A stretch of DNA of 64,000 nucleotides from Pseudoclavibacter terrae (GTDB lineage Bacteria > Actinomycetota > Actinomycetes > Actinomycetales > Microbacteriaceae): the NCBI RefSeq assembly GCF_008831075.1, contig NZ_WBJX01000003.1, forward strand, positions 248,001 through 312,000, in the 5' to 3' direction. How positions within the stretch are numbered: the stretch's first letter is position 1; every line of letters begins with the position of its first letter. Below the pieces are notes generated by a model. It ran no database searches. It saw nothing but the letters and a program-made list of their open reading frames with translations, and was not told where the DNA came from. A program made the position numbers and the translations under genes. Of this stretch, positions 1 to 64,000 are shown piece by piece.

Positions 1-2
1 TG

Positions 3-812
3 CAGCGACTCGAGCTGGAGGTGGGGCAGCCGCTCGTCCGGCGACAGCCTCGCGGTGTTGTCGCAACGGAAGCGGGAGCGCTGCTCGCCGGCCACGCCAG
101 GTACGTGTTGCGACGGATGCGCGCCGCAGAGTCGGAACTGGACGAGCTCTCGGGCCTCCGACGCGGACGCGTCTCGGTTGGGACCTTTCCGACCGTCGGC
201 ACCACCCTCATGCCGATGGCCATCAGCCGGTTCCGCCGCGAGTACCCCGACGTTCGGCTCGAGGTGCACAGCGCCAGGTTCGACGAGCTCGTCTCGTCGC
301 TCCAGGAGAACAGCATCGGCATCTCCCTGCTCTGGGACTACGAGTGGAACCGGATCGACGAACCAGATCTGTCGCTCACTCCGCTCCTCGAGGACCCAAC
401 CGTGCTTGTGGTCTCAGAGGATCACCGGCTCGGGCGAACCCGCCACGTGAACATGTCGATGCTCCGGCACGAGGACTGGATCGTCCGCAAGAGCGGTCAT
501 CCAGTGGCTGAAGTGCTTGAGCGAAGCTGCCGCGGTGCGGGATTCACTCCGAAGATCGCGTTCGAGGCCAACGACTACCAGGAGGCACTCGCGATGGTCA
601 GCGTGGGTCTCGGGGTGGCGCTCGCCCCTCAGACTGCGGTCGTCTCAGCCCGGCCGGGCGTCCGGATCGTCAGCCTCGGGCAGGAGGCGCCGTCACGGCG
701 CATCGTCATCGCCCACCGCAGCGACCGCGTGCGACCGCCGGGCGAGCACGCGATGCACCAGATCCTCGTGGATGTCGCGCGCGAGCACTTGCTCGCCGAC
801 CGCCCCTCCTGA
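3..812 (+). CDS. LysR-family transcriptional regulator, 5' end outside window
   Basis: The reading frame is open from base 3, so the true start lies upstream of the window. The first visible residues (QRLELEVGQPLVRRQPRG, then TEAG) are the second half of a LysR winged helix-turn-helix. They are followed by a linker helix and a complete LysR effector-binding domain beginning near GRVSVGTFPTVGTTLMP and running to the TGA stop. LysR proteins bind DNA as tetramers and sense a small molecule in the C-terminal domain. The target is not visible because the regulated divergent gene would lie left of the window. The next gene is convergent and gives no hint about function. The family call is firm; the ligand is unknown. 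Confidence 0.85.
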   Translation, partial: QRLELEVGQPLVRRQPRGVVATEAGALLAGHARYVLRRMRAAESELDELSGLRRGRVSVGTFPTVGTTLMPMAISRFRREYPDVRLEVHSARFDELVSSLQENSIGISLLWDYEWNRIDEPDLSLTPLLEDPTVLVVSEDHRLGRTRHVNMSMLRHEDWIVRKSGHPVAEVLERSCRGAGFTPKIAFEANDYQEALAMVSVGLGVALAPQTAVVSARPGVRIVSLGQEAPSRRIVIAHRSDRVRPPGEHAMHQILVDVAREHLLADRPS

Positions 813-854
813 ATGCCAGGGGCGACCCGGGTTCTGGCATCCGTGCAGAGGCTC

Positions 855-1754
855 TTACGTCACTTGAGCGTTGCCGGACGCAGCCGAGTCGATACCGCGA
901 TCCCCGACGCGCAGCGTCAGCTCAAACGCCTGCCGCGCCACGAGGCCCGGTTCGGAGGCGCTGACGACGTGCCCAGACTCCTCCGCGCGAATGTGCACGG
1001 CCCCCGGATGCGCGGCCACGGTCTCGAGGTGCGCCGCGATCAGCGGTGCGCGTGTTCGGTCGCCTGGCGTCGCCTTCATGCCTGAAATCACCCGCATGGG
1101 CAGGTCACCGAGCCTCGGTGGACGCGACCGCAACCCGGCGAGCTCGCTTCCAACCACGCGCTGCTCCGCGGATGCCGCGCGCGCCGCCACCGGGTTCGCG
1201 GATGCATCCAGGGCCTGCGCCGCCGCGACCGGGTCCATCCCCTCGACGAGACTGCGCAGCTGCACGCGCAGCAGACCGAGACGGGCGGCCGGTTCCAGCA
1301 CCGACGCCGAGAATGCGAAGAGGCGCCGAGTCGACGGCCGGAAGTACAGCGACGCGTGCTCATCGCTCTGGTCGACGAGCACGAGCCCGTCCATCGGTGC
1401 ACCCGCCGACAGGCGGCGAGCTGCCAGGCGCCGAACGATCGGCCCGCCCCAACTGTGGCCGACGAGCACCAGCCTCGACGGCTCCTGCGCGGTCACGACC
1501 ACGTCGAGGTCGTCGGCGAGGCGGTCCAGCGTGCGAGGTGCAGGATCCGGCGTGCTCTCCCCGTACCCCGCCCGCTCGTAGGCGACGACCCTCACGCGCT
1601 CCGCGAGCATCCCGTGCACGAGCCCCCAGTACAGGCCGCTCGCACCCAGGCCAGCCTCGAGCACGACCACGGCGCCCGAGTCGCGCGGCCCGCTCGCGAA
1701 CGTGCGCAGGCGACGACCGTCCGGGGTCGTCACGAAGGCGGCGGAGTCGATCAT
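855..1754 (-). CDS. alpha/beta hydrolase
   Basis: The 299-residue protein has an alpha/beta-hydrolase layout. An oxyanion-region motif EAGLGASGLYW lies near residue 33, YERAGYG near 59, and the nucleophile elbow GHSWGG puts the catalytic Ser at 101. A late histidine in the EESGHVV segment near residue 262 would complete the triad. There is no signal peptide, so it should be cytoplasmic. The substrate cannot be told; proline iminopeptidases, haloalkane dehalogenases and lactonases share this fold. It is convergent with the upstream LysR gene and divergent from the SUMF1-like gene, with only about 70 bases between the starts. ATG is used with a weak G-rich upstream sequence. Confidence 0.8.
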   Translation of the reverse strand: MIDSAAFVTTPDGRRLRTFASGPRDSGAVVVLEAGLGASGLYWGLVHGMLAERVRVVAYERAGYGESTPDPAPRTLDRLADDLDVVVTAQEPSRLVLVGHSWGGPIVRRLAARRLSAGAPMDGLVLVDQSDEHASLYFRPSTRRLFAFSASVLEPAARLGLLRVQLRSLVEGMDPVAAAQALDASANPVAARAASAEQRVVGSELAGLRSRPPRLGDLPMRVISGMKATPGDRTRAPLIAAHLETVAAHPGAVHIRAEESGHVVSASEPGLVARQAFELTLRVGDRGIDSAASGNAQVT

Positions 1755-1827
1755 CCCGGCATGCTCTCACGCCCCGACGACCACCCGCCAGGCGCCGGTG
1801 GCACCCTCCGGTGCGAGGATGGGCCCA

Positions 1828-2580
1828 ATGGATATCGAATTCTCGGCCATCGACGGCGGCACCGTCGAACTGCACGACGCGCGACGCAAGATCCGCCGCC
1901 GCGTGGAGCTCGAGCCGTTCGAGATCGGCGTCTACGCGGTCACGCAGTCGCAGCTCGGCGAGCTCCTCGGGGAGGCGACCGACGACGGGCTGAGCCACCC
2001 CGACCGGCCCGCGACCGATGTCAGCTGGCTGCGCGCCATCCGCTTCTGCAACGCCGCCTCCGAATGGGAAGGCCTCGACGCCGCCTACTCGTACGACGGC
2101 GAGCAGGTCACCTGGCACGTCGACTCCGACGGCATCCGCCTCCCCACCGAATCCGAGTGGGAGTTCGCGTGCCGGGCCGGATCGACGGCTGCCCAGTACG
2201 GGCCGCTCGCCGACGTCGCCTGGACCAGCCTCGACGGCGTCACCAGCCCGCAGCCCGTCGGCGGCAAGCACCCCAACCTCAACGGCCTCTTCGACACCCT
2301 CGGCAACACGTGGGAATGGTGCTGGGACTTCCTCGACCCGGCCCGCTACGACGACTACCGCGTGTTCCGCGGTGGCGGCTACGCCGACGACACGTGGAGC
2401 GTGCGCGCCTCCGTCCGCCGCGGCGGGGCGCCACGCATGCACCACGAGGACGTCGGGTTCCGCGTCGCGCGGGGAGGCTTCGACGCCGAGGATGCGGCCC
2501 AGGGGTGGTCTGCCCGCGCCGACCGCGAGCGCGCAACGAACGAGGGGCCCACCCCGTTCGGGTGGACCCCACTGCGCTGA
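1828..2580 (+). CDS. SUMF1/FGE-sulfatase-fold protein lacking the catalytic cysteines
   Basis: The 250-residue protein shows the formylglycine-generating-enzyme fold: GVYAVTQSQ near the N-terminus, RLPTESEWEFACRAG in the middle, NTWEWCWDF, and the C-terminal signature VFRGGGYADD...VGFRVARG. In true FGE the segment after RGGS carries two copper-binding catalytic cysteines. Here it reads GYADDTWSVRASVRRG and has no cysteine, so formylglycine formation is unlikely. Other relatives of this fold act as non-heme iron oxygenases (EgtB) or binding proteins. No sulfatase gene lies nearby. The ATG at 1828 was chosen because GAGG lies 9 bases upstream; an in-frame ATG at 1819 has no room for a ribosome site. 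The role is unknown. Confidence 0.75.
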   Translation: MDIEFSAIDGGTVELHDARRKIRRRVELEPFEIGVYAVTQSQLGELLGEATDDGLSHPDRPATDVSWLRAIRFCNAASEWEGLDAAYSYDGEQVTWHVDSDGIRLPTESEWEFACRAGSTAAQYGPLADVAWTSLDGVTSPQPVGGKHPNLNGLFDTLGNTWEWCWDFLDPARYDDYRVFRGGGYADDTWSVRASVRRGGAPRMHHEDVGFRVARGGFDAEDAAQGWSARADRERATNEGPTPFGWTPLR

Positions 2581-2630
2581 CGCATCCGCCCGCCTGATTC
2601 GCGGTCGGCTTAGCCGCCGGGCCACCCGGC

Positions 2631-3125
2631 TCAGACCGCGAAGGCGATGACCCCGGTGATGAAGAGGGTCAGCAGCGTCGTCCACAGCACGATCGCGACC
2701 GCCTGCCAGACGAGCACCCGTCCCTTCGAGATGCCGCTTCCCGCAAGCGCCGCCGCCGTGAAGTGGGTCGGGAGCAGCAGCGGGCCGAGGAGGCTCACGC
2801 CGGCGACCCCATACCGGTTGAAGGCGCGCTGAAACTTCTCGCGGCGAGCCGTCTTCGGCGTCGCGTCTTCGGGCGACTTCGCGAAGCGCGCCCGGATCGC
2901 GGCCCCCAGGTAGACGACAAGCGCCACGGCGATGAAGTTGCCGAAGGCGCCCGCGATGGCGGCGATGACCGGGTTGATGCCGCCGATGATGCCGATCGAT
3001 GCGGCACCCTCTCCCTCGATGAAGGGAACGGCCCCGGCAAGCGCGACGATGAGCGGCTGCAGCCAATCAGGCAGCTGTGCCATCAGGTTCTGGAAGCCGA
3101 GAATGAGCTCTGCGATGGGGTTCAT
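2631..3125 (-). CDS. Small multidrug-export-type membrane protein (COG2426-like)
   Basis: The 164-residue integral membrane protein has about four to five hydrophobic segments. It carries the family hallmark PFIEGEGAASIGIIGGINP near residue 34 and GPLLLPTHFTAA later. The family is named putative small multi-drug export protein, but transport has rarely been tested, and the fold resembles DedA-like proteins. ATG at 3125 matches the family N-terminus (MNPIAE); a longer frame upstream has no family resemblance. It is divergent from the two-component system, and a 16-base palindrome lies in the shared promoter region. Control by that system is therefore a reasonable inference. Confidence 0.8.
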   Translation of the reverse strand: MNPIAELILGFQNLMAQLPDWLQPLIVALAGAVPFIEGEGAASIGIIGGINPVIAAIAGAFGNFIAVALVVYLGAAIRARFAKSPEDATPKTARREKFQRAFNRYGVAGVSLLGPLLLPTHFTAAALAGSGISKGRVLVWQAVAIVLWTTLLTLFITGVIAFAV

Positions 3126-3256
3126 GGTGTGGCCTTTCGGAGCTGAAGCGAGATGCCGCGTCGGGTGCCGCGGTGATGTCTCAATTCCACTTGGGATGCG
3201 CTCCGCACGGCAGTGCCGCCGCGTCACCACTCCTCGTGAGGATGCGCGTGCGGGTT

Positions 3257-3272
3257 CGTGACATATGTCACG
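3257..3272. promoter_or_regulatory. 16-bp perfect palindrome in divergent promoter of the two-component system
   Basis: CGTGACATATGTCACG reads the same on both strands. It lies 35 bases before the kinase start and 132 bases before the divergent membrane-protein start. DesR-like LuxR-type regulators bind symmetric sites of this kind, so this is a likely operator of the adjacent response regulator. That is inference from position and symmetry. Confidence 0.5.
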
Positions 3273-3306
3273 GGTCGCGCGCCCACGCCTGGCCTACCGT
3301 TGAGGA

Positions 3307-4575
3307 ATGAGCACTCCACGCATCGGCGAGATCGCCCTCGCCCGCGGCGTCACCGCCACCTGGTGGTACACGGCAGTGGGCGTCTTGGTGTTCGTCGGCT
3401 TCACCATCTCGTTCTGGGTGCTGTGGACCTGGGCGGCCCCGAACCTCGACGCGACCTGGCGTCTCCCCGTCACCGTGGCCGGTGGCCTCGCCTGGCTTGC
3501 CTCCGCCATGCTGCTGCTCCTCGATTACCGCCCGAGTGTGCTGGCCGTTCGCGACGGCGAGGCGCACCGCCCGTCGAGCCTCCACGTGCTCGGTCTCGGC
3601 CTCGCCGCAGTCAGCGCCGCACTCCTCGGTATCGGCGCGGCCTCGTTCGTCGCCGTGGCCGCGGTCATCGCGTTCGTGCTCTCCGTGCGCCCCTGGACTC
3701 CAGGCGTCAGGTGGCGCGTGGTCGTCGGCGCCACGATCGCGGTGGCCCTCGTGATCTTCTTCGAAGCCAGGACATTCGGCGAGCAGGGCATCCCCGGCAA
3801 TGCGTTCGCCGCGCCCGGCCTTTTCATCCTGATGACGCCGTCCATGACCGCCTTCTCTCTCTGGTGGTGGGAGATCGTGCTCGAACTCGACCGCGCGCGT
3901 GCCGCCGAGAGCCAGCTCGCCGCGACCCGCGAGCGCCTCCGCCTCGCCAACGACGTGCACGACCTGCAAGGGCACCACCTGCAGGTCATCGCCCTGCAGC
4001 TCGAGCTCGCGGAGCGCCTCATCGCGAAGTACCCGGCCGCGGCGGCCGAGCAGATCCGGGCCGCGCAGGGAGCCGTCAACGAGGCACGCGCCGGCACGCG
4101 CGCCCTCGCGACGAGCTTCCGCGGCGTGCCCCTGCCTGATGAGCTCGAGAACGCGGCCGACCTGCTGCGCGCCGCCGGGCACGACGTGCGGATGCACGTG
4201 GGAGCCGGCACCGCATCCGCCCCCGCCGACGTGCTCGGGCCGATCGTGCGCGAGAGCGTCACCAACGTGCTCAAGCACGGTGACGGCAACCGCGCTCGGA
4301 TCGAACTCACCCGCGACGGCGACGTATGGGTCTACCGCATGGTGAACGACGCCGTGGGCCACGGCGGCAGCGCTGCGGCTGGCGACGGGGTCCGGACCGA
4401 CGTCGCGTGGGGCAGCGGCCTGACCGGCATGGGCGAGCGACTCGAGGCCAGCGGCGGCGACGTCGAGGCGTGGAACGACGGCACGAGCTTCACCGTGCAG
4501 GTGCGCCTGCCCGTCGGACATGCCCCGGTCGCCGGCACCTCTGGCCTCCCCGCGACGACAGGAGAACAGGCATGA
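3307..4575 (+). CDS. Sensor histidine kinase, DesK/NarL-partner type
   Basis: The 422-residue membrane kinase has about five or six hydrophobic segments in residues 19-200. A HisKA_3 dimerization helix follows with the phospho-acceptor in NDVHDLQGHHLQVI near residue 218. The C-terminal HATPase domain shows an N-box-like VRESVTNVLKHG and a G-box-like GSGLTGMGERLEASGG. It senses an unknown signal through the membrane domain and phosphorylates the downstream regulator, whose start overlaps its stop (ATGA). The ATG has GAGGA immediately upstream, too close for a normal ribosome site. A TACCGT about 6 bases before the ATG suggests a leaderless transcript. Confidence 0.9.
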   Translation: MSTPRIGEIALARGVTATWWYTAVGVLVFVGFTISFWVLWTWAAPNLDATWRLPVTVAGGLAWLASAMLLLLDYRPSVLAVRDGEAHRPSSLHVLGLGLAAVSAALLGIGAASFVAVAAVIAFVLSVRPWTPGVRWRVVVGATIAVALVIFFEARTFGEQGIPGNAFAAPGLFILMTPSMTAFSLWWWEIVLELDRARAAESQLAATRERLRLANDVHDLQGHHLQVIALQLELAERLIAKYPAAAAEQIRAAQGAVNEARAGTRALATSFRGVPLPDELENAADLLRAAGHDVRMHVGAGTASAPADVLGPIVRESVTNVLKHGDGNRARIELTRDGDVWVYRMVNDAVGHGGSAAAGDGVRTDVAWGSGLTGMGERLEASGGDVEAWNDGTSFTVQVRLPVGHAPVAGTSGLPATTGEQA

Positions 4576-5174
4576 TCCGGGTGCTGCTCGCTGACGACGA
4601 GGACATGATCCGCACGGCCCTCGCCTCACTGCTGCGCCTCGAAGACGACCTCGAGGTGATCGCCGAGTGCAGCACCGGCACCTCCGCCGTCGAAGAGGCG
4701 CTGCGCCTCAAGCCCGACATCTGCCTCCTCGACCTCGAGATGCCGGGCCTCGACGGCGTCGAAGTCGCCGAACGCCTGCAAGGCCTCCCGGAGGTTCGAT
4801 GCATCGTCGTCACCCGGCATGCGAGGCCGGGGGTACTGCGCCGCGCGCTCGCCGCCGGAGTCCAGGGGTTCATCCCGAAGTCCCGCCGCGCCGAAGAGGT
4901 CGCCGACATCATCCGCCGCGTCGCCGCCGGCCGCCGATACGTCGACCCCGAGATCGCCGCGGACGCACTGGCCGACGAACGCAGCCCCCTCACCGACCGC
5001 GAGCTCGACGTGCTGCGCGCCGGACAGCGCGGCGAGACGATCGCCGAGATCGCCCGCACCCTGCACCTCTCCCCCGGCACCGTCCGCAACTACGTGTCCT
5101 CAGTGCTGGGGAAGCTCGCCGTCTCGACCAGGCAGCAGGCGACCGTCGTCGCCCGCGAACGCGGCTGGATCTAG
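4572..5174 (+). CDS. LuxR/NarL-type response regulator
   Basis: The 200-residue protein has an N-terminal receiver domain with acidic pocket D8-D9, phospho-acceptor D54 (CLLDLEMPG) and the conserved lysine in GFIPKS. The C-terminal LuxR helix-turn-helix covers LTDRELDVLRAGQRGETIAEIARTLHLSPGTVRNYVSSVLGKL (in pieces: LTDRELDVLRAG, then HLSPGTVRNYVSSVLGKL). It is the partner of the kinase immediately upstream, with a 4-base ATGA overlap implying translational coupling. The likely binding site is the palindrome at 3257-3272. A hairpin after the stop and a set of tandem repeats follow. Confidence 0.93.
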   Translation: MIRVLLADDEDMIRTALASLLRLEDDLEVIAECSTGTSAVEEALRLKPDICLLDLEMPGLDGVEVAERLQGLPEVRCIVVTRHARPGVLRRALAAGVQGFIPKSRRAEEVADIIRRVAAGRRYVDPEIAADALADERSPLTDRELDVLRAGQRGETIAEIARTLHLSPGTVRNYVSSVLGKLAVSTRQQATVVARERGWI

Positions 5175-5213
5175 CGCGCGGCGCATCCGGCCACGCCACC
5201 GCCTGGCGAACGT

Positions 5214-5281
5214 CTCGGGCTGGCGCTCTTCTCGGGATGGGATTCGTCTCGGGATGGCGCTCGTCTCGGGCTGGCATTGTC
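5214..5281. repeat. Four tandem copies of an imperfect 17-bp unit
   Basis: Units begin at 5214, 5231, 5248 and 5265. Each opens with CTCGGG(A/C)TGG and varies in the last seven bases. They lie downstream of the response-regulator stop and do not encode a plausible protein. The core TCTCGGGATGG resembles the arms of the palindromic elements at 5385 and 13843. Confidence 0.8.
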
Positions 5282-5282
5282 A

Positions 5283-5312
5283 CTTCGTTGAGGGAAACTT
5301 CCCCGAACGAAG
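5283..5312 (+). terminator. Hairpin downstream of the two-component operon
   Basis: CTTCGTT at 5283-5289 pairs with AACGAAG at 5306-5312, and an inner GGGAA/TTCCC pair extends the stem. It lies about 110 bases after the response-regulator stop, between convergent genes, and has no long T run. It could serve either strand. Confidence 0.5.
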
Positions 5313-5384
5313 CGAGGTTTCCATCCCGCGACAGCCGTCGGCAACCATCCCGCGACCCCGGGCGGTGACCGTCATTCGGCCCAC

Positions 5385-5454
5385 ACTTCGAGATGGCTTC
5401 CACGCACGCGGATGGTTTGCAACCCATCCCGAAGCGTGGAGCCCATCTCGAAGT
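5385..5454. repeat. Compound palindromic intergenic element, copy 1
   Basis: Outer arms 5385-5405 and 5434-5454 are inverted copies with two mismatches in 21. Inner arms 5410-5419 and 5420-5429 (GGATGGTTTG/CAACCCATCC) are inverted with one mismatch. A second copy with the same architecture lies at 13843-13910. The rest of the 5175-5558 interval holds only this element, the 17-bp repeats and the hairpin; no gene is supported there. Confidence 0.75.
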
Positions 5455-5558
5455 TCGCCTGGAGTCGGCCGGCGGTGAACGGCGCGAGTCAGGCGTGCCG
5501 GCCCGCGGGTCGCCGGCCCGCGGGTCGCTGGCTCTCAGGCGCCGACCCTCGAGCGGCG

Positions 5559-6455
5559 TCAGCCACCGGTGAGTCGGTCGAGCACGTGGCGCAGCAGCGG
5601 CCACTCGGCGGTGCCGCGGAGGTAGGCGGCGGATGCGCGCAGCATGGGCGGGTCCTGCATCCGCACGATGTGCACGTTGTCGCGCGGCTCTCGGGTGAGG
5701 GGAAGCATCCCGACCCCGAACTCGGCGGCGATGAGGTCTTCCACGAGGGCGAGGTCGTCGGACTGGTGGGTGACGTTCGGCTCGTAGTCGGCGAGCGACG
5801 CGAGCACGCCGATGGCGATCTCGTCGGCGTTGTTCCTGGAGTTGCCGATCCACTCGCGCTCGCGCAGCGCGAGCATGAGGTCTCGGTTCGGCAGGGCCTC
5901 GTGGCCGCCGCCGGGGAGGGCCGCCGCGACCCTGTCCGGAACGCCGATTCCCCACTCCCCCTCCCACAGGCGCACGCTCTCGTAGCCGGGCGGGATGCGC
6001 AGGGGCGCGAGCGTGTAGTCGTAGACGAGCGCGAGGTCGATGCGGCCGGCGTCGACGAGCGCGAACGCCTCGTCGGGTTCCTGCTCCTCCAGCACGAGCC
6101 GCACGCCGGGATGTGATGCGGCGAGCTCGCGCATGATGGGAAACAGTGCTCGTGCGGCCGTCGCGAATCCCGCCACGCGCAGCGTCCCTTGCGGTTCCGC
6201 ATCCGGGTCGAAGTCGCGCCTCGCCTCGTCGAGGCTCGCGAGGATCCCGGATGCGCGCGCGGCGAGCCGCGAGCCAGCGGCGGTCAGCCGCACCCCGCGT
6301 CCTACGCGCTGCAGGAGGTGAGCGCCGAGTTCCTGCTGCAGGAGGGCGAGCTGCTGCGAGACCACGGATGTCGTCGTCAGGTGCTGGTCGGCGACGGCAC
6401 GCATGGAGCCCAGCCGCTCCAGGTCAACCAGGTATTCGAGCCGTCGTGTCTCCAT
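5559..6455 (-). CDS. LysR-family transcriptional regulator
   Basis: The 298-residue protein has an N-terminal LysR helix-turn-helix (METRRLEYLVDLERLGSM, then TTTSVVSQQLALLQQELG and LTAAG) and a full effector-binding domain from about residue 90. ATG at 6455 was chosen because METRRL matches the family start and GGGAG lies just upstream; the frame extends further without resemblance to LysR proteins. It is divergent from an EamA-type exporter, the classic LysR arrangement. A 7-3-7 palindrome in the shared intergenic region is a likely binding site. It probably controls that exporter in response to a metabolite. Confidence 0.9.
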   Translation of the reverse strand: METRRLEYLVDLERLGSMRAVADQHLTTTSVVSQQLALLQQELGAHLLQRVGRGVRLTAAGSRLAARASGILASLDEARRDFDPDAEPQGTLRVAGFATAARALFPIMRELAASHPGVRLVLEEQEPDEAFALVDAGRIDLALVYDYTLAPLRIPPGYESVRLWEGEWGIGVPDRVAAALPGGGHEALPNRDLMLALREREWIGNSRNNADEIAIGVLASLADYEPNVTHQSDDLALVEDLIAAEFGVGMLPLTREPRDNVHIVRMQDPPMLRASAAYLRGTAEWPLLRHVLDRLTGG

Positions 6456-6518
6456 GCGCGCTCCCATCGGTTCCGGTCGTGGCCATCTCGGCCCGGTCGC
6501 CACTATTGTGCTGGAATC

Positions 6519-6535
6519 GCGAACGATACGTTCGC
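6519..6535. promoter_or_regulatory. LysR-type operator candidate (7-3-7 inverted repeat)
   Basis: GCGAACG and CGTTCGC flank ATA in a perfect interrupted palindrome. It lies 64 bases from the lysR start and 46 bases from the exporter start. Position and symmetry fit autoregulation and activation by the LysR protein; binding is inferred. Confidence 0.5.
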
Positions 6536-6580
6536 ATTTCTCGCGTGGACACGGATGCACGGGCGCGTCATCCTGGGTCC

Positions 6581-7582
6581 ATGACCGCGTCCACGCTTCC
6601 GCCAGCCCCACGGGGCAGCGCCCGCTCGGGCACCCTCATGACGATCAGCGCCATGCTGTTCGTGCAGCTCGGCCTGGCGCTCAGCACCGGCCTGTTCGAG
6701 CAGCTCGGGCCGCTCGGCACCGGCTGGATCCGCCTCGTGTTCGCGGCGGCCCTCGTGCTGGTGATCGTGCGTCCGCGACGCGCGTGGTTCACGCGCAGCA
6801 GCTTCCTCGCGTGCGTCGTGCTCGGCGCGGCGACCTCGGGCATGACGCTGCTGTTCACGCTCGCGATCGACCGCATCCCGCTCGGCACGGCCGCTGCTCT
6901 CGAGTTCCTGGGCCCCCTCGCGGTCGCTGTGCTGCGCAGTCGAGGCCGGGCGCTCCTCTGGCCGCTGATCGCCGCTGTCGGTGTTGTGCTGCTGACGGAG
7001 CCGTGGACCGGGAACATCGACCCGATCGGCGTGCTGTATGCGCTTGCGGCGGCCGCCTGCTGGGCCGTCTACATCCTGTGCACGCAGCGCGTGGGCGACG
7101 AGCTGAGCGGGGTGCGCGGTCTGGCCGTCTCCATTCCTGTGGCGGCCGTCATCGCGAGCGTCATCGCGGCGCCGAGCACCATCCCGCTGCTCACCTGGGA
7201 GGCTGCGCTCGCCGGTCTCGGCCTGGCCGTGCTCCTGCCGACGGTGCCGTTCATGCTCGAGATCCAGGCGCTGCGCCGCATCACGGCGGCGGCCTACGGA
7301 ACCCTCACGAGCCTCGAGCCCGCGGTCGCGCTCGTCATCGGGTTGCTGCTGCTGCACCAGGTGCCCGGACTGCTGCCGGTCGTCGGGCTCGCGCTGGTCA
7401 TCGTCGCGGGCATCGGCGTCGAGCGCTCGGCCGGACGCACTCCCACCGCTCCTGCGTCTGCCACTCCAGCCTCGGCTCTCATTCCCGCCCCGACGCCGCC
7501 TACCGAGGCTGCGGCGGCAGCCTCAGGCGCCGGTGAGGCGCCCCTGGAGCGCGGCGAGCTCCGCACCGGTGAGCCCGCCTGA
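6581..7582 (+). CDS. EamA/RhtA-type inner-membrane exporter
   Basis: The 333-residue protein has about ten hydrophobic helices in two EamA halves. Residue patterns such as LEFLGPLAVAVL and the second-half RITAAAYGTLTSLEPAVALVIGLLLL recall RhtA, a threonine/homoserine exporter. The substrate is not proven by sequence. ATG at 6581 is preferred because the first helix follows after a short positively charged leader; the frame remains open upstream into the divergent lysR. The Ala/Pro-rich C-terminal tail of about 50 residues is probably cytoplasmic and disordered. The last 60 bases overlap the end of the convergent phosphatase gene. Confidence 0.85.
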   Translation: MTASTLPPAPRGSARSGTLMTISAMLFVQLGLALSTGLFEQLGPLGTGWIRLVFAAALVLVIVRPRRAWFTRSSFLACVVLGAATSGMTLLFTLAIDRIPLGTAAALEFLGPLAVAVLRSRGRALLWPLIAAVGVVLLTEPWTGNIDPIGVLYALAAAACWAVYILCTQRVGDELSGVRGLAVSIPVAAVIASVIAAPSTIPLLTWEAALAGLGLAVLLPTVPFMLEIQALRRITAAAYGTLTSLEPAVALVIGLLLLHQVPGLLPVVGLALVIVAGIGVERSAGRTPTAPASATPASALIPAPTPPTEAAAAASGAGEAPLERGELRTGEPA

Positions 7583-8335
7583 CTGCAGGTACGCGGCTGA
7601 GCCGCCCTGCGCATCCACCCACTCGAGCGCCTGCTCGATCGCGGCTGGGGGTGTCGCGGCGACGAGGTCTTTGATCTGGTCGGTGAGCGGCAGGCCGTAC
7701 TGCGCGACCATGCCGTACATGCGCTCGGCCCACTCACCTGAAAGGTTGGCTTCGGAGGACGCGTAGTCGGCGATGAGCGCCGACCGCTCGACCCCGACCG
7801 CGTCGAGCACGAGCGCCGAGCCGACGCCAGTGCGGTCCTTGCCGGCCGTGCAGTGGACGACCACGGCGGTCGGCGGGGTGACGGTCGCGGATGCGACGAG
7901 TCGCGCGAGCTCGGCGAACGTGGTGGCGCTGTGCTCGAGCATCTCCACGTAGAGGGCGCCCAGGGTCGGGATCTGCGCGAGCACCGCATCCATCGCCTTC
8001 GCCTGCTCGGCGGGGTCGCCGCCACGCGCAGCCGACTGCAACCCCTGCTGGACGAGGCCGGTGACGGCACCCTCGAGCAGCGGGAGCTCCACGACGTGGA
8101 ACGGCCGACTCACGGGCAGGCGGTCTGGTGCCATCTGCCGCTCGGCGGGTGTGCGGAAGTCGACGATGGTGCCGATGTCGCTCGCCGCGAGCTCCTCAAG
8201 CCCCTTCGGGGTGAGCGAGCTCAGCGCGTCCGATCTGTAGAAGATGCCAGGCGCGGTCACACTGCCGGATGTGAGCGGCAGGCCGCCGGTGTCACGGAAG
8301 TTGAAGGTGCCCTCGAGGGATGTCGCCGTCGTCAT
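7523..8335 (-). CDS. Tyrosine-specific protein phosphatase, IphP/Y_phosphatase3 type
   Basis: The 270-residue cytoplasmic protein carries the phosphatase loop VVHCTAGKDRTG with nucleophile C162 and R168. N-terminal features FNFRDTGGLPL and IFYRSDAL, and the middle VDFRTPAER, are typical of the family. Members remove phosphate from tyrosine or from phosphoinositides; the substrate here is unknown. The start is ATG at 8335. The C-terminus overlaps the convergent exporter gene by 60 bases, so both tails are encoded by the same DNA. It appears monocistronic. Confidence 0.9.
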   Translation of the reverse strand: MTTATSLEGTFNFRDTGGLPLTSGSVTAPGIFYRSDALSSLTPKGLEELAASDIGTIVDFRTPAERQMAPDRLPVSRPFHVVELPLLEGAVTGLVQQGLQSAARGGDPAEQAKAMDAVLAQIPTLGALYVEMLEHSATTFAELARLVASATVTPPTAVVVHCTAGKDRTGVGSALVLDAVGVERSALIADYASSEANLSGEWAERMYGMVAQYGLPLTDQIKDLVAATPPAAIEQALEWVDAQGGSAAYLQSGGLTGAELAALQGRLTGA

Positions 8336-8509
8336 GCGATCACCCTAGACGCGGGCACCGACATTCGCGCGGGCGCGGCCCCACCAACCCCTTGCTGCGC
8401 AGCCCTCCCAGACGCTCCAACCCGGTGCATCCACACGAGAGACGCACCTTCATCACGCCGGGAGGCTGCATCGCCCGCATGGATGCACTCAGGCGCGAGC
8501 GCGAGGACG

Positions 8510-8707
8510 TCAGCGACGGCGGCGGCGCGTGCCGAGCAGGGCCGCGATGACGGAGACCAGCAGCCCCGCCGCTCCGGTGACGAGGCCGACGATGATGAGG
8601 AAGCCCGCGCCGATGTTGGCGTCGAGGGCGGTCGGGTCGGTCATGAAGTGCGCTCCCGCGAGCGCGAGGAATCCGATGGCGAGCAGGACGGTGCCGAGGA
8701 TCTGCAT
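8510..8707 (-). CDS. Small two-helix membrane protein, unknown
   Basis: The 65-residue protein has two hydrophobic helices (ILGTVLLAIGFLALAGAHF and a second around residues 33-57) and a basic C-terminal cluster GTRRRRR. The charge pattern suggests the C-terminus is inside. Codon use has the strong G/C third-position bias of real genes in this window. The ribosome site is weak (GAGA). I do not recognise a family. Confidence 0.5.
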   Translation of the reverse strand: MQILGTVLLAIGFLALAGAHFMTDPTALDANIGAGFLIIVGLVTGAAGLLVSVIAALLGTRRRRR

Positions 8708-8859
8708 GTGGGTTCTCGCTCTCGTCGCGGCGATCCGGGGTCATTCCACCCAACAGCATCGGGATGCACCGAAACCGGGAGCGGGTGCGGCTCGCGCTTT
8801 GAGAGCACGCCTCGTCTCTTCGGGCCGGTTGCGAATCGTGGATGTAGCCATGTGACCCC

Positions 8860-8897
8860 CTCGAGTGCGAGCACTGCGAGCACTGCGAGCACTCGAG
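8860..8897 (-). terminator. Hairpin built on a 9-bp tandem repeat
   Basis: CTCGAGTGC at 8860-8868 pairs exactly with GCACTCGAG at 8889-8897. The loop is made of direct repeats of GAGCACTGC. It lies just past the stop of the ABC permease and probably ends that operon. Confidence 0.55.
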
Positions 8898-8914
8898 AAG
8901 CTCGACAGATTCAG

Positions 8915-9676
8915 TCAGCTGATCCTGCGCTGGTAGACCACGTTCGCAACCATGAAGGCGGCGAGGAGGATCCCGACGCACCAGCTCAGCGCGACCCAGA
9001 TATCCCCGCTCGCCGGCTGCCCTTCGAGGAGCTGGCGGATGCTGTTGACGATCGACGTCACGGGCTGGTTCTCCGCGAACCAGCGCACCGGCCCCGGCAT
9101 GGTGTCGGTCGGCACGAATGCAGAGCTGACGAACGGCAGGAAGATGAGCGGGTAGGAGAAGGCGCTCGCGCCCTCGACGGTCTTCGCGGAGAGGCCTGCG
9201 AGCACGGCGATCCAAGTGAGGGCGAGCGTGAAGAGCACGAGGATGCCCGCGACCGCGAGCCACTCGAACACACCGGCCTCGGACCGGAACCCCATGATCA
9301 GGGCAACGCCGACGACGACGGCCACCGAGACCAGGTTCGCGACCAGGGAGGTGAGCACGTGCGCCCACAGAGCCGACGATCTGGCGATGGGCATCGACTG
9401 GAAGCGTTCGAAGATGCCGCCCTTCAGGTCGAGGAACAGCCGGTAGGCCGTATAGGCGACGCCGGATGCGACCGTGATGAGCAGGATCCCTGGCAGCAGG
9501 TAGTCGACATAGGCGCCGGCGCCGGTGTCGATCGCCCCGCCGAACACGTAGACGAACATGAGCATGAACGCGATCGGCATGACGGCTGTCGTCACGATCG
9601 TGTCGGGACTTCGCAGCACGTGGCGCAGGGAGCGGCCCGTCAGGACGGCGGTGTCACCGACGAAGTGCGTGGTCAT
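8915..9676 (-). CDS. ABC-2 type transporter permease, DrrB-like
   Basis: The 253-residue membrane protein has about six hydrophobic segments. The family pattern includes LTGRSLRHVLRSPDT at the N-terminus and MPIARSSALWAHVLTSL, GFRSEAGVFEW and PLIFLPFVSSAFVPTDTMPGPVRWF (read in pieces). DrrB is the permease of an anthracycline efflux pump; relatives export lipids or antibiotics. The ATG at 9676 overlaps the stop of the ATPase gene (ATGA), so the two are translationally coupled. The cargo is unknown. It is last in an operon of four genes read leftward from the PadR gene. Confidence 0.9.
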   Translation of the reverse strand: MTTHFVGDTAVLTGRSLRHVLRSPDTIVTTAVMPIAFMLMFVYVFGGAIDTGAGAYVDYLLPGILLITVASGVAYTAYRLFLDLKGGIFERFQSMPIARSSALWAHVLTSLVANLVSVAVVVGVALIMGFRSEAGVFEWLAVAGILVLFTLALTWIAVLAGLSAKTVEGASAFSYPLIFLPFVSSAFVPTDTMPGPVRWFAENQPVTSIVNSIRQLLEGQPASGDIWVALSWCVGILLAAFMVANVVYQRRIS

Positions 9677-10452
9677 GATGCCAGATTCCTCTCCGTGCCC
9701 GGCTGGCCGATGACGGCCAGGAATATCTCCTCGAGCGTCGGCTGCTTCTCCACGTACTCGACCTTCGCGGGCGGCAGCAGCCGCTTGAGCTCGGCGAGCG
9801 TTCCGTTCGCGATGATGCGCCCCTCGTTCAGGATCGCGATCCGATCGGCGAGCTGCTCCGCCTCGTCGAGGTACTGGGTGGTGAGCAGCACGGTCGTGCC
9901 CGTGGCGGCGAGCTCGCGCACGGCAGCCCACACCTCGAGCCGAGCCTGCGGGTCGAGGCCCGTCGTCGGTTCGTCGAGGAACACGACGGGTGGGTCACCG
10001 ATGAGGCTCATCGCGATGTCGAGCCGACGCCGCATGCCGCCGGAATACGTCGCGGCACGACGCCGGCCCGCGTCGGTCAGCGAGAAGCGCTCGAGCAAGG
10101 CGTCGGCGACCTCGTTCGGCCGCGGAACGTGTCGCAACCGCGCGACGAGGGCGAGGTTCTCGCGACCCGTGAGCACCTCATCCACCGCCGCGAACTGACC
10201 CGTCAGGCTGATCGCGGCGCGCACCTCGGCCGCGTGCGAAGCCACGTCGAGACCGTTGACCGATGCTGCACCACCATCGGCGCGAAGGAGCGTCGAGAGG
10301 ATGCGCACCAGGGTGGTCTTGCCGGCCCCGTTCGAGCCGAGGAGCGCGAAGATGCTGCCGCTCTGGACGGCGAAGTGGACGCCGGTCAGCACGGCGAGGT
10401 CGCCGTACGACTTCGTGATGCCATCGACGACGATGGCCGGACGCACGCCCAT
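9673..10452 (-). CDS. ABC transporter ATP-binding protein, DrrA-like
   Basis: The 259-residue ATPase shows Walker A GSNGAGKTT, the Q-loop region TGQFAAVDEVLTG, signature YSGGMRRR, Walker B VVFLDEPTTGLDP and switch histidine replaced by LTTQYLDEAE, as is usual in DrrA proteins. It powers the permease encoded immediately downstream. ATG at 10452 was chosen because it follows the upstream stop by two bases and begins the family N-terminus; an upstream extension would overlap the DUF1048 gene. Together they form a putative drug or lipid exporter under PadR control. Confidence 0.93.
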   Translation of the reverse strand: MGVRPAIVVDGITKSYGDLAVLTGVHFAVQSGSIFALLGSNGAGKTTLVRILSTLLRADGGAASVNGLDVASHAAEVRAAISLTGQFAAVDEVLTGRENLALVARLRHVPRPNEVADALLERFSLTDAGRRRAATYSGGMRRRLDIAMSLIGDPPVVFLDEPTTGLDPQARLEVWAAVRELAATGTTVLLTTQYLDEAEQLADRIAILNEGRIIANGTLAELKRLLPPAKVEYVEKQPTLEEIFLAVIGQPGTERNLAS

Positions 10453-10454
10453 GG

Positions 10455-10817
10455 CTACTGCCCTCGCTCCGCTTCCTCGACGGCCTTCACCAGTCGCGCG
10501 CGTTCCTTGTCGATCCACTGCTTGCCGGAGTACGACTGGCCGAACGTCTCGGCGAAGTCGACCGGGTCGGAGCCGACGATGTCGTGGACGGGCGTGCCGT
10601 CAGCGGCCGCGCGCTCCCACAGGTCAGCGAGATCGAGGTTCATGCGAACCATCGACTCCCCGTCGGTGATGCCGCTGTAGTACATGAGGTAGCGCTGGAT
10701 GGCCTGCGCCACCTTCGCGTAGGGAGCCGGCAGCGCGTCCAGCCGAGCCTGCGCGTCCTTGAACTGCTTCTTCTCCTCGAACGAGCCGGTGAGCGCTTCG
10801 ATCCATTTGGCGGCCAT
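10455..10817 (-). CDS. DUF1048-family protein
   Basis: The 120-residue soluble, mostly helical protein starts MAAKWIEALTGSFEEKKQ and includes RLDALPAPYAKVAQAIQRYLMYY and GSDPVDFAETF. DUF1048 proteins are usually encoded with PadR regulators and ABC transporters, as here, but their biochemical role is not established. The ATG follows the padR stop by one base and the stop precedes the ATPase start by two, so it is tightly embedded in the operon. Confidence 0.85.
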   Translation of the reverse strand: MAAKWIEALTGSFEEKKQFKDAQARLDALPAPYAKVAQAIQRYLMYYSGITDGESMVRMNLDLADLWERAAADGTPVHDIVGSDPVDFAETFGQSYSGKQWIDKERARLVKAVEEAERGQ

Positions 10818-10818
10818 G

Positions 10819-11199
10819 TCAGTTGCCTCTTTCTTCGTGTGTGCTGGTCTCGTCTGTGCCGGTTCCAGCGGATGGTGTGGTGCCGCGGAGCTGCTCGAGG
10901 CGGTCCGCGAGGAACCCCCAGGTGCGCCAGAACTCCGCGAGGTATTCGGTGCCTTCTGCGTTGATCGTGTAGACCTTCCGCGGCGGGCCCTTCTCCGAGG
11001 GGACCTTCTCGACGTCGACGAACCCCTTCTGCTCGATGCGCACAAGGAGCGCGTAGACCGTGCCCTCGGCGATCTCTGCGAAGCCCTGCTCGCGAAGCCA
11101 GGCCGTGATCTCGTACCCGTAGGCCGAGCGCGTGGCGAGAATCGCGAGCACGATGCCCTCGAGCGTGCCCTTGAGCATCTCGGTTGCCTGCTTGCCCAT
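10819..11199 (-). CDS. PadR-family transcriptional regulator of the ABC operon
   Basis: The 126-residue winged-helix protein has MLKGTLEGIVLAILATRSAYGYEI at the N-terminus (two pieces: MLKGTLEGIVLAIL and SAYGYEI) and EGTVYALLVRIEQKGFV plus PRKVYTINAEG, all PadR hallmarks. PadR proteins repress multidrug transporters and release DNA on ligand binding. ATG at 11199 was chosen over a GTG two codons earlier because GAGAGG lies six bases upstream of it. It is first in the operon with the DUF1048 and DrrA/DrrB-like genes, so it probably represses its own promoter. Confidence 0.92.
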   Translation of the reverse strand: MGKQATEMLKGTLEGIVLAILATRSAYGYEITAWLREQGFAEIAEGTVYALLVRIEQKGFVDVEKVPSEKGPPRKVYTINAEGTEYLAEFWRTWGFLADRLEQLRGTTPSAGTGTDETSTHEERGN

Positions 11200-11215
11200 G
11201 ATCACCCTCTCTACT

Positions 11216-11267
11216 CAGTACTGATGACTACCGGTACAAAGTAGCACTGGGTACCAGTACCTAGCAA
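11216..11267 (-). promoter_or_regulatory. Promoter and PadR operator candidate of the ABC operon
   Basis: On the minus strand TTGCTA (11262-11267) and TACTTT (11238-11243) are 18 bases apart and resemble -35 and -10 boxes. The near-palindrome ACTGGGTACCAGT (11246-11258) fills the spacer, and the palindrome CAGTACTG (11216-11223) lies downstream. A repressor bound there would block RNA polymerase. Assignment to PadR is inference. Confidence 0.5.
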
Positions 11268-11387
11268 CACTGGGTTCTGCGTGTTCAGCACCCTTTCAGG
11301 CAACCGAGATGCACAGCTACACAGAACTTCACCGATGTATCGTCGGGTGTCGTCAGGTATCGGCACTCACCCTCGAAAGGAATGCTC

Positions 11388-11924
11388 ATGGTCGCTCAGC
11401 ACACCCCAGGCGGACTCGGCTTCGGCCTCCGCGAAGCCGTCGACGAGATTCGCGAGAGTTTCGCATCCCGCCCCACCACCTCCCGCGCCAGCCGCGGAGA
11501 CGTCCGAACCGCACTGCTGGTCGCCCTGCTCGAAGGCCCCCAGCACGGCTACCAGCTCATCCAGGCCATCGAGGAGCGCACCAGCGGCGTATGGAAGCCG
11601 AGCCCCGGTTCCGTCTATCCGACCCTGCAGCTCCTCTCCGACGAGGGACTCGTCGTCCCCGAGGTCACGGGAGAGCGCAAGGTCTACGCGCTCACCGAAG
11701 AAGGACGCGCCGTCGCTGTCGACGCTTCGACTGGCGACCTCCCCTGGGAATCGCCCGCCGCGCGCCGCGCCGAGCGTGCCGCGACCCTCCCGAAGGCTGG
11801 CGCTCGACTTGCACAGGCCGTCGTGCAGGTGCAGAGCAGCGCAACCCCAGACCAGGCCGAGCGCGCTGCGGCCCTCCTCGACGAGACGCGGCGCAAGCTG
11901 TACTCGATCCTCGCCGAGGACTGA
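11388..11924 (+). CDS. PadR-family transcriptional regulator
   Basis: The 178-residue protein has a PadR winged helix in residues 38-110 (VRTALLVALLEGPQHGYQLI, then KPSPGSVYPTLQLLSDEGLV, then ERKVYALTEEG) and a C-terminal helical tail. The N-terminal 35 residues are an extension. ATG at 11388 has AAAGGA six bases upstream; an in-frame ATG at 11382 has no such site. It is divergent from the first PadR operon and is followed after two bases by the AarF-like kinase, so the pair forms an operon. Its target is unknown; the upstream CGATGTATCG is a possible autoregulatory site. Confidence 0.9.
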   Translation: MVAQHTPGGLGFGLREAVDEIRESFASRPTTSRASRGDVRTALLVALLEGPQHGYQLIQAIEERTSGVWKPSPGSVYPTLQLLSDEGLVVPEVTGERKVYALTEEGRAVAVDASTGDLPWESPAARRAERAATLPKAGARLAQAVVQVQSSATPDQAERAAALLDETRRKLYSILAED

Positions 11925-11926
11925 AC

Positions 11927-13774
11927 GTGACAGATGGCCCCAGCCTGACAGAGGAGCGAACGGCGGCGGCGAGCAGGCTGACTGCCGCCGCCGCGCAGGC
12001 GCAAGCCGTCACTCGAGGCCGGGCCGCCCACGACGGCGACACGAAGCTCTCGGCTGAGGGCCGCGCGAGGTACCGCAGAATCGTCCGCTTCGCGCAGCGC
12101 GCGATGCTGCAGATCTGGTGGTTCGAGATCTTCCTGCCGCGCATCCGCCTCGGGAAGCTGTCGGAGCGGGGACGGACCGCACGTATGCAGCGCCTCGCCC
12201 GCCGCTTCCATGCACTCGCGGTCGACCTCGGCGGGCTCATGATCAAGGTGGGGCAGTTCATGTCGTCGCGCCTCGACGTGCTGCCACCCGAGATCACGGC
12301 CGAGCTCGAGGGCCTGCAGGATGAGGTTCCGGCCGTGGCGTTCCCCGCCATCCGGGCACAGGCTGAGGCCGAGCTGGGCATGCCGTTGAGCCAAGCGTAC
12401 GCGAGCTTCGACGAGGCCCCCATCGCGGCGGCCTCGTTCGGGCAGGCCCATCGCGCGACGCTCACCCCCGCCCTCGCGGAGGAGACCGGGTACACCAGCG
12501 TGGTCGTGAAGGTGCAGCGACCGGGCATCGAGGACCTCGTCGAGACAGATCTGCGTGCGCTGCGCCGCGTCGGACAGCTCCTCAAGCGAGTCGAGCTGGT
12601 CTCCAAGCGGGCCGACGCCCCCGCCCTCGTCGAGGAGTTCGCTGCGACGAGCCTCGAGGAGATCGACTACATCCACGAGGGCTCCAGCGCTGAGCGCTTC
12701 GCCGCCGACTTCGAGACCGACACCCGCGTGGGTGCCGCGCAGGTCGTGTGGGAGCGCACGGCGTCGCGCATCCTCACGCTCTCGGACGTGACCGCGATCA
12801 AGATCACCGACGTGGATGCGCTCCGCGCCGCGGGCATCGACCCCGAAGAGGTGGCCAACGAACTCGCGAGGGCAACCTTCCAGCAGCTCTTCGTCGCCGG
12901 CTTCTTCCACGCAGACCCGCACCCGGGCAACATCTTCGTGACACCGCTGGCGACGCCGCGGATCCCCGCCCCCTCAGACGTCGACGGTGAGGCGACCGAG
13001 GAGCGGCCCGCACCCGTCACGTGGGAGCTGACCTACATCGACTTCGGCATGATGGGCGTCATCTCCGACACCCTGCGCGCGAGCCTGCGACAGCTCATCT
13101 TCGCGATCGTGTCGCGCGACGGGCCCGGCCTCGTCAGGTCGATGCGCAGCGTCGGCGTGCTCCTCCCCGCAGGTGACACGGCCGAACTCGAGCGAGCCAT
13201 GACGGAGCTGTTCGGTCGCTTCGGCGGCATGGGCGTCGCCGAGCTGCAGCGCGTCGACCCCGCAGAGCTCGGCGACTTCGCCGACCGCTTCAGGGACACG
13301 ATCCGGGAGATGCCGTTCCAGCTGCCCGAGAACTTCCTGCTCATCATCCGCGCGATCTCCCTGGTGTCGGGCGTGACCTCCGCGCTCGACAAGGACTTCA
13401 ACATGTGGGAGGCGGTCGACCCGTTCGCCCGCACCCTCACGCGCGACGAGGGCGGAAACACCATCCAGGCCGTGGCGAAGCAGGCCGTTTCGGCGCTCGC
13501 GACCGCCGTGACGCTGCCAGGGCGACTGGATGCGCTGACCACTCGGCTCGAAGCCGGCCAGCTGAAGGTGCAGACGCCGAGCGTCGACCGGCACATGCGC
13601 TCACTCGAGCGGATGCTGCGTGGCGTCGTCTCCGCGGTCGTGTTCGCCGCGCTGCTCATCGGGGGCGTCCTGCTGCTGCCGCAGCTCGCTCCCCTCGGCA
13701 TCGTGCTCATGAGCGTCTCGGTCATCCCTCTGCTCCACGCCGCGGCCGTCGCCTTGGGCCGGCGGCGACGCTGA
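11927..13774 (+). CDS. ABC1/UbiB-AarF family atypical kinase
   Basis: The 615-residue protein starts GTG with GAGGA six bases upstream. The ABC1 domain includes the KxGQ motif in LMIKVGQFMSSRLDVLP, the Ala-rich loop AAASFGQAHRA, the lysine in VVVKVQRPG, catalytic-loop HADPHPGNIF and metal-binding YIDFGMMG. Two hydrophobic segments near the C-terminus (VVSAVVFAALLIGGVLLL and APLGIVLMSVSVIPLLHAAA) anchor it in the membrane. UbiB homologues are ATPases that support ubiquinone synthesis. Actinobacteria use menaquinone, so the role here is uncertain. It is probably co-transcribed with the preceding padR. Confidence 0.9.
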   Translation: MTDGPSLTEERTAAASRLTAAAAQAQAVTRGRAAHDGDTKLSAEGRARYRRIVRFAQRAMLQIWWFEIFLPRIRLGKLSERGRTARMQRLARRFHALAVDLGGLMIKVGQFMSSRLDVLPPEITAELEGLQDEVPAVAFPAIRAQAEAELGMPLSQAYASFDEAPIAAASFGQAHRATLTPALAEETGYTSVVVKVQRPGIEDLVETDLRALRRVGQLLKRVELVSKRADAPALVEEFAATSLEEIDYIHEGSSAERFAADFETDTRVGAAQVVWERTASRILTLSDVTAIKITDVDALRAAGIDPEEVANELARATFQQLFVAGFFHADPHPGNIFVTPLATPRIPAPSDVDGEATEERPAPVTWELTYIDFGMMGVISDTLRASLRQLIFAIVSRDGPGLVRSMRSVGVLLPAGDTAELERAMTELFGRFGGMGVAELQRVDPAELGDFADRFRDTIREMPFQLPENFLLIIRAISLVSGVTSALDKDFNMWEAVDPFARTLTRDEGGNTIQAVAKQAVSALATAVTLPGRLDALTTRLEAGQLKVQTPSVDRHMRSLERMLRGVVSAVVFAALLIGGVLLLPQLAPLGIVLMSVSVIPLLHAAAVALGRRRR

Positions 13775-13842
13775 CGCCCTGACCGCTCGCCGCCGGCTCG
13801 CCAGCTCGTCCCGCTCGCCGCGGCCACCACCCCCACCCCTGG

Positions 13843-13910
13843 TTTCGGGATGGGTTGCACGCCTCGGGATGGCTTGCAACCCATCCGGCAGCGTGAAAGC
13901 CATCTCGAGA
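13843..13910. repeat. Compound palindromic intergenic element, copy 2
   Basis: Outer arms 13843-13862 and 13891-13910 are inverted with a few mismatches. Inner arms 13868-13877 and 13878-13887 (GGATGGCTTG/CAACCCATCC) are inverted with one mismatch. Bases 13868-13909 match 5410-5451 of copy 1 at 36 of 42 positions. Both copies lie between convergent genes. Confidence 0.75.
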
Positions 13911-13930
13911 CGACCACCCCGAGCGGGAAC

Positions 13931-14557
13931 TCAGACGGCGAGCTTGCCGCTCTTCGACAGCTCGGGGTCGGTGCACGACGAGAGGTCGAAGCAGCATGGG
14001 CGCCGCTTCCCGGCCTCCAGCTTCGAGAGGCCGACCTCGATGCGGCGCTCGCGAGTCTTCACGACTCGCGTGGAGTTGATCCAGCGCACCCACTCCCACC
14101 TCGCCATCGGCGTGATGTCACGCCAGGTCTCCGCAGAATCGGGGGCATCCGCGAGCGCCTCGGAGAAATCCGCGGGGATCTCCGGCTCGGGCCACTCGCC
14201 GCCCGGCCGCAGCTCCACGCTGACGGTGTCGCCGTCGGCGGCGCCGTCTCCGAGTGCGGCGGCGACGTCGAGCCAGTGCCCGCGGAGGCCGTCGGGCTCG
14301 ATGACCGCCTCGAAAGCTCGCGCAGCATCACCGGAATCCGCGCTGGAGCCTGAGCCAGCCTGTGCGTGGATCACGCCCTCGACGGCGACCTGCCCACGCG
14401 ACGGCAGCATCCGGCTCGCGTCCTCCGGAAACCGCACGATCAGTCGCACGCCGTCGTCACCCACAACGGGGACGGCAATGACACGCGCTGTGAACCTGAC
14501 GGCACTGGTGTCCGGCGCCGCGATCTCCGCGGCGAGTGAGCCCTGTCTGTCAGCCAT
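13931..14557 (-). CDS. DUF1905/YdeI-like protein
   Basis: The 208-residue protein has an N-terminal DUF1905 beta-barrel (VRFTARVIAVPVVGDDGVRL, then GQVAVEGVIHAQAG). The C-terminal helical YdeI-type region shows IPADFSEALADAPDSAETW, then MARWEWVRWINSTR and VVKTRERRIE. YdeI homologues are annotated as bacteriocin-protection or OmpD-associated proteins; the biochemical function is not known. The last 25 residues are a Cys-containing tail (KRRPCCFDLSSC) beyond the usual domain. ATG start at 14557. It is convergent with the AarF-like gene and divergent from the oxidoreductase gene. Confidence 0.8.
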   Translation of the reverse strand: MADRQGSLAAEIAAPDTSAVRFTARVIAVPVVGDDGVRLIVRFPEDASRMLPSRGQVAVEGVIHAQAGSGSSADSGDAARAFEAVIEPDGLRGHWLDVAAALGDGAADGDTVSVELRPGGEWPEPEIPADFSEALADAPDSAETWRDITPMARWEWVRWINSTRVVKTRERRIEVGLSKLEAGKRRPCCFDLSSCTDPELSKSGKLAV

Positions 14558-14642
14558 GGCAGAAAGCGTACGCCCGACCGAAGCGTGAACGCAGATTCCC
14601 TCACTGGTTCCCGAACCCTTCGTCGCTCAGTACCCTGATCCC

Positions 14643-16349
14643 ATGACTGACCAGCCCATCATCCTCATCGCCGCCGATGAGCGACTCGCGAAGATCGAAG
14701 CCGAATTCAGGGCCAGATACGACCGCGACTACAGGATCGTCACGGCAGGAGACGCCGGGGGCGCCCTGCAGCTCCTGAGGGAACTCGTCGATTCCGGTGC
14801 CGCTGTCGCCATGGTCGTCGCCGACGTGTCCATCGGGGAGATCCCTGGACCGACGTTCCTGCGCCGCACGCAATCGATCTCCCCGACAGCGCGCCGACTC
14901 GTCCTCTCGACACCCGGCGCCGGCTACGCCGCGAACCTCGACGCCCTGCGGGAGGCGACGGTCCGTCGAGACATCGACACCTTCACCGGCATCCCGATGG
15001 GACCGCGCGACGAGGAGTTCCACACGGTCGTCACGGAACTGCTCTCCGAGTGGGGCTGGTCTGTCGCCCGACCGGCAGTCAGCATCATCGACGTCGTCGC
15101 CGAACCGCACGACCGCGAGGCGGGAGCCATTCGGGATCTCCTCGAGCGCCTCGGCTTCCCGAACCGCATCCTGACCCCAGACAGTGCCGAGGGAGCCGCA
15201 CTGATCTCCGCAGCTACGGCCGAGTCCTCAGCGCCAGTCGTGCTCCCGCTGGCTCGGGCCTACGACGGCAGGCTCTTCCCCGCAGCAACGGCGAGGGGCC
15301 TCAACGAGCTGCTCTCGACTCGCTTCGACACGGTCCCCGAGGGGGAGGTCACCGATGTCCTGGTCATCGGCGCCGGCCCCGCTGGCCTCGCCGCGGCCGT
15401 CTACGCAGCCTCCGAGGGGCTCACCACGGCGGTGCTCGAGCGGGATGCGATCGGCGGGCAGGCGGGGTCGAGCTCGATGATCCGCAACTACCTCGGCTTC
15501 CCCCGAGGTATCTCCGGCATGCGCCTCGCGCAGCGTTCCCGCATCCAGGCCGGGCGCTTCGGCGCGAAGTTCTACACGGGACGTTCGGTCACCGGCCTGG
15601 AGCCCTGCACGCTCGACGGCGTCCCCACCTACCGAGTGCACCTCGGCGACACCGAGCTGCGTGCACGGACCGTCCTCATCGCGACCGGGGTCGCGTATCG
15701 GCGCCTCGGCATCGAATCGGTCGATGTGCACACGGGCGCCGGCGTCTACTACGGGGCAGCCACCTCGATGGCGAGGGAGATGCAGGGAAGAGACGTCATC
15801 GTCGTCGGCGGTGGCAACTCTGCCGGTCAGTCGGCCGTGCACCTCGCGAAGTTCGCGAGACACGTGACCATCCTCATCCGGCGCGCGTCGCTGAGCGAGT
15901 CGATGTCCGAGTACCTGATCCGCGAGCTCGACTCGACCCCGAACGTCTCCGTCGCCAGCAACAGCGAGATCGCGGACGGCGGAGGTGAGGCCGCCCTCGA
16001 GTGGGTGACCGTGCGCGACCGGACCTCGGGCGAGGAGCACCGCTTCGACGTCGGCGGGCTCTTCTGCATGCTCGGCGCCCAGCCGGACTGCACGTGGCTG
16101 CCAGAGGGAATCGCCCTCGACAAGGCGGGCTTCGTCCTCACGGGACGAGACGTCCCCAAGGATGCTTGGACCGACGGCATGCCTCCAGCTGACCTCGAGA
16201 CCACGCTGCCTGGCGTCTTCGTCGCCGGCGACGTGCGCTCCGGGTCGATGAAGCGCGTCGCGTCCGCCAGCGGGGAGGGCGCATCCTCGCTGCCCCTCAT
16301 CCACGCCCACCTCGCCGCCCTCCGCGCCCGCGAGTTCGGCGCCGAGTAG
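14643..16349 (+). CDS. Receiver-like domain fused to thioredoxin-reductase-like flavoprotein
   Basis: The 568-residue protein has a receiver-like N-terminal domain (about 1-130), a linker domain, and a thioredoxin-reductase-like module from about residue 235. FAD binding is shown by VLVIGAGPAGLAAAVYAA, NADPH binding by VIVVGGGNSAGQSAVHLAK, and the C-terminal FAD motif by GVFVAGDVR. Where true thioredoxin reductase has CATC, this protein has GAGVYYGAATSMA and no redox cysteine pair. It should therefore not reduce thioredoxin directly. Similar fused flavoproteins occur in actinobacteria with unknown partners. The phospho-acceptor region reads VVADVSIGEIPG. The start is ATG with no clear ribosome site and may be leaderless. 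Confidence 0.85.
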   Translation: MTDQPIILIAADERLAKIEAEFRARYDRDYRIVTAGDAGGALQLLRELVDSGAAVAMVVADVSIGEIPGPTFLRRTQSISPTARRLVLSTPGAGYAANLDALREATVRRDIDTFTGIPMGPRDEEFHTVVTELLSEWGWSVARPAVSIIDVVAEPHDREAGAIRDLLERLGFPNRILTPDSAEGAALISAATAESSAPVVLPLARAYDGRLFPAATARGLNELLSTRFDTVPEGEVTDVLVIGAGPAGLAAAVYAASEGLTTAVLERDAIGGQAGSSSMIRNYLGFPRGISGMRLAQRSRIQAGRFGAKFYTGRSVTGLEPCTLDGVPTYRVHLGDTELRARTVLIATGVAYRRLGIESVDVHTGAGVYYGAATSMAREMQGRDVIVVGGGNSAGQSAVHLAKFARHVTILIRRASLSESMSEYLIRELDSTPNVSVASNSEIADGGGEAALEWVTVRDRTSGEEHRFDVGGLFCMLGAQPDCTWLPEGIALDKAGFVLTGRDVPKDAWTDGMPPADLETTLPGVFVAGDVRSGSMKRVASASGEGASSLPLIHAHLAALRAREFGAE

Positions 16350-16384
16350 GCTCGCCGGCCCTCCCGCGCCGCCGGCAGCGCATC

Positions 16385-16434
16385 CACACGAGAGATGCCG
16401 CTTCGTTTCGAAACGAAGCGGCATCTCTCGTGTG
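16385..16434. terminator. 50-bp perfect palindrome, bidirectional terminator
   Basis: Bases 16385-16434 are a perfect palindrome with 25-bp arms meeting at TTTCGAAA. It lies between the convergent flavoprotein and NhaA genes and would form a very stable hairpin in transcripts from either side. Confidence 0.75.
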
Positions 16435-16477
16435 CTTGCAGATGGATGCGGCGCGCGCGAGTCAGGAGCACGCGGGG

Positions 16478-18319
16478 TCAGGACCGGCGACGGATCGCGA
16501 GCTCCTTGCGCTGCGCCTCGATCGTCGCGATGAGGGTGCGCGCGTCATGTGCGCCGCTGTGCCGCGTCTCGCCGAGGAAGAACGTCGGGGTTCCGCGTGC
16601 TCCGCTGTCGATGGCGCTCTGCATGTCGGCGCGGATGCGCTGCGGCAGCGTCTCGTCGAGCATGTCGGCATCGAAGCGCTCGAGGTCGAGGCCGATCTCC
16701 TCCGCATAGCCGCGCAGGTACTGCGCGTCGAGTCGCTCCTGGTTCGCGAAGAGCAGGTTGTGCATCTCCCAGAACTTGCCCTGGTTGGCGGCCGCCTCCG
16801 AGGCGATCGCGGCCTGGAACGCATGCGGATGGTAGTCCTCGAGCGGTAGGTGGCGCACGACGTAGCGCGCCCCGCCGTCGCTGAAGTGCTCGCCCAGGTC
16901 CTGCCACATGCCGGTCGCCCGAGCGCAGAACGGGCACTCGAAGTCGAGGTACTCGACGATCGTGACCTGCGCGTCCGGGTCGCCCAGCATGTGGTCTCGC
17001 TCCGGGTCGACCGGACGGGAGAGGGTCGTCGGCAGGTCAGCCGTGGTCTCGTTCATCTTGACGCGCGCGAACGTGAACGTGAGCCAGCCGATGACCCACG
17101 ACAGCACCATCGCGATGAAGACGCCGACGATCGCCTGCCCGGCGACCTCGCCCTCCAGCGCCAGCGAGATGATGAGCAGCGACATGGTGAAGCCGATGCC
17201 GCTGAGCGCGGCACCCCCGAAGACGCTGCCCATGCCGACGCCCTGCGGGAGCGAGCCGAGACCGGCTCGGACCGCGATCCAGCTGCCGAGCGCGATGCCC
17301 CCGAACTTGCCGAGCACCAGTCCGGCCACGACACCCCAGGTGACGGGCGAGGTGAGCGCGTTGCCGAGCATCCCGCCCCGCAGGTCGACGCCCGCATTTG
17401 CGAGCGCGAAGACCGGCACGATGAACAGCGCCACCGGGCTCAGCAGCACCTCGTGGAGGCGCTCGTTGACGGAGATCGATTTGGCCAGACCGAGCCGCAC
17501 GTTGCGTGCGGCATCGGCGCGGGGCGACTGCCAGAAGTCACGGAACAGGCGCTTCGCGCGGACGACGTCCTCGCGGTCCGGGTCGGAGGCGGGGATGAGC
17601 AGACCGGCCGCCATTCCCGCGAGCGATGGATGAACGCCGGACAGCAGCGTCGCCGCCCACAGCACGACGATGATGACGATGTACGGCGTGCTGCGCCACT
17701 CGTTCGCTCGAGCGAGGAGGAAGAGGAGGACGAGGCAGACGACGGCGACCGCGAGCGGCATCCACTGCACCGACTCGGTGTAGACGATGCCGATGATGGA
17801 GACTGCGAGGAAGTCGTCGACGACGGTGAGCGTCAGCAGGAAGACGCGCAGCTGGCTCGACATCTTCGGCCCGACCAGTGCGAGCGCGCCGAGGAGGAAC
17901 GCGGTGTCGGTGCCGATGACCGCACCCCACGCCTCCGGCGCCTCGCGTCCGGCGATGGCCAGGTAGATCAGGGCTGGGAGGACGACGCCCGCCACTCCGG
18001 CGACGATCGGCACGAGGGCCTGGCGTCGGTCTCGCAGGGATCCGACGGCGAACTCCTGTCGCACCTCGAGTCCGATGAGGAAGAAGAAGATGACCATGAA
18101 GCCGTCGTTCACCCAGTGGTGGAGGCTCATGTCGATGCGGAAGTCGCCGATGCCGACGGCCGCGTGCGTCTCCCAGAGGTGCACGTACGACTCCGACCAT
18201 GGCGAGTTCGCCCAGAGGAGCGCGAAGACCGCGACGCCCACGAGCAGCAGCGCACTCCCCGACTCGGTCCGGAGCCGGTCCGCGACCAGACGCACCCAGT
18301 CCTGTTTCTGCTTCCCCAC
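16478..18319 (-). CDS. nhaA: Na+/H+ antiporter NhaA fused to a DsbA-like thioredoxin domain
   Basis: The 613-residue fusion has an N-terminal NhaA antiporter (about 1-420). Its motifs include HHWVNDGFMVIFFFLIGLEV, the paired aspartates in TLTVVDDFLAVSIIGIVY, and GKFGGI. The C-terminal domain is DsbA/thioredoxin-like, with redox motif ECPFC near residue 462 and a cis-Pro segment GTPTFFLG. NhaA exchanges Na+ for H+ to maintain pH and sodium levels. The fused domain resembles the GDPDAQVTIVEYLDFECPFC proteins (two pieces) of the disulfide-oxidoreductase family. GTG at 18319 was chosen because GGGGGAT lies just upstream; an ATG at 18382 would add 21 residues without a ribosome site. Such fusions are known in actinobacteria. 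Confidence 0.88.
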   Translation of the reverse strand: MGKQKQDWVRLVADRLRTESGSALLLVGVAVFALLWANSPWSESYVHLWETHAAVGIGDFRIDMSLHHWVNDGFMVIFFFLIGLEVRQEFAVGSLRDRRQALVPIVAGVAGVVLPALIYLAIAGREAPEAWGAVIGTDTAFLLGALALVGPKMSSQLRVFLLTLTVVDDFLAVSIIGIVYTESVQWMPLAVAVVCLVLLFLLARANEWRSTPYIVIIVVLWAATLLSGVHPSLAGMAAGLLIPASDPDREDVVRAKRLFRDFWQSPRADAARNVRLGLAKSISVNERLHEVLLSPVALFIVPVFALANAGVDLRGGMLGNALTSPVTWGVVAGLVLGKFGGIALGSWIAVRAGLGSLPQGVGMGSVFGGAALSGIGFTMSLLIISLALEGEVAGQAIVGVFIAMVLSWVIGWLTFTFARVKMNETTADLPTTLSRPVDPERDHMLGDPDAQVTIVEYLDFECPFCARATGMWQDLGEHFSDGGARYVVRHLPLEDYHPHAFQAAIASEAAANQGKFWEMHNLLFANQERLDAQYLRGYAEEIGLDLERFDADMLDETLPQRIRADMQSAIDSGARGTPTFFLGETRHSGAHDARTLIATIEAQRKELAIRRRS

Positions 18320-18556
18320 GCGATCCCCCGTCTGCTTCGGCGCGGGTCTGTGCTCAGACCTCACGCGCCGAGTGGAAAGCATACGTCTCGCCGGAGACGT
18401 CTGGGGCTCTCAGACAGGCCCTGTCAGAGCCTGGATCCGGGCAACCGCCTCGATGCCGCGAGCACGCTTCTTCGTTCGCGAGGATGAGCATGGCCAGAAT
18501 CGGCTGCAGGCCCCGAGCTCGGCCCGCGCGACTCGTCCGCGCCGGCCTCACGCCGA

Positions 18557-20155
18557 TCAGGCCTGGGACGCGAGATCGCGACGAGCTTCCTCCTCGACGG
18601 TCGGGAGCATCCACCTCACCAGCAGCACACCCGCGAGCAACGCGACGACCGAGGCGATGAGGCCAACCCATGGGAGTCCCGTGAGCGCAAGGATCACGTA
18701 GCCGAGCAGCGACGATCCCGCGGCAAGGCCGACGTACGGCAGCTGCGTGACGACGTGCGTGATCACGTTCGCACCGGAACCCGTGGCGGAGAGGATCGTC
18801 GTGTCCGAGATCGGCGAGCTGTGGTCGCCGGCGACCGCTCCCGCGAGCACGGCTCCGAACACGGGCAGCAGCAGCTCGGGCGCATCCACACCCGTGACGA
18901 TGCCAGCCCCGATCGGCAGCAGCAGCCCGAAGGACCCCCATGAGGACCCGGTTGCGAACGCCATCGCACCGGCCGCCAGGAAGACGATCGGGACCAGCCA
19001 CGCGGCCGGCAGGGATGAGCCTTCGACGAGGACGCCGATGAATTCGCCCGTGCCCAGGGCATCGATGAGCGAGCCGAGCATCCACGCCAGCAGGAGGATC
19101 CCGACGGCGGGCATCATCGACTTCACCCCGTCGACCCAGCCGAGCGAGAAGGCTCGCCACCCGAACGCAGGGTTCCCCCGCGTGTACCGAAGGAAGTAGG
19201 AGATCGCGCACGCGAGCCCGAGCAGACCACCGACCATGAGTGCCGCGGTCGTGTCGGTGGCTGCGAGGATCTCGACCGGAGCCCAGCTGCCCGCAGCACT
19301 CGCGCCCGTCCAGACGATGCCTCCCAGGACGCCGACGACGAGCACCGCGAAGGGCACGAGGATGGCGCGTTTCGCGCCTGGCTCGTGCACGGGGAGGTCG
19401 TCGGTGAGCTGCCCTGGCACCCTCGAGTCCGCAGCGTAGGTTCGGCCCTCGACGATGGCCCGCAGCTCCTCACGGCGCATCGCCCCCAGGTCGGTTCGGA
19501 AGACGATCGCGAGCCACACGAGCAGCACCGCCGAGATGGCGTAGTAGTTCGACACGGCAGCGCCGATGAACGCCTCGACGCTGCTGATGGTGAGGGTCGA
19601 TGCCGCGACGAGAGGCGCGAGGATCCCGATGATGTAGGCGCCCCAGCTCGAGAACGGCGCGAGCACGGACACCGGAGCTGACGTGGAGTCGACGATGTAC
19701 GCGAGCTTGGCACGCGAGATGCGGTGGGCGTCGGTCACGGGTCTGCTGATCTGTCCGACCGCGAGTGCATTGAAGTAGTCGTCGATGAAGATGACCACGC
19801 CGAGGGCCGCTGGGAGGATCAGACCGCCCCGTCGTGTGCGAATGCGGCTCATCGCCCACTCCGCGAAGGCTCGCGTGCCGCCGGACATGAGGATGAACGC
19901 GGCGATGACGCCGAGCAGGAGGATGAAGAGCAGGATGTAGACGTAGTACGTGTTGACGGCACCGTCCTCCCAGAAGATCGCGGCGAACGACTCCCACACC
20001 AGGCGCAGGGCTTCGAGCGGCTGCAGTTCGGCGATGAGGAGGGCCGCGGCCAGCACGCCGGCGCCCAGGCTCAGCAGCACGCGCCGGGTGAGCACGGCGA
20101 GCGCGATGGCCACGACCGGTGGGACCAGCGTCAGCCAAGGCGTGTTCTCGAGCAT
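18557..20155 (-). CDS. NhaC-family Na+/H+ antiporter
   Basis: The 532-residue membrane protein has about 11-12 hydrophobic segments and the family patterns GVVIFIDDYFNALAVG, STSAPVSVLAPFSSWGAYI and DHSSPISDTTILSATGSG. The internal duplication of Asp/Ser-rich helices is typical of the NhaC superfamily. These proteins exchange Na+ for H+, or malate and lactate in the MleN branch, so the exact substrate is open. It lies in the same direction as the NhaA fusion, suggesting linked sodium/pH control, but 240 bases separate them. ATG start at 20155. Confidence 0.88.
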   Translation of the reverse strand: MLENTPWLTLVPPVVAIALAVLTRRVLLSLGAGVLAAALLIAELQPLEALRLVWESFAAIFWEDGAVNTYYVYILLFILLLGVIAAFILMSGGTRAFAEWAMSRIRTRRGGLILPAALGVVIFIDDYFNALAVGQISRPVTDAHRISRAKLAYIVDSTSAPVSVLAPFSSWGAYIIGILAPLVAASTLTISSVEAFIGAAVSNYYAISAVLLVWLAIVFRTDLGAMRREELRAIVEGRTYAADSRVPGQLTDDLPVHEPGAKRAILVPFAVLVVGVLGGIVWTGASAAGSWAPVEILAATDTTAALMVGGLLGLACAISYFLRYTRGNPAFGWRAFSLGWVDGVKSMMPAVGILLLAWMLGSLIDALGTGEFIGVLVEGSSLPAAWLVPIVFLAAGAMAFATGSSWGSFGLLLPIGAGIVTGVDAPELLLPVFGAVLAGAVAGDHSSPISDTTILSATGSGANVITHVVTQLPYVGLAAGSSLLGYVILALTGLPWVGLIASVVALLAGVLLVRWMLPTVEEEARRDLASQA

Positions 20156-20215
20156 GTGATCGACCCTTCTCGTCTGCCGCCCGACCCTATCGGTCGAGCG
20201 CCGGCCGCGTCGATG

Positions 20216-21601
20216 CTACTGACCCGTCGCGTACCCCGGTGCCATGTCCATGAAGCGGGAGAAGTGGCCCTGGAAGGTGACGGTGATGGTGTCCGTGGGT
20301 CCGTTGCGGTGCTTCGCGAGGATGAAGTCAGCCTCGCCGCCTCGCGGGCTCTCGCGGTCGTACGCGCCTTCACGGTGCAGCAGGATGATCATGTCGGCGT
20401 CCTGCTCGAGCGAACCGGACTCGCGGAGGTCGCTCGCTGCTGGCCGCTTGTCGGCGCGCTGCTCGGGACCACGGTTCAGCTGGGACAGCGCGATGACGGG
20501 AACGTCGAGCTCCTTCGCGAGGAGCTTGAGCGCACGCGAGAACTCGGAGACCTCCTGCTGGCGGCTCTCGACGCGCTTGCCGCTCGTCATGAGCTGCAGG
20601 TAGTCGATGACGACGAGGTTCAACCCGACCTTCTGCTTGAGCCTGCGGCACTTGGCGCGGATCTCGACGAGCGTCATGTTGGGGCTGTCGTCGATGTAGA
20701 GCGGGGCGTCGGAGATGTCGCCCTGCGTGCGAGCGATCTGCGTGAGGTCTTCTTGCGTGAGGCCTCCGGCACGCATGTGCTGCAGGCGCACACTGGCCTC
20801 GGCGGAGATGAGGCGCATGGCGATCTCGCTCTTGCCCATCTCGAGGCTGAAGAAGATCGACGGCTTGCCGTGGGTGATGGATGCGGAGCGCGCGAAGTCG
20901 AGGGCGACCGTCGACTTTCCGAGGCCGGGGCGAGCCGCGACGATGATGAGCTGGCCACCGTGGAAGCCGTTCGTGATGCGGTCGAGGTCACTGAACCCGG
21001 TCGGCACACCGGTCATTCCGCCCGATTTGTTCTGGGCGGCGTCGATGTCGTTCTGCGCCTCGAGGATGGCCTCGGCGAGGACGACGTAGTCCTCTTTCTC
21101 CACGGCGCCCGTGACACCGTAGATCTCGGCCTGCGCCTGGTTGACGAGGTCGACGACCTCGCCTTCCGCGAGGTAGCCCATCTGCACGATGCGCGTGCCA
21201 GCTTCGACGAGGCGTCGGAGCACTGCTCGCTCGGAGACGATCGCCGCGTAGTAGCCGGCGTTGGCGGCGGTCGGGACGATGCCGGCGAGCGTGTGCAGGT
21301 ACTCGGCACCGCCGGCACGCGAGAGCTCACCGGACTTCGTCAGGTGGTCGGTGACCGTGATGACGTCGGTCGGCTCACCAGCCGCGTAGAGCGCGTGGAC
21401 GGCGTCGAAGATGATCTCGTGCTTGGGCACGTAGAAGTCGATGCCGCGGACGGCTTCGACGACGTCGGCGACGGCGTCTTTCGAGAGCAGCATGCCGCCG
21501 AGGGCCGACTGCTCCGCAAGCAGGTCGTGGGGAGGGGTGCGAACACCGTCGTGCGTTTCGCGCTCACCCTGTGGAGGGGAACCGAGGTGCGCGATCGACA
21601 C
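20216..21601 (-). CDS. dnaB: Replicative DNA helicase DnaB
   Basis: The 461-residue hexameric helicase opens DNA ahead of the replication fork. The N-terminal domain shows PPHDLLAEQSALGGMLL, and the C-terminal RecA-like domain shows Walker A ARPGLGKST, Walker B LVVIDYLQLM, FFSLEM and SQLNRGPEQR. No intein is present. GTG at 21601 was chosen because AGGAG lies upstream and the resulting VSIAHLG matches family members; the frame extends 22 codons further. The upstream region holds DnaA-box-like sites, which could tie dnaB expression to DnaA. Confidence 0.97.
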   Translation of the reverse strand: MSIAHLGSPPQGERETHDGVRTPPHDLLAEQSALGGMLLSKDAVADVVEAVRGIDFYVPKHEIIFDAVHALYAAGEPTDVITVTDHLTKSGELSRAGGAEYLHTLAGIVPTAANAGYYAAIVSERAVLRRLVEAGTRIVQMGYLAEGEVVDLVNQAQAEIYGVTGAVEKEDYVVLAEAILEAQNDIDAAQNKSGGMTGVPTGFSDLDRITNGFHGGQLIIVAARPGLGKSTVALDFARSASITHGKPSIFFSLEMGKSEIAMRLISAEASVRLQHMRAGGLTQEDLTQIARTQGDISDAPLYIDDSPNMTLVEIRAKCRRLKQKVGLNLVVIDYLQLMTSGKRVESRQQEVSEFSRALKLLAKELDVPVIALSQLNRGPEQRADKRPAASDLRESGSLEQDADMIILLHREGAYDRESPRGGEADFILAKHRNGPTDTITVTFQGHFSRFMDMAPGYATGQ

Positions 21602-21691
21602 GGATGCTCCTGACTGCGCTCGTATGCCTGAGAGAGATTTCCCCACAGTAGTCCTCACCTCCCCCAACGAGCGAACCCAGAAGATGACGCC

Positions 21692-21755
21692 TGTGGATAA
21701 CTCTGTGTGTAACTGTGGAGACGCGCCGTGTGGCTTGTGGAAACTGTGTGGAGAA
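21692..21755. promoter_or_regulatory. DnaA-box cluster upstream of dnaB
   Basis: A perfect DnaA box (TGTGGATAA, the complement of TTATCCACA) lies at 21692-21700. Weaker relatives lie at 21736-21744 (TGTGGAAAC) and 21747-21755 (TGTGGAGAA, one change). The cluster is 91-154 bases before the dnaB start. The rest of 21602-21959 holds no supported gene. Confidence 0.6.
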
Positions 21756-21959
21756 CGTAGCTACCATTTGGACGGTTCTGTCCAGGAAATACCTCGTGAC
21801 CAGCTATTTATTCGAACGCCTCAGTTGTGCACAAGAGGCGTGAAGCATCCCTTGAAGGTTGAGCCTCGCGCGTCTCGCTGTGCATAACACCCGGCGGCGC
21901 ACCCACGCAAACCGACGATATCCGGGCGTTTTCCACCGGCCGACGCGTCGACGGTGCCG

Positions 21960-23528
21960 TCAGAGGGCGCTCTCTGTGCGCTGCTGGAGCCTGCGTTCCC
22001 GGCGCGCGACGATCCGGTCGACGAGCACCTGGCCGTACGGCACGGCGATGACCACGGCCCGGCCGGAGACGTTGTTCGCACGCCACCACCAGACCAGCAC
22101 GGAGAGCGCGAACAGCACCGTGATGGACGCGACGACGATGCGCGTGTACGGCCCCTCGAAGAACGAGTCGGTCGGTTCGGCGAGCGTCACGGTCGTGAAG
22201 AAGATCGTTGCGAGCACGGCGAGGTGTTCCTGGCCTCTGCGCCACGGACCGGCGACTGCGGCGAACGGCAGAATCCACATGACGTACCAGGGGTGGATGG
22301 CAGTGGATGCGGCCACGATGACCGCCGTGCACAGGACGAGGCGGAGAACGGGATCAATGGGCCGCTTCGTGATCACCAGCCAGGAGGCGACGAGACCCGC
22401 GATCGAGAACGCGATGACCTTCAGGATCACTTCGAACACGAACGGATCCAATCCGACGAGTTCGGCGAGGCCGCGCACCGTGCCGACCATGAGGGTCAGC
22501 GGCGAGTACCAGTGCTGGATCGCGCCTGGCACGGTGAGTGCGGTCACCCAGCCGAAGCCGAGGCCAAGGACGAGCCCGAGCGCGCCGACGAGCCCGATCG
22601 CGAGAGCGCCGTGCAGCGCCCAGCTCTTCACCCGATCCGAGAGCGGGAGCGTGCTGGGTCGTCCGACGAGCGCCACGATCGGCAGGGCGATGAGGGCGAT
22701 GGGCTTGATCGCGACCGCCAGCGCGATCCACACGACCGCGAGGATGCGGCGGCCCTTCAGCGCGGACAGGAGACCGAAGCCCATACCGGCGAGCATGAGG
22801 CCGTCGTTGTGCCCGGAGGCGATGAACAGGAGCAGCGTGAGGGGGTTCGCAGCGATCATCCACGCGACGAACGCGCGACTGCGACCCCGGAGGGCGGCGA
22901 TCTTGAGGAACGCGACCACCATGAGCACGGCGCCAGCGGTCGCGGCCAGACGGTTCAGGAACAGCGCGTACTCGGGCGTCTGAGCCCCGAGCCAGGAGAA
23001 CACCGCAGCGACGGCGATGAAGAGCGGACCGTATGGCGACTCGGTGCTCGACCAGAAGGGGTCGACACCCAGCGAATACCAGCCGGCGATCTCGTTGACG
23101 CCGTGCTGGTACGGGTCGATGCCGGCTGCCATGAGGCGGCCAACGGCGACGTACGAGAACATGTCGCGGCTGAAGACGGGGACGCAGATGAGCAGTGGCA
23201 GGGCCCAGATGATGGAGGTCCTGATCACCCGCCGCAGGGACGCGTCGTTGTCGGAGACGCTCGAGCGGAAGCGCAGCCAGGCGATGAGCAGCAGGAAGCC
23301 GCCGACGATCAGGAGCATCGTGCAGAGCCGCGTCAGGTCGGGCGAGCTGCGGAGGAACGCGATGGGGAACCACTCGCGCAGGCCCAGCCCGTCCCCGATC
23401 CAGCCAGCGCCGAACGAGCCGACGAGGATGCACAGCGACCCGATGAGGCCGAGGAGCGTCGGGCTCACCGTCAGCGGGAACCGGCGGGGCTCGCGCTCGG
23501 TCGCCGATCGGTGGACTTGCTGCGGCAT
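21960..23528 (-). CDS. Polyprenol-phosphate-mannose-dependent alpha-1,6-mannosyltransferase, MptB-like (GT-C)
   Basis: The 522-residue membrane protein has about 12 hydrophobic segments. The GT-C signature is FSRDMFSYVAVGRLMAAG near residue 120, followed by DPYQHG and SPYGPLFI. MptA/MptB of mycobacteria and corynebacteria extend the alpha-1,6-mannan backbone of lipomannan using polyprenyl-phosphate mannose outside the membrane. Microbacteriaceae make related lipoglycans, so a role in cell-envelope mannan is likely. No sugar-nucleotide motif is present, as expected. ATG start at 23528, weak ribosome site. It lies between dnaB and the rplI operon. Confidence 0.8.
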   Translation of the reverse strand: MPQQVHRSATEREPRRFPLTVSPTLLGLIGSLCILVGSFGAGWIGDGLGLREWFPIAFLRSSPDLTRLCTMLLIVGGFLLLIAWLRFRSSVSDNDASLRRVIRTSIIWALPLLICVPVFSRDMFSYVAVGRLMAAGIDPYQHGVNEIAGWYSLGVDPFWSSTESPYGPLFIAVAAVFSWLGAQTPEYALFLNRLAATAGAVLMVVAFLKIAALRGRSRAFVAWMIAANPLTLLLFIASGHNDGLMLAGMGFGLLSALKGRRILAVVWIALAVAIKPIALIALPIVALVGRPSTLPLSDRVKSWALHGALAIGLVGALGLVLGLGFGWVTALTVPGAIQHWYSPLTLMVGTVRGLAELVGLDPFVFEVILKVIAFSIAGLVASWLVITKRPIDPVLRLVLCTAVIVAASTAIHPWYVMWILPFAAVAGPWRRGQEHLAVLATIFFTTVTLAEPTDSFFEGPYTRIVVASITVLFALSVLVWWWRANNVSGRAVVIAVPYGQVLVDRIVARRERRLQQRTESAL

Positions 23529-23656
23529 GTTCGTGAATCAATCAGGAGAGGTTCTGGCAGGATGCTGGACTCCGCTGACCTTATAGCGTTCCTCCTTGCG
23601 TCTGCCCCACGGTGGCGCCGACGCGCCAGACGGTGTAGCCGCTTGGGGTGCAACGA

Positions 23657-23692
23657 GAACGGCCCCGGACATCGAGATGTCCGGGGCCGTTC
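23657..23692. terminator. Terminator hairpin between rplI and the mannosyltransferase gene
   Basis: GAACGGCCCCGGACATC at 23657-23673 pairs with its complement at 23676-23692. It lies 14 bases past the rplI stop and should end the ribosomal/ssb operon. Confidence 0.75.
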
Positions 23693-23705
23693 TTCTGCTG
23701 CCGTG

Positions 23706-24158
23706 CTATCGCTGGGCGATGACCTGGAGCTTGACGGTCGCAACGAGGTCGTCACGGAGACGAACAGTCGCCTCGTGGTTGCCCGTGTACTTGATCGGGT
23801 TGGGGAACTCGACCTTGCGCTTGTCGATCTTGCCGAGACCGGCTGCTTCGACAGCGGTCGCGACGTCGGCGCCGCGAACGGAACCGAAGAGGCGGCCTTC
23901 GGCACCCGACTTCACGTGGAGCTTGACGAGGGCGGACTCGAGCTTGTCCTTGAGTGCCTTCGCCTCTTCGAGGGTCGCGAGTTCGCGTGCGGCGCGAGCG
24001 GAACGGATCTGCTCGACCTGCTTCTCGCTGCCACGGGACCAGCTGACTGCGTAGCCCTTGGGGACGAGGTAGTTGCGGGCGTAGCCGCTCTTGACCTCGA
24101 TGACGTCACCGGCTGCACCGAGGCCGGAGACCTCGTGCGTAAGAATTACCTTTGCCAT
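23706..24158 (-). CDS. rplI: Ribosomal protein bL9
   Basis: The 150-residue protein is a full-length L9 of the large subunit. The N-terminal 23S-rRNA-binding domain shows [20 protein letters not shown] and [17 protein letters not shown] long connecting helix leads to the C-terminal domain ([16 protein letters not shown]). AAGGAG lies eight bases before the ATG. It is the last gene of the rpsF-ssb-rpsR-rplI operon. Confidence 0.98.
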
Positions 24159-24170
24159 GTCGACTACTCC

Positions 24171-24431
24171 TTAGCGGCCAGAGCCGGCGTAGGGCAGGAG
24201 CGCCATTTCACGTGCGTTCTTGACTGCACGTGCGATGAGGCGCTGCTCCTGGACGGAGACGCCGGTGATGCGACGTGCGCGAATCTTTCCGCGCTCCGAG
24301 ATGAACTTGCGGAGGGTGTTGACATCCTTGTAGTCGATGACTCCGACCCGGATCTGCTTCGCGGGAGCAGCGGGCTTGCCGCCCTTCCCGCGTACACCCT
24401 TGCGGCGGTCGCCGCTTGACTTTCCAGCCAT
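24171..24431 (-). CDS. rpsR: Ribosomal protein bS18
   Basis: The 86-residue basic protein of the 30S subunit contains [25 protein letters not shown] (in two pieces: [17 protein letters not shown] and IRARRITG) and the C-terminal [11 protein letters not shown]. The N-terminus is rich in Gly and Lys. It has no CxxC zinc motif at the N-terminus, so it is a zinc-independent form. It lies between ssb and rplI with short gaps, in the conserved operon. Confidence 0.98.
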
Positions 24432-24469
24432 TGGGATCTTCTTTCGTTGAGTGTGTTTGCGAGCGCCCT

Positions 24470-25063
24470 TTAGAAGGGGGGCTCGTCAAAATCGTTCGAT
24501 GCGCCGGGCGTCGCCCAGCCGGATGCGCCGTTGTCGCGAGGTTGGCCCGCGGGCTGTCCCCACGGCTCGTCCGCAGGGGCGGACTGACGTCCACCGCCAC
24601 CGGCGTTGCCGCCGCCGCTGTTGCCGCCGAAGGAGCGCTGCTGGCCTCCGCCGAAGCCGCCCTGGCCACCGCCACCCTGCTGTCCGCCGGCACCGCCGGA
24701 GGACGTGCGGGTGAGCTGAGCCGTGGCGTAGCGAAGGCTCGGCCCGATCTCTTCGATCTCGAGCTCGATGGAAGTGCGCTTCTCGCCTTCCTTCGTCTCG
24801 TAGGAGCGCTGCTTCAGGCGACCCTGCGCGATGACTCGCGAGCCCTTGGAGAGGCTCGAGGCGACATGCTCAGCGAATTCACGCCAGACGCTCGCCCGAA
24901 GGAAGAGAGCCTCGCCGTCCTTCCACTCGTTCGCCTGACGGTCGAACACGCGGGGGGTGGATGCGATGGTGAAGTTCGCGACTGCGAGCCCGTTCTGCGT
25001 GTAGCGCAGTTCGGGGTCAGCCGTGAGGTTGCCCACCACGGTGATGATCGTGTCGCCGGCCAT
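24470..25063 (-). CDS. ssb: Single-stranded DNA-binding protein
   Basis: The 197-residue protein has an OB-fold in residues 1-115 ([51 protein letters not shown]). A Gly/Gln-rich flexible tail follows, and the acidic tip FDEPPF recruits partner proteins. It coats single-stranded DNA at replication forks. The ATG lies two bases after the rpsF stop. Confidence 0.98.
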
Positions 25064-25065
25064 GA

Positions 25066-25452
25066 CTACGCCTCGGTGGTCGCCGCGGGCTTCGCTGCGA
25101 TAGCAGCGGCCTTGGCAGCCTTGCGAGCCTCGTCGCGCTTCGCCTCGGAGGCGACGCGTGCGATGGCCTCTTCTGCGCGGAGCACCTTGGTGCGCATGAC
25201 GGCTTCGGAGAGGTTCAGCTGGCGGTCGAGCTCGTTCGCCGTTGCCGAGGTCGACGTGAAGTCAACGACGGCGTAGATGCCTTCGCTCTTCTTGTTGATC
25301 TCGTAGGCGAGGCGACGACGGCCCCAGATGTCGGTCTTCTCGATGGTTCCACCGTCGTTGCGAATGACGTTGAGGAACTTATCGAGGCTCGGAGCTACGG
25401 TGCGCTCGTCGATCTCTGGATCGAGGATCACCATCAACTCATACTGATGCAC
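25066..25452 (-). CDS. rpsF: Ribosomal protein bS6
   Basis: The 128-residue protein of the 30S subunit begins [14 protein letters not shown] after a GTG start at 25452, with AAGGAGG upstream. It includes [20 protein letters not shown] typical of S6. The C-terminal Ala/Lys-rich tail (about 25 residues) extends beyond the globular domain. It heads the rpsF-ssb-rpsR-rplI operon. The 230 bases upstream separate it from the divergent MmpS-like gene. Confidence 0.97.
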
Positions 25453-25682
25453 GATAAACCCACCTCCTTCGGTCTAGAACGGCTGCAGACGATCTGCAGC
25501 AGGAGGGTTATTGCGCGTGTCTGGGCAGTTGATCGCACAGACAACCTCGCCAGCATAGTCGTTTCTTCCTCCTAAATGCCAGCCAATTGGAAGAACTCCC
25601 CTTCTCGCGAGCGAATATGCTCGTTCCAGCACAACCGGCGGCCCCCGTGGTCCGCTGAAACGCACCACTACCTAGGGGAATC

Positions 25683-27095
25683 ATGAGCGATCCAACAGGC
25701 GGCGCGGGCGAACGCGACCCGAACGCCCCAGTGCCACAGAACCCAGCGCCGCAGAATGGCGACCCGGCCGCACCGCAGGCGCCGCAGGCGTCCTTCGGCG
25801 ACCAGCCCGCCAACGGCGAGCAGGGCGGCTACGGCGTCGGCAGCAGCTACGGCTCCAGCGGCGACAACTACCAGGCCCCGAGCAACTACTCAGCTCCTGG
25901 TGGTTCCTACGAGGCCCCAGGTTCAACCCCCGACTACCAGGGCGGGCAGTCCTCGTACTCGGGATCCACCGGATCGAGCGTGCCGAGCGCGTCGTCGAAC
26001 TCCGGATACTCGACCCCGAGCTACGGCTCGTCGGGCGACTCCTCCTACTCGTCGCCGAGCGCCGGCTCGTACACGGGTGACACCTCGTACACGGCACCGT
26101 CGGCTTCGGGCAGCGACTACTCCGCCCCCGGCTACGGCAGCACCCCTGACTACTCCTCCGGCAACAGCTACGGCAGCGAGCCGAGCTCCTACGGATCCGC
26201 CCCGGCTCCGGATGCTTACGGCGCCCCCGCGCAGAACGCGTACGGCTCGGCACCTCAGGACCAGAACGCCTACGGCGCATCCGCGCCCAACGCGTACGGC
26301 TCCACTCCCCAGGACCAGAACGCAGCTGGCGCCTACGGTGGCGCACCCGCGTACGGTGCTGCCGGTGGCGCTGGCGGACAGCAGCAGTACGGCAACTACG
26401 CCCCGCAGGGCCAGGGCGGAGGCATGAACACGCTCGGCCTGATCGCGCTCATCGCTGGTGTCCTCAGCATCGCGATCGCGTTCATCCCGTTCTTCGGATA
26501 CTTCGGGATCGCGCTGGCCCTCGCGGCCATCGGCCTGGGCATCGCGGGACTGGTCGTCAAGCGCTTCAACGCGAAGAAGCTCCTCGCGATCATCGGCCTC
26601 GTGCTCGGTGGACTCGGCCTCATCGTCGGCCCGATCATCACGACCTGGACGAGCGTGGCAACCGTCACCAACACGGTCGGCGACAGCGTGGACGACTACG
26701 AGACGCTCATGGACGACGAGTACTCGACGCTCGAGAACGGCGTTCCGTCTGAAGGCGAGATCACCGTGGAGATGACGGTGACGAGCACGTCGACCTCGCC
26801 CATCGATGTCAGCTACAGCTACGACAACGACCTGTCGGGTGCCGACCGAGTCCAGGTTGACACCGAGGCTCTCGCCACCGCGGTGCCGTGGTCGGAGACC
26901 GTCACCATGAAGTACAAGGCCGACTACGGGTACGACAGCTCGTCCGCCTACCTGTCGGCGTCAACCGTCGACTACACCGACGACCAGCTGACCTGCACGA
27001 TCACGGTCAACGGCAACGTGGTCCAGGAGGCGACGAGCTCGAGCTACGTCTCCTGCTCCGGGTACAGCCTCGCGGAGTACCTGACCGCGGAGTAG
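25683..27095 (+). CDS. Tyr/Gly/Ser/Pro-rich membrane protein with MmpS-like C-terminal domain
   Basis: The 470-residue protein has three parts. Residues 1-240 are low complexity, made of imperfect repeats such as SYGSSGD, YSAPG and APQDQNAYG, likely disordered. Residues about 245-330 carry two or three hydrophobic helices (DUF4190-like). Residues about 335-470 lie outside and resemble the MmpS family: ITVEMTVTST, then a PWSETVTM strand and LTCTITVNGNVVQEA with a second cysteine in YVSCSG, which could form a disulfide. MmpS proteins assist lipid or siderophore export in mycobacteria. No MmpL gene lies nearby. The start is ATG with AGGGGA close upstream. Confidence 0.75.
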   Translation: MSDPTGGAGERDPNAPVPQNPAPQNGDPAAPQAPQASFGDQPANGEQGGYGVGSSYGSSGDNYQAPSNYSAPGGSYEAPGSTPDYQGGQSSYSGSTGSSVPSASSNSGYSTPSYGSSGDSSYSSPSAGSYTGDTSYTAPSASGSDYSAPGYGSTPDYSSGNSYGSEPSSYGSAPAPDAYGAPAQNAYGSAPQDQNAYGASAPNAYGSTPQDQNAAGAYGGAPAYGAAGGAGGQQQYGNYAPQGQGGGMNTLGLIALIAGVLSIAIAFIPFFGYFGIALALAAIGLGIAGLVVKRFNAKKLLAIIGLVLGGLGLIVGPIITTWTSVATVTNTVGDSVDDYETLMDDEYSTLENGVPSEGEITVEMTVTSTSTSPIDVSYSYDNDLSGADRVQVDTEALATAVPWSETVTMKYKADYGYDSSSAYLSASTVDYTDDQLTCTITVNGNVVQEATSSSYVSCSGYSLAEYLTAE

Positions 27096-27114
27096 GTTCC
27101 AGTCACCTCCACGC

Positions 27115-27144
27115 GAACGGCCCCCTCTTCGGAGGGGGCCGTTC
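27115..27144 (+). terminator. Terminator hairpin with cTTCGg loop
   Basis: GAACGGCCCCCTC at 27115-27127 pairs exactly with its complement at 27132-27144 around a TTCG tetraloop. It lies 20 bases after the MmpS-like stop and before the convergent cca gene. Confidence 0.85.
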
Positions 27145-27197
27145 TGCATGCGTCGGTCAGGCCGGACGCGCCGTCTTCTCAGACCGACGCGGTGCGA

Positions 27198-28628
27198 CTA
27201 CGGGCGGTTCGCTTCCCACCATTCGAGGAGGCGCTGCTTCGCATCGTCGTGCTCAAGCGGGCCCTCGTCGAGTCGCACTTCGAGCAGGTGCTTGTAGGCC
27301 TTCCCGACGAGCGGGCCCGGGGCGATCTCGAGGATCGCCATGATCTGCTCGCCGTCGAGGCTCGGTCGCACTGAATCGAGCTCTTCCTTCTCCTGAAGCT
27401 CCAGGATGCGCCGCTCCAGGTCGTCGATCGCGAAGAGCAGGCGGTCCGACTTGCGCTGGTTGCGGGTCGTGATGTCGGCGCGGATGAGGATGAGGAGGCG
27501 CTGCAGTTCCGGGCCGGCGTCCCGCGCGAAGCGGCGCACGGCCGAGTCCGTCCATCCGGCGCCCTCGTAGTTGAAGACCCGCATGTGGAGTTCCACGAGG
27601 CGCGAGACCGACTTCATCGTGTCGTTGTCGAAGCGCAGCGAGGTGAGTCGCTTGCGCGCGAGCTTCGCACCCACGACGTCGTGGTTGTAGAAGGTGACCT
27701 TGCGGTTCTCCCCGAAGCGGCGCGTCTTGGGCTTCCCGATGTCGTGCAGCAATGCAGCGAGGCGGAGGACGATGTCCGCGTCGGCACCGGGGTTGCGCTC
27801 GCGCTCGAGTGCGATGGCCTGCTCGAGCACCGTGATCGAGTGCTCGTAGACATCCTTGTGGCGGTGCGCGTCGTCGCGCTCGAGCTGCAGGGCCGGGAGC
27901 TCTGGCAGCACGAGCTCGGCGAGGCCGGTCTCGACGAAGAGCTCGAGACCCGCGCGCGGCGTGTCGGTCTTGAGCAGCTTCACGAGTTCGTCCCTGACCC
28001 GCTCGGCGGAGATGTCGAGGATGCGTCGACGCAGTTCCACGATGGCGTCGAAGGAGTCGATGTCGAGCTGGAAGCCGAGCTGGGACGTGAAACGCACCGC
28101 CCGCAGCATGCGCAGCGGGTCGTCGCCGAAGGAGACGGCGGCCTCGATGGGCGTGCGCAGCGTCGCCTCCATGAGGTCCTTCGTGCCGTCGGAGGGGTCC
28201 ACGAGCGTGAGGGCAGGCAGCTGCAGCGCGAGCGCGTTGACGGTGAAGTCGCGGCGGTGCAGGTCGCCCTCGATCGTGTCGCCGAACGCGACCACCGGCT
28301 TTCGGGACGTGCCGTCGTAGCTGTCGGCCCGGTAGGTCGTGATCTCGACGGTCTCGCCTGAGAACCGGGCGCCGATCGTGCCGAACTCGCGGCCGATATC
28401 CCAGTGCGCATCCGCGATGGGCGCGACGATGCGCAGGATGTCGTCCGGGCGCGCGTCCGTCGTGAAATCGAGGTCGGTGACCTCTCGCCCCAGGAAGGCA
28501 TCGCGGACGGGGCCGCCCACGAGGGCGAGCTCGAATCCGGCCGCTTCGAAGGCGGCGGCGAGCTCGGCGACGGGCGACGCGGTCGCGAGTCCGCGAAGGC
28601 GTTCCATGGCGGACTGCACGTTTTGCAT
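27198..28628 (-). CDS. cca: CCA tRNA nucleotidyltransferase
   Basis: The 476-residue enzyme adds CCA to tRNA 3' ends; this is needed because the two tRNA genes here do not encode CCA. The class II polymerase head shows GGPVRDAFLG at 38-47 and catalytic aspartates in DLDFTTDA at 52-59. RRDFTVNALAL and DPLRMLRAVRFTSQLGF follow. A C-terminal HD domain has LLHDIGKPKTR. ATG at 28628 is preceded at six bases by TAGAAT, so a leaderless transcript is likely. It is divergent from the DUF6049 gene, as in other actinobacteria. Confidence 0.95.
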   Translation of the reverse strand: MQNVQSAMERLRGLATASPVAELAAAFEAAGFELALVGGPVRDAFLGREVTDLDFTTDARPDDILRIVAPIADAHWDIGREFGTIGARFSGETVEITTYRADSYDGTSRKPVVAFGDTIEGDLHRRDFTVNALALQLPALTLVDPSDGTKDLMEATLRTPIEAAVSFGDDPLRMLRAVRFTSQLGFQLDIDSFDAIVELRRRILDISAERVRDELVKLLKTDTPRAGLELFVETGLAELVLPELPALQLERDDAHRHKDVYEHSITVLEQAIALERERNPGADADIVLRLAALLHDIGKPKTRRFGENRKVTFYNHDVVGAKLARKRLTSLRFDNDTMKSVSRLVELHMRVFNYEGAGWTDSAVRRFARDAGPELQRLLILIRADITTRNQRKSDRLLFAIDDLERRILELQEKEELDSVRPSLDGEQIMAILEIAPGPLVGKAYKHLLEVRLDEGPLEHDDAKQRLLEWWEANRP

Positions 28629-28720
28629 CCGCTCATTCTACGAGCCGCGGCGGATGCTCGCCGTGCGCTCGAGGGCGCGTTCAGCTCGCCACTTCCCCGT
28701 CCGTCCTTACTATGGAGGTC

Positions 28721-31135
28721 ATGGACCACGCACCGCGCGCCGCTGTGCCACGGTTCCTGCGTGCCTGTGCACGCCGGGTTGTCCCTGCGACGCTCCTGGC
28801 GTCGTTGCTGGCGCTCGGGGTCACCGGGGGCGCGTCAGCAGCACCCACGAGCCAGCCCGCAGGGGCCACGACGAGCGTCGGAAGCGCGATGGTCGGGACG
28901 GCTGCGGTCGAGCCGCGGGCGATCGCCGACGCCCCGGACGGACAGGTCTCCATCTACGCCGCGCCCGCTGACGGTGGGCTCGTGCAGCCCGGCGGTCCGC
29001 TGGTCGTCGAGCTGGTCGTCGTCAACAAGACCGACGCACAGCTCGCGCCTGCGCAGCTCGAGCTGTCCGTCGGCTCGTCCACGATCGACACGAGGTTCGC
29101 GCTGGATGCGTGGAGCGAGTCGAGCAGTGAGGCTGAGCTCGACCGTCTTGACCTCGTCGCAAGCCTCGGCTCCGGTCCGATCGCCGCAGGTGAGACCACC
29201 ACCGTGAGCGTCTCGGTTCCCGCTGACGGCCTCCCCTTCGCGGCAACCGACGACTTCGGTCCGCGAGCCATGGCGGCGGCACTCGTGAGCGGCGACTCGA
29301 AGCTCGCGCAGGCTCGTTCGACGATCGTGCTCAACGGGGTTGCGGCCGCTGAACCCACCCTCGTCTCAACCGTTGTCCCCATCACCTCCGGGCTGCTCGC
29401 CGACGCAGATGAACCGCTGCTCAGCGTCGACAGCCTTCTCGAGCAGACGGCGCCAGGTGGGCGCCTCGACGAGATCCTGAGCGCGGTGGAGGCCAGCCCG
29501 AACGCCACCGTCGCCATCGACCCGCGCCTCCTCGCATCCATACGCGTCCTCGGCTCGGCCGCGCCCGAGTCGGCGCTCAGCTGGCTGGACCGCCTGACGG
29601 CGCTGGAGAATCAGACGTTCGAGCTGCCGTTCGCTGACGCGAGCCTCACGCTCCAGTCGCAGTGGGGTGCGCAGCAGCCGCTCGAGGTCACGAACTTCGA
29701 CTTCGACATCGACCCCGCGAACTTCGCCGACCCTGCAGCCACGGCGACGCAGACGCCGACTCCCACGGCTACGGAGACGACCGACACAGGGACCACAACC
29801 CCCTCGGAGGACGGCGACGCCGACACGTCGAACGGCGTCGACGCATCCGCCACCCCCGAGGCAACCGATGCGGAGTCGCCCACCGCATCCCCCACCGAGG
29901 AAGCCGAGCCCCTTGCGCCTCCGCTCCCCACAACCGAGAGCCTCGTGAGCTTCCCGTACTCCATGAGCGGAGTCGTCTGGCCGCAGGCGGGCACGGTCCA
30001 GTCGACCGACCTCGACAAGTTCCGCGGCTGGGGCGGCGAGTCGATCATCCTGGATGACACCAACGCGGGTGTGAGCGCCGACGCGGACTTCACGGAGAGC
30101 GCGCAGGCCACCGTCGCGGGATGGAACGCGGTCGTCGCCGAGAAGATCCTGGATGACGCGTTCGACGACGCCGTGCACGCGACGACCGACGAGGAGTGGA
30201 ACGAGGCGGCGACCCGTATCGCGACGCTGCTTGCCGTCGTCACGCGCGAGCTGCCCTACGAGCCGCGAACGCTGGTCGGCACGGTCACGCGCGACGAGTT
30301 CGACGGCGAGCGCCTCGCGCAGACGCTGCAGTTCGTGGATGGACTCAGCTGGGCCGCCACGACACCCCTCACGTTCCCCGGAGACGACGACACCGATCGT
30401 CGCGAGGCCTCGCTCATCGACGGAAGCGTGGGCGAGACCGCGTTCAACCGGATGACCGGCGTCATGCAGACCATCGAGCGCGCCCAGGTCATCTCGACGA
30501 TCTTCGACGACCCGCTCGACTACAGCGACCCGGTCCGCACGGCAGGCGTCGGGGCCCTGTCCACAGGGTGGGCGAATGACCCGGCAGGGGCGCAGACGGC
30601 AGCGAGCAGTCTTCGCGACTACGTGACGGTCACCGAGTCCTCGGTGCAACTCGGCGACACGAGCGAGGCGCTCATCGTCGGCCGCGACACCGAGCTGCCG
30701 CTCTTCGTGTCGAACGCGGTCCCGAACCGCAAGGTGACCGTGCTCGTCGAACTCAGGCCAACCACGGGTGCGGTCGAGACCGGCGACGCCGTGGCCCTGT
30801 CGATCGAGCCGAACTCCATGTCCCGCGTCGGCATCCCGATCACCGCCATCGCCAACGGCACCACCTACGTCACCGTCAACGTCATGACGCCCGAGGGTGA
30901 GCCGCTCGCCTCGACGAAGCAGATCCGACTGGATGTGCGCGCCGAGTGGGAGAGCATCGCCATCCTCATCGCGAGCATCGGCCTCGCCGTCCTCTTCATC
31001 GCCGGCCTCGTGCGCACCATCCGTCGCCGGCGGGCGGCGGTGGCCGGGGCCACCACGGACGACGACACCGGGGCAGAACCGGAAGCCGACGTCGACACGG
31101 ACACCGTCGACGCGACCGAGAGCACCAAGGAGTAA
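28721..31135 (+). CDS. DUF6049-family secreted/membrane-anchored protein
   Basis: The 804-residue protein has an N-terminal signal peptide (VVPATLLASLLALGVTGGASAAP), a large extracytoplasmic region, and a C-terminal helix (WESIAILIASIGLAVLFIAGL) with a short acidic cytoplasmic tail. Residues about 345-415 are a Thr/Pro/Ser/Asp-rich linker. DUF6049 genes sit immediately upstream of murJ across actinobacteria, suggesting a role in envelope assembly; the function is unknown. ATG at 28721 is preferred: TACTAT at 28708-28713 fits a -10 box for a leaderless start. ATG at 28712 is the alternative. The gene ends two bases before murJ. Confidence 0.85.
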   Translation: MDHAPRAAVPRFLRACARRVVPATLLASLLALGVTGGASAAPTSQPAGATTSVGSAMVGTAAVEPRAIADAPDGQVSIYAAPADGGLVQPGGPLVVELVVVNKTDAQLAPAQLELSVGSSTIDTRFALDAWSESSSEAELDRLDLVASLGSGPIAAGETTTVSVSVPADGLPFAATDDFGPRAMAAALVSGDSKLAQARSTIVLNGVAAAEPTLVSTVVPITSGLLADADEPLLSVDSLLEQTAPGGRLDEILSAVEASPNATVAIDPRLLASIRVLGSAAPESALSWLDRLTALENQTFELPFADASLTLQSQWGAQQPLEVTNFDFDIDPANFADPAATATQTPTPTATETTDTGTTTPSEDGDADTSNGVDASATPEATDAESPTASPTEEAEPLAPPLPTTESLVSFPYSMSGVVWPQAGTVQSTDLDKFRGWGGESIILDDTNAGVSADADFTESAQATVAGWNAVVAEKILDDAFDDAVHATTDEEWNEAATRIATLLAVVTRELPYEPRTLVGTVTRDEFDGERLAQTLQFVDGLSWAATTPLTFPGDDDTDRREASLIDGSVGETAFNRMTGVMQTIERAQVISTIFDDPLDYSDPVRTAGVGALSTGWANDPAGAQTAASSLRDYVTVTESSVQLGDTSEALIVGRDTELPLFVSNAVPNRKVTVLVELRPTTGAVETGDAVALSIEPNSMSRVGIPITAIANGTTYVTVNVMTPEGEPLASTKQIRLDVRAEWESIAILIASIGLAVLFIAGLVRTIRRRRAAVAGATTDDDTGAEPEADVDTDTVDATESTKE

Positions 31136-31137
31136 GC

Positions 31138-33225
31138 ATGGCTCAGGGCATCGCTCGGGCGAGCGCGCTCCTGGCATCCGGCACGATGGTGTCGCGCGTG
31201 CTGGGCTTCGTGAAGGCCATCGTCATCGCGCAGACCATCGGCGTCATCGGCGTCTCCGCCGACGCGTTCGCCGGTGCGAACCAGCTGCCGAGCAACATCT
31301 ACTCGATCATCTCGGTCGGCCTCCTCAACGCCGTCATCGTGCCGCAGGTCGTGAAGGCGGCCAGGCACGAAGATGGCGGCCAGCTGTACGTCAATCGACT
31401 CGTCACGCTGGCCATGGTGCTGCTCGGCGGGCTGACCATCCTCGCGACCGTGGGCGCCCCCATCATCGGCGCGCTCTACGGCGCGAGCCTCAGCTCGGAG
31501 CAGCTCGGGCTCCTCGTGGCCTTCGCGTACTGGTGCATGCCGCAGATCTTCTTCTACGGCATGTACGCCGTGCTCGGCGAGATCCTCAACGCGCGCGGCC
31601 TGTTCGGACCGTTCGCGTGGGCTCCCGTCATCAACAACGTCGTCGGCATCGCGGGACTGCTGCTCTTCAGCTCCATCTTCGGCGCCGACCCGACGGGCAC
31701 CGGGCGCAACATCGACTCGTGGGACCCGACCATGATCGCCATGCTCGGCGGCACCGCGACGCTCGGCGTCGCCATGCAGACCATCGTGCTGCTGTTCTTC
31801 TGGCGTCGCGCGGGGCTCCGCTTCGGCCTCGACTTCCAGTTCCGCGGCACCGGGCTCGGCCAGGTCGGCAAGCTCGCCGGGTGGACCCTCGGGATGCTGC
31901 TGGTCATGCAGCTCGCGGGGCTCGTCGAGACGATCGTCGCCTACCTCGCATCCGGCGAGAACGCGTCGATCGCGGCTATGCAGAACGCGTTCCTCATCTT
32001 CGCGCTCCCACACGCCGTCGTCGCCGTCTCGATCGCCACGGCCTTCTTCACGCGCATGAGCGCGGCCATCAGCGACGACAGGCCCCAGGACTTCATTCGC
32101 GACCTCTCCGAGGGTTCGCGACTCATCGGCATGTTTCTGCTGTTCTCCGGGTTCGGTCTCGCCCTCGTCGCCGTGCCCTTCGCGCGGATCTTCGCGACGA
32201 CGGATGCCGGCATCAACTCAATCGCGGCGATCCTCATCGCCTTCCTGGTCGGCCTCATCCCGTTCAGCGGGCTGTTCATCGTGCAGCGTGCGTTCTACGC
32301 GCTCGAAGACACCAAGACGGTGTTCTTCGTGTTCCTGTTCACGGTTCCCCTGCACATCTTCGGCATGGCGCTCGCCGCCATCGGCCCGGTCGAGTTCATC
32401 GTCGTCGGGCTCGCTCTCATGCAGTCGATCATGTCGACGCTGCGACTCGCGATCCTGCTCGTCATCCTCAGGAAGCGGATGGGGCAGCTCGACTTCGCGA
32501 ACATCACCCGCTCCTACGTGCGCTTCACGGTCGCCGCCATCGCCGCATCCATCCCGGCGCTGATCGTCATGGTCCTGCTCGGCACGTTCCAGGAAGACGG
32601 CTTCCCTCGATCCGGAATCTTCCAGGCCCTGATCTCCTGCGCCATCGGCGCCGGCATCATGGCCCTCTTCTACTTCCCGCTGCTCTGGGTGCTCAAGTCG
32701 CCCGAGTTCCGCGGCTTCGCGAGGCCGGTGCTCGCCCGCTTCGGCGTCAAGACCGGTGGGCCCTCCAGCCCAGCACGCGGCGAGGACGAGGAGGGCGACC
32801 TCGACGCCGACCTCCTGGCGACGTTCCCCGACACCGCCACCGCCTCCGGCAGCGACTCGGCACCGACGCCCTGGAACCTCGCATCCGAAGAAGCTGAGCC
32901 GGATACTGCCGAGGAGCGCAGGCAGGCCGAAGAGCAAGAGCAGCGTGAGGAGCGCGTCAACGCCGCCTCCTGGGCCTTCGGGGGCGCTACCGAGGACCTC
33001 TCGACCGCCGGCATCATCCTGCCCATGCACTCGCGCACGACCGAGATCCCGAAGGTCGGTCGCACGGAGCCGCCGCGCACGCGTCGCGAACGCCGCGAGG
33101 AGGAGCGCCGGGCCGTGATCGAGCTGGCAGCCCGCCGTGAAGAGGAAGCGCGCCTCGCCCGCGAAGCCCGGGATCGCGCCGATGACGGCGATGGGCGCGG
33201 TTCACCACCTCGTCCGAAGGAATAG
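31138..33225 (+). CDS. murJ: Lipid II flippase MurJ (MviN) with long cytoplasmic tail
   Basis: The 695-residue membrane protein has about 14-15 helices in residues 1-535. Family signatures include SGTMVSRVLGFVKAIVIAQ, ADAFAGANQLPSNIYSI and PFSGLFIVQRAFYALEDTKT. It flips the peptidoglycan precursor lipid II across the membrane. The C-terminal 150 residues are charged and low complexity. The mycobacterial homologue carries a pseudokinase there; this one shows no kinase motifs. AAGGAG lies five bases before the ATG, which follows the DUF6049 stop by two bases, so the two are translationally linked. Confidence 0.95.
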   Translation: MAQGIARASALLASGTMVSRVLGFVKAIVIAQTIGVIGVSADAFAGANQLPSNIYSIISVGLLNAVIVPQVVKAARHEDGGQLYVNRLVTLAMVLLGGLTILATVGAPIIGALYGASLSSEQLGLLVAFAYWCMPQIFFYGMYAVLGEILNARGLFGPFAWAPVINNVVGIAGLLLFSSIFGADPTGTGRNIDSWDPTMIAMLGGTATLGVAMQTIVLLFFWRRAGLRFGLDFQFRGTGLGQVGKLAGWTLGMLLVMQLAGLVETIVAYLASGENASIAAMQNAFLIFALPHAVVAVSIATAFFTRMSAAISDDRPQDFIRDLSEGSRLIGMFLLFSGFGLALVAVPFARIFATTDAGINSIAAILIAFLVGLIPFSGLFIVQRAFYALEDTKTVFFVFLFTVPLHIFGMALAAIGPVEFIVVGLALMQSIMSTLRLAILLVILRKRMGQLDFANITRSYVRFTVAAIAASIPALIVMVLLGTFQEDGFPRSGIFQALISCAIGAGIMALFYFPLLWVLKSPEFRGFARPVLARFGVKTGGPSSPARGEDEEGDLDADLLATFPDTATASGSDSAPTPWNLASEEAEPDTAEERRQAEEQEQREERVNAASWAFGGATEDLSTAGIILPMHSRTTEIPKVGRTEPPRTRRERREEERRAVIELAARREEEARLAREARDRADDGDGRGSPPRPKE

Positions 33226-33296
33226 TCGCTAGTCTCAACGCGTTTGCCTGTATGTCGAGCCGCGATTCCCGCGGTTCGAAGAAGTGCGGAGGACTC

Positions 33297-34289
33297 ATGC
33301 GGAACGTCATCATCATCGGCTCCGGCCCCGCGGGCTACACCGCCGCCATCTACGCGGCGCGCGCGGGCCTCAAGCCGGTTGTCATCACCTCGAGCGTCGA
33401 AGTCGGCGGCGAGCTCATGAACACGACCGACGTCGAGAACTTCCCAGGCTTCCCCGAGGGCATCATGGGGCCCGAGCTGATGGAGCGCATGCAGGCGCAG
33501 GCCGAGCGCTTCGGCGCCGAGCTCGTCTACGACGACGTCACCTCCGTCGAGCTCGACGGCGACGTCAAGCGGGTCTCCACCTCGTACAGCGGAGACTTCG
33601 AAGCGCGCACCGTCATCATCTCCACGGGGTCCGCGTACCGGAAGCTCGGTCTCGATGCGGAAGCCCGTCTCTCCGGCCGCGGCGTCTCCTGGTGCGCGAC
33701 CTGCGACGGCGCGTTCTTCAAGGACCAGCACATCGCCGTCGTCGGCGGCGGCGACTCGGCCATGGAGGAGGCGACGTTCCTGACGCGCTTCGCCAGCAAG
33801 GTCACGATCATCCACCGCTCCGAGAACCTGCGCGCGTCGGTCATCATGCGCGAGCGCGCGGAGCACAACCCGAAGATCGACTGGATGCTCAACTCCCGCA
33901 TCGAGGACATCGCCGGCGAGGCCAGCGTCGAAGGTGCGAGCGTGCTCAACACCGCGACCAACGAACGCACCGAGCTGCCAGTCACCGGCGTGTTCGTCGC
34001 CATCGGCAACGACCCGCGCATCGACCTGTTCAGGAACATCCTCGACATCACCGACGAAGGCACCATCTGGGTCGACGGCCGCTCCTCGCGCACCAGCATC
34101 CCTGGTGTCTTCGCGGCCGGCGACGTCATCGACCCGCACTACCGCCAGGCCATCACGGCCGCAGGGTCCGGCACGGTTGCAGCATTGGACGCCGAGGCGT
34201 ACCTCGCCGCGCAGCCCGAGCCCATCGCGGACGAGTCCGAGGAGCAGGCAGCAGCAGCGGTCACCGAGGACGAGACCGTCATCGTCTGA
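33297..34289 (+). CDS. trxB: Thioredoxin reductase
   Basis: The 330-residue flavoenzyme transfers electrons from NADPH to thioredoxin. It shows FAD-binding IIIGSGPAGYTAAIYAAR, redox motif CATC at residues 133-136 (SWCATCDGAFF), NADPH-binding VVGGGDSAMEEATFL and GVFAAGDVIDP. ATG at 33297 was chosen because GGAGGA lies four bases upstream; the frame extends further without homology. The Gln/Ala/Glu-rich tail of about 20 residues is extra. It lies upstream of trxA. Confidence 0.97.
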   Translation: MRNVIIIGSGPAGYTAAIYAARAGLKPVVITSSVEVGGELMNTTDVENFPGFPEGIMGPELMERMQAQAERFGAELVYDDVTSVELDGDVKRVSTSYSGDFEARTVIISTGSAYRKLGLDAEARLSGRGVSWCATCDGAFFKDQHIAVVGGGDSAMEEATFLTRFASKVTIIHRSENLRASVIMRERAEHNPKIDWMLNSRIEDIAGEASVEGASVLNTATNERTELPVTGVFVAIGNDPRIDLFRNILDITDEGTIWVDGRSSRTSIPGVFAAGDVIDPHYRQAITAAGSGTVAALDAEAYLAAQPEPIADESEEQAAAAVTEDETVIV

Positions 34290-34379
34290 CCCGCTGGTGC
34301 CGCATCCGCTCAATCCGAGCAGGCACTCCGCGCCGAACACCATCCACCACGAAGCACGACAACTCCCACGGAGGTACCA

Positions 34380-34703
34380 ATGTCAGAACCGATCGTCGCC
34401 ACCACGGCGAACTTCGACCAGATCGTGGCAGACGCCCCAGGTCCCGTCATCGTCGACTTCTGGGCCCCCTGGTGCGGCCCGTGCCGTCAGGTCGCGCCGG
34501 TGCTCGACCAGATGAGCGAAGCCCACGAGAACCTCTCCATCGTCAAGGTGAACGTCGATGACGAGCCCGACCTGGCGATGAAGTTCCGCATCACGAGCAT
34601 CCCCGCCCTCAAGCTGTTCTCGAACGGCGAGGTCGTCAAGGAGGTCGTCGGCGCGTACCCGCGCGCGGCCCTCGAGAAGCAGTTCGCCGACTACCTGGGC
34701 TAA
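34380..34703 (+). CDS. trxA: Thioredoxin
   Basis: The 107-residue protein has redox motif WCGPC (C32, C35), the buried Asp in VIVDFW and the cis-Pro loop TSIPALKLF. It reduces disulfides in cytoplasmic proteins and is recycled by TrxB encoded just upstream. GGAGG lies six bases before the ATG. The 90-base gap after trxB may hold a promoter. Confidence 0.97.
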   Translation: MSEPIVATTANFDQIVADAPGPVIVDFWAPWCGPCRQVAPVLDQMSEAHENLSIVKVNVDDEPDLAMKFRITSIPALKLFSNGEVVKEVVGAYPRAALEKQFADYLG

Positions 34704-34727
34704 GCAGCAGGGCTAGGTCACGCAGAT

Positions 34728-35213
34728 ATGGCGCGAGCGCCCATCACCCCCGCGACGAAGGCGCTCGACGCAGCCGGGGTCGAGCACGTGATTCACAGCT
34801 ACGTGCACGACCCCGGCGTCTCTGCGTTCGGGGCGGAAGCGGCCGAGAAGCTCGGCATCGACGAGGCACGCGTCTTCAAGACGCTCGTCGTGCAGCTGGA
34901 TGACAAGCAGCTCGCGGTCGCCGTGGTCCCCGTCAGCGGGTCCCTCGACCTGCGCTCCCTCGCCCAGGCGGCCGGCTGCAAGCGCGCGGCCCTCGCCGAC
35001 ACTGCGCTCGCCGAGAAGCGCACCGGATACGTGCGCGGTGGCATCAGCCCGTTCGGGCAGCGGATGCGCCTGGCCACGTACCTCGACGAGTCCGCGTTCG
35101 CGCATCCCACCATCTTCGTCTCCGGCGGTCGGCGCGGCCTCGACATCGAGGTAGCGCCCGACGCTCTCCTGCACGCTACCGAGGGCCAGCGCGCGCCGAT
35201 CGCGCGCGACTGA
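34728..35213 (+). CDS. ybaK: Cys-tRNA(Pro)/Cys-tRNA(Cys) deacylase YbaK
   Basis: The 161-residue YbaK/EbsC protein hydrolyses Cys-tRNA(Pro) made by mistake. Family motifs are VFKTLVVQLDDKQLAVAVVP with the conserved catalytic-region Lys, RTGYVRGGISPFGQR and PTIFVSGGRRGLDIE. It starts 24 bases after the trxA stop, so co-transcription with trxA is likely. ATG start at 34728. Confidence 0.92.
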   Translation: MARAPITPATKALDAAGVEHVIHSYVHDPGVSAFGAEAAEKLGIDEARVFKTLVVQLDDKQLAVAVVPVSGSLDLRSLAQAAGCKRAALADTALAEKRTGYVRGGISPFGQRMRLATYLDESAFAHPTIFVSGGRRGLDIEVAPDALLHATEGQRAPIARD

Positions 35214-35317
35214 CCCCGGACGCGGCAGGGCCATGCAGTCCACTTCCTGCATGCGGTTCGCGATGGAACGCTTCGCTCGGGCGTATCCTGGGATTTCGAC
35301 TCTCGCGAAGGAACCCC

Positions 35318-36640
35318 GTGACGCATCCAGGAGACGTCGGCCCGCAGACAGGCCGCAACCTTGACCCGTGGTACACCAGCTACGCCGACCGCACCGCCGG
35401 TCTGGCCGCCAGCGAGGTCCGAGCCCTCTTCGCCGTCGCCTCCCGACCCGAGGTCGTGTCTCTCGCGGGCGGCATGCCGTTCGTGAAGGCGCTCCCAGAG
35501 GAGCTCATCCACTCTGCCTTCACCACGATGATGCGAGAGCACGGTTCCGAGGCGCTGCAGTACGGCGGCGGCCAGGGCATCCCCGAGGTTCGAGAGCAGA
35601 TTCTGCAGGTCATGAGCCTCGAGGGCATCAACGATGCCTCCGCGGATGACGTCGTCACGACGACCGGCTCGCAGCACGCACTCGACCTCGTGTCGAAGCT
35701 CTTCCTCAACCCCGGCGACGTCGTCCTCGCGGAGGCACCCAGCTACGTCGGCGCGCTCGGCACGTTCAAGTCCTACCAGGCGGACGTCGCCCACGTCGCG
35801 ATCGACGACGACGGCCTCATCCCCGAGGCGCTCGAGGAGACCATCGCACACCTGCGCGTCGAGGGCAGGACCATCAAGTTCCTGTACACGGTCGCGAACT
35901 ACAACAACCCCGCCGGCGTCACCATGAGCCTCGAGCGCCGCATCCGGGTGCTCGAGATCTGCAGGCGCGAGCACATCCTCATCCTCGAGGACAACCCGTA
36001 CGGGCTTCTGTACTTCGACAAGCCCGGCCTCCCCGCGCTGCGTTCCATGGACGCCGAGAACGTCATCTACCTCGGATCGTTCTCGAAGATCCTCTCGCCC
36101 GGCCTGCGCGTCGGCTGGGCCCTGGCACCGCACGCCATCCGGGAGAAGCTGATCCTCGCCGTCGAGGCGTCCATCCTGTCGCCGTCGACGTTCAACCAGT
36201 GGGTGGTGACGGAGTACCTGCGGCAGAGCGATTGGCAGCAGCAGATCGAGGGGTACCGTGCCGTGTATCGCGAGCGCCGCGACGCCATGGACCAGGCCCT
36301 CAACGAGCATCTGCCGCAGCTCAGCTGGACCAAGCCGGACGGCGGTTTCTTCGTGTGGGTGCGCCTCACGGAGCAGCTCGACTCGAAGCAGATGCTGCCT
36401 CGCGCCGTGAAGGAACTCGTGGCCTACACGCCGGGCACCGCGTTCTTCGCCGATGGCCGCGGCCGCCACGAGATGCGCCTCTCGTTCTGCTACCCCACTC
36501 CCGAGCGCATCAAACTGGGCGTGCGACGCCTCGCGAATGTGATCAATGGCGAGCTCGACCTCGTCGAGACGTTCGGCACGTCGACGCGCCGCGGGCCGGA
36601 CGAGGACCGCGTCAACATGCCCCCGCCGAACATCTCCTGA
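35318..36640 (+). CDS. PLP-dependent class I/II aminotransferase (LysN/MocR-C type)
   Basis: The 440-residue enzyme starts GTG with AAGGA five bases upstream. The cofactor-binding Lys lies near 256 in YLGSFSKILSPGLRVGW. Other features are TTGSQHALDLVSKLFLNPGD, the Asn of VANYNNPAGVTM (equivalent to the PLP-phosphate region) and DNPYGLLYF. Relatives act on 2-aminoadipate or aromatic amino acids; the substrate cannot be told. It lacks the GntR domain of MocR proteins. It lies beside the Ddl-like and parAB genes, a conserved neighbourhood in actinobacteria. Confidence 0.9.
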   Translation: MTHPGDVGPQTGRNLDPWYTSYADRTAGLAASEVRALFAVASRPEVVSLAGGMPFVKALPEELIHSAFTTMMREHGSEALQYGGGQGIPEVREQILQVMSLEGINDASADDVVTTTGSQHALDLVSKLFLNPGDVVLAEAPSYVGALGTFKSYQADVAHVAIDDDGLIPEALEETIAHLRVEGRTIKFLYTVANYNNPAGVTMSLERRIRVLEICRREHILILEDNPYGLLYFDKPGLPALRSMDAENVIYLGSFSKILSPGLRVGWALAPHAIREKLILAVEASILSPSTFNQWVVTEYLRQSDWQQQIEGYRAVYRERRDAMDQALNEHLPQLSWTKPDGGFFVWVRLTEQLDSKQMLPRAVKELVAYTPGTAFFADGRGRHEMRLSFCYPTPERIKLGVRRLANVINGELDLVETFGTSTRRGPDEDRVNMPPPNIS

Positions 36641-36673
36641 CCGCGGCACCTGCCTCCTACGAAGGGAACCCCA

Positions 36674-37636
36674 TTGAGCATCGAGGGCCTGCACGTCGTC
36701 ATCCTCTCCGGCGGCATCTCGCACGAGCGAGACGTGTCGCTGCGTTCCGGTCGGCGCGTTGCGGATGCGCTCAGCCGCGCAGGCGCGGACGTCACCATCC
36801 GCGAGCCTGACGCGTCTCTGCTCGGGTTCCTCGAGGAGACGCAGCCCGACGTCGTGTGGCCGCTGCTGCACGGCTCGAGCGGCGAGAACGGAGCCCTGTA
36901 CTCGCTGCTCCGGGCCGGCCGCTTCCCCTACGTCGGCTCACGGCCGACCTCCGCGCGGCTTGCCTGGAACAAGGCGACCGCGAAGGCTATCGCGAAGCGC
37001 GCCGGCCTGGCGACACCCCCATCCATCGTGCTCGAGAACAGCACCTTCCGCGAGCTGGGAGCTGAGGCGGTGATGCGCCTCATCGCGCGCGGAATCGAGC
37101 TGCCAGCTGTCGTGAAGCCCGTCGAAGGCGGCTCCGCGCAGGGCGTCACGTCGGTGACGTCGTTCGAGGAGCTCCCGCAGGCGCTCGTCACCGCGTTCAC
37201 CTACGACGACACCGTCATCATCGAGAAGCGCATCGAGGGCCGTGAGGTGATGGTCGGCGTGCTCGACCTCGACGGCGAGCCCCTCGCGCTCCCCGCGGTC
37301 GAGGTCGTCGCGAACAACGGCGTGTACGACTACGAAGCTCGCTACAACGCCGGTGAGACGACCTACTACGCGCCGGCCAGGCTCTCCGAGGACGAGGCCG
37401 CGCGCGTCAGTGACGCCGCGCTCCTGGCGATCGCGAGCATCGGGCTGTCGGACATCGCCCGTGCGGACTTCATCGTCGACGAAGCGGGTGTTGTCTGGTT
37501 CCTCGAGGCCGACCCGATTCCCGGCCTCACTGAGACCTCGATCGTGCCGCTCGGCATCGAAGCGGACGACTCGGAGTTGAGCGCCATCTACGCGCAGCTG
37601 GCCGCCGCGGCCGCCGCGCGCGGGCCGCTCGAGTAG
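36674..37636 (+). CDS. D-alanine-D-alanine-ligase-like ATP-grasp protein
   Basis: The 320-residue protein starts TTG with GAAGGGA about seven bases upstream. It shows LSGGISHERDVSLRSG, WPLLHGSSGENGALYSLL, PAVVKPVEGGSAQGVTSV and LEADPIPGLTETSIVP, the overall Ddl layout. In true Ddl the last motif reads ExNxxPG; here the metal-ligand Asn is Asp (EADPIPG). Ddl makes D-Ala-D-Ala for peptidoglycan. This paralogue near parB is conserved in actinobacteria and may have another amino-acid ligase role. It lies 33 bases after the aminotransferase, probably in the same operon. Confidence 0.85.
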   Translation: MSIEGLHVVILSGGISHERDVSLRSGRRVADALSRAGADVTIREPDASLLGFLEETQPDVVWPLLHGSSGENGALYSLLRAGRFPYVGSRPTSARLAWNKATAKAIAKRAGLATPPSIVLENSTFRELGAEAVMRLIARGIELPAVVKPVEGGSAQGVTSVTSFEELPQALVTAFTYDDTVIIEKRIEGREVMVGVLDLDGEPLALPAVEVVANNGVYDYEARYNAGETTYYAPARLSEDEAARVSDAALLAIASIGLSDIARADFIVDEAGVVWFLEADPIPGLTETSIVPLGIEADDSELSAIYAQLAAAAAARGPLE

Positions 37637-37655
37637 CTCCACACGAAGCCTCGGA

Positions 37656-37703
37656 CGACGAAGCGGGTGGATGCGCCTTGCGGCTCATCCACCCGCTTCG
37701 TCG
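37656..37703. terminator. Bidirectional terminator between the Ddl-like gene and parB
   Basis: CGACGAAGCGGGTGGATG at 37656-37673 pairs exactly with 37686-37703 around a 12-base loop. It lies between convergent genes, 19 bases past the Ddl-like stop. Confidence 0.85.
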
Positions 37704-37734
37704 AGTGGCGCGGTGTTCTCAGCGCGTCATGCGG

Positions 37735-39171
37735 CTACTTTCCGGGCGCGGACTCGCCGAGTTCTTCAAGGATGCGGTTGAGATCGGCGATCGAGGCGAA
37801 GTCGACGACGATCTGCCCCTTGGTGCGGCGCAGGGTGACTTTGACGCGGGTGTTGAGCCGGTCGCCGAGCTGCTCGCCGATCTCGTCGAGGTAGCCGGTG
37901 AGACCGCTGCGTGGTTCCTTGTGGATGGGTGCCTGCGTGTCGGCCTTGGCGCTGCTCGATTTCGCGGCGGCTGCCTCAGCGGATCGAACGCTGAGGTCTT
38001 CGTTGACGATCTTGTCGGCGAGCTGCTGCATCGCCGCGGGTTCTCCGGCGCTGAGGATCGCGCGTGCGTGACCGGCTGAGAGGACTCCGGCCGCGACACG
38101 ACGCTGGACTTCCAGCGGGAGGCGGAGGAGGCGCAGCGTGTTGCTGATCTGTGGACGCGAACGGCCGATGCGTTCTGCGAGCACCTCTTGGGTGATGCCG
38201 AAGTCGTTGAGCAGCTGCTGGTACGCCGATGCTTCTTCGAGCGGGTTGAGCTGACTGCGGTGCAGGTTCTCGAGAAGCGCGTCACGCAGCATGACGTCGT
38301 CTTCCGTGTTCCGGATGACGGCGGGGATGCTCTCCAGGCCTGCGGCCTTCGTCGCGCGCAGGCGACGCTCGCCCATGATGAGCTCGAAGTCGGCCTCATC
38401 CCGCAGCGGATGGTCAGCAGGGATGGGGCGCACGACGATCGGCTGGAGCACGCCGAACTCCCGAACCGACGTGATGAGCTCCTGCAGCGCATCTTCGTCG
38501 AACTCCGTACGGGGCTGGTGCGCGTTCGGAACGATGCGGTTCGGGTCCAGAGCGCGCAGAGTGGCGCCGGGGATCTCAACGAGGCCGTCGGTGTCTTCGC
38601 CCTCGGTTGCGTCATCGAGGCCTTGGTTCTCGGCAGTTGCGGCGCCCGTCGCGGTTGCGGTGGTGTCGAGTGTTCCAGCCACTGGCGCCCCTGCATCGAC
38701 GTTCCTCGATTCAGCGGGGTCCGCCGATGCGGTTGTTCCGATCGTGTCGGCCGATACGGCGGCTTCGTCATCCACGGGCGGTGTGGTGGTGGTGCGCGCT
38801 TTCGATGCCGCTGTTGTTGCTGTCTTCTTTGCTGGTGCCTTGGCTGGCGCAGTCTTCCTGCCGGTACCGGACTTTGCCGTCGCGGCATCCACTGCGGGCA
38901 CCTTTGCTCGGGGAGCGCGCGCGGGCGTCGCCCGCTTGGGTGTGGCGGCTGCGGGCTTCTCCGAAACCGGAGTCGCCGTCGAGGTGTCTTCCGGCGCTCC
39001 GTCTGTGTTCGTCGCAGTCCCGGCTGCATTGGTGCGTGACGATGCAGTGGTTGGGTAGGCCGGTGTCTCGCTGTCGAAGAACACGTCTGAAGGGCGCGAG
39101 GCGCCTCTGTCTGAGGTCGGGATGAGAGCGCCGATGCCTCGTCCGAGTCCGGTGCGTTTCTTGGTTGCCAT
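37735..39171 (-). CDS. parB: Chromosome-partitioning protein ParB with long disordered linker
   Basis: The 478-residue CTP-dependent clamp loads at parS. The ParA-contact peptide RTGLGRGIGALIP lies at 6-18. An Ala/Thr/Lys/Pro-rich linker fills about 22-195, much longer than usual. The ParB domain follows from about 196: CTP-binding GERRLRATKAAG at 267-278, ENLHRSQLNP at 301-310 and a helix-turn-helix in GITQEVLAERIGRSRPQISN at about 325-344. The C-terminal dimerization segment ends the protein. Its ATG is five bases from the parA stop. The 14 matching sites lie just beyond parA. Confidence 0.97.
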   Translation of the reverse strand: MATKKRTGLGRGIGALIPTSDRGASRPSDVFFDSETPAYPTTASSRTNAAGTATNTDGAPEDTSTATPVSEKPAAATPKRATPARAPRAKVPAVDAATAKSGTGRKTAPAKAPAKKTATTAASKARTTTTPPVDDEAAVSADTIGTTASADPAESRNVDAGAPVAGTLDTTATATGAATAENQGLDDATEGEDTDGLVEIPGATLRALDPNRIVPNAHQPRTEFDEDALQELITSVREFGVLQPIVVRPIPADHPLRDEADFELIMGERRLRATKAAGLESIPAVIRNTEDDVMLRDALLENLHRSQLNPLEEASAYQQLLNDFGITQEVLAERIGRSRPQISNTLRLLRLPLEVQRRVAAGVLSAGHARAILSAGEPAAMQQLADKIVNEDLSVRSAEAAAAKSSSAKADTQAPIHKEPRSGLTGYLDEIGEQLGDRLNTRVKVTLRRTKGQIVVDFASIADLNRILEELGESAPGK

Positions 39172-39176
39172 GGTGG

Positions 39177-40100
39177 TTATGCTCCTCGCTGGGCGATTTC
39201 GACGGCCGCTTCGAGATACGCGATCGCGCCGGTCGAGGTTGGTTCGTGGGAAATGATGGTCTTGCCGAAGCTCGGGGCTTCGGAGATACGCACGGTGCGC
39301 GGTATGGCGACCTTGAGCGTTTCTTGCGGGAAGTGCTCGCGAACGTCAGCGGCGACTTCCTGGGAGAGGTTGGTTCGCCCGTCGTACATCGTCAGCAGGA
39401 TCGTGGTCAGCCGAAGCTGCGGGTTGAGGTCCTGTGAGAGCAGGTTGAGGTTCGAGATCAGCTGACCGAGTCCTTCGAGTGCGTAGTACTCGCACTGGAT
39501 GGGGATGAGCACCTCTCGAGCGGCGACGAATGCGTTGATCGTCAGCAGCCCGAGGGAGGGAGGGCAGTCGATGAAGATGTAGTGGAACTCTTGCTCAGTG
39601 CCGGTGGTCTCGTCCAGGAGGGCGGCGATGGCCTGTCGGAGTCGGTAGTCGCGCTTGTCGAGGTTGACGAGCTCGATCTCTGCGCCTGCGAGGTCGAGCG
39701 TGGCCGGGACGCACCACAGCGTGTCGATATCAGGGCACTGTTGCATCAGCTCACGCAAGGGCTCGCCGTCGAGGAGCGCTTCGTATGTGCCGGCGGTCTC
39801 TCCGCGGTGTTCGATGCCAAGGGCGGTGGAAGCGTTGCCCTGGGGGTCCAGGTCGATCACCAGGACCCGGGCACCGAGGGTAGCGAGAGCCGCGGCCAGA
39901 TTGACGGCGGTTGTCGTCTTACCCACGCCGCCCTTCTGGTTGGAAATCGTGAAGATCCGCGTGTGGTTGGGGAGGGGAACTTCCTTCTTGACCAGGCTTT
40001 TCCTGCGCTGGTTCAGCTCAGACAATGCTGTCGCGAGCGGTGAATCGTCGAGCCCCGACGCTGGTGGCGTCGCTGCGTCGCCGGCAGATGAAGCTTTCAA
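39177..40100 (-). CDS. parA: Chromosome-partitioning ATPase ParA
   Basis: The 307-residue Walker-type ATPase moves ParB-bound origins. Deviant Walker A KGGVGKTT is at 56-63, DLDPQGN at 83-89 and Walker B YIFIDCPPSLG. The 45-residue N-terminal extension is polar. The start is TTG at 40100, with GGGAG upstream; no internal ATG gives a better N-terminus. It is co-transcribed with parB. The first perfect parS lies 106 bases upstream of its start, so ParB may affect its own operon. Confidence 0.96.
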   Translation of the reverse strand: MKASSAGDAATPPASGLDDSPLATALSELNQRRKSLVKKEVPLPNHTRIFTISNQKGGVGKTTTAVNLAAALATLGARVLVIDLDPQGNASTALGIEHRGETAGTYEALLDGEPLRELMQQCPDIDTLWCVPATLDLAGAEIELVNLDKRDYRLRQAIAALLDETTGTEQEFHYIFIDCPPSLGLLTINAFVAAREVLIPIQCEYYALEGLGQLISNLNLLSQDLNPQLRLTTILLTMYDGRTNLSQEVAADVREHFPQETLKVAIPRTVRISEAPSFGKTIISHEPTSTGAIAYLEAAVEIAQRGA

Positions 40101-40205
40101 GAATGCTCTCCCTCAAGTAGACGTCTCAATTGTGCCTCACATCCGCAATGGAAACGCGGCGACGCTCAGAGTTGTGGAATCGCCGAGTCTGGTCGCGCCG
40201 TGGCA

Positions 40206-40219
40206 GTTTCACGTGAAAC
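40206..40219. promoter_or_regulatory. parS site 1 (perfect)
   Basis: GTTTCACGTGAAAC, 106 bases upstream of the parA start. A ParB site this close may also influence parAB expression. Confidence 0.9.
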
Positions 40220-40538
40220 ACGGGCCTCGACCTCAACTTCAGCCACAGGGTTCGGTTGTCAAGTTTCAAGTTGGTCCGGTGAGCAGAGTCAACACGGTCG
40301 GTGCTCTCTCGTCCCCTTCAAAGTCGCGGAGATTCTGAAGGGGTGAAGAGCTGAGCTCACCTCTCACGGGAGGTCGGTCGGCGGTGAGAGTTTTCTCCGT
40401 CGAATATCCGGCGTACTTGGTCCTTGTCGCGTGCGAGTACCTCGCCTGACTCCGGGCGGCGACGCAAGACTCCCGGTCGGACTAAAGATCCCAGCACCCG
40501 CCAGCAAGAGTCGAAGCGGGGCTGGTTAGCTCACCGTC

Positions 40539-40552
40539 GTTTCACGTGAAAC
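40539..40552. promoter_or_regulatory. parS site 2 (perfect)
   Basis: GTTTCACGTGAAAC, extended to a 16-base palindrome by C before and G after. Confidence 0.9.
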
Positions 40553-40914
40553 GGGAGGCAATCGTACGAGTACTACGATCATGCCCGCGCCGGTGTTGCT
40601 GAAGCAGGCACCCTCTCGGAATGACAAGGTGTCTCTGCGTAGGGCGTACCGCGAGGGACTGGTCTCAACGGTCAGGATGAACGAGACTCGAACTGGATTG
40701 TGGACGGCGCTCTCATCCCTTTCCATCTGCGAAGCTGGTTTTCCACTCGCGCCCCGGACGGGAGCCGCCCGGAATGTGGAACAGCGACCGGCGGTCACGG
40801 GCCCCGCACCCGCACCGCCGGCCTGAGTAGGCGTGGCCGCGTGAACAGAGAGGTGAGCAGATGGGGCACCAAGTCCGGTGGGGCGGTCTTTTGGCCCCGT
40901 GGCTTGCGCCTAGA

Positions 40915-40928
40915 GTTTCACGTGAAAC
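40915..40928. promoter_or_regulatory. parS site 3 (perfect)
   Basis: GTTTCACGTGAAAC, about 376 bases from site 2. Confidence 0.9.
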
Positions 40929-41108
40929 AAGCCCGAAAGCGCAACTTGACGAGACACTTCTCTTCCGAAGCCACGGTCGATGCGTACGGACTCCGCATGG
41001 CCCCAAGCCCTTCGCACTCCACGCCTGGGCTCCACGTAGCGTCAGAAGTCGAGGTTCGGCAGCTCCACGAACACGCCTGCCCTCCCGAACGTATCGCCAC
41101 GACCGGGC

Positions 41109-41122
41109 GTCCCACGTGAAAC
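41109..41122. promoter_or_regulatory. parS-like site 4 (two changes)
   Basis: GTCCCACGTGAAAC; both changes are in the left half-site. Binding would be weaker than at perfect sites. Confidence 0.55.
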
Positions 41123-41721
41123 GCCTGATGTAGGAGCGCGGATGCGGAACGCACTGCGCAATGCAAGCTAGCGGTAGATCCCCGCGCCAAGATCGTGAGC
41201 TTGCCTGACCGAATCGGGGATCGACGACACTCGACATTCAAGGATCGAGCGACCCAGCAAGTTTCCGAACCCCGTGTCAGCCCGGTGCATTTCGCGACTG
41301 CGAACCACGCTTGCGCTCAGGCCGCTAATCGCTTGTGATAGCCCGCAACTGCTTGCATAGACTGCCACATTAGTTGCGCCACGGAGCCGCGAAGCAACAG
41401 AGTCATCAGAGTCATTCAGCACGTTGTGCCCAACACGCAACACCTCAAATCACCATCTGTGCTCCAGGGCGGGGATCTACGTCACGTCCCCCCAGTGGCA
41501 TGAACGTATCGAGCGGTTCACCCGAGCCACTCCCGGCTCACTTGGCCCGACTTCGGCATGAGCCACCTGAAGCTCGCTCCGCTCCGGACAGGGAGTGATG
41601 GGATGAAGTCTTGCCCGGCCCCGCGCCCCGCTCAATCTTCGCGCTCAGATCGGGATCAAGACGGAGAGATGACCGCAGGCCTCAGCATCGCATTCACCGA
41701 GGGACAACCCGATGTGACCTC

Positions 41722-41735
41722 GTTCCACGTGAAAC
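41722..41735. promoter_or_regulatory. parS site 5 (one change)
   Basis: GTTCCACGTGAAAC, the complement of the variant at 42477, 45163 and 46210. Confidence 0.75.
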
Positions 41736-42476
41736 ATGTCGAGCATCGCGCACTGTGAAGTCCTGCGTAGGGGAAAGCAAGACCGCTGGTAGCCGCAGAG
41801 GAGCGTGGGTCGATGCGTGCGAACTCATGCCAACTCATGAGCCGCCATTTTGCACTCCCTGCCGTGACCTCGTACTTCCAGTCCAGTCAGTCCTCTACTT
41901 CCGTGCCGCGCTGCCTGGCCCGTGGCCCTCGCGCGATACGGCACACACATTGGCGTGTCTAGTTCACACACCACCAGCCGGCCCCTCGTTGGCTCACCCC
42001 AGGGTTCGTGCAGGTCTGCACGTGCTCTCGCGGTTCGATTCGCGTCAACTAGTACTCGCTCTTTTGACTGCACGGGCTCCGATCGCACACCTGGAGCGGC
42101 TCGCGCTGGACGTGCGTGAGCGAGATCTCACCACTGGCACCATGGTCGGTCGGCAATCCCGGTCTGGATGGCAACAGCACTCTCTAGACCAATGACTCTC
42201 CCGCCTCCCACGGATGAGGTGGCGTGGCGTGTAGTGGGTGGAGTGTGGCAGGAGCAGCGTGTCGGAGAAGGGATAGGTCGGTGCGCGCCAGTCACAGTCA
42301 GCCTCTGTCTGGTTGTGCGCGCCTCCTCCTGTCTTGATGCCGGCCGCACAGTGCCTCAGTCGCGAAGGAAGTTCGCACCGATCACGCACCCCACGGGCCA
42401 GCCCTCGAGAGCATGGAGAACTCTTCTGCCCTATCAAGGCAAGATCAGACGACGCGGGTCTGCCTGTATTGAATCC

Positions 42477-42490
42477 GTTTCACGTGGAAC
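42477..42490. promoter_or_regulatory. parS site 6 (one change)
   Basis: GTTTCACGTGGAAC, flanked by C and G like several perfect sites. Confidence 0.75.
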
Positions 42491-43162
42491 GCGTTGCCTC
42501 GCCTACGTCGTCCCGGCGGCGTGCCAACGCTGAGTCGTGCAGCGATATTGCTCTCAGGATCGGAGTCGGCCACTGTGTGGGCCGGAAAACGTCGAGCGGG
42601 GGGAAGTGGCCGATACAGTTCTGCGGGTGTCCCTAACCGTAGTCAACCGGAGCGGAGGCCCAACCCCATCTCACACCCAGCACTTGGCCCACCCATCCAG
42701 ACGAGTTGAGACTCCTTGGATAGTCCCGACTGTCCGGCATGCGGGTGTCTTGTGCCCCTCCCCAGTTCTGGCAGGTGCCAGAAAGACCCATGACATGACC
42801 CCTGTCACCAAACGGGTCCGTGGATGGCTACCTAGACCGGCGGCTGTCGTGGGACAGTTCATTCGAACGCCCCACGATGAGAAGACAGCGGCCGCTTGCG
42901 CAACTGCCCCTTCTACTGGATACCTCGGCGCCGCCAATGCTCCGCGACCTACATGGGTTCGAAGGAGTTCCTGGGCCCTGCCGGGCCGGACCCCGTCTGG
43001 GCTCAATGTGCAGAGTGGGGAGTCACACACAACCCGCGTGCACCAAGCCCTGTCAGGTCGCGCCCCGCCGTTTCGTGGAGGCTCAAATTCAACAGATGAT
43101 CACCGCGAAGTTCCACTGAAACGTCGGGCAAACGGGGACCCCAACAAGATGTGTGAGCCGTC

Positions 43163-43176
43163 GTTTCACGTGAAAC
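43163..43176. promoter_or_regulatory. parS site 7 (perfect)
   Basis: GTTTCACGTGAAAC with C/G flanks, about 135 bases before the hexamer array. Confidence 0.9.
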
Positions 43177-43311
43177 GGGCACCCGGAACCCGGGCGCGCG
43201 TGCACGCGTTCGAGCCTGGGCCTGGGCACCGGCTTGTGGCGTATGAGAAGGCCCAAGCCGGTGGAACGGGACCGCCCACAGCTCTAACCCCGCTCCGCCC
43301 CACGCCTCGGT

Positions 43312-43401
43312 CAGCGTGAGCGTCAGCGTCAGCGTCAGCGTCAGCGTCAGCGTCAGCGTCAGCGTCAGCGTCAGCGTCAGCGTGAGCGTGAGCGTGAGCG
43401 C
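43312..43401. repeat. Hexanucleotide tandem array (CAGCGT/GAGCGT)
   Basis: Fifteen 6-base units in register. The centre is ten perfect CAGCGT units (43324-43383), with GAGCGT variants on both sides. In the three frames it would encode short Ser-Val or similar repeats, but no gene context supports translation. Between 43425 and about 43500 the sequence continues as decayed hexamers built on AGACGT. Confidence 0.9.
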
Positions 43402-43647
43402 AGGCCTGCGCATGGTGTGGAACGGCGACGCAGGCCCAGACGCGAATGCAGACGTAGACATAGACGTAGGTGTAGTTGTAGACCCAGGCGCGAGTGTGCA
43501 CGTGGCGTGGGGCGTCGTGGGGCGTCCATCAGAAGACGTCGTCGACGCAACCGGACGTGGACGCGGACGTGGAGCCTGCCGATCCAAGCTCAGCAGAGCA
43601 ACGGCAACACGTGGATCCTCGGCGGACTGAGGGACGAGGGGCTAGTC

Positions 43648-43661
43648 GTTTCACGTGAAAC
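43648..43661. promoter_or_regulatory. parS site 8 (perfect)
   Basis: GTTTCACGTGAAAC, first of three sites within 133 bases. Confidence 0.9.
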
Positions 43662-43701
43662 AGAGACACGGACCACCGCCGTGCGTGCTCTGAAGGAGGT
43701 C

Positions 43702-43715
43702 GTTCCTCGTGAAAC
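43702..43715. promoter_or_regulatory. parS-like site 9 (two changes)
   Basis: GTTCCTCGTGAAAC; one change hits the central CACGTG core. It lies between two perfect sites. Confidence 0.45.
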
Positions 43716-43766
43716 GGCAACCCGTCCCGGGGTTCCGCAACGTGAAGACGAATCGCGCGAAGTGCC

Positions 43767-43780
43767 GTTTCACGTGAAAC
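43767..43780. promoter_or_regulatory. parS site 10 (perfect)
   Basis: GTTTCACGTGAAAC with C/G flanks, 119 bases from site 8. Confidence 0.9.
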
Positions 43781-44144
43781 GGTAAGTCAACACCAACTCC
43801 CGTTTGTGAGAAAGAGAACTGGCCTGGTGACAGTCTCGGGCATCATTCCGAGCGCCGCCGACGCAGGTGCACAAGCAACAGCTGTCGCAGACGGAAGCAG
43901 CCTCAGAGTTCATGAACCTCGGCGACAGAGATGGGCCCAACGACGGACCTCATCCTGAAGCAAACCGAGGGACCCGCTAGATGAACTGAACTCTCAACTG
44001 CGCGCGCGTCGAGAGAACTGCGCCACCCTGAGTGCTGAACTCTGCAACGGGCCACGGGCTCGGCAGGAGGCCAGATCTCTCGGACCCTCCGTCTCACAGC
44101 TCACGAGTCGCAAGTCAGAACTCACACCTGAGCTCGCGGCTGCG

Positions 44145-44245
44145 GCCCGCTGCTCCCGGCTAGCTGCTCCCGGCTAACTGCTCCCAGCTCACGGCTCACG
44201 GCTCACGGCTCACGCTTCACAGCTCACGACTCACGCATCACTCCC
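44145..44245. repeat. Degenerate tandem repeats (GCTGCTCCCGGCTA-like, then CTCACGG)
   Basis: Three imperfect copies of a CTGCTCCCGGCTA-like unit are followed by about seven imperfect copies of a 7-base CTCACGG-like unit (CTCACGG, CTCACGC, CTCACGA). No coding function is apparent. Confidence 0.75.
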
Positions 44246-44770
44246 CGCTAGCAGCTTACGTAGCGTTGGCGACGGGGAAGCGGCCGTGCCAGGGGTAGCG
44301 GTCGCAGTAGTTGGAGTGGGAGCCACAGCAGCACAGCGCAGCAGGGGTTGGAGCAGATGGAGCGATAGCGGGCACCTCTACGCTCCCACAGTCGCAGTGC
44401 AATACCTCTGTCTGCTTCTCCCTCCACACTGGGACAACGGGTAGCGGCTCTCGTCCCACCGCCGCAGTCATTCCAATATCTTCAGATTGCCCCGCTCATC
44501 GAGCGCAACTTGGCAGTCAAATAAACATGACGAGGCCGGGCGCCCGTCACAACGCCTGGTTGTCCGCGGTTGGATTAGCTGTATTGACAGCGGGCAGCGA
44601 TCCAGAATCGGCCGGCGGCTAGGCACAACTGGCGTTCCGCGCTCTGCATCTGCCGTGTCTCGATTGGTCTAACCCACTCCCGCTGGCCAATACGTTCCAA
44701 GTCAGGGCGGGGCCCATCCATTCGTGCGGCCCTACGTACCAGCGTTTGGCAAGGGACGCCGCCTGATCGA

Positions 44771-44784
44771 GTTTCACGTGAAAC
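44771..44784. promoter_or_regulatory. parS site 11 (perfect)
   Basis: GTTTCACGTGAAAC, about 1 kb from site 10. Confidence 0.9.
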
Positions 44785-44878
44785 GATGATCGTTCCGCGC
44801 ACGTAGTTCGATGCACGTGTGCGTTGGGATCGGCGTTGGCATCGCGGGCTGGGCGTAACGGACGTGAGCGGCCTGCAG

Positions 44879-44910
44879 CACTCTGCGTTGCGCACACTCT
44901 GCGTTGCGCA
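44879..44910. repeat. Perfect 16-bp tandem duplication
   Basis: CACTCTGCGTTGCGCA occurs twice with no gap (44879-44894 and 44895-44910). It looks like a recent slippage event in non-coding DNA. Confidence 0.9.
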
Positions 44911-45162
44911 GCCCGCCGGAGCGCCATGCAACAATGCAACAGTCCAAGCAAGACCGGGAAGTCCGTGGTGCACACCGATCAACACTGAGCCGATCCCAAC
45001 ACCGTCACTTGGCGGGACACCGTAAAGCCACGTCGCTCGCTACCCACGTTTCGATCACCAGGATGCGCACGGCAATTGGTACTCCGGCGCGCTAAGCAGT
45101 GCACTCTTCCTGCTCCTTCGCCCGCCGCTCGAGGCTGGGGGCCGCGCTATGGGCGAGTGTCC

Positions 45163-45176
45163 GTTTCACGTGGAAC
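45163..45176. promoter_or_regulatory. parS site 12 (one change)
   Basis: GTTTCACGTGGAAC with C/G flanks, 82 bases from site 13, which is the same variant in the opposite orientation. Confidence 0.75.
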
Positions 45177-45244
45177 GGCGCGAATGTTGGGTGATCAGAG
45201 CGACTACCACTCGCCCCAGCGATCGGAGTCGCCAGTCATGTTCT

Positions 45245-45258
45245 GTTCCACGTGAAAC
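45245..45258. promoter_or_regulatory. parS site 13 (one change)
   Basis: GTTCCACGTGAAAC, inverted relative to site 12. Confidence 0.75.
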
Positions 45259-46209
45259 CCAATCCGCGAGCTCGGGCAACGACATGACCGGATCCTGAGC
45301 GCGTGGGTGCCTCTTGGGCACGCGTGAGTCCCTAGCCCCTTCCCTCCCGGGGTCACCCAACCTCATCAACTTCGGACAGTGTCATCGCACACGCGTTCCC
45401 GTTGTGGCCCGCTCATCGCTCGTCGACCGAAATTTTGGTCCTTACGCGACCTTTCATCCGAGAAACCCGCGTATTACGTAAAGCAGCCTCACACGGGCCA
45501 CGGACTACGGGACCCACCTGAGCGGCGTGAGACGCCCGGACGATGTTTGGTCGACTACGCACCACCTGCGGCGCTGCGTACTCATAACAACGATCGCGCC
45601 CCTCCTTGACTCTTCATCGTGCGTGAACTGAGTGCCTGGGTCACTCCATGTCGGCCGCCCCAGCGAATGAGCAAGGAACTGTTGCCCGCCACGACAACGC
45701 AGATTCGCACATCTCGAAAATCACGGCATACGGACATTCCACACACTCTTAACGTGGGAGAGACAGACACTCCCCACTCCGTGTGGGTCCGGGGCGGTCA
45801 GACACGGCAAGCGAACTGGGTGGGCCCACCCCCAGATCGAGCCTTAGAGCTCCGGCTGCCAACCACGCTCAGTGCATGTGGGGAAGCTGTGCCCGGTGTC
45901 TGCGACGGAGCTGCACTCCGGCCTCGACGATGTTTGGGTGGCGAGAACCTGTTGTGCACACACGCGCCCATGTCTTGTCAGCTCTACCCAGCCTCGGATT
46001 CTCGACACAACATCGCCAGACCAGACCCTCAGAGCAATGCAGCTCAAGAGGCCACGAATAGCTCCAGGTCGCTGGCGCGTAGAGCGGATGTCAGCTGCGC
46101 GACCCTTCAAGACGCAACTGTGAGACTCCAAGGGGGACGCGGGTGCGAGGAATCTCTGGCGTTCCCGCAATTTCTCGATGATCGCACGTGGTGGATGACT
46201 CTGCGACGT

Positions 46210-46223
46210 GTTTCACGTGGAAC
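46210..46223. promoter_or_regulatory. parS site 14 (one change)
   Basis: GTTTCACGTGGAAC, 160 bases past the rsmG stop; it is the site nearest to oriC. Confidence 0.75.
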
Positions 46224-46384
46224 GAGAACAGAAACGCCTCTTTGCCCACGAAAATCGCCAACAATGAGCAGAGAGCTGCTCTCTGGGCAGTCGAGACAGC
46301 GCTACGAACCGGGGTTCAAGCCTTCTTGCATCAAGCTATATCGATACAAGTCGAAATTGCAGCCGAGGCCGCGCAGCGATCGAC

Positions 46385-47023
46385 CTAGTCGACCGTTGCG
46401 CGGATGACCCGCGTGGCCTCAGTATCGAGGTTCTCGCCAAGCTCCTCGACTCGAACATCAGTGAGGCCGAATTTTCGGATCGCCTTGCTGGCCTTCTCGA
46501 TCTCTGCTTCAGCCGATCGTCCCTTGAGGAACACGAGTTCGCCGCCGGAGCGAACAAGAGGCACCGTGATCGGGATGAGCTTGCTGAGCGCCGAGACGGC
46601 CCGCGCGGTCAGCTGATCGAAGGTGAACTCATCGTGCACCTCCTCGGCTCGCGCACGGCGCACCTGCACGTTCGTGAGAGCGAGGGCATCCACCTCACGC
46701 TGCAACCACTCTGTACGCCGCTCCATGGGCTCAATCAGAACGAAGTTCACGTCGGGACGCGCAATAGCCAGCACGAGGCCGGGAAGACCGGCGCCTGAAC
46801 CGATATCTCCGACGAGCCCGGGACGCAGCAAAGGAGCCATGAGGACTGAGTTGACGATGTGTCGAGTCCAGAGGCGGGGGTATTCGAGCGGACCGACGAG
46901 CCCGAGCTGCTCACCGTATTTCGCGAGATCAAACGTGAACGCGCGAGCGAGTTCGATCCGGTCCTCGAAGAGCACCTTCGCGATAGCCGGCTCGACCTCG
47001 AGTTCAATCGGGTGGTCAGTCAT
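46385..47023 (-). CDS. rsmG: 16S rRNA (guanine-N7) methyltransferase RsmG (GidB)
   Basis: The 212-residue methyltransferase modifies a conserved guanine of 16S rRNA near the decoding centre, using S-adenosylmethionine. It shows the RsmG signature RLWTRHIVNSV, SAM-binding GDIGSGAGLPGLVLAI and VRRARAEEVH. ATG at 47023 was chosen because MTDHPIELE fits the family; a longer frame upstream adds 15 residues without homology. It is usually followed closely by parA; here 6.3 kb of parS-rich DNA intervenes. The upstream intergenic region holds DnaA boxes. Confidence 0.95.
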   Translation of the reverse strand: MTDHPIELEVEPAIAKVLFEDRIELARAFTFDLAKYGEQLGLVGPLEYPRLWTRHIVNSVLMAPLLRPGLVGDIGSGAGLPGLVLAIARPDVNFVLIEPMERRTEWLQREVDALALTNVQVRRARAEEVHDEFTFDQLTARAVSALSKLIPITVPLVRSGGELVFLKGRSAEAEIEKASKAIRKFGLTDVRVEELGENLDTEATRVIRATVD

Positions 47024-47149
47024 ACCGCATGCCCCTCTCGCAGCGTGAATGTGTCGACGCAGTCGCAAATCGCGAGCGCGGTCAGTTCATGCCAGTTTGA
47101 CACGATCGGTTTCTTGACAAGACGGGACAGCCAGGATCGCCGGTCTGTC

Positions 47150-47294
47150 TGTGGATAAGTCTGTGCATAACAGCGAAGCGACGCCGGTAGCATGGCCTTC
47201 TCCGAGGAAAGCGACGCTGACCTGGGGTTTTACCCGTGGGGGCCATTCCGCCCCAATTCCCCAGATAATCGCCTGTGGAAACTACTGTGGATAA
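47150..47294. promoter_or_regulatory. DnaA-box cluster upstream of rsmG
   Basis: Perfect boxes TGTGGATAA lie at 47150-47158 and 47286-47294. Near matches are at 47162-47170 (TGTGCATAA) and 47274-47282 (TGTGGAAAC). All read in the same orientation. They occupy the 280-base gap between jag and rsmG. Confidence 0.65.
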
Positions 47295-47303
47295 CTCCGC
47301 GCG

Positions 47304-47813
47304 TCAGGCTGAGGGTGCCGGGCGGATGACCGTGTGACGCTCACGCGCTTCGCCTTCCGACTCAGACACGTAGCCGCGCTCGGAGACGATGTCGTGCACG
47401 ATCTTGCGTTCGTACGAGGACATCGGGGGGAGGGCGGCGGACGAGGCGCCTTCCTCGATGCGGGTGATTGCCCGGTCGACGAGGCCGGCCAGCTCGCCCC
47501 GTCGCGCATCGCGCGAACCGCCGATGTCGAGGATGAGCCTTGAGAATTCACCCGTCTCCGCCTGCACGGCGAGGCGAGTCAGGTGCTGCAGCGCATCCAC
47601 AGTCTCCCCATCAGCCAGCTTCGAGAGGTTCGACTCTCCGTCGGAGTTCACCGAGATGTACGTGCGCGACTCACGAACCTCGATATCGAGGTCACCATCC
47701 ACATCGCTGATGTCGAGCAGCTCTTCGAGGTAGTCGGCGGCGATGTCCCCGTCGTCGCGGATATCCGACGTCTCTGCGTCAGCGGGGACGGCCTCGGAGG
47801 TTGCTTCAGTCAT
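47304..47813 (-). CDS. jag: Jag/KhpB-like KH-R3H RNA-binding protein
   Basis: The 169-residue protein has an N-terminal acidic region, a KH-like domain (DLDIEVRESRTYISV, then ALQHLTRLAVQ) and a C-terminal R3H domain (MSSYERKIVHDIVSERG, then EARERHTVIRP). The Jag N-domain present in Firmicutes is absent. It binds RNA and affects cell division or envelope in other bacteria. It lies 43 bases after yidC, the conserved order. Confidence 0.93.
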   Translation of the reverse strand: MTEATSEAVPADAETSDIRDDGDIAADYLEELLDISDVDGDLDIEVRESRTYISVNSDGESNLSKLADGETVDALQHLTRLAVQAETGEFSRLILDIGGSRDARRGELAGLVDRAITRIEEGASSAALPPMSSYERKIVHDIVSERGYVSESEGEARERHTVIRPAPSA

Positions 47814-47856
47814 TCGGGTTCCTTAAGAGAAAGAGAGGGGACGAGGCGAGGGGAAA

Positions 47857-48867
47857 CTACTTCTTCGCGGGCGGGGTGCTCTTGCCAGATGCGCCACCTG
47901 CGCCGGGCTTCCCGCCCGTTGCCTTCTTCTTGGCTCGGTTCTTCGAGACGGGCTGAGCACGCTGAGCCGGCTGCTGCACGGGGGCCTCCACGATGACGTT
48001 CCCCTTGGAGTCCTTGCGCTCTGGCTCAACCCACTTGCCGCGAGCCTTCAGGCGCTCCTCGCGAGCCTTCGCAGCCTCAGAGCCGGGAGTGGGCATGTTG
48101 CGGATGATGATGTACTGCTGACCCATGGTCCAGAAGTTCGAGATGAGCCAGTAGGTCATGACACCCAGCGGGAACATGACACCGGACACGAGGAACGTGA
48201 GCGGCAGGATGTAGAGCAGCATCTGCTGCTGGCGGTACATCGGCGACTCCTTGGTCGCCTGCGACACGTTCTTCGAAGTGATCTGCTTCTGCGTGATGAA
48301 CTGCGAGACCGTCATGACGACGACCATGACACCGGCGAGGATCTGGACGCCGACGTTGCCATCGTTGTTGAGGAACGTCGCACTCAGGGGAGCGCCCCAG
48401 ATATCCGCCTGCGAGAAGGACGTCGCGAGCTCCTGGTTCAGCGCTCCAACACCGACCGTGTTGTGCTGTGCCCCGTTGAGCACGGAGAAGAGACCGAAGA
48501 AGATCGGCATCTGCACGAGCAGCGGCCAGCAGCCCGCCATCGGGTTCGAGCCAGTCCGCTGGTAGACAGCCATGGTCTCGCGACGCATGGCCTCCATCGA
48601 GAACTGGTCGCGCTTGCCCTTGTACTTGTCCTGGATCTTCTTGATCTCAGGAGCGACATCCATCATCGCGCGCTGGGACTTCACCTGCTTCACCATGAGA
48701 GGGATCATGGCGGAGCGGACGACGAGCACCAGGCCGAGGATGGCGAGGATCCACGTCCAACCATCAGTGCCGTTGAGACCGAGCGTCGTCCACAGCGTGT
48801 GGAAACCGACCAAGATGAGCTCGATGACCCATTTGATCGGCCACAAGATGGTTCCGAGGATATCCAT
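47857..48867 (-). CDS. yidC: Membrane protein insertase YidC
   Basis: The 336-residue insertase places proteins in the membrane alone or with SecYEG. Five hydrophobic segments are visible, with RSAMIPLMVKQVKSQRAM containing the conserved hydrophilic-groove Arg, and NPMAGCWPLLVQMPIFFGLF. As in other actinobacteria it lacks the large periplasmic domain of E. coli YidC. The Lys/Pro/Ala-rich tail (about 60 residues) probably contacts ribosomes. It lies between yidD and jag. Confidence 0.96.
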   Translation of the reverse strand: MDILGTILWPIKWVIELILVGFHTLWTTLGLNGTDGWTWILAILGLVLVVRSAMIPLMVKQVKSQRAMMDVAPEIKKIQDKYKGKRDQFSMEAMRRETMAVYQRTGSNPMAGCWPLLVQMPIFFGLFSVLNGAQHNTVGVGALNQELATSFSQADIWGAPLSATFLNNDGNVGVQILAGVMVVVMTVSQFITQKQITSKNVSQATKESPMYRQQQMLLYILPLTFLVSGVMFPLGVMTYWLISNFWTMGQQYIIIRNMPTPGSEAAKAREERLKARGKWVEPERKDSKGNVIVEAPVQQPAQRAQPVSKNRAKKKATGGKPGAGGASGKSTPPAKK

Positions 48868-48888
48868 GAGTGCGGTGACGTCTTTCTC

Positions 48889-49200
48889 TTAAGTTCCGCT
48901 AGTGCCCAGGACGACGAATCCGCGAGCAGTAGTGGTGGTGGTTCGGTGTTCTGGCTCAGGCACGTCGTCAATGCCTCCAGCAGCCCAGGGGTGGCAGCGA
49001 ACGAGTCGTCGCCCGGTGAGGAAGCCGCCCCGGAGGACGCCATGAACCTGCACAGCTCTTAAAGAGTACGCGGAGCAGCTGGGGTGATACCGGCAGACGT
49101 CACCGTAGAGCGGTGAGATCACCAAGCGGTACGCGTTCAGCAGTGCGATGACCACGTTCCGGGGGACGAGCGCGGCTCGTCGAACGGCACGCACGGTCAT
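48889..49200 (-). CDS. yidD: Membrane protein insertion efficiency factor YidD
   Basis: The 103-residue protein contains LLNAYRLVISPLYGDVCRYHPSCSAYSLRAVQVHG (in pieces: NAYRLVISPLYG, CRYHPSCSAYSLRAV) and RRLVRCHPWAAGG, the three conserved cysteines of YidD. The Thr-rich C-terminal extension of about 20 residues is unusual. The ATG overlaps the rnpA stop (ATGA), so translation is coupled. Confidence 0.95.
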   Translation of the reverse strand: MTVRAVRRAALVPRNVVIALLNAYRLVISPLYGDVCRYHPSCSAYSLRAVQVHGVLRGGFLTGRRLVRCHPWAAGGIDDVPEPEHRTTTTTARGFVVLGTSGT

Positions 49201-49586
49201 CTCCCCGACTTCGAGGCACGAAGATCCGCGTCGCTGGGCGCAGCGATTCGACGCACGCCTCGCAACGACCCGAATCTCGCACGCTCGCGCAGATCATCGA
49301 ACCCGAGCTCCGCCGCTTCCGGATGAACCCGATACACGACGTCGAAGCCAGGACCGATCTCAGGGAGCAGCTCCCTGGAGACCGCCTTGAGGCGCCGACG
49401 AATGCGATTGCGCACAACAGCCACACCTACCCGCTTCGAGACAATGAAGCCGAAGCGGGTAGGTGTGTCATGTTGTTCGCGCTCGCGCACGCTGACCGTG
49501 ATTCCTCGAGCACCTACACGAACTCCGCGTCGAACGATGGCCTGATAGTCATCGCCCTTGGTGACGCGGTTCGCGTAGGGAAGCAA
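49197..49586 (-). CDS. rnpA: Ribonuclease P protein component
   Basis: The 129-residue basic protein joins the RNase P RNA to mature tRNA 5' ends. It has LPYANRVTKGDDYQAIVRRG at the start and the signature GFIVSKRVGVAVVRNRIRRRLKAV. A TTG at 49586 was chosen: it follows the rpmH stop by four bases and gives the family N-terminus. An ATG upstream would overlap rpmH. No clear ribosome site is present, so coupling to rpmH translation is likely. Confidence 0.93.
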   Translation of the reverse strand: MLPYANRVTKGDDYQAIVRRGVRVGARGITVSVREREQHDTPTRFGFIVSKRVGVAVVRNRIRRRLKAVSRELLPEIGPGFDVVYRVHPEAAELGFDDLRERARFGSLRGVRRIAAPSDADLRASKSGR

Positions 49587-49590
49587 GAAG

Positions 49591-49728
49591 CTACGCGGAG
49601 AGCTCGGTGCGACCCTTGCGGCGACGAGCCGAGAGGATCGCGCGACCCGCACGGGTGCGCATGCGCAGGCGGAAGCCGTGGGTCTTCGCGCGGCGGCGGT
49701 TGTTTGGCTGGAAAGTACGCTTCGACAT
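49591..49728 (-). CDS. rpmH: Ribosomal protein bL34
   Basis: The 45-residue very basic protein begins [20 protein letters not shown] and ends [11 protein letters not shown], a full-length L34. GGAG lies five bases before the ATG. It heads the rpmH-rnpA-yidD-yidC-jag operon, divergent from dnaA. Confidence 0.98.
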
Positions 49729-49962
49729 GAGAACTCCGGAAGATACGACCCGATCGGCGGACGCCGTACGGATTTTCACAAGTGCCCTACCGAAGGGCAC
49801 AACTGCCTTAACCTACGTGACCCGGGCCCGGCAGTCAACTGACGCCAGAGGGCCAGCATTATGCTCACACCGGTGCTCGGCAGGCGCTCGACATGCCGAA
49901 TCCTCCCAAAGCGATTGGCGCGCGTGGCGATCCGGCGTAGGCTGGGCCCCTACCTCCGCGAG

Positions 49963-50007
49963 TTATGCACAGGCACCCGCCTGTTTGTCCACAGAAGTTG
50001 TGGATAT
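49963..50007. promoter_or_regulatory. DnaA-box-like sites in the dnaA-rpmH intergenic region
   Basis: Three near-consensus boxes occur: TTATGCACA (49963-49971), TTGTCCACA (49985-49993) and TGTGGATAT (49999-50007), each one base from TTATCCACA. They lie about 140-185 bases before the dnaA start, fitting autoregulation by DnaA. The rest of 49729-50147 holds the divergent promoters, which I could not define precisely, and no other supported gene. Confidence 0.6.
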
Positions 50008-50147
50008 CTCACCGGGTAGATCACAATGACTTGCGCACCAGTGCCACACGGCCGGTGCGTTGACCATGCTGCGAGTGTGCAGCCAAGAAGACGCGGTCCG
50101 CAGAGATGCGGTCTCGTGAAGTACAGAGGGACGGGGGGAGTGCTTCG

Positions 50148-51614
50148 GTGGCCGACCCGGTTTCGGAGACGTGGCAGACGCTGCTCTCCACACTGCGTGA
50201 AGACGATCGCGTTCCCGCTTCCCTCCTCGGGTTCCTCGGACTCGTCGAAGCCAAGGGAGTGATGAGCGGCGCGCTGCTGCTCGAAGTCCCCAACGACATG
50301 ACCCGCACGATGATCGAAACGCGTGCGCGCGTGCCGATGCTCGCGGCGATCGCGGAGCTCGACGAGTCGGACATCAAGACGTTCGCGGTGCTCGTCAACC
50401 CGGATGCGGCTCCGCGAGCATCCGTCAGCGACCCACTCGACTCGCACGACTACATCGAAGTCGCTCCGCCGCGGGCAGCGCCCGCCCCGACCAGCTCGGT
50501 GACCGTCGTCGAAGCAGAATCCGTCGGACACCATCCGTCGTCAGATCAAGGCGCGCGCACGCAGCCCGACCCTGAGTCCCGACTCAACCCGCGGTACACG
50601 TTCGACAACTACATCATCGGCGGGTCGAACCGATTCGCGCACGCCGCGGCCGTCGCCGTCGCCGAGGCGCCGGCGCGTTCATACAATCCGCTGTTCGTCT
50701 ACGGCGGCTCCGGACTCGGCAAGACGCACATGCTCCACGCCATCGGCAACTACGCCGAGTCGATCTACCCGGGCATCCAGGTCAGGTACGTCTCGAGCGA
50801 AGAGTTCACGAACGACTTCATCAACTCCATCGCGAACAACCGGACGCAGTCGTTCCAGGCGCGCTACCGCGACAACGACATCCTGCTGATCGACGACATC
50901 CAGTTCCTCCAGGGCAAGGACTCGACGCAGGAAGCCTTCTTCCACACGTTCAACACCCTGCACGAGCACAACAAGCAGGTCGTCATCACGAGCGACCTCC
51001 CCCCGAAGCAGCTGACCGGCTTCGAAGACCGGATGCGCTCCCGATTCGAGTGGGGCCTCATCACCGATGTGCAGTCCCCCGATCTGGAGACGCGCATCGC
51101 GATCCTCCGCAAGAAGTCCCAGGTCGACAACCTCCTCATCCCGGACGACGCTCTCGAGTTCATCGCCGCGAGGGTCTCGTCGAGCATCCGTGAGCTCGAG
51201 GGCACGCTCATCCGCGTCACCGCGTACGCGAACCTGAACGGCGAGAAGGTCGATCTCGCCCTCGTGTCGACCGTGCTGAAGGATCTCGTGTCCGATCAGG
51301 ACACTGGCGTCGTCTCACCCGTCGACATCATCAATCGGACGGCTGCGTACTTCCAGCTGACAGTCGACGACCTCTACGGATCCTCCCGATCGCAGGCGAT
51401 CGCCACGAGTCGGCAGATCGCCATGTACATCTGCAGAGAGATGACGAACCTGTCTCTTCCCAAGATCGGGCAGCTGTTCGGTGGGCGAGACCACACGACG
51501 GTGATGTACGCGCACCGCAAGATCACGAAGCTCATGACCGAGCGCCGCGACGTCTACAACCAGGTCACAGAGCTCACAGCGCGCATCCGCCAGAACGGAA
51601 ACGGACGCTCCTGA
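50148..51614 (+). CDS. dnaA: Chromosomal replication initiator DnaA
   Basis: The 488-residue initiator starts GTG with GGGGGAG seven bases upstream. Domain I (about 1-90) contacts DnaB and other factors, and a variable linker follows. Domain III is the AAA+ ATPase: NPRYTFDNYIIGGSNRFAHA, Walker A GGSGLGKT at 186-193 and Walker B LLIDDIQFL. Domain IV binds DnaA boxes (SRQIAMYICREMTNLSLPKIG, in part, and GGRDHTTVMYAHRKI). The linker is short compared with Streptomyces. It is transcribed toward oriC. Confidence 0.98.
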   Translation: MADPVSETWQTLLSTLREDDRVPASLLGFLGLVEAKGVMSGALLLEVPNDMTRTMIETRARVPMLAAIAELDESDIKTFAVLVNPDAAPRASVSDPLDSHDYIEVAPPRAAPAPTSSVTVVEAESVGHHPSSDQGARTQPDPESRLNPRYTFDNYIIGGSNRFAHAAAVAVAEAPARSYNPLFVYGGSGLGKTHMLHAIGNYAESIYPGIQVRYVSSEEFTNDFINSIANNRTQSFQARYRDNDILLIDDIQFLQGKDSTQEAFFHTFNTLHEHNKQVVITSDLPPKQLTGFEDRMRSRFEWGLITDVQSPDLETRIAILRKKSQVDNLLIPDDALEFIAARVSSSIRELEGTLIRVTAYANLNGEKVDLALVSTVLKDLVSDQDTGVVSPVDIINRTAAYFQLTVDDLYGSSRSQAIATSRQIAMYICREMTNLSLPKIGQLFGGRDHTTVMYAHRKITKLMTERRDVYNQVTELTARIRQNGNGRS

Positions 51615-51623
51615 GCACCCTCC

Positions 51624-51666
51624 AGCTCCGCATCACGGGCCCTCGTGCACGGATGCGGAGCTTTTC
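51624..51666 (+). terminator. dnaA terminator
   Basis: AGCTCCGCATC at 51624-51634 pairs with GATGCGGAGCT at 51652-51662 and is followed by a T-rich tract (CTTTTCTT). It lies 9 bases after the dnaA stop. Confidence 0.85.
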
Positions 51667-51668
51667 TT

Positions 51669-52092
51669 GCCCTCAGGCCCTGTGGATAACTTGTGGACTG
51701 TGGAATCGACACGCGAGCACGGACTGTGGAAAACGCGCTCGGCGCTGTGGAGTCCGAGAAGTTGTGCACCCCAGTGCTCGTCAGCGTGCACAGGGCGTCC
51801 ACCGCTCCGCCACAACTTACATTTTTGTAGTTCCCATGCGGGCGCTGGGGAGTACTGAGTTATCCACAGTGTGCACAGCTGTTAATACGATGATGACAAG
51901 AAATCTATTGATATTGGGCGAATCGACGACATTGGTGAACGGTGGTCGGCCGGCCCTCCGTGGACTGGTATTTTCGCGTGCGCGACGACGAGCTCGTGCC
52001 GTGGGAAGCAGCACAGGATGCTCTGACGCTCGGGCGCAACACACCGAATCTGGGCGGCTACCATTGGGTCATTCCAACGAGAGGAACGCCTA
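51669..52092. other. Origin of replication (oriC)
   Basis: Between dnaA and dnaN lie perfect DnaA boxes at 51681-51689 (TGTGGATAA) and 51860-51868 (TTATCCACA) in opposite orientations. Several relaxed boxes lie between, including 51699-51707, 51725-51733 and 51746-51754. An AT-rich stretch at about 51880-51916 is the likely unwinding element. No gene is supported here. The dnaN promoter must also lie in this segment. Confidence 0.9.
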
Positions 52093-53232
52093 GTGAAGTT
52101 TGTGGTCAACCGTGACGTCTTCAGCGATGCGGTGTCGTTTGTCGTCAAGCTTCTGCCTCAGCGCCCGACCCTCCCCATCCTCAGCGGTGTTGTCGTCGAG
52201 GTCGGCGACGCAGGGGTCACGCTCTCGTCATTCGACTACGAGGTCTCCAGCCGCACCAGCATCGACGCTGATGTCCAGGAGCCAGGAGCCGTCCTCGTGC
52301 AGGGACGCCTCCTCGCTGACATCGCGAATCGACTTCCTCAGGCTCCCGTCGAGCTGAGCCGCGACGACTCCGGAGTTGTCATTCGCTGCGGCAGCGCGTC
52401 GTTCCACCTGCCGACGATGCCCATCGAGGAGTTCCCGAGCCTGCCCGTCGTCGAAGGCGCGAGCGGTTCCATCGCGGGTGACGTGTTCTCGGAGGCGATC
52501 TCCCAGGTCGCGGTCGCAGCCTCCCGCGAAGACGTCGCCCCCGTGATCACGGGTGTGAACCTCTCGCTGCAGGCCGATTCGATGAGCCTCGTCGCGACCG
52601 ACCGCTACCGTGTCGCAGTGCGGACCATCGAATGGCAGAGCTCCCTCACGGAGACCGAGACAGCTCTCGTACCAGCCAAGACGCTCGCCGAGGTCGGCAA
52701 GTCGCTCGGCAGCTCCGGTGAGATCACGATCACGCTCGTCAAGGACGACATCCGAGAGCTCATCGCCTTCTCCGCTGGCAACAAGACCGTCACCTCGCTC
52801 CTCATCAAGGGCAACTTCCCCGCAGTGGAGCGCCTCTTCCCCGCTGAGACGCCGCACTACGCAGTGCTCACGGTCAGCGACATCGTCGACGCGGTTCGCC
52901 GCGTGCAGCTCGTGCTCGAACGCGAGGCGGCACTGCGCTTCACGTTCACGACCGAGGGACTCCACCTCGAAGCGCTCGGCAGCGAGCAGGCTCAGGCAAG
53001 CGAGAACCTCGACGCAGTCCTGCACGGCAACGACATGGTCGTCTCGCTCAAGCCGCAGTTCCTGCTGGACGGAGTCGGCGCCATCCACTCGCCGTTCGTG
53101 CGAATCGCCTTCACGAACTCCGAGAACCCCAACAAGCCGGGACCCGTGCTGCTCACGAGCCAGACCTCGCGCGACGAGGGCGAGTCGACGAACTACCGCT
53201 ACCTGCTGCAGCCGAATCTGCTCATGCGGTAA
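52093..53232 (+). CDS. dnaN: DNA polymerase III beta subunit (sliding clamp)
   Basis: The 379-residue clamp has three repeated domains and encircles DNA to hold polymerase. It begins KFVVNRDVFSDAVSFVVKLL and includes GVVVEVGDAGVTLSSFDYEV and SLVATDRYRVAVR. The start is GTG, with GAGAGGA about eight bases upstream. It precedes recF by three bases in the standard order. Confidence 0.98.
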   Translation: MKFVVNRDVFSDAVSFVVKLLPQRPTLPILSGVVVEVGDAGVTLSSFDYEVSSRTSIDADVQEPGAVLVQGRLLADIANRLPQAPVELSRDDSGVVIRCGSASFHLPTMPIEEFPSLPVVEGASGSIAGDVFSEAISQVAVAASREDVAPVITGVNLSLQADSMSLVATDRYRVAVRTIEWQSSLTETETALVPAKTLAEVGKSLGSSGEITITLVKDDIRELIAFSAGNKTVTSLLIKGNFPAVERLFPAETPHYAVLTVSDIVDAVRRVQLVLEREAALRFTFTTEGLHLEALGSEQAQASENLDAVLHGNDMVVSLKPQFLLDGVGAIHSPFVRIAFTNSENPNKPGPVLLTSQTSRDEGESTNYRYLLQPNLLMR

Positions 53233-53235
53233 CCA

Positions 53236-54417
53236 GTGCACGTCACGCGTCTGCAGCTGCACGACTTCAGGAACTACGAGTCCGCGGATCTGTCGCTCGG
53301 CCCCGGCGCTCACCTGTTCGTCGGGTCGAACGGCCAGGGCAAGACCAACCTCGTCGAGGCGATCGGCTACCTCGCAACGCTCGGCTCGCACCGAGTCTCC
53401 AGTGACCAGGCGCTCGTGCGCTTCGGCCAGGAGTTCGCCGTCGTCAAGATGGAGCTGGCTCACGAGACCCGCTCGCTGCACCTGGATGTGCAGATCGCGA
53501 GCTCCGGTGCCAACAAGGCGAGGGTCGGCGGCCAGAATGTCAGGTCTCGCGACCTGGCTCGGTACTTCGCGAGCGTGCTCTTCGCGCCGGAAGATCTCAC
53601 GCTCGTGCGTGGTGAACCGGGGGCCCGACGCCGGTTCCTCGATTCCCTGCTCGTTACCCATTCGCCGAAGCTCGGCGGCGTGATCGCCGACTACGAGCGG
53701 GTCCTCCGACAGCGGAACTCCCTGCTTCGGTCGATGCGTGGCCCACGATCATCGGAAGCGATGATCGCGACCTTGGATGTGTGGGACGAGCGGATGCTGG
53801 AGCTCGGCTCCCAGATCATCGCCGAGCGGCTGCTGCTCTGCGATCGGCTGCTTCCGCACCTTGCCGGTTCGTACCAGCGTCTCGTCGGCGCTGACCACCG
53901 GCCGACGCTGTCGATGCGCGTCTCCGCCTTCGGCCACGCTGCCTCCGTCATGGGCGACGCCGATGGCGAGGGCGCGGACGTCGAAGGCGGCGAAGTCACG
54001 ACGGCGGAGATCCGTGAGCGTTTCACCGCGCAGCTCGCCGCGATGCGTCCCCGCGAGATGGAACGAGGCGTGAGCCTCGTCGGTCCCCACCGTGATGACG
54101 CCGTGTTCTGGCTCAACGGTCTGCCGGCGCGAGTCACGGCGAGTCATGGTGAATCCTGGTCGTTTGCGCTTGCACTCAAGCTCGCGGCCGCCGAATTGGT
54201 GCGCAGCGAGTCGCGCGCAGGCGATCCTGTGCTCATCCTCGACGACGTGTTCGCCGAGCTCGATGCGTCACGCCGGTCCCGCCTCGCCGAGGCGATCGGT
54301 GATTTCGAGCAGGTCCTCATCACGGCCGCGGTCCTCGAGGATGTTCCTGAGGGGCTGCGTTCGCAGATCATCCGGATCAGTGCCGGAACGATTCAGACGG
54401 GCGACGTCGATGAGTGA
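53236..54417 (+). CDS. recF: DNA replication and repair protein RecF
   Basis: The 393-residue ATPase loads RecA at gapped DNA. It has Walker A GSNGQGKTN at 30-38, SMC-like signature VSLVGPHRDD and Walker B ILDDVFAELDASRR. The start is GTG at 53236. The end overlaps the DUF721 gene by eight bases. Confidence 0.97.
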   Translation: MHVTRLQLHDFRNYESADLSLGPGAHLFVGSNGQGKTNLVEAIGYLATLGSHRVSSDQALVRFGQEFAVVKMELAHETRSLHLDVQIASSGANKARVGGQNVRSRDLARYFASVLFAPEDLTLVRGEPGARRRFLDSLLVTHSPKLGGVIADYERVLRQRNSLLRSMRGPRSSEAMIATLDVWDERMLELGSQIIAERLLLCDRLLPHLAGSYQRLVGADHRPTLSMRVSAFGHAASVMGDADGEGADVEGGEVTTAEIRERFTAQLAAMRPREMERGVSLVGPHRDDAVFWLNGLPARVTASHGESWSFALALKLAAAELVRSESRAGDPVLILDDVFAELDASRRSRLAEAIGDFEQVLITAAVLEDVPEGLRSQIIRISAGTIQTGDVDE

Positions 54418-54898
54418 GGGCGCTGAGGTGTACGCGCGCTTCAAGGAGGTCTTCGGCGGGAAGACGACGTCGCTTCGCCGGCGCCTTGCAGCGAAGGCGA
54501 AGGATGCGGAGGGCACCGAGCTGTCCGAGCCGTTCGGCTTCGGACGTGATCCCGTCGCCGCTGGATCGGCCCTTGCCGCACTGACCAGGCAATTCGGTTG
54601 GAACGGACCGCTCAAGCAGGCGGAGCTGATGGACGCGTGGCCCGAGATCGTGGGCAAGGAGACGGCGGCGCATTCCACTCCGCTGCACATCGAGGATGGC
54701 GTGCTGCTGGTGCAGTGCGACTCGACTGCGTGGGCGACGCAGCTCCGGGGGATGCAGACGATGCTGCTCACGAACCTCACGGAGAGGTACGCGGAAGCGA
54801 AGGTCGAGCGCATCCGCTTTCTGAACCCGGGTGCCCCCTCGTGGAAACGCGGTCCCAGATCGGTTCCAGGGCGTGGTCCACGCGATACCTACGGTTGA
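54410..54898 (+). CDS. DUF721/DciA-like protein
   Basis: The 162-residue protein has a variable N-terminal half and the DUF721 core: MDAWPEIVGKETAAHSTPLHIEDG (in pieces) and LLVQCDSTAWATQLRGM. DciA proteins load or stimulate the replicative helicase in bacteria without DnaC, which fits its place beside recF and gyrB and the separate dnaB. The ATG overlaps recF. The helicase-loader role is known for relatives, not shown here. Confidence 0.85.
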   Translation: MSEGAEVYARFKEVFGGKTTSLRRRLAAKAKDAEGTELSEPFGFGRDPVAAGSALAALTRQFGWNGPLKQAELMDAWPEIVGKETAAHSTPLHIEDGVLLVQCDSTAWATQLRGMQTMLLTNLTERYAEAKVERIRFLNPGAPSWKRGPRSVPGRGPRDTYG

Positions 54899-54976
54899 CA
54901 AGGCAAATACGGTACGTCCCCTCGTTTTCGTCGCTTCACGCTCCATTTTCGGGCCTCGAGTCGTGTTCCTTGGTAG

Positions 54977-57268
<2,292 letters not shown>

Positions 57269-57285
57269 GGCACACAGGCACATCT

Positions 57286-59952
57286 ATGGCTGAAGAACGC
57301 GTCACAACCACCAACGCCGACGGCGAAGACCGCATCGGGCAGGTCGACCTGCAGCTCGAGATGCAGCGCTCGTACCTCGACTACGCGATGAGCGTCATCG
57401 TCGGTCGAGCGCTCCCCGAGGTGCGCGACGGGCTCAAGCCCGTGCACCGCCGTGTCATCTACGCGATGTACGACGGCGGCTACCGGCCCGACAAGGCATT
57501 CTCGAAGTGCGCCCGCGTCGTCGGAGACGTCATGGGGCAGTTCCACCCGCACGGCGACTCGGCGATCTACGACGCCCTCGTCCGCCTCGTCCAGCCGTGG
57601 TCGCTGCGCTACCCGCTCGCCCTCGGCCAGGGGAACTTCGGCTCCGCCGGCAACGACGGTGCCGCCGCGCCCCGATACACCGAGACCAAGATGGCGCCGC
57701 TCGCGCTCGAGATGGTCAGGGACATCGACGAGGACACCGTCGACTTCCAGGACAACTACGACGGCCGCACGCGCGAGCCAGCCGTGCTGCCCGCCCGCTT
57801 CCCGAACCTCCTGGTCAACGGCTCCGTCGGCATCGCCGTCGGCATGGCCACGAACATCCCCCCGCACAACCTCCGCGAGGTCGCGGCTGGTGCGCTGTGG
57901 CACCTCGAGCACCCGGATGCGACCCGCGAGGAGCTCATGGACGCGCTCATGGAGCGCATCCACGGCCCTGACTTCCCCACCGGCGCCCAGATCCTCGGCA
58001 CCAAGGGGATCCAGGAGGCGTACCGCACCGGTCGCGGCTCCATCACGATGCGCGCTGTCGTCGCGATCGAGGAGATCCACGGCCGCACGTGCCTCGTCAT
58101 CACGGAGCTGCCCTACCAGGTCAACCCCGACAATCTTGCGCTGAAGGTCGCCGAGCTCGTCAAGGACCAGCGCCTCACCGGCATCGCCGACATCCGCGAC
58201 GAGTCCTCCGGCCGAACCGGTCAGCGCCTCGTCATCGTGCTCAAGCGCGACGCCGTCGCGAAGGTCGTGCTCAACAACCTCTACAAGCACACGCAGCTGC
58301 AGGAGAACTTCGGCGCGAACATGCTCGCGATCGTCGACGGCGTTCCCCGCACGCTCGCGATCGACGGCTTCATCACGGCGTGGGTGCAGCACCAGGTCGA
58401 GGTCATCGTGCGCCGCACGAAGTTCCGCCTCAAGAAGGCGGAAGACGAGGTTCACATCCTCCGCGGCTACCTCAAAGCGCTCGACATGCTCGACGAGGTC
58501 ATCGCGCTCATCCGCCGGTCGCCGACCGTCGAAGAGGCCCGCACGGGACTCATGGAGCTGCTCGACGTCGACGAGCTGCAGGCCAGCGCCATCCTGAACC
58601 TCCAGCTGCGCCGCCTCGCAGCGCTCGAGCGCCAGAAGATCATGGAAGACGCAGCGCGTCTCGAAGCGATGATCGCCGAGTACAAGGAGATCCTCGCCGA
58701 CCCCGTGCGCCAGCGCACGATCATCGCGGACGAGCTGCAGGAAGTCGTCGACAAGTTCGGCGACGATCGACGCACCGAGATCCTGCGAGGCTCCGGCGGC
58801 GACATGACCGACGAGGACCTCATCCCCGAAGAGGAGATGGTGGTCACCGTCACGCGCGGCGGCTACATCAAGCGCACGCGCAGCGACAACTACCGTTCAC
58901 AGCACCGGGGCGGCAAGGGCATCAAGGGCGCCCAGCTCCGGGCGGACGACGTGGTCGAGCAGTTCTTCGTCACGACGACCCACCACTGGCTGCTCTTCTT
59001 CACGAACCTGGGCCGCGTGTACCGGGCCAAGGCGTACGAGCTCATCGAGGCTGGCCGGGATGCGAAGGGGCAGCACATCGCGAACCTGCTGCCGCTGCAG
59101 CCCGACGAGAAGGTCGCGCAGATCCTCGACATCAGCGACTACCGCCAGGCGCAGTACCTCGTGCTGGCCACCCGCGAGGGACTCGTCAAGAAGACGGCGC
59201 TCACCGAGTACGACACGAACCGCCAGGCCGGCATCATCGCGGTCAACCTGCGCGAGGGCGACGAGCTCGTCTCGGCGATGCTCGCCGACGAGTCCGACCA
59301 CGTGTTCTGCGTCTCCCACCTGGGAATGTCGCTTCGCTTCGAGGCGAACGACGAGGCGCTCCGGCCCATGGGCCGCTCCACCTCCGGGGTGAAGGGCATG
59401 TCGTTCCGCGACGGCGACTACCTGCTCACCGCAGCGGTCACCTCGAGTGATGACGTCTACGTGTTCATCGTCACGGAGGGTGGATACGCGAAGCGCACGT
59501 CGGTCTCGCAGTACCGCATCCAGAAGCGCGGCGGCCTCGGCATCAAGGTCGCGAAGCTGAACGAGGAACGCGGCGGGCTCGCCGGCGCGCTGCTCGTCCA
59601 CGACGCCGAAGAGGTGCTGGTCATCCTCGCCTCCGGCAAGGTCGTGCGTTCCAACGTCGCCGAGGTCTCCGTGACCGGACGCGACTCCATGGGCGTGACC
59701 TTCGCGAGGCTTGACAACAGCGACTACGTGATCGCGATCGCGCAGAACGCCGACCGCGAGCTCGAGAAGGAAGACGAGGCGGGTGAGGACGGCGAATCCG
59801 CCGGCGCCACCGCCTCCGACGACACCGAGGCGGCGACCGAGGCCACCCCTGATGCCTCCGGCGACGAGGAGAGCACGACCGCCGAGAGTGACGAGAGTGA
59901 GACTGTGGCAGACTCGGTCACGTCGTTCGAGCAGGACGAGACCGAAGACTGA
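57286..59952 (+). CDS. gyrA: DNA gyrase subunit A
   Basis: The 888-residue subunit breaks and rejoins DNA. The catalytic Tyr lies in [10 protein letters not shown]. The quinolone region reads [20 protein letters not shown], with Ser and Asp at the positions linked to resistance when changed, so the wild-type pattern. The C-terminal beta-pinwheel carries the GyrA box QHRGGKG. The last 60 residues are an acidic tail rich in Glu, Asp and Thr. It starts 17 bases after gyrB and is surely co-transcribed with it. Confidence 0.98.
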
Positions 59953-59963
59953 GGTACTGATCT

Positions 59964-60371
59964 ATGACGAGCGTTGCTGACAAGCTGGCCCAGAAGTCCA
60001 GCAAGAAGACTGCGAGCAAGCAGGTGCGCCTCCGTTTGGTGCACATCGACTTCTGGTCTGTCGTGAAGTTCTCCTTCCTGCTGTCGATCTGCTTCGGCAT
60101 CATCACCATCGTTGCCACGTTCCTCATGTGGACGGTCATCGAGAACACGGGTGTGCTGGGGAGCGTCAACAACCTCCTCAACGACGTCTCCGGTTCGGCA
60201 GGTGTCGGAGTCGATGACTTCGTCACACTGCCGCAGCTCATGCTCTTCTCGCTTGTCGTGGCGCTCCTCAACCTCGTCGCGGGCACTGCCCTCGGCGCGG
60301 TCGCGGCGTTCCTGTACAACCTCGCGGTGAAGGTCACGGGAGGCCTCGTGTTCGGTTTCACGAACAGCTAG
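59964..60371 (+). CDS. DUF3566 membrane protein
   Basis: The 135-residue protein has two hydrophobic helices (KFSFLLSICFGIITIVATFLMW and MLFSLVVALLNLVAGTALGAVA, each described by its core) after a basic N-terminus. DUF3566 genes directly follow gyrA in actinobacteria; the mycobacterial homologue (CwsA-neighbouring region, Rv0007 type) has no proven function. It starts 11 bases after gyrA and belongs to that operon. Confidence 0.9.
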   Translation: MTSVADKLAQKSSKKTASKQVRLRLVHIDFWSVVKFSFLLSICFGIITIVATFLMWTVIENTGVLGSVNNLLNDVSGSAGVGVDDFVTLPQLMLFSLVVALLNLVAGTALGAVAAFLYNLAVKVTGGLVFGFTNS

Positions 60372-60425
60372 CGGCTCGATTTCCCCTGCGGTGCACTTTT
60401 CGTGTATGTTGGGGCAGTCGCTTCG

Positions 60426-60499
60426 GGGGCTATAGCTCAGGCGGTTAGAGCGCTTCGCTGATAACGAAGAGGTCCCAGGTTCAAGTCCTGGTAGCCCCA
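60426..60499 (+). tRNA. tRNA-Ile (GAT anticodon)
   Basis: The 74-base cloverleaf has acceptor pairs GGGGCTA/TAGCCCC, D-arm GCTC/GAGC, anticodon arm CTTCG/CGAAG with GAT, and T-arm CCAGG/CCTGG with TTCAAGT. The 3' CCA is not encoded. It lies after the gyrA operon, as in other actinobacteria. Confidence 0.98.
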
Positions 60500-60540
60500 C
60501 GGTTCGACACTGAAGTCTGGTGTCGTTTCCACCCCCGAAC

Positions 60541-60613
60541 GGGGCCTTAGCTCAGTTGGTAGAGCGCCTGCTTTGCAAGCAGGATGTCAGGAGTTCGAAT
60601 CTCCTAGGCTCCA
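60541..60613 (+). tRNA. tRNA-Ala (TGC anticodon)
   Basis: The 73-base cloverleaf has acceptor pairs GGGGCCT/AGGCTCC, D-arm GCTC/GAGC, anticodon TGC in CTTTGCAAG, and T-arm GGAG/CTCC with TTCGAAT. CCA is not encoded. It follows tRNA-Ile by 41 bases. Confidence 0.98.
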
Positions 60614-60623
60614 CGGTGACACA

Positions 60624-60655
60624 GAACCCCGGTCAGAGAAATCTGACCGGGGTTC
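60624..60655 (+). terminator. Terminator after the tRNA pair
   Basis: GAACCCCGGTCAGA at 60624-60637 pairs exactly with 60642-60655 around a GAAA tetraloop, followed by TTCTG. It lies 10 bases past tRNA-Ala. Confidence 0.88.
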
Positions 60656-60804
60656 TTCTGCGTGAGTCGGCCCATCCGGGGGCGGACTTGCGGCCGCTTC
60701 AGGCGAGTCTCGACGACCACAACCCCGCCCTCGGCATCCGGCCTACGCGTATGGGGCCTCGGGCAGGGCGAGCGGTTCGTCCGGGAGATCGCCGAGCGGC
60801 GTCG

Positions 60805-61158
60805 TCATGCGCCCAGGAGGCGTTGCCAGTCGGCCGGCACGCGTTCCCGCGGGCCCGGGACCGTCTGCGACCGTGGGTGGCTGAGCGGCGCGTGCAGCGT
60901 CGGCCCGTCGAACATCGTGACCGTCGCGTAGTCCCAGAACCACACCTCGTCAGGCTCGTAGCTGCAGATGACCTGGTGACCGGTTGCGTGAGCGTGCTTC
61001 GTCGCGTGCGTGTTCAGGGAGTCGTCGCAGCAGCCGATGTGTCCGCAGAACGTGCAGCGACGCAGGTGCAGCCACCAGCTGCCCGACTGCTCGCATTCCA
61101 CACACCCCGGACCGGACGGTGGGACGTCCGGTTTGATGTGCTGATCGACACCCGTCAT
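60805..61158 (-). CDS. ZnF-UBP domain protein
   Basis: The 117-residue protein is nearly all a UBP-type zinc finger: GCVECEQSGSWWLHLRRC, then CTFCGHIGCCDDSLNTHATK and HATGHQVICSYEP. Cysteines and histidines match the metal ligands. In eukaryotes this fold binds free C-terminal Gly-Gly of ubiquitin; in actinobacteria it occurs as small proteins of unknown role. ATG at 61158 has GGGAG seven bases upstream. No neighbours suggest a pathway. Confidence 0.85.
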   Translation of the reverse strand: MTGVDQHIKPDVPPSGPGCVECEQSGSWWLHLRRCTFCGHIGCCDDSLNTHATKHAHATGHQVICSYEPDEVWFWDYATVTMFDGPTLHAPLSHPRSQTVPGPRERVPADWQRLLGA

Positions 61159-61275
61159 CGTCACGCTCCCTCGTTGGACTGCTGCACGTAGGGTCTGCCG
61201 GGGATGTGCCCGAACCGCCCATCTGGGACTCACACTAGGCCGTTGGTCTCGAAACCCCCTCCGATGTCCATACCG

Positions 61276-62121
61276 TCAGCCGACGAAGGCATCGGGAAAC
61301 AGTTCGGCGGCATCCACACCGGGTGAGTAGGCGCCCAGATCGCTCACACCCGCATCCGCGAGCACGTCTTCGCACAGCAGTGTCTCGCCCTGGTACCGGC
61401 CGCGCGGCGCCGTGAGGACGACGTGCGCGGCATCCGCGTACAGCTCTGGAGTCCGACTGCGCCGCATGAGCTCCTCGCCGCCGATGATGTTGGCGACCGC
61501 GGCGGTCTGGATGGTCGTGCGCGGCCAGAGGGTGTTCGCCTCGACTCCCTTCTCGGCGAACTCGGCACCGATGCCCAGCGTCGCGAGCGTCATGCCGTAC
61601 TTCGCCGTCATATACGCGGGGTAGGCGCCGAGCCACCTCGCCGACAGGTTCAGGGGAGGTGAGAGCGACAGGATGCGAGCATCCGCCGACTCCAGCAGGT
61701 GCGGCAGCGCGGCCCGCGACAGCATGAACGTGCCCCGCTGGTTGATCTGATGCATCAGGTCGTAGCGCTTCTCGTCGATGTCGAGCGTCGACCGCAGGTC
61801 GATGGCGCTCGCGTTGTTGACGACGATGTCGATGCCGCCGAACTCGACGACCGCCGTATCGACCGCCCGCTGCAGGTCGGAGTCGTCACGGACGTCGCCC
61901 ACGACCGGCAGAGCGCGCCCACCGGCCTCGCGTACCTCCTCAGCGGCCGTGTAGACCGTGCCGGGCAGCTTCGGATGGGGCTCACCGGTCTTCGCCAGGA
62001 GCACGACGTTCGCGCCATCACGCGCCGCGCGCTTCGCGATCGCGAGTCCGATGCCGCGGCTTCCGCCTGACATGATGATGGTCTTCCCGGCGAGGGAACC
62101 TGTCTGCGTTGACTGGGTCAA
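61276..62121 (-). CDS. Short-chain dehydrogenase/reductase, HSDL2-like
   Basis: The 281-residue NAD(P)-dependent enzyme has cofactor motif SGGSRGIG near residue 18, NNAS, and catalytic YMTAK near 170. The segments LSPPLNLSARW and NTLWPRTTIQTAAV are typical of hydroxysteroid-dehydrogenase-like protein 2. The start is TTG at 62121, with GGAGG seven bases upstream. The substrate is unknown; lipid or sterol metabolism is the usual guess. Confidence 0.88.
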   Translation of the reverse strand: MTQSTQTGSLAGKTIIMSGGSRGIGLAIAKRAARDGANVVLLAKTGEPHPKLPGTVYTAAEEVREAGGRALPVVGDVRDDSDLQRAVDTAVVEFGGIDIVVNNASAIDLRSTLDIDEKRYDLMHQINQRGTFMLSRAALPHLLESADARILSLSPPLNLSARWLGAYPAYMTAKYGMTLATLGIGAEFAEKGVEANTLWPRTTIQTAAVANIIGGEELMRRSRTPELYADAAHVVLTAPRGRYQGETLLCEDVLADAGVSDLGAYSPGVDAAELFPDAFVG

Positions 62122-62214
62122 ATCCGCACCTCCGTGTGCATCGTGGACACGTTCACGCTACCCACGCGCATCCCGAAGCTCATGTGCGTTGTGGCACCGA
62201 GACAACGAGAGCGC

Positions 62215-62253
62215 CGAAATGGTCGCCCCGACCGGATCGGAGCGACCATTTCG
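62215..62253. terminator. Hairpin between the SSS symporter and the dehydrogenase
   Basis: CGAAATGGTCGC at 62215-62226 pairs exactly with GCGACCATTTCG at 62242-62253. It lies 50 bases past the symporter stop. Confidence 0.7.
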
Positions 62254-62302
62254 ACGAACTCGAGCCGGCCTTGGCCGTGCGCGGGCGAGGGCGAGGGAGT
62301 GC

Positions 62303-63934
62303 CTAGTGCTCGACGGCCTCCTCGGCCCCGTACCCGGTGAGCGAGCGCACATCCATCTCGGCGGCGACGCGCGGATCCTCCTTCTTCTGCGGCAGGACGG
62401 ACCCGAGCCACCCGAGCAGGAAGCCGACGGGGATCGAGACGATGCCCGGGTTGTTGAGCGGGAACCAGGCGAAGTCGATCTCCGCCCCGAGCATCGCCGT
62501 CTCGGCACCGGAGACGACCTTCGAGAAGAGGATCAGGACGATGGCCGTCGCGAGGCCCCCGTACATGCTCCACAGCGCGCCACGAGTGGTGAACTTGCGC
62601 CAGTACAGCGAGTAGAGGATCGTCGGCAGGTTCGCGCTGGCGGCGACCGCGAAGGCGAGCGCCACCAGGAAGGCGATGTTCTGGCCCTGCACGCCGATGC
62701 CGCCGACGATGGCGACGACGCCGAGCACGACGACCGTGTACTTGCCGACCTTCACCTCCTGCTCGGGGGTCGCCGTGCCTCGCTTCACGACGCTGTTGTA
62801 GATGTCGTGGGCGAAGGATGCGGCAGCCGTGATGGCGAGGCCGGCGACCACGGCGAGGATGGTCGCGAAGGCCACGGCGGAGATGAAGCCCATGAGGATG
62901 GGCCCCCCAAGCTCGAGAGCGAGTAGCGGCGCGGCGGAGTTCACGCCGCCGGGCGCGTCCTTGATGGCGGGCGCACCGACGAGTGCGGCGGCCCCGTAGC
63001 CGAGGACCAGCGTGAACACGTAGAAGCCGCCGATGAGCCAGATGGCCCACACCACGGACTTTCGGGCCTCCTTGGCGGTGGGCACCGTGTAGAAGCGCAT
63101 CAGCACGTGCGGGAGGCCCGCCGTACCCAGGACGAGGGCGAGGCCGAGCGACACGAAGTCGATGGGGTTCTTGCCGTATTGGAGCCCCGGAGCGAGGATT
63201 GCGGCCGGGTCTTCAGCACCGTCGAGCGCCGCCTTGTCGACGGCCGCCTGTAGGAGCGCGGAGAGGTCGAAGCCGTTGATGACCAGCACCCAGATCGTCA
63301 TCGCCCCGGCGCCGCCGATGAGCAGGAAGGCCTTGATGATCTGCACCCAGGTCGTGCCCTTCATCCCGCCGATGAGGACGTAGATGATCATGAGCACGCC
63401 GACGACGGCGACGACGATCGCGACGCCGATGTCGTCCGTGATGCCGAGCAAGAGCGCGACGAGACCGCCGGCCCCGGCCATCTGGGCGAGGAGGTAGAAG
63501 AAGCAGACCGCGAGCGTCGTGAGGGCCGCCGCGACGCGCACGGGCCGCTGCTTGAGGCGGAACGACAGCACGTCGGCCATCGTGAACTTGCCCGTGTTGC
63601 GCATGAGCTCGGCGACCAGCAGCAGCGCCACCAGCCAGGCGACGAGGAACCCGATCGAATAGAGGAAGCCGTCATATCCATTGACGGCGATGGCACCGAC
63701 GATGCCCAGGAAGGACGCTGCGGAGAGATAGTCGCCGGAGATGGCGAATCCATTCTGCGTCCCCGAGAAGGAGCGACCGCCTGCATAGTAATCGGCCGCG
63801 GTCTTGCTGTTGCGGCTCGCCCTGATGACGATGAAGAGCGTCACGGCGACGAAAGCCGCAAAGATGGCGATATTCAGGACTGGGTCGTTGTCTGCCACCG
63901 CGCTCGCCCGCGGGGCGATGAGCTGAACGCTCAT
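62303..63934 (-). CDS. actP: Sodium:solute symporter, ActP-like cation/acetate symporter
   Basis: The 543-residue membrane protein has about 13 helices and SSS-family motifs: DYYAGGRSFSGTQNGFAISGDYLSAASFLG near residue 48 (read in pieces), GTAGLPHVLMRFYTV and FAVAASANLPTILYSLYWRKFT (part). The pattern fits ActP/MctC, which take up acetate, propionate or pyruvate with Na+ or H+. Its ATG overlaps the stop of the upstream DUF485 gene (ATGA), the usual yjcH-actP arrangement. The symbol is by similarity. Confidence 0.9.
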   Translation of the reverse strand: MSVQLIAPRASAVADNDPVLNIAIFAAFVAVTLFIVIRASRNSKTAADYYAGGRSFSGTQNGFAISGDYLSAASFLGIVGAIAVNGYDGFLYSIGFLVAWLVALLLVAELMRNTGKFTMADVLSFRLKQRPVRVAAALTTLAVCFFYLLAQMAGAGGLVALLLGITDDIGVAIVVAVVGVLMIIYVLIGGMKGTTWVQIIKAFLLIGGAGAMTIWVLVINGFDLSALLQAAVDKAALDGAEDPAAILAPGLQYGKNPIDFVSLGLALVLGTAGLPHVLMRFYTVPTAKEARKSVVWAIWLIGGFYVFTLVLGYGAAALVGAPAIKDAPGGVNSAAPLLALELGGPILMGFISAVAFATILAVVAGLAITAAASFAHDIYNSVVKRGTATPEQEVKVGKYTVVVLGVVAIVGGIGVQGQNIAFLVALAFAVAASANLPTILYSLYWRKFTTRGALWSMYGGLATAIVLILFSKVVSGAETAMLGAEIDFAWFPLNNPGIVSIPVGFLLGWLGSVLPQKKEDPRVAAEMDVRSLTGYGAEEAVEH

Positions 63935-64000
63935 GCCTGGTCCTCCTTCGTGAGCTGGACGCGCAGATCATTCGCGAGCGGGTCGAGTCTCCGGTTGGCG
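63931..64000 (-). CDS. DUF485 (YjcH-like) membrane protein, 5' part outside window
   Basis: Only the last 22 residues are present (ANRRLDPLANDLRVQLTKEDQA), ending in a TGA that overlaps the symporter ATG. DUF485 proteins are small two-helix proteins encoded immediately upstream of actP. The ending NDLRV fits the family, and the call rests mainly on context. Confidence 0.65.
   Translation of the reverse strand, partial: ANRRLDPLANDLRVQLTKEDQA

Follow-up and report, generated by a model that had tools for sequence, protein, structure and literature searches.

Arrangement of the parA–rsmG region

The analysed stretch of DNA (64,000 nucleotides of the Pseudoclavibacter terrae genome, hereafter the window) carries parB and parA, an interval with many parS-like sites, rsmG, and the genes dnaA and dnaN, which were named from a reading of their translations. 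The features are listed below, the strand being given where one applies.

37735–39171, minus strand: parB, 478 aa, with a GLGRGIGALIP tail motif, a linker of ~194 residues, ParB_N, HTH_ParB and ParB_C
39177–40100, minus strand: parA (AAA_31 / CbiA, Pfam)
40101–46384: parS-like island without coding signal, 6284 bp, GC 0.62, between parA and rsmG
40206–40219: exact parS, within 152 bp upstream of parA that are 95% identical in the nearest relative
40539–40552: exact parS (motif scan)
40915–40928: exact parS (motif scan)
41109–41122, plus strand: parS-like, two changes; the aligned place in the relative L102 is a one-change site
41722–41735, plus strand: parS T4C variant (motif scan)
42477–42490, minus strand: parS T4C variant (motif scan)
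43110–43122, plus strand: parS relic of 13 bases with one base missing, GTTCCACTGAAAC (read by eye)
43163–43176: exact parS (motif scan)
43648–43661: exact parS (motif scan)
43702–43715, plus strand: parS-like, two changes (motif scan)
43767–43780: exact parS (motif scan)
44771–44784: exact parS (motif scan)
45163–45176, minus strand: parS T4C variant (motif scan)
45245–45258, plus strand: parS T4C variant (motif scan)
46210–46223, minus strand: parS T4C variant (motif scan)
46385–47068, minus strand: rsmG (GidB, Pfam)
51615–52092: dnaA–dnaN intergenic region; DnaA-box motifs exact at 51681 and at 51860, plus a near match

The ParA and ParB proteins encoded beside the array are domain-complete, AAA_31 in the former and ParB_N, HTH_ParB and ParB_C in the latter all scoring above the Pfam cut-off. 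DnaA boxes were searched for with the motif TTATCCACA, and the dnaA–dnaN intergenic region is likely to be oriC. The array lies 5.4–11.4 kb from this region and all 12 canonical parS sites are within 12 kb of it; the sites are concentrated near oriC, the position of which is itself predicted.

The 14 sites between parA and rsmG (40206–46223) had been proposed in a sequence-only reading, and our scan of the whole window for GTTTCACGTGAAAC with up to three mismatches reproduced them exactly: seven were exact, five had one change and two had two changes, and there was no match at this threshold in the window outside 40206–46223. Chance expectation was 1.28 matches per whole window, and none of 100 shuffled windows reached 14. 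All five one-change sites carry the same T-to-C substitution at position 4 or its mirror (T4C). The parS consensus of Bacillus subtilis leaves position 4 open, and for this reason 12 of the 14 sites were counted as canonical. They agree with the parS consensus, a 14/16-bp palindrome, and occur at a density of ~1 per 0.5 kb. The two-change sites may not bind ParB, since C. glutamicum sites with at least three mismatches failed (PMC7083940).

A scan of the organism's own genome (3,912,938 bases in 11 contigs, 99% complete) placed every one of the 12 sites that differ by no more than one base inside the parA–rsmG interval. At the two-change level, the two array sites and two lone matches elsewhere were found, and the reversed-pattern control also gave two.

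Some further observations concern the sequence around the sites. GTTCCAC-type half-sites beyond the full sites number four in the interval (one of them the relic), where 1.5 would be expected by length from the 14 in the remaining window, counts too small for a verdict. Helical phasing, assessed over 187 spacings, gave unconvincing p values of 0.03–0.54 across six trial periods. The strongest spacer 8-mers were all part of one overlapping GGTGCTCG-like sequence.

The interval shows no sign of coding for protein, either in codon bias or in known domains. With a codon model trained on eight genes, no positive score was obtained for any of its 60 open frames of at least 50 aa, whereas seven of the training genes reached between +0.40 and +0.60 per codon, the eighth, rnpA, just +0.04; the statement of the sequence-only reading that no frame has the codon bias of real genes was thereby borne out. 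Ten long frames compared with Pfam had no match at E ≤ 1. The 3-base periodicity of G+C was 0.10 inside the interval and 0.36 outside. The promoter scan found none where 0.9 was expected, an expectation too low to discriminate, and six terminator-like elements were counted against 4.5. From its lack of genes, the interval may be poor in transcription.

Persistence of parS sites and turnover of spacers

An alignment with the nearest relative (L102), an approach already suggested by the sequence-only reading, showed that the sites are kept across species while the spacers have diverged. One flank is 93.2% identical across 6.0 kb and the other 92.4% across 6.9 kb, and yet between them only two short stretches can be aligned, one of 50 bp (84%) and one of 213 bp (66%). 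The interval lengths are nearly equal (6284 bp in the window, 6307 bp in L102), and the five parA-proximal sites lie at corresponding distances (window/L102: 119/119, 452/444, 828/795, 1022/1019 and 1635/1647). Eight of the 14 window sites are no more than 40 bp from an L102 site, compared with 2.9 by chance, a number matched in 0.14% of 5000 draws. All five collinear sites are kept, with up to two changes in the window and up to one in L102, whereas at 28% divergence only ~6% of sites would each be expected to remain within one change. Compared with three relatives from the genus, little is alignable beyond parS and ~150 bp upstream of parA, and in four genomes 13–18 sites (up to two changes) persist despite nearly unalignable spacers.

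The changes within the sites follow a pattern. In the eight genus loci, 41 of the 50 one-change sites are T4C and 45 are altered at position 4; the inner CAC/GTG is invariant in the 92 sites of this set, which is limited to exact and one-change sites. Of 184 half-sites in the genus, 156 are preceded by C or T.

Occurrence in the family and ParB linker length

Islands are present in eight of ten genus genomes and in all eight sampled genomes of the sister genus. They are 1.8–8.4 kb long, contain 5–18 canonical sites and adjoin rsmG in all 16 island-bearing genomes of this clade, in seven of them on the opposite side of rsmG. Where a genus genome has any GTTYCACGTGAAAC sites (8/10), all are confined to one locus; the two genomes without such sites have no rsmG match and a ParA match of just 42–44%. 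Beyond the clade, the median for family genomes is three canonical sites in the fetched region, with none in 3 of 89. One island bearer there is Microbacterium gubbeenense DSM 15944 (contig NZ_AUGQ01000021.1), which can be cultured. Interval length was correlated with site number (rho 0.75 over 66 family loci, kinship ignored).

Tandem parS-bearing units were found in L110 (151 bp, 4.3 copies) and L109 (170 bp, 3.2 copies). No row of such units occurs in L102, and the window's island contains no head-to-tail parS-bearing units, only short simple repeats. In 23 units of L110, cut around parS, the parS columns are conserved at 0.96 and the remainder at 0.50. For comparison, eight Streptomyces loci other than that of S. 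coelicolor have an rsmG–parA gap of 0.35–0.5 kb with one or two sites.

The ParB linker comprises 115–256 residues in the island clade but 33–78 in 86 of the 88 other family genomes measured, which is suggestive of a tie between a long linker and the island. Among 111 genomes or loci tabulated, 17 have both the long tail and the island, 84 neither, six only the island and four only the long tail. Over five independent pairs, one agreed, none opposed and four did not differ, which is not significant.

A probable expanded centromere and its alternatives

The interval is very probably a chromosomal ParABS centromere, a dense ParB-loading array which grew by duplication and drift under selection while its spacers were free to change. 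That it is an expanded centromere adjoining oriC, as the sequence-only reading had proposed, is well supported, because all 12 good sites lie 5.4–11.4 kb from the putative origin region beside intact parA and parB, coding signal is lacking and the sites outlast their spacers. ParB dimers would load at the 12 canonical sites, close upon CTP and then slide along the spacers; one dense partition complex would form 5–11 kb from oriC, would be moved by ParA and might load SMC. The array may have expanded through local tandem duplication of parS-bearing segments followed by drift, with selection retaining a number of good sites and excluding genes and promoters. Tandem units are directly observed in two relatives; that the window's own array grew in this way, that many sites are beneficial and that transcription is absent are what we infer. 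The binding of F-plasmid ParB is undisturbed by active transcription and is disturbed by proteins at promoters (PMC6238139), which weakens freedom from transcription as a reason for the island. One parS alone can be enough in C. glutamicum (PMC7083940) and Pseudomonas aeruginosa (PMC4368675), so this reading does not account for the retention of 12–18 sites.

This last point gives some weight to the idea that sites beyond the first one or two are neutral and bring no gain, arising by tandem duplication faster than they decay; the tandem units of L110 and L109 and the few sites of most other family genomes also agree with it. Nevertheless we consider it unlikely, since most one-change sites share a single tolerated substitution, unlike the outcome of random decay, and both the collinear sites and the high site numbers have survived where the spacers have not. 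It is much less probable still that the interval consists mainly of degenerate genes or the remains of a mobile element, with parS present by chance. The low coding signal and simple repeats would fit decayed DNA, and the open frames are slightly more numerous and longer than in shuffles (60 vs 49; longest 260 vs 198 aa), but the long frames lack Pfam matches, blastn against 50,697 phage and 72,556 plasmid records gave no match, and decay would account neither for the recurrence next to rsmG in all 16 genomes of the clade nor for a site number maintained across species.

A replication origin, part of one or a DnaA-control region is hardly credible here. The interval does adjoin the origin genes, and its GC content is below that of the window's left part, but no DnaA box with up to one mismatch occurs in 40101–46384; the boxes are in the dnaA–dnaN, rpmH–dnaA and rsmG–jag regions, which are 82–96% conserved, unlike the interval. 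Equally remote is the suggestion of conserved small RNAs or riboswitch-type elements in the interval, with parS secondary: small RNAs are possible in long intergenic regions, but no Rfam match reached the gathering score, and almost nothing except parS and the short stretch upstream of parA aligns within the genus. The box scan, Rfam and blastn lent no support to the origin, RNA and phage or plasmid readings.

The parS sites of Streptomyces coelicolor are scattered over a much larger region than the island described here. This actinobacterium is similar in having many origin-near parS, its cluster comprising 22 sites (PMC5815017). Corynebacterium glutamicum, also an actinobacterium with one oriC-proximal cluster, has ten good parS, nine of them intergenic, which are bound by ParB in ChIP-seq; they extend over 35 kb at 73 kb from oriC and do not form a single gene-free island (PMC7083940). 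Myxococcus xanthus likewise has many parS clustered near oriC and parA (22–24, of which 22 are in 3 kb ~4 kb upstream of parA), and its ParB shifts cluster DNA in vitro; it belongs to another phylum and has another consensus, TGTTCCACGTGGAACG, and the presence or absence of genes in the 3 kb, turnover and change of place are not among the features described in the cited parts of the reports (PMC3899335, PMC3778016). The parS sites of Caulobacter crescentus are also clustered and the same loading-and-sliding model applies, although five bound and two putative sites make no long array (PMC5815017, PMC10387095). Clusters of parS as such are already known, and with origin-near clusters of 10–24 sites published for M. 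xanthus and C. glutamicum, calling the island an undescribed system was too strong. The apparent novelty lies in the shape of the array, an island free of genes, in its distribution through one family, and in the shifts of its position and the turnover of its sequence.

The expansion of centromere regions has been called an interesting question (PMC5815017). The proposed expanded centromere would be suited to the study of how bacterial centromeres grow, evolve and retain many parS. Within the Microbacteriaceae, loci that are otherwise alike form a natural series of 0 to 18 canonical sites, and the switched positions and varied ParB tails would allow the number of sites, their spacing, the sequence of the spacers and the length of the tail to be tested separately. 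Eukaryotic centromeres pose a similar puzzle, that of a fast-changing centromere beside slowly changing genes. More tentatively, and with rather less than even confidence, the island could be a bacterial counterpart of a fast-evolving "regional" centromere, in which spacers are replaced faster than flanking synonymous sites, the side of rsmG has switched several times, a several-fold longer disordered ParB tail has co-evolved so as to tune array size to the reach between ParB and ParA, and islands arose at least twice (in the clade and in Microbacterium gubbeenense). A gene-free, fast-changing island beside slowly changing genes would offer a bacterial parallel to the eukaryotic centromere puzzle.

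Gene order and coding signal

The genes around the island are transcribed as follows.

Features at and beside the parS island (window positions)
37735-39171, minus strand: parB
39177-40100, minus strand: parA
40101-46384: parS island
46385-47068, minus strand: rsmG
47304-47813, minus strand: jag (R3H-domain protein)
47857-48867, minus strand: yidC
49197-49652, minus strand: rnpA
50106-51614, plus strand: dnaA (named from translation)
52093-53232, plus strand: dnaN (named from translation)
after dnaN, plus strand: recF, gyrB, gyrA (named from translations)

The number and coordinates of the parS sites in the sequence-only reading were right: 14 matches with at most three mismatches were found (1.28 expected), all at 40206-46223, and in the search of the whole genome all 12 sites with at most one change lay inside the island. 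A scan located DnaA-box motifs in the dnaA-dnaN, rpmH-dnaA and rsmG-jag regions, among other places, and none in the island. The three DnaA-box-like motifs between rsmG and jag (47150, 47162 and 47286) are outside the dnaA-dnaN region.

The claim that no open frame in the island has the codon bias of genes was borne out, as all 60 frames of at least 50 aa scored below zero in a codon model whose eight training genes scored 0.40-0.60, except rnpA (0.04). The 3-base G+C periodicity averaged 0.10 in the island (maximum 0.29) vs 0.36 outside. The number of frames (60 vs 49 in shuffles, sd 5) is somewhat above chance and the longest has 260 aa (198 in shuffles, sd 43); we put the excess down to simple repeats as the candidate cause. 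The highest copy numbers in the repeat table belong to GTCAGC (43310-43400, ~15 copies) and a GCTCACG-type repeat of 7/14 bp (44152-44241, ~10 copies). Ten long island frames gave no Pfam match at E≤1, and no match to the island was found in Rfam at gathering score or in the comparison with phage and plasmid DNA.

Sites and spacers in related genomes

The parS sites in eight loci of the genus comprise 42 exact and 50 one-change sites; the change is T4C in 41 of the latter and another base at position 4 in four more. The locus of the nearest relative (L102, genome G007) encodes a ParA 99% and an RsmG 97% identical to those of the window. Its flanks align with the window end to end (93.2% for the 6.0 kb on one side, 92.4% for the 6.9 kb on the other), including the intergenic regions (82-96%, with one of 33 bp at 100%). 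Unlike the flanks, the island proved nearly unalignable in the rsmG-parA comparison that the sequence-only reading had proposed. The flank matches reach into it for ~65 bp at the rsmG side and 152 bp at the parA side, and beyond their ends the alignment is limited to 50 bp (84%) and 213 bp (66%). The two islands are nearly equal in length (6284 bp in the window, 6307 bp in L102), and the five parA-proximal parS sites lie at matching distances. Homology is still detectable in the five parA-side spacers (z 3.2 to 14.1). A simulation assuming one indel per ten substitutions put their divergence at ~0.35 for the first spacer and at least 0.45 for the others, vs 0.18-0.29 at the fourfold sites of rsmG, parA and parB, a yardstick whose change codon bias may slow. 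Judged from the site variants and these alignments, the parS sites are under selection and the spacers look free to change. The spacers likely evolve faster than neutral in this one genome pair, a statement kept at that strength because of the indel assumption and the possible slowing of fourfold sites by codon bias. The islands of L100 and L101, from more distant genomes, gave no alignment with that of the window.

Tandem units were found in two relatives' loci, 151 bp in 4.3 copies in L110, where 19 of the 22 site spacings are 125-159 bp, and 170 bp in 3.2 copies in L109; no tandem duplication is visible in L102. About 3.6 kb upstream of rsmG, L110 (G260) carries a near-regular array of ~150-bp parS units in which parS is kept and the remainder has decayed.

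Islands and ParB tails in the family

The island is present in 8 of 10 genomes of the genus. The other two (G004 and G008) gave no RsmG match and a best ParA of only 42-44%, so these assemblies probably lack the locus; it may be hard to assemble or lost in binning. RsmG was detected in 384 of 398 family genomes. The sample of loci (106 fetched regions and the window; 79 of 85 genera, leaving out g16, g29, g66, g67, g81 and g85) is not random, because the first 60 regions were taken among the listed best matches to the window's RsmG. We scored 105 loci, dropping L125 and L184 (no parA downstream on the stretch); the tree has 112 rows, with seven named loci and without L017, which lacks parB.

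At least five canonical sites (exact, T4C or mirror) occur at one place in 23 of the 112 rows and not in 89. This place is an rsmG-parA gap (13 rows) or a jag-rsmG gap (seven rows), in each case at least 1.5 kb long, or, in three rows, the stretch up to 4 kb downstream of parB, possibly with genes between. On the tree, 16 genomes of the window's genus and a sister genus group as one clade (support 100), and every one has an island (1.8-8.4 kb, 5-18 canonical sites), nine on one side of rsmG and seven on the other; the second position needs at least three changes on the tree. The fetched stretches of the other 89 family loci, outside the clade, hold a median of 3 and a maximum of 8 canonical sites. 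Interval length and site number were correlated in the first 66 loci (rho 0.75, uncorrected for kinship). Coding-like stretches occupy part of the interval in L199 and L034, the latter having 14 sites with at most one change within ~4.6 kb adjoining parA. DNA of family genomes matched the Homoserinibacter locus at 82% over 19 kb and the Microbacterium and Leucobacter loci more weakly, which points to Microbacteriaceae as the family.

The ParB of the window (37735-39171, minus strand) has an unusually long, A- and T-rich low-complexity linker of ~194 residues. This tail, which connects the GLGRG motif to the ParB core, is 115-256 residues long in each of the 16 genomes of the clade and 33-78 in 86 of the 88 other family genomes measured. 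The exceptions, L191 (110) and L194 (162), have no island; L194 (G079), with a single parS in the fetched stretch, is a counter-example to a link between tail and array. Microbacterium gubbeenense (L034), whose 7.7-kb gap holds 13 canonical sites, has a tail of 179, and Microbacterium sp. MYb54 (L028), with five gap sites in 1.3 kb, one of 51. The AU test rejected L034 within the clade (p 0.002, the group having been named after tree inspection). The tail is short despite an island in six loci (L104, L126, L133, L142, L143 and L149) and long without an island, by the cut-off, in four (L191, L194, L033 and also L029, which carries six sites within 1.2 kb). Since mismatches occur both ways and, among independent pairs, one agrees, none opposes and four show no difference, the link between tail length and island is a lead, not a result.

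Novelty and possible role

Clusters of parS as such are already known. No parS islands of this kind in Microbacteriaceae came up in the literature searches made here; an earlier mention is possible in Livny et al. 2007, reportedly a parS survey that several papers on parS cite.

Published reports describe ParB as loading at parS, sliding as a CTP-dependent clamp, forming a complex and acting with SMC; they add that DNA-bound proteins hinder ParB, and that the risk of SMC collisions rises with multiple loading sites and may be lessened by tight clustering (PMC10387095, PMC7083940, PMC8357415, PMC6238139). Given clamp sliding and its hindrance by bound proteins, the gene-free array would provide a long unobstructed ParB loading track beside oriC.
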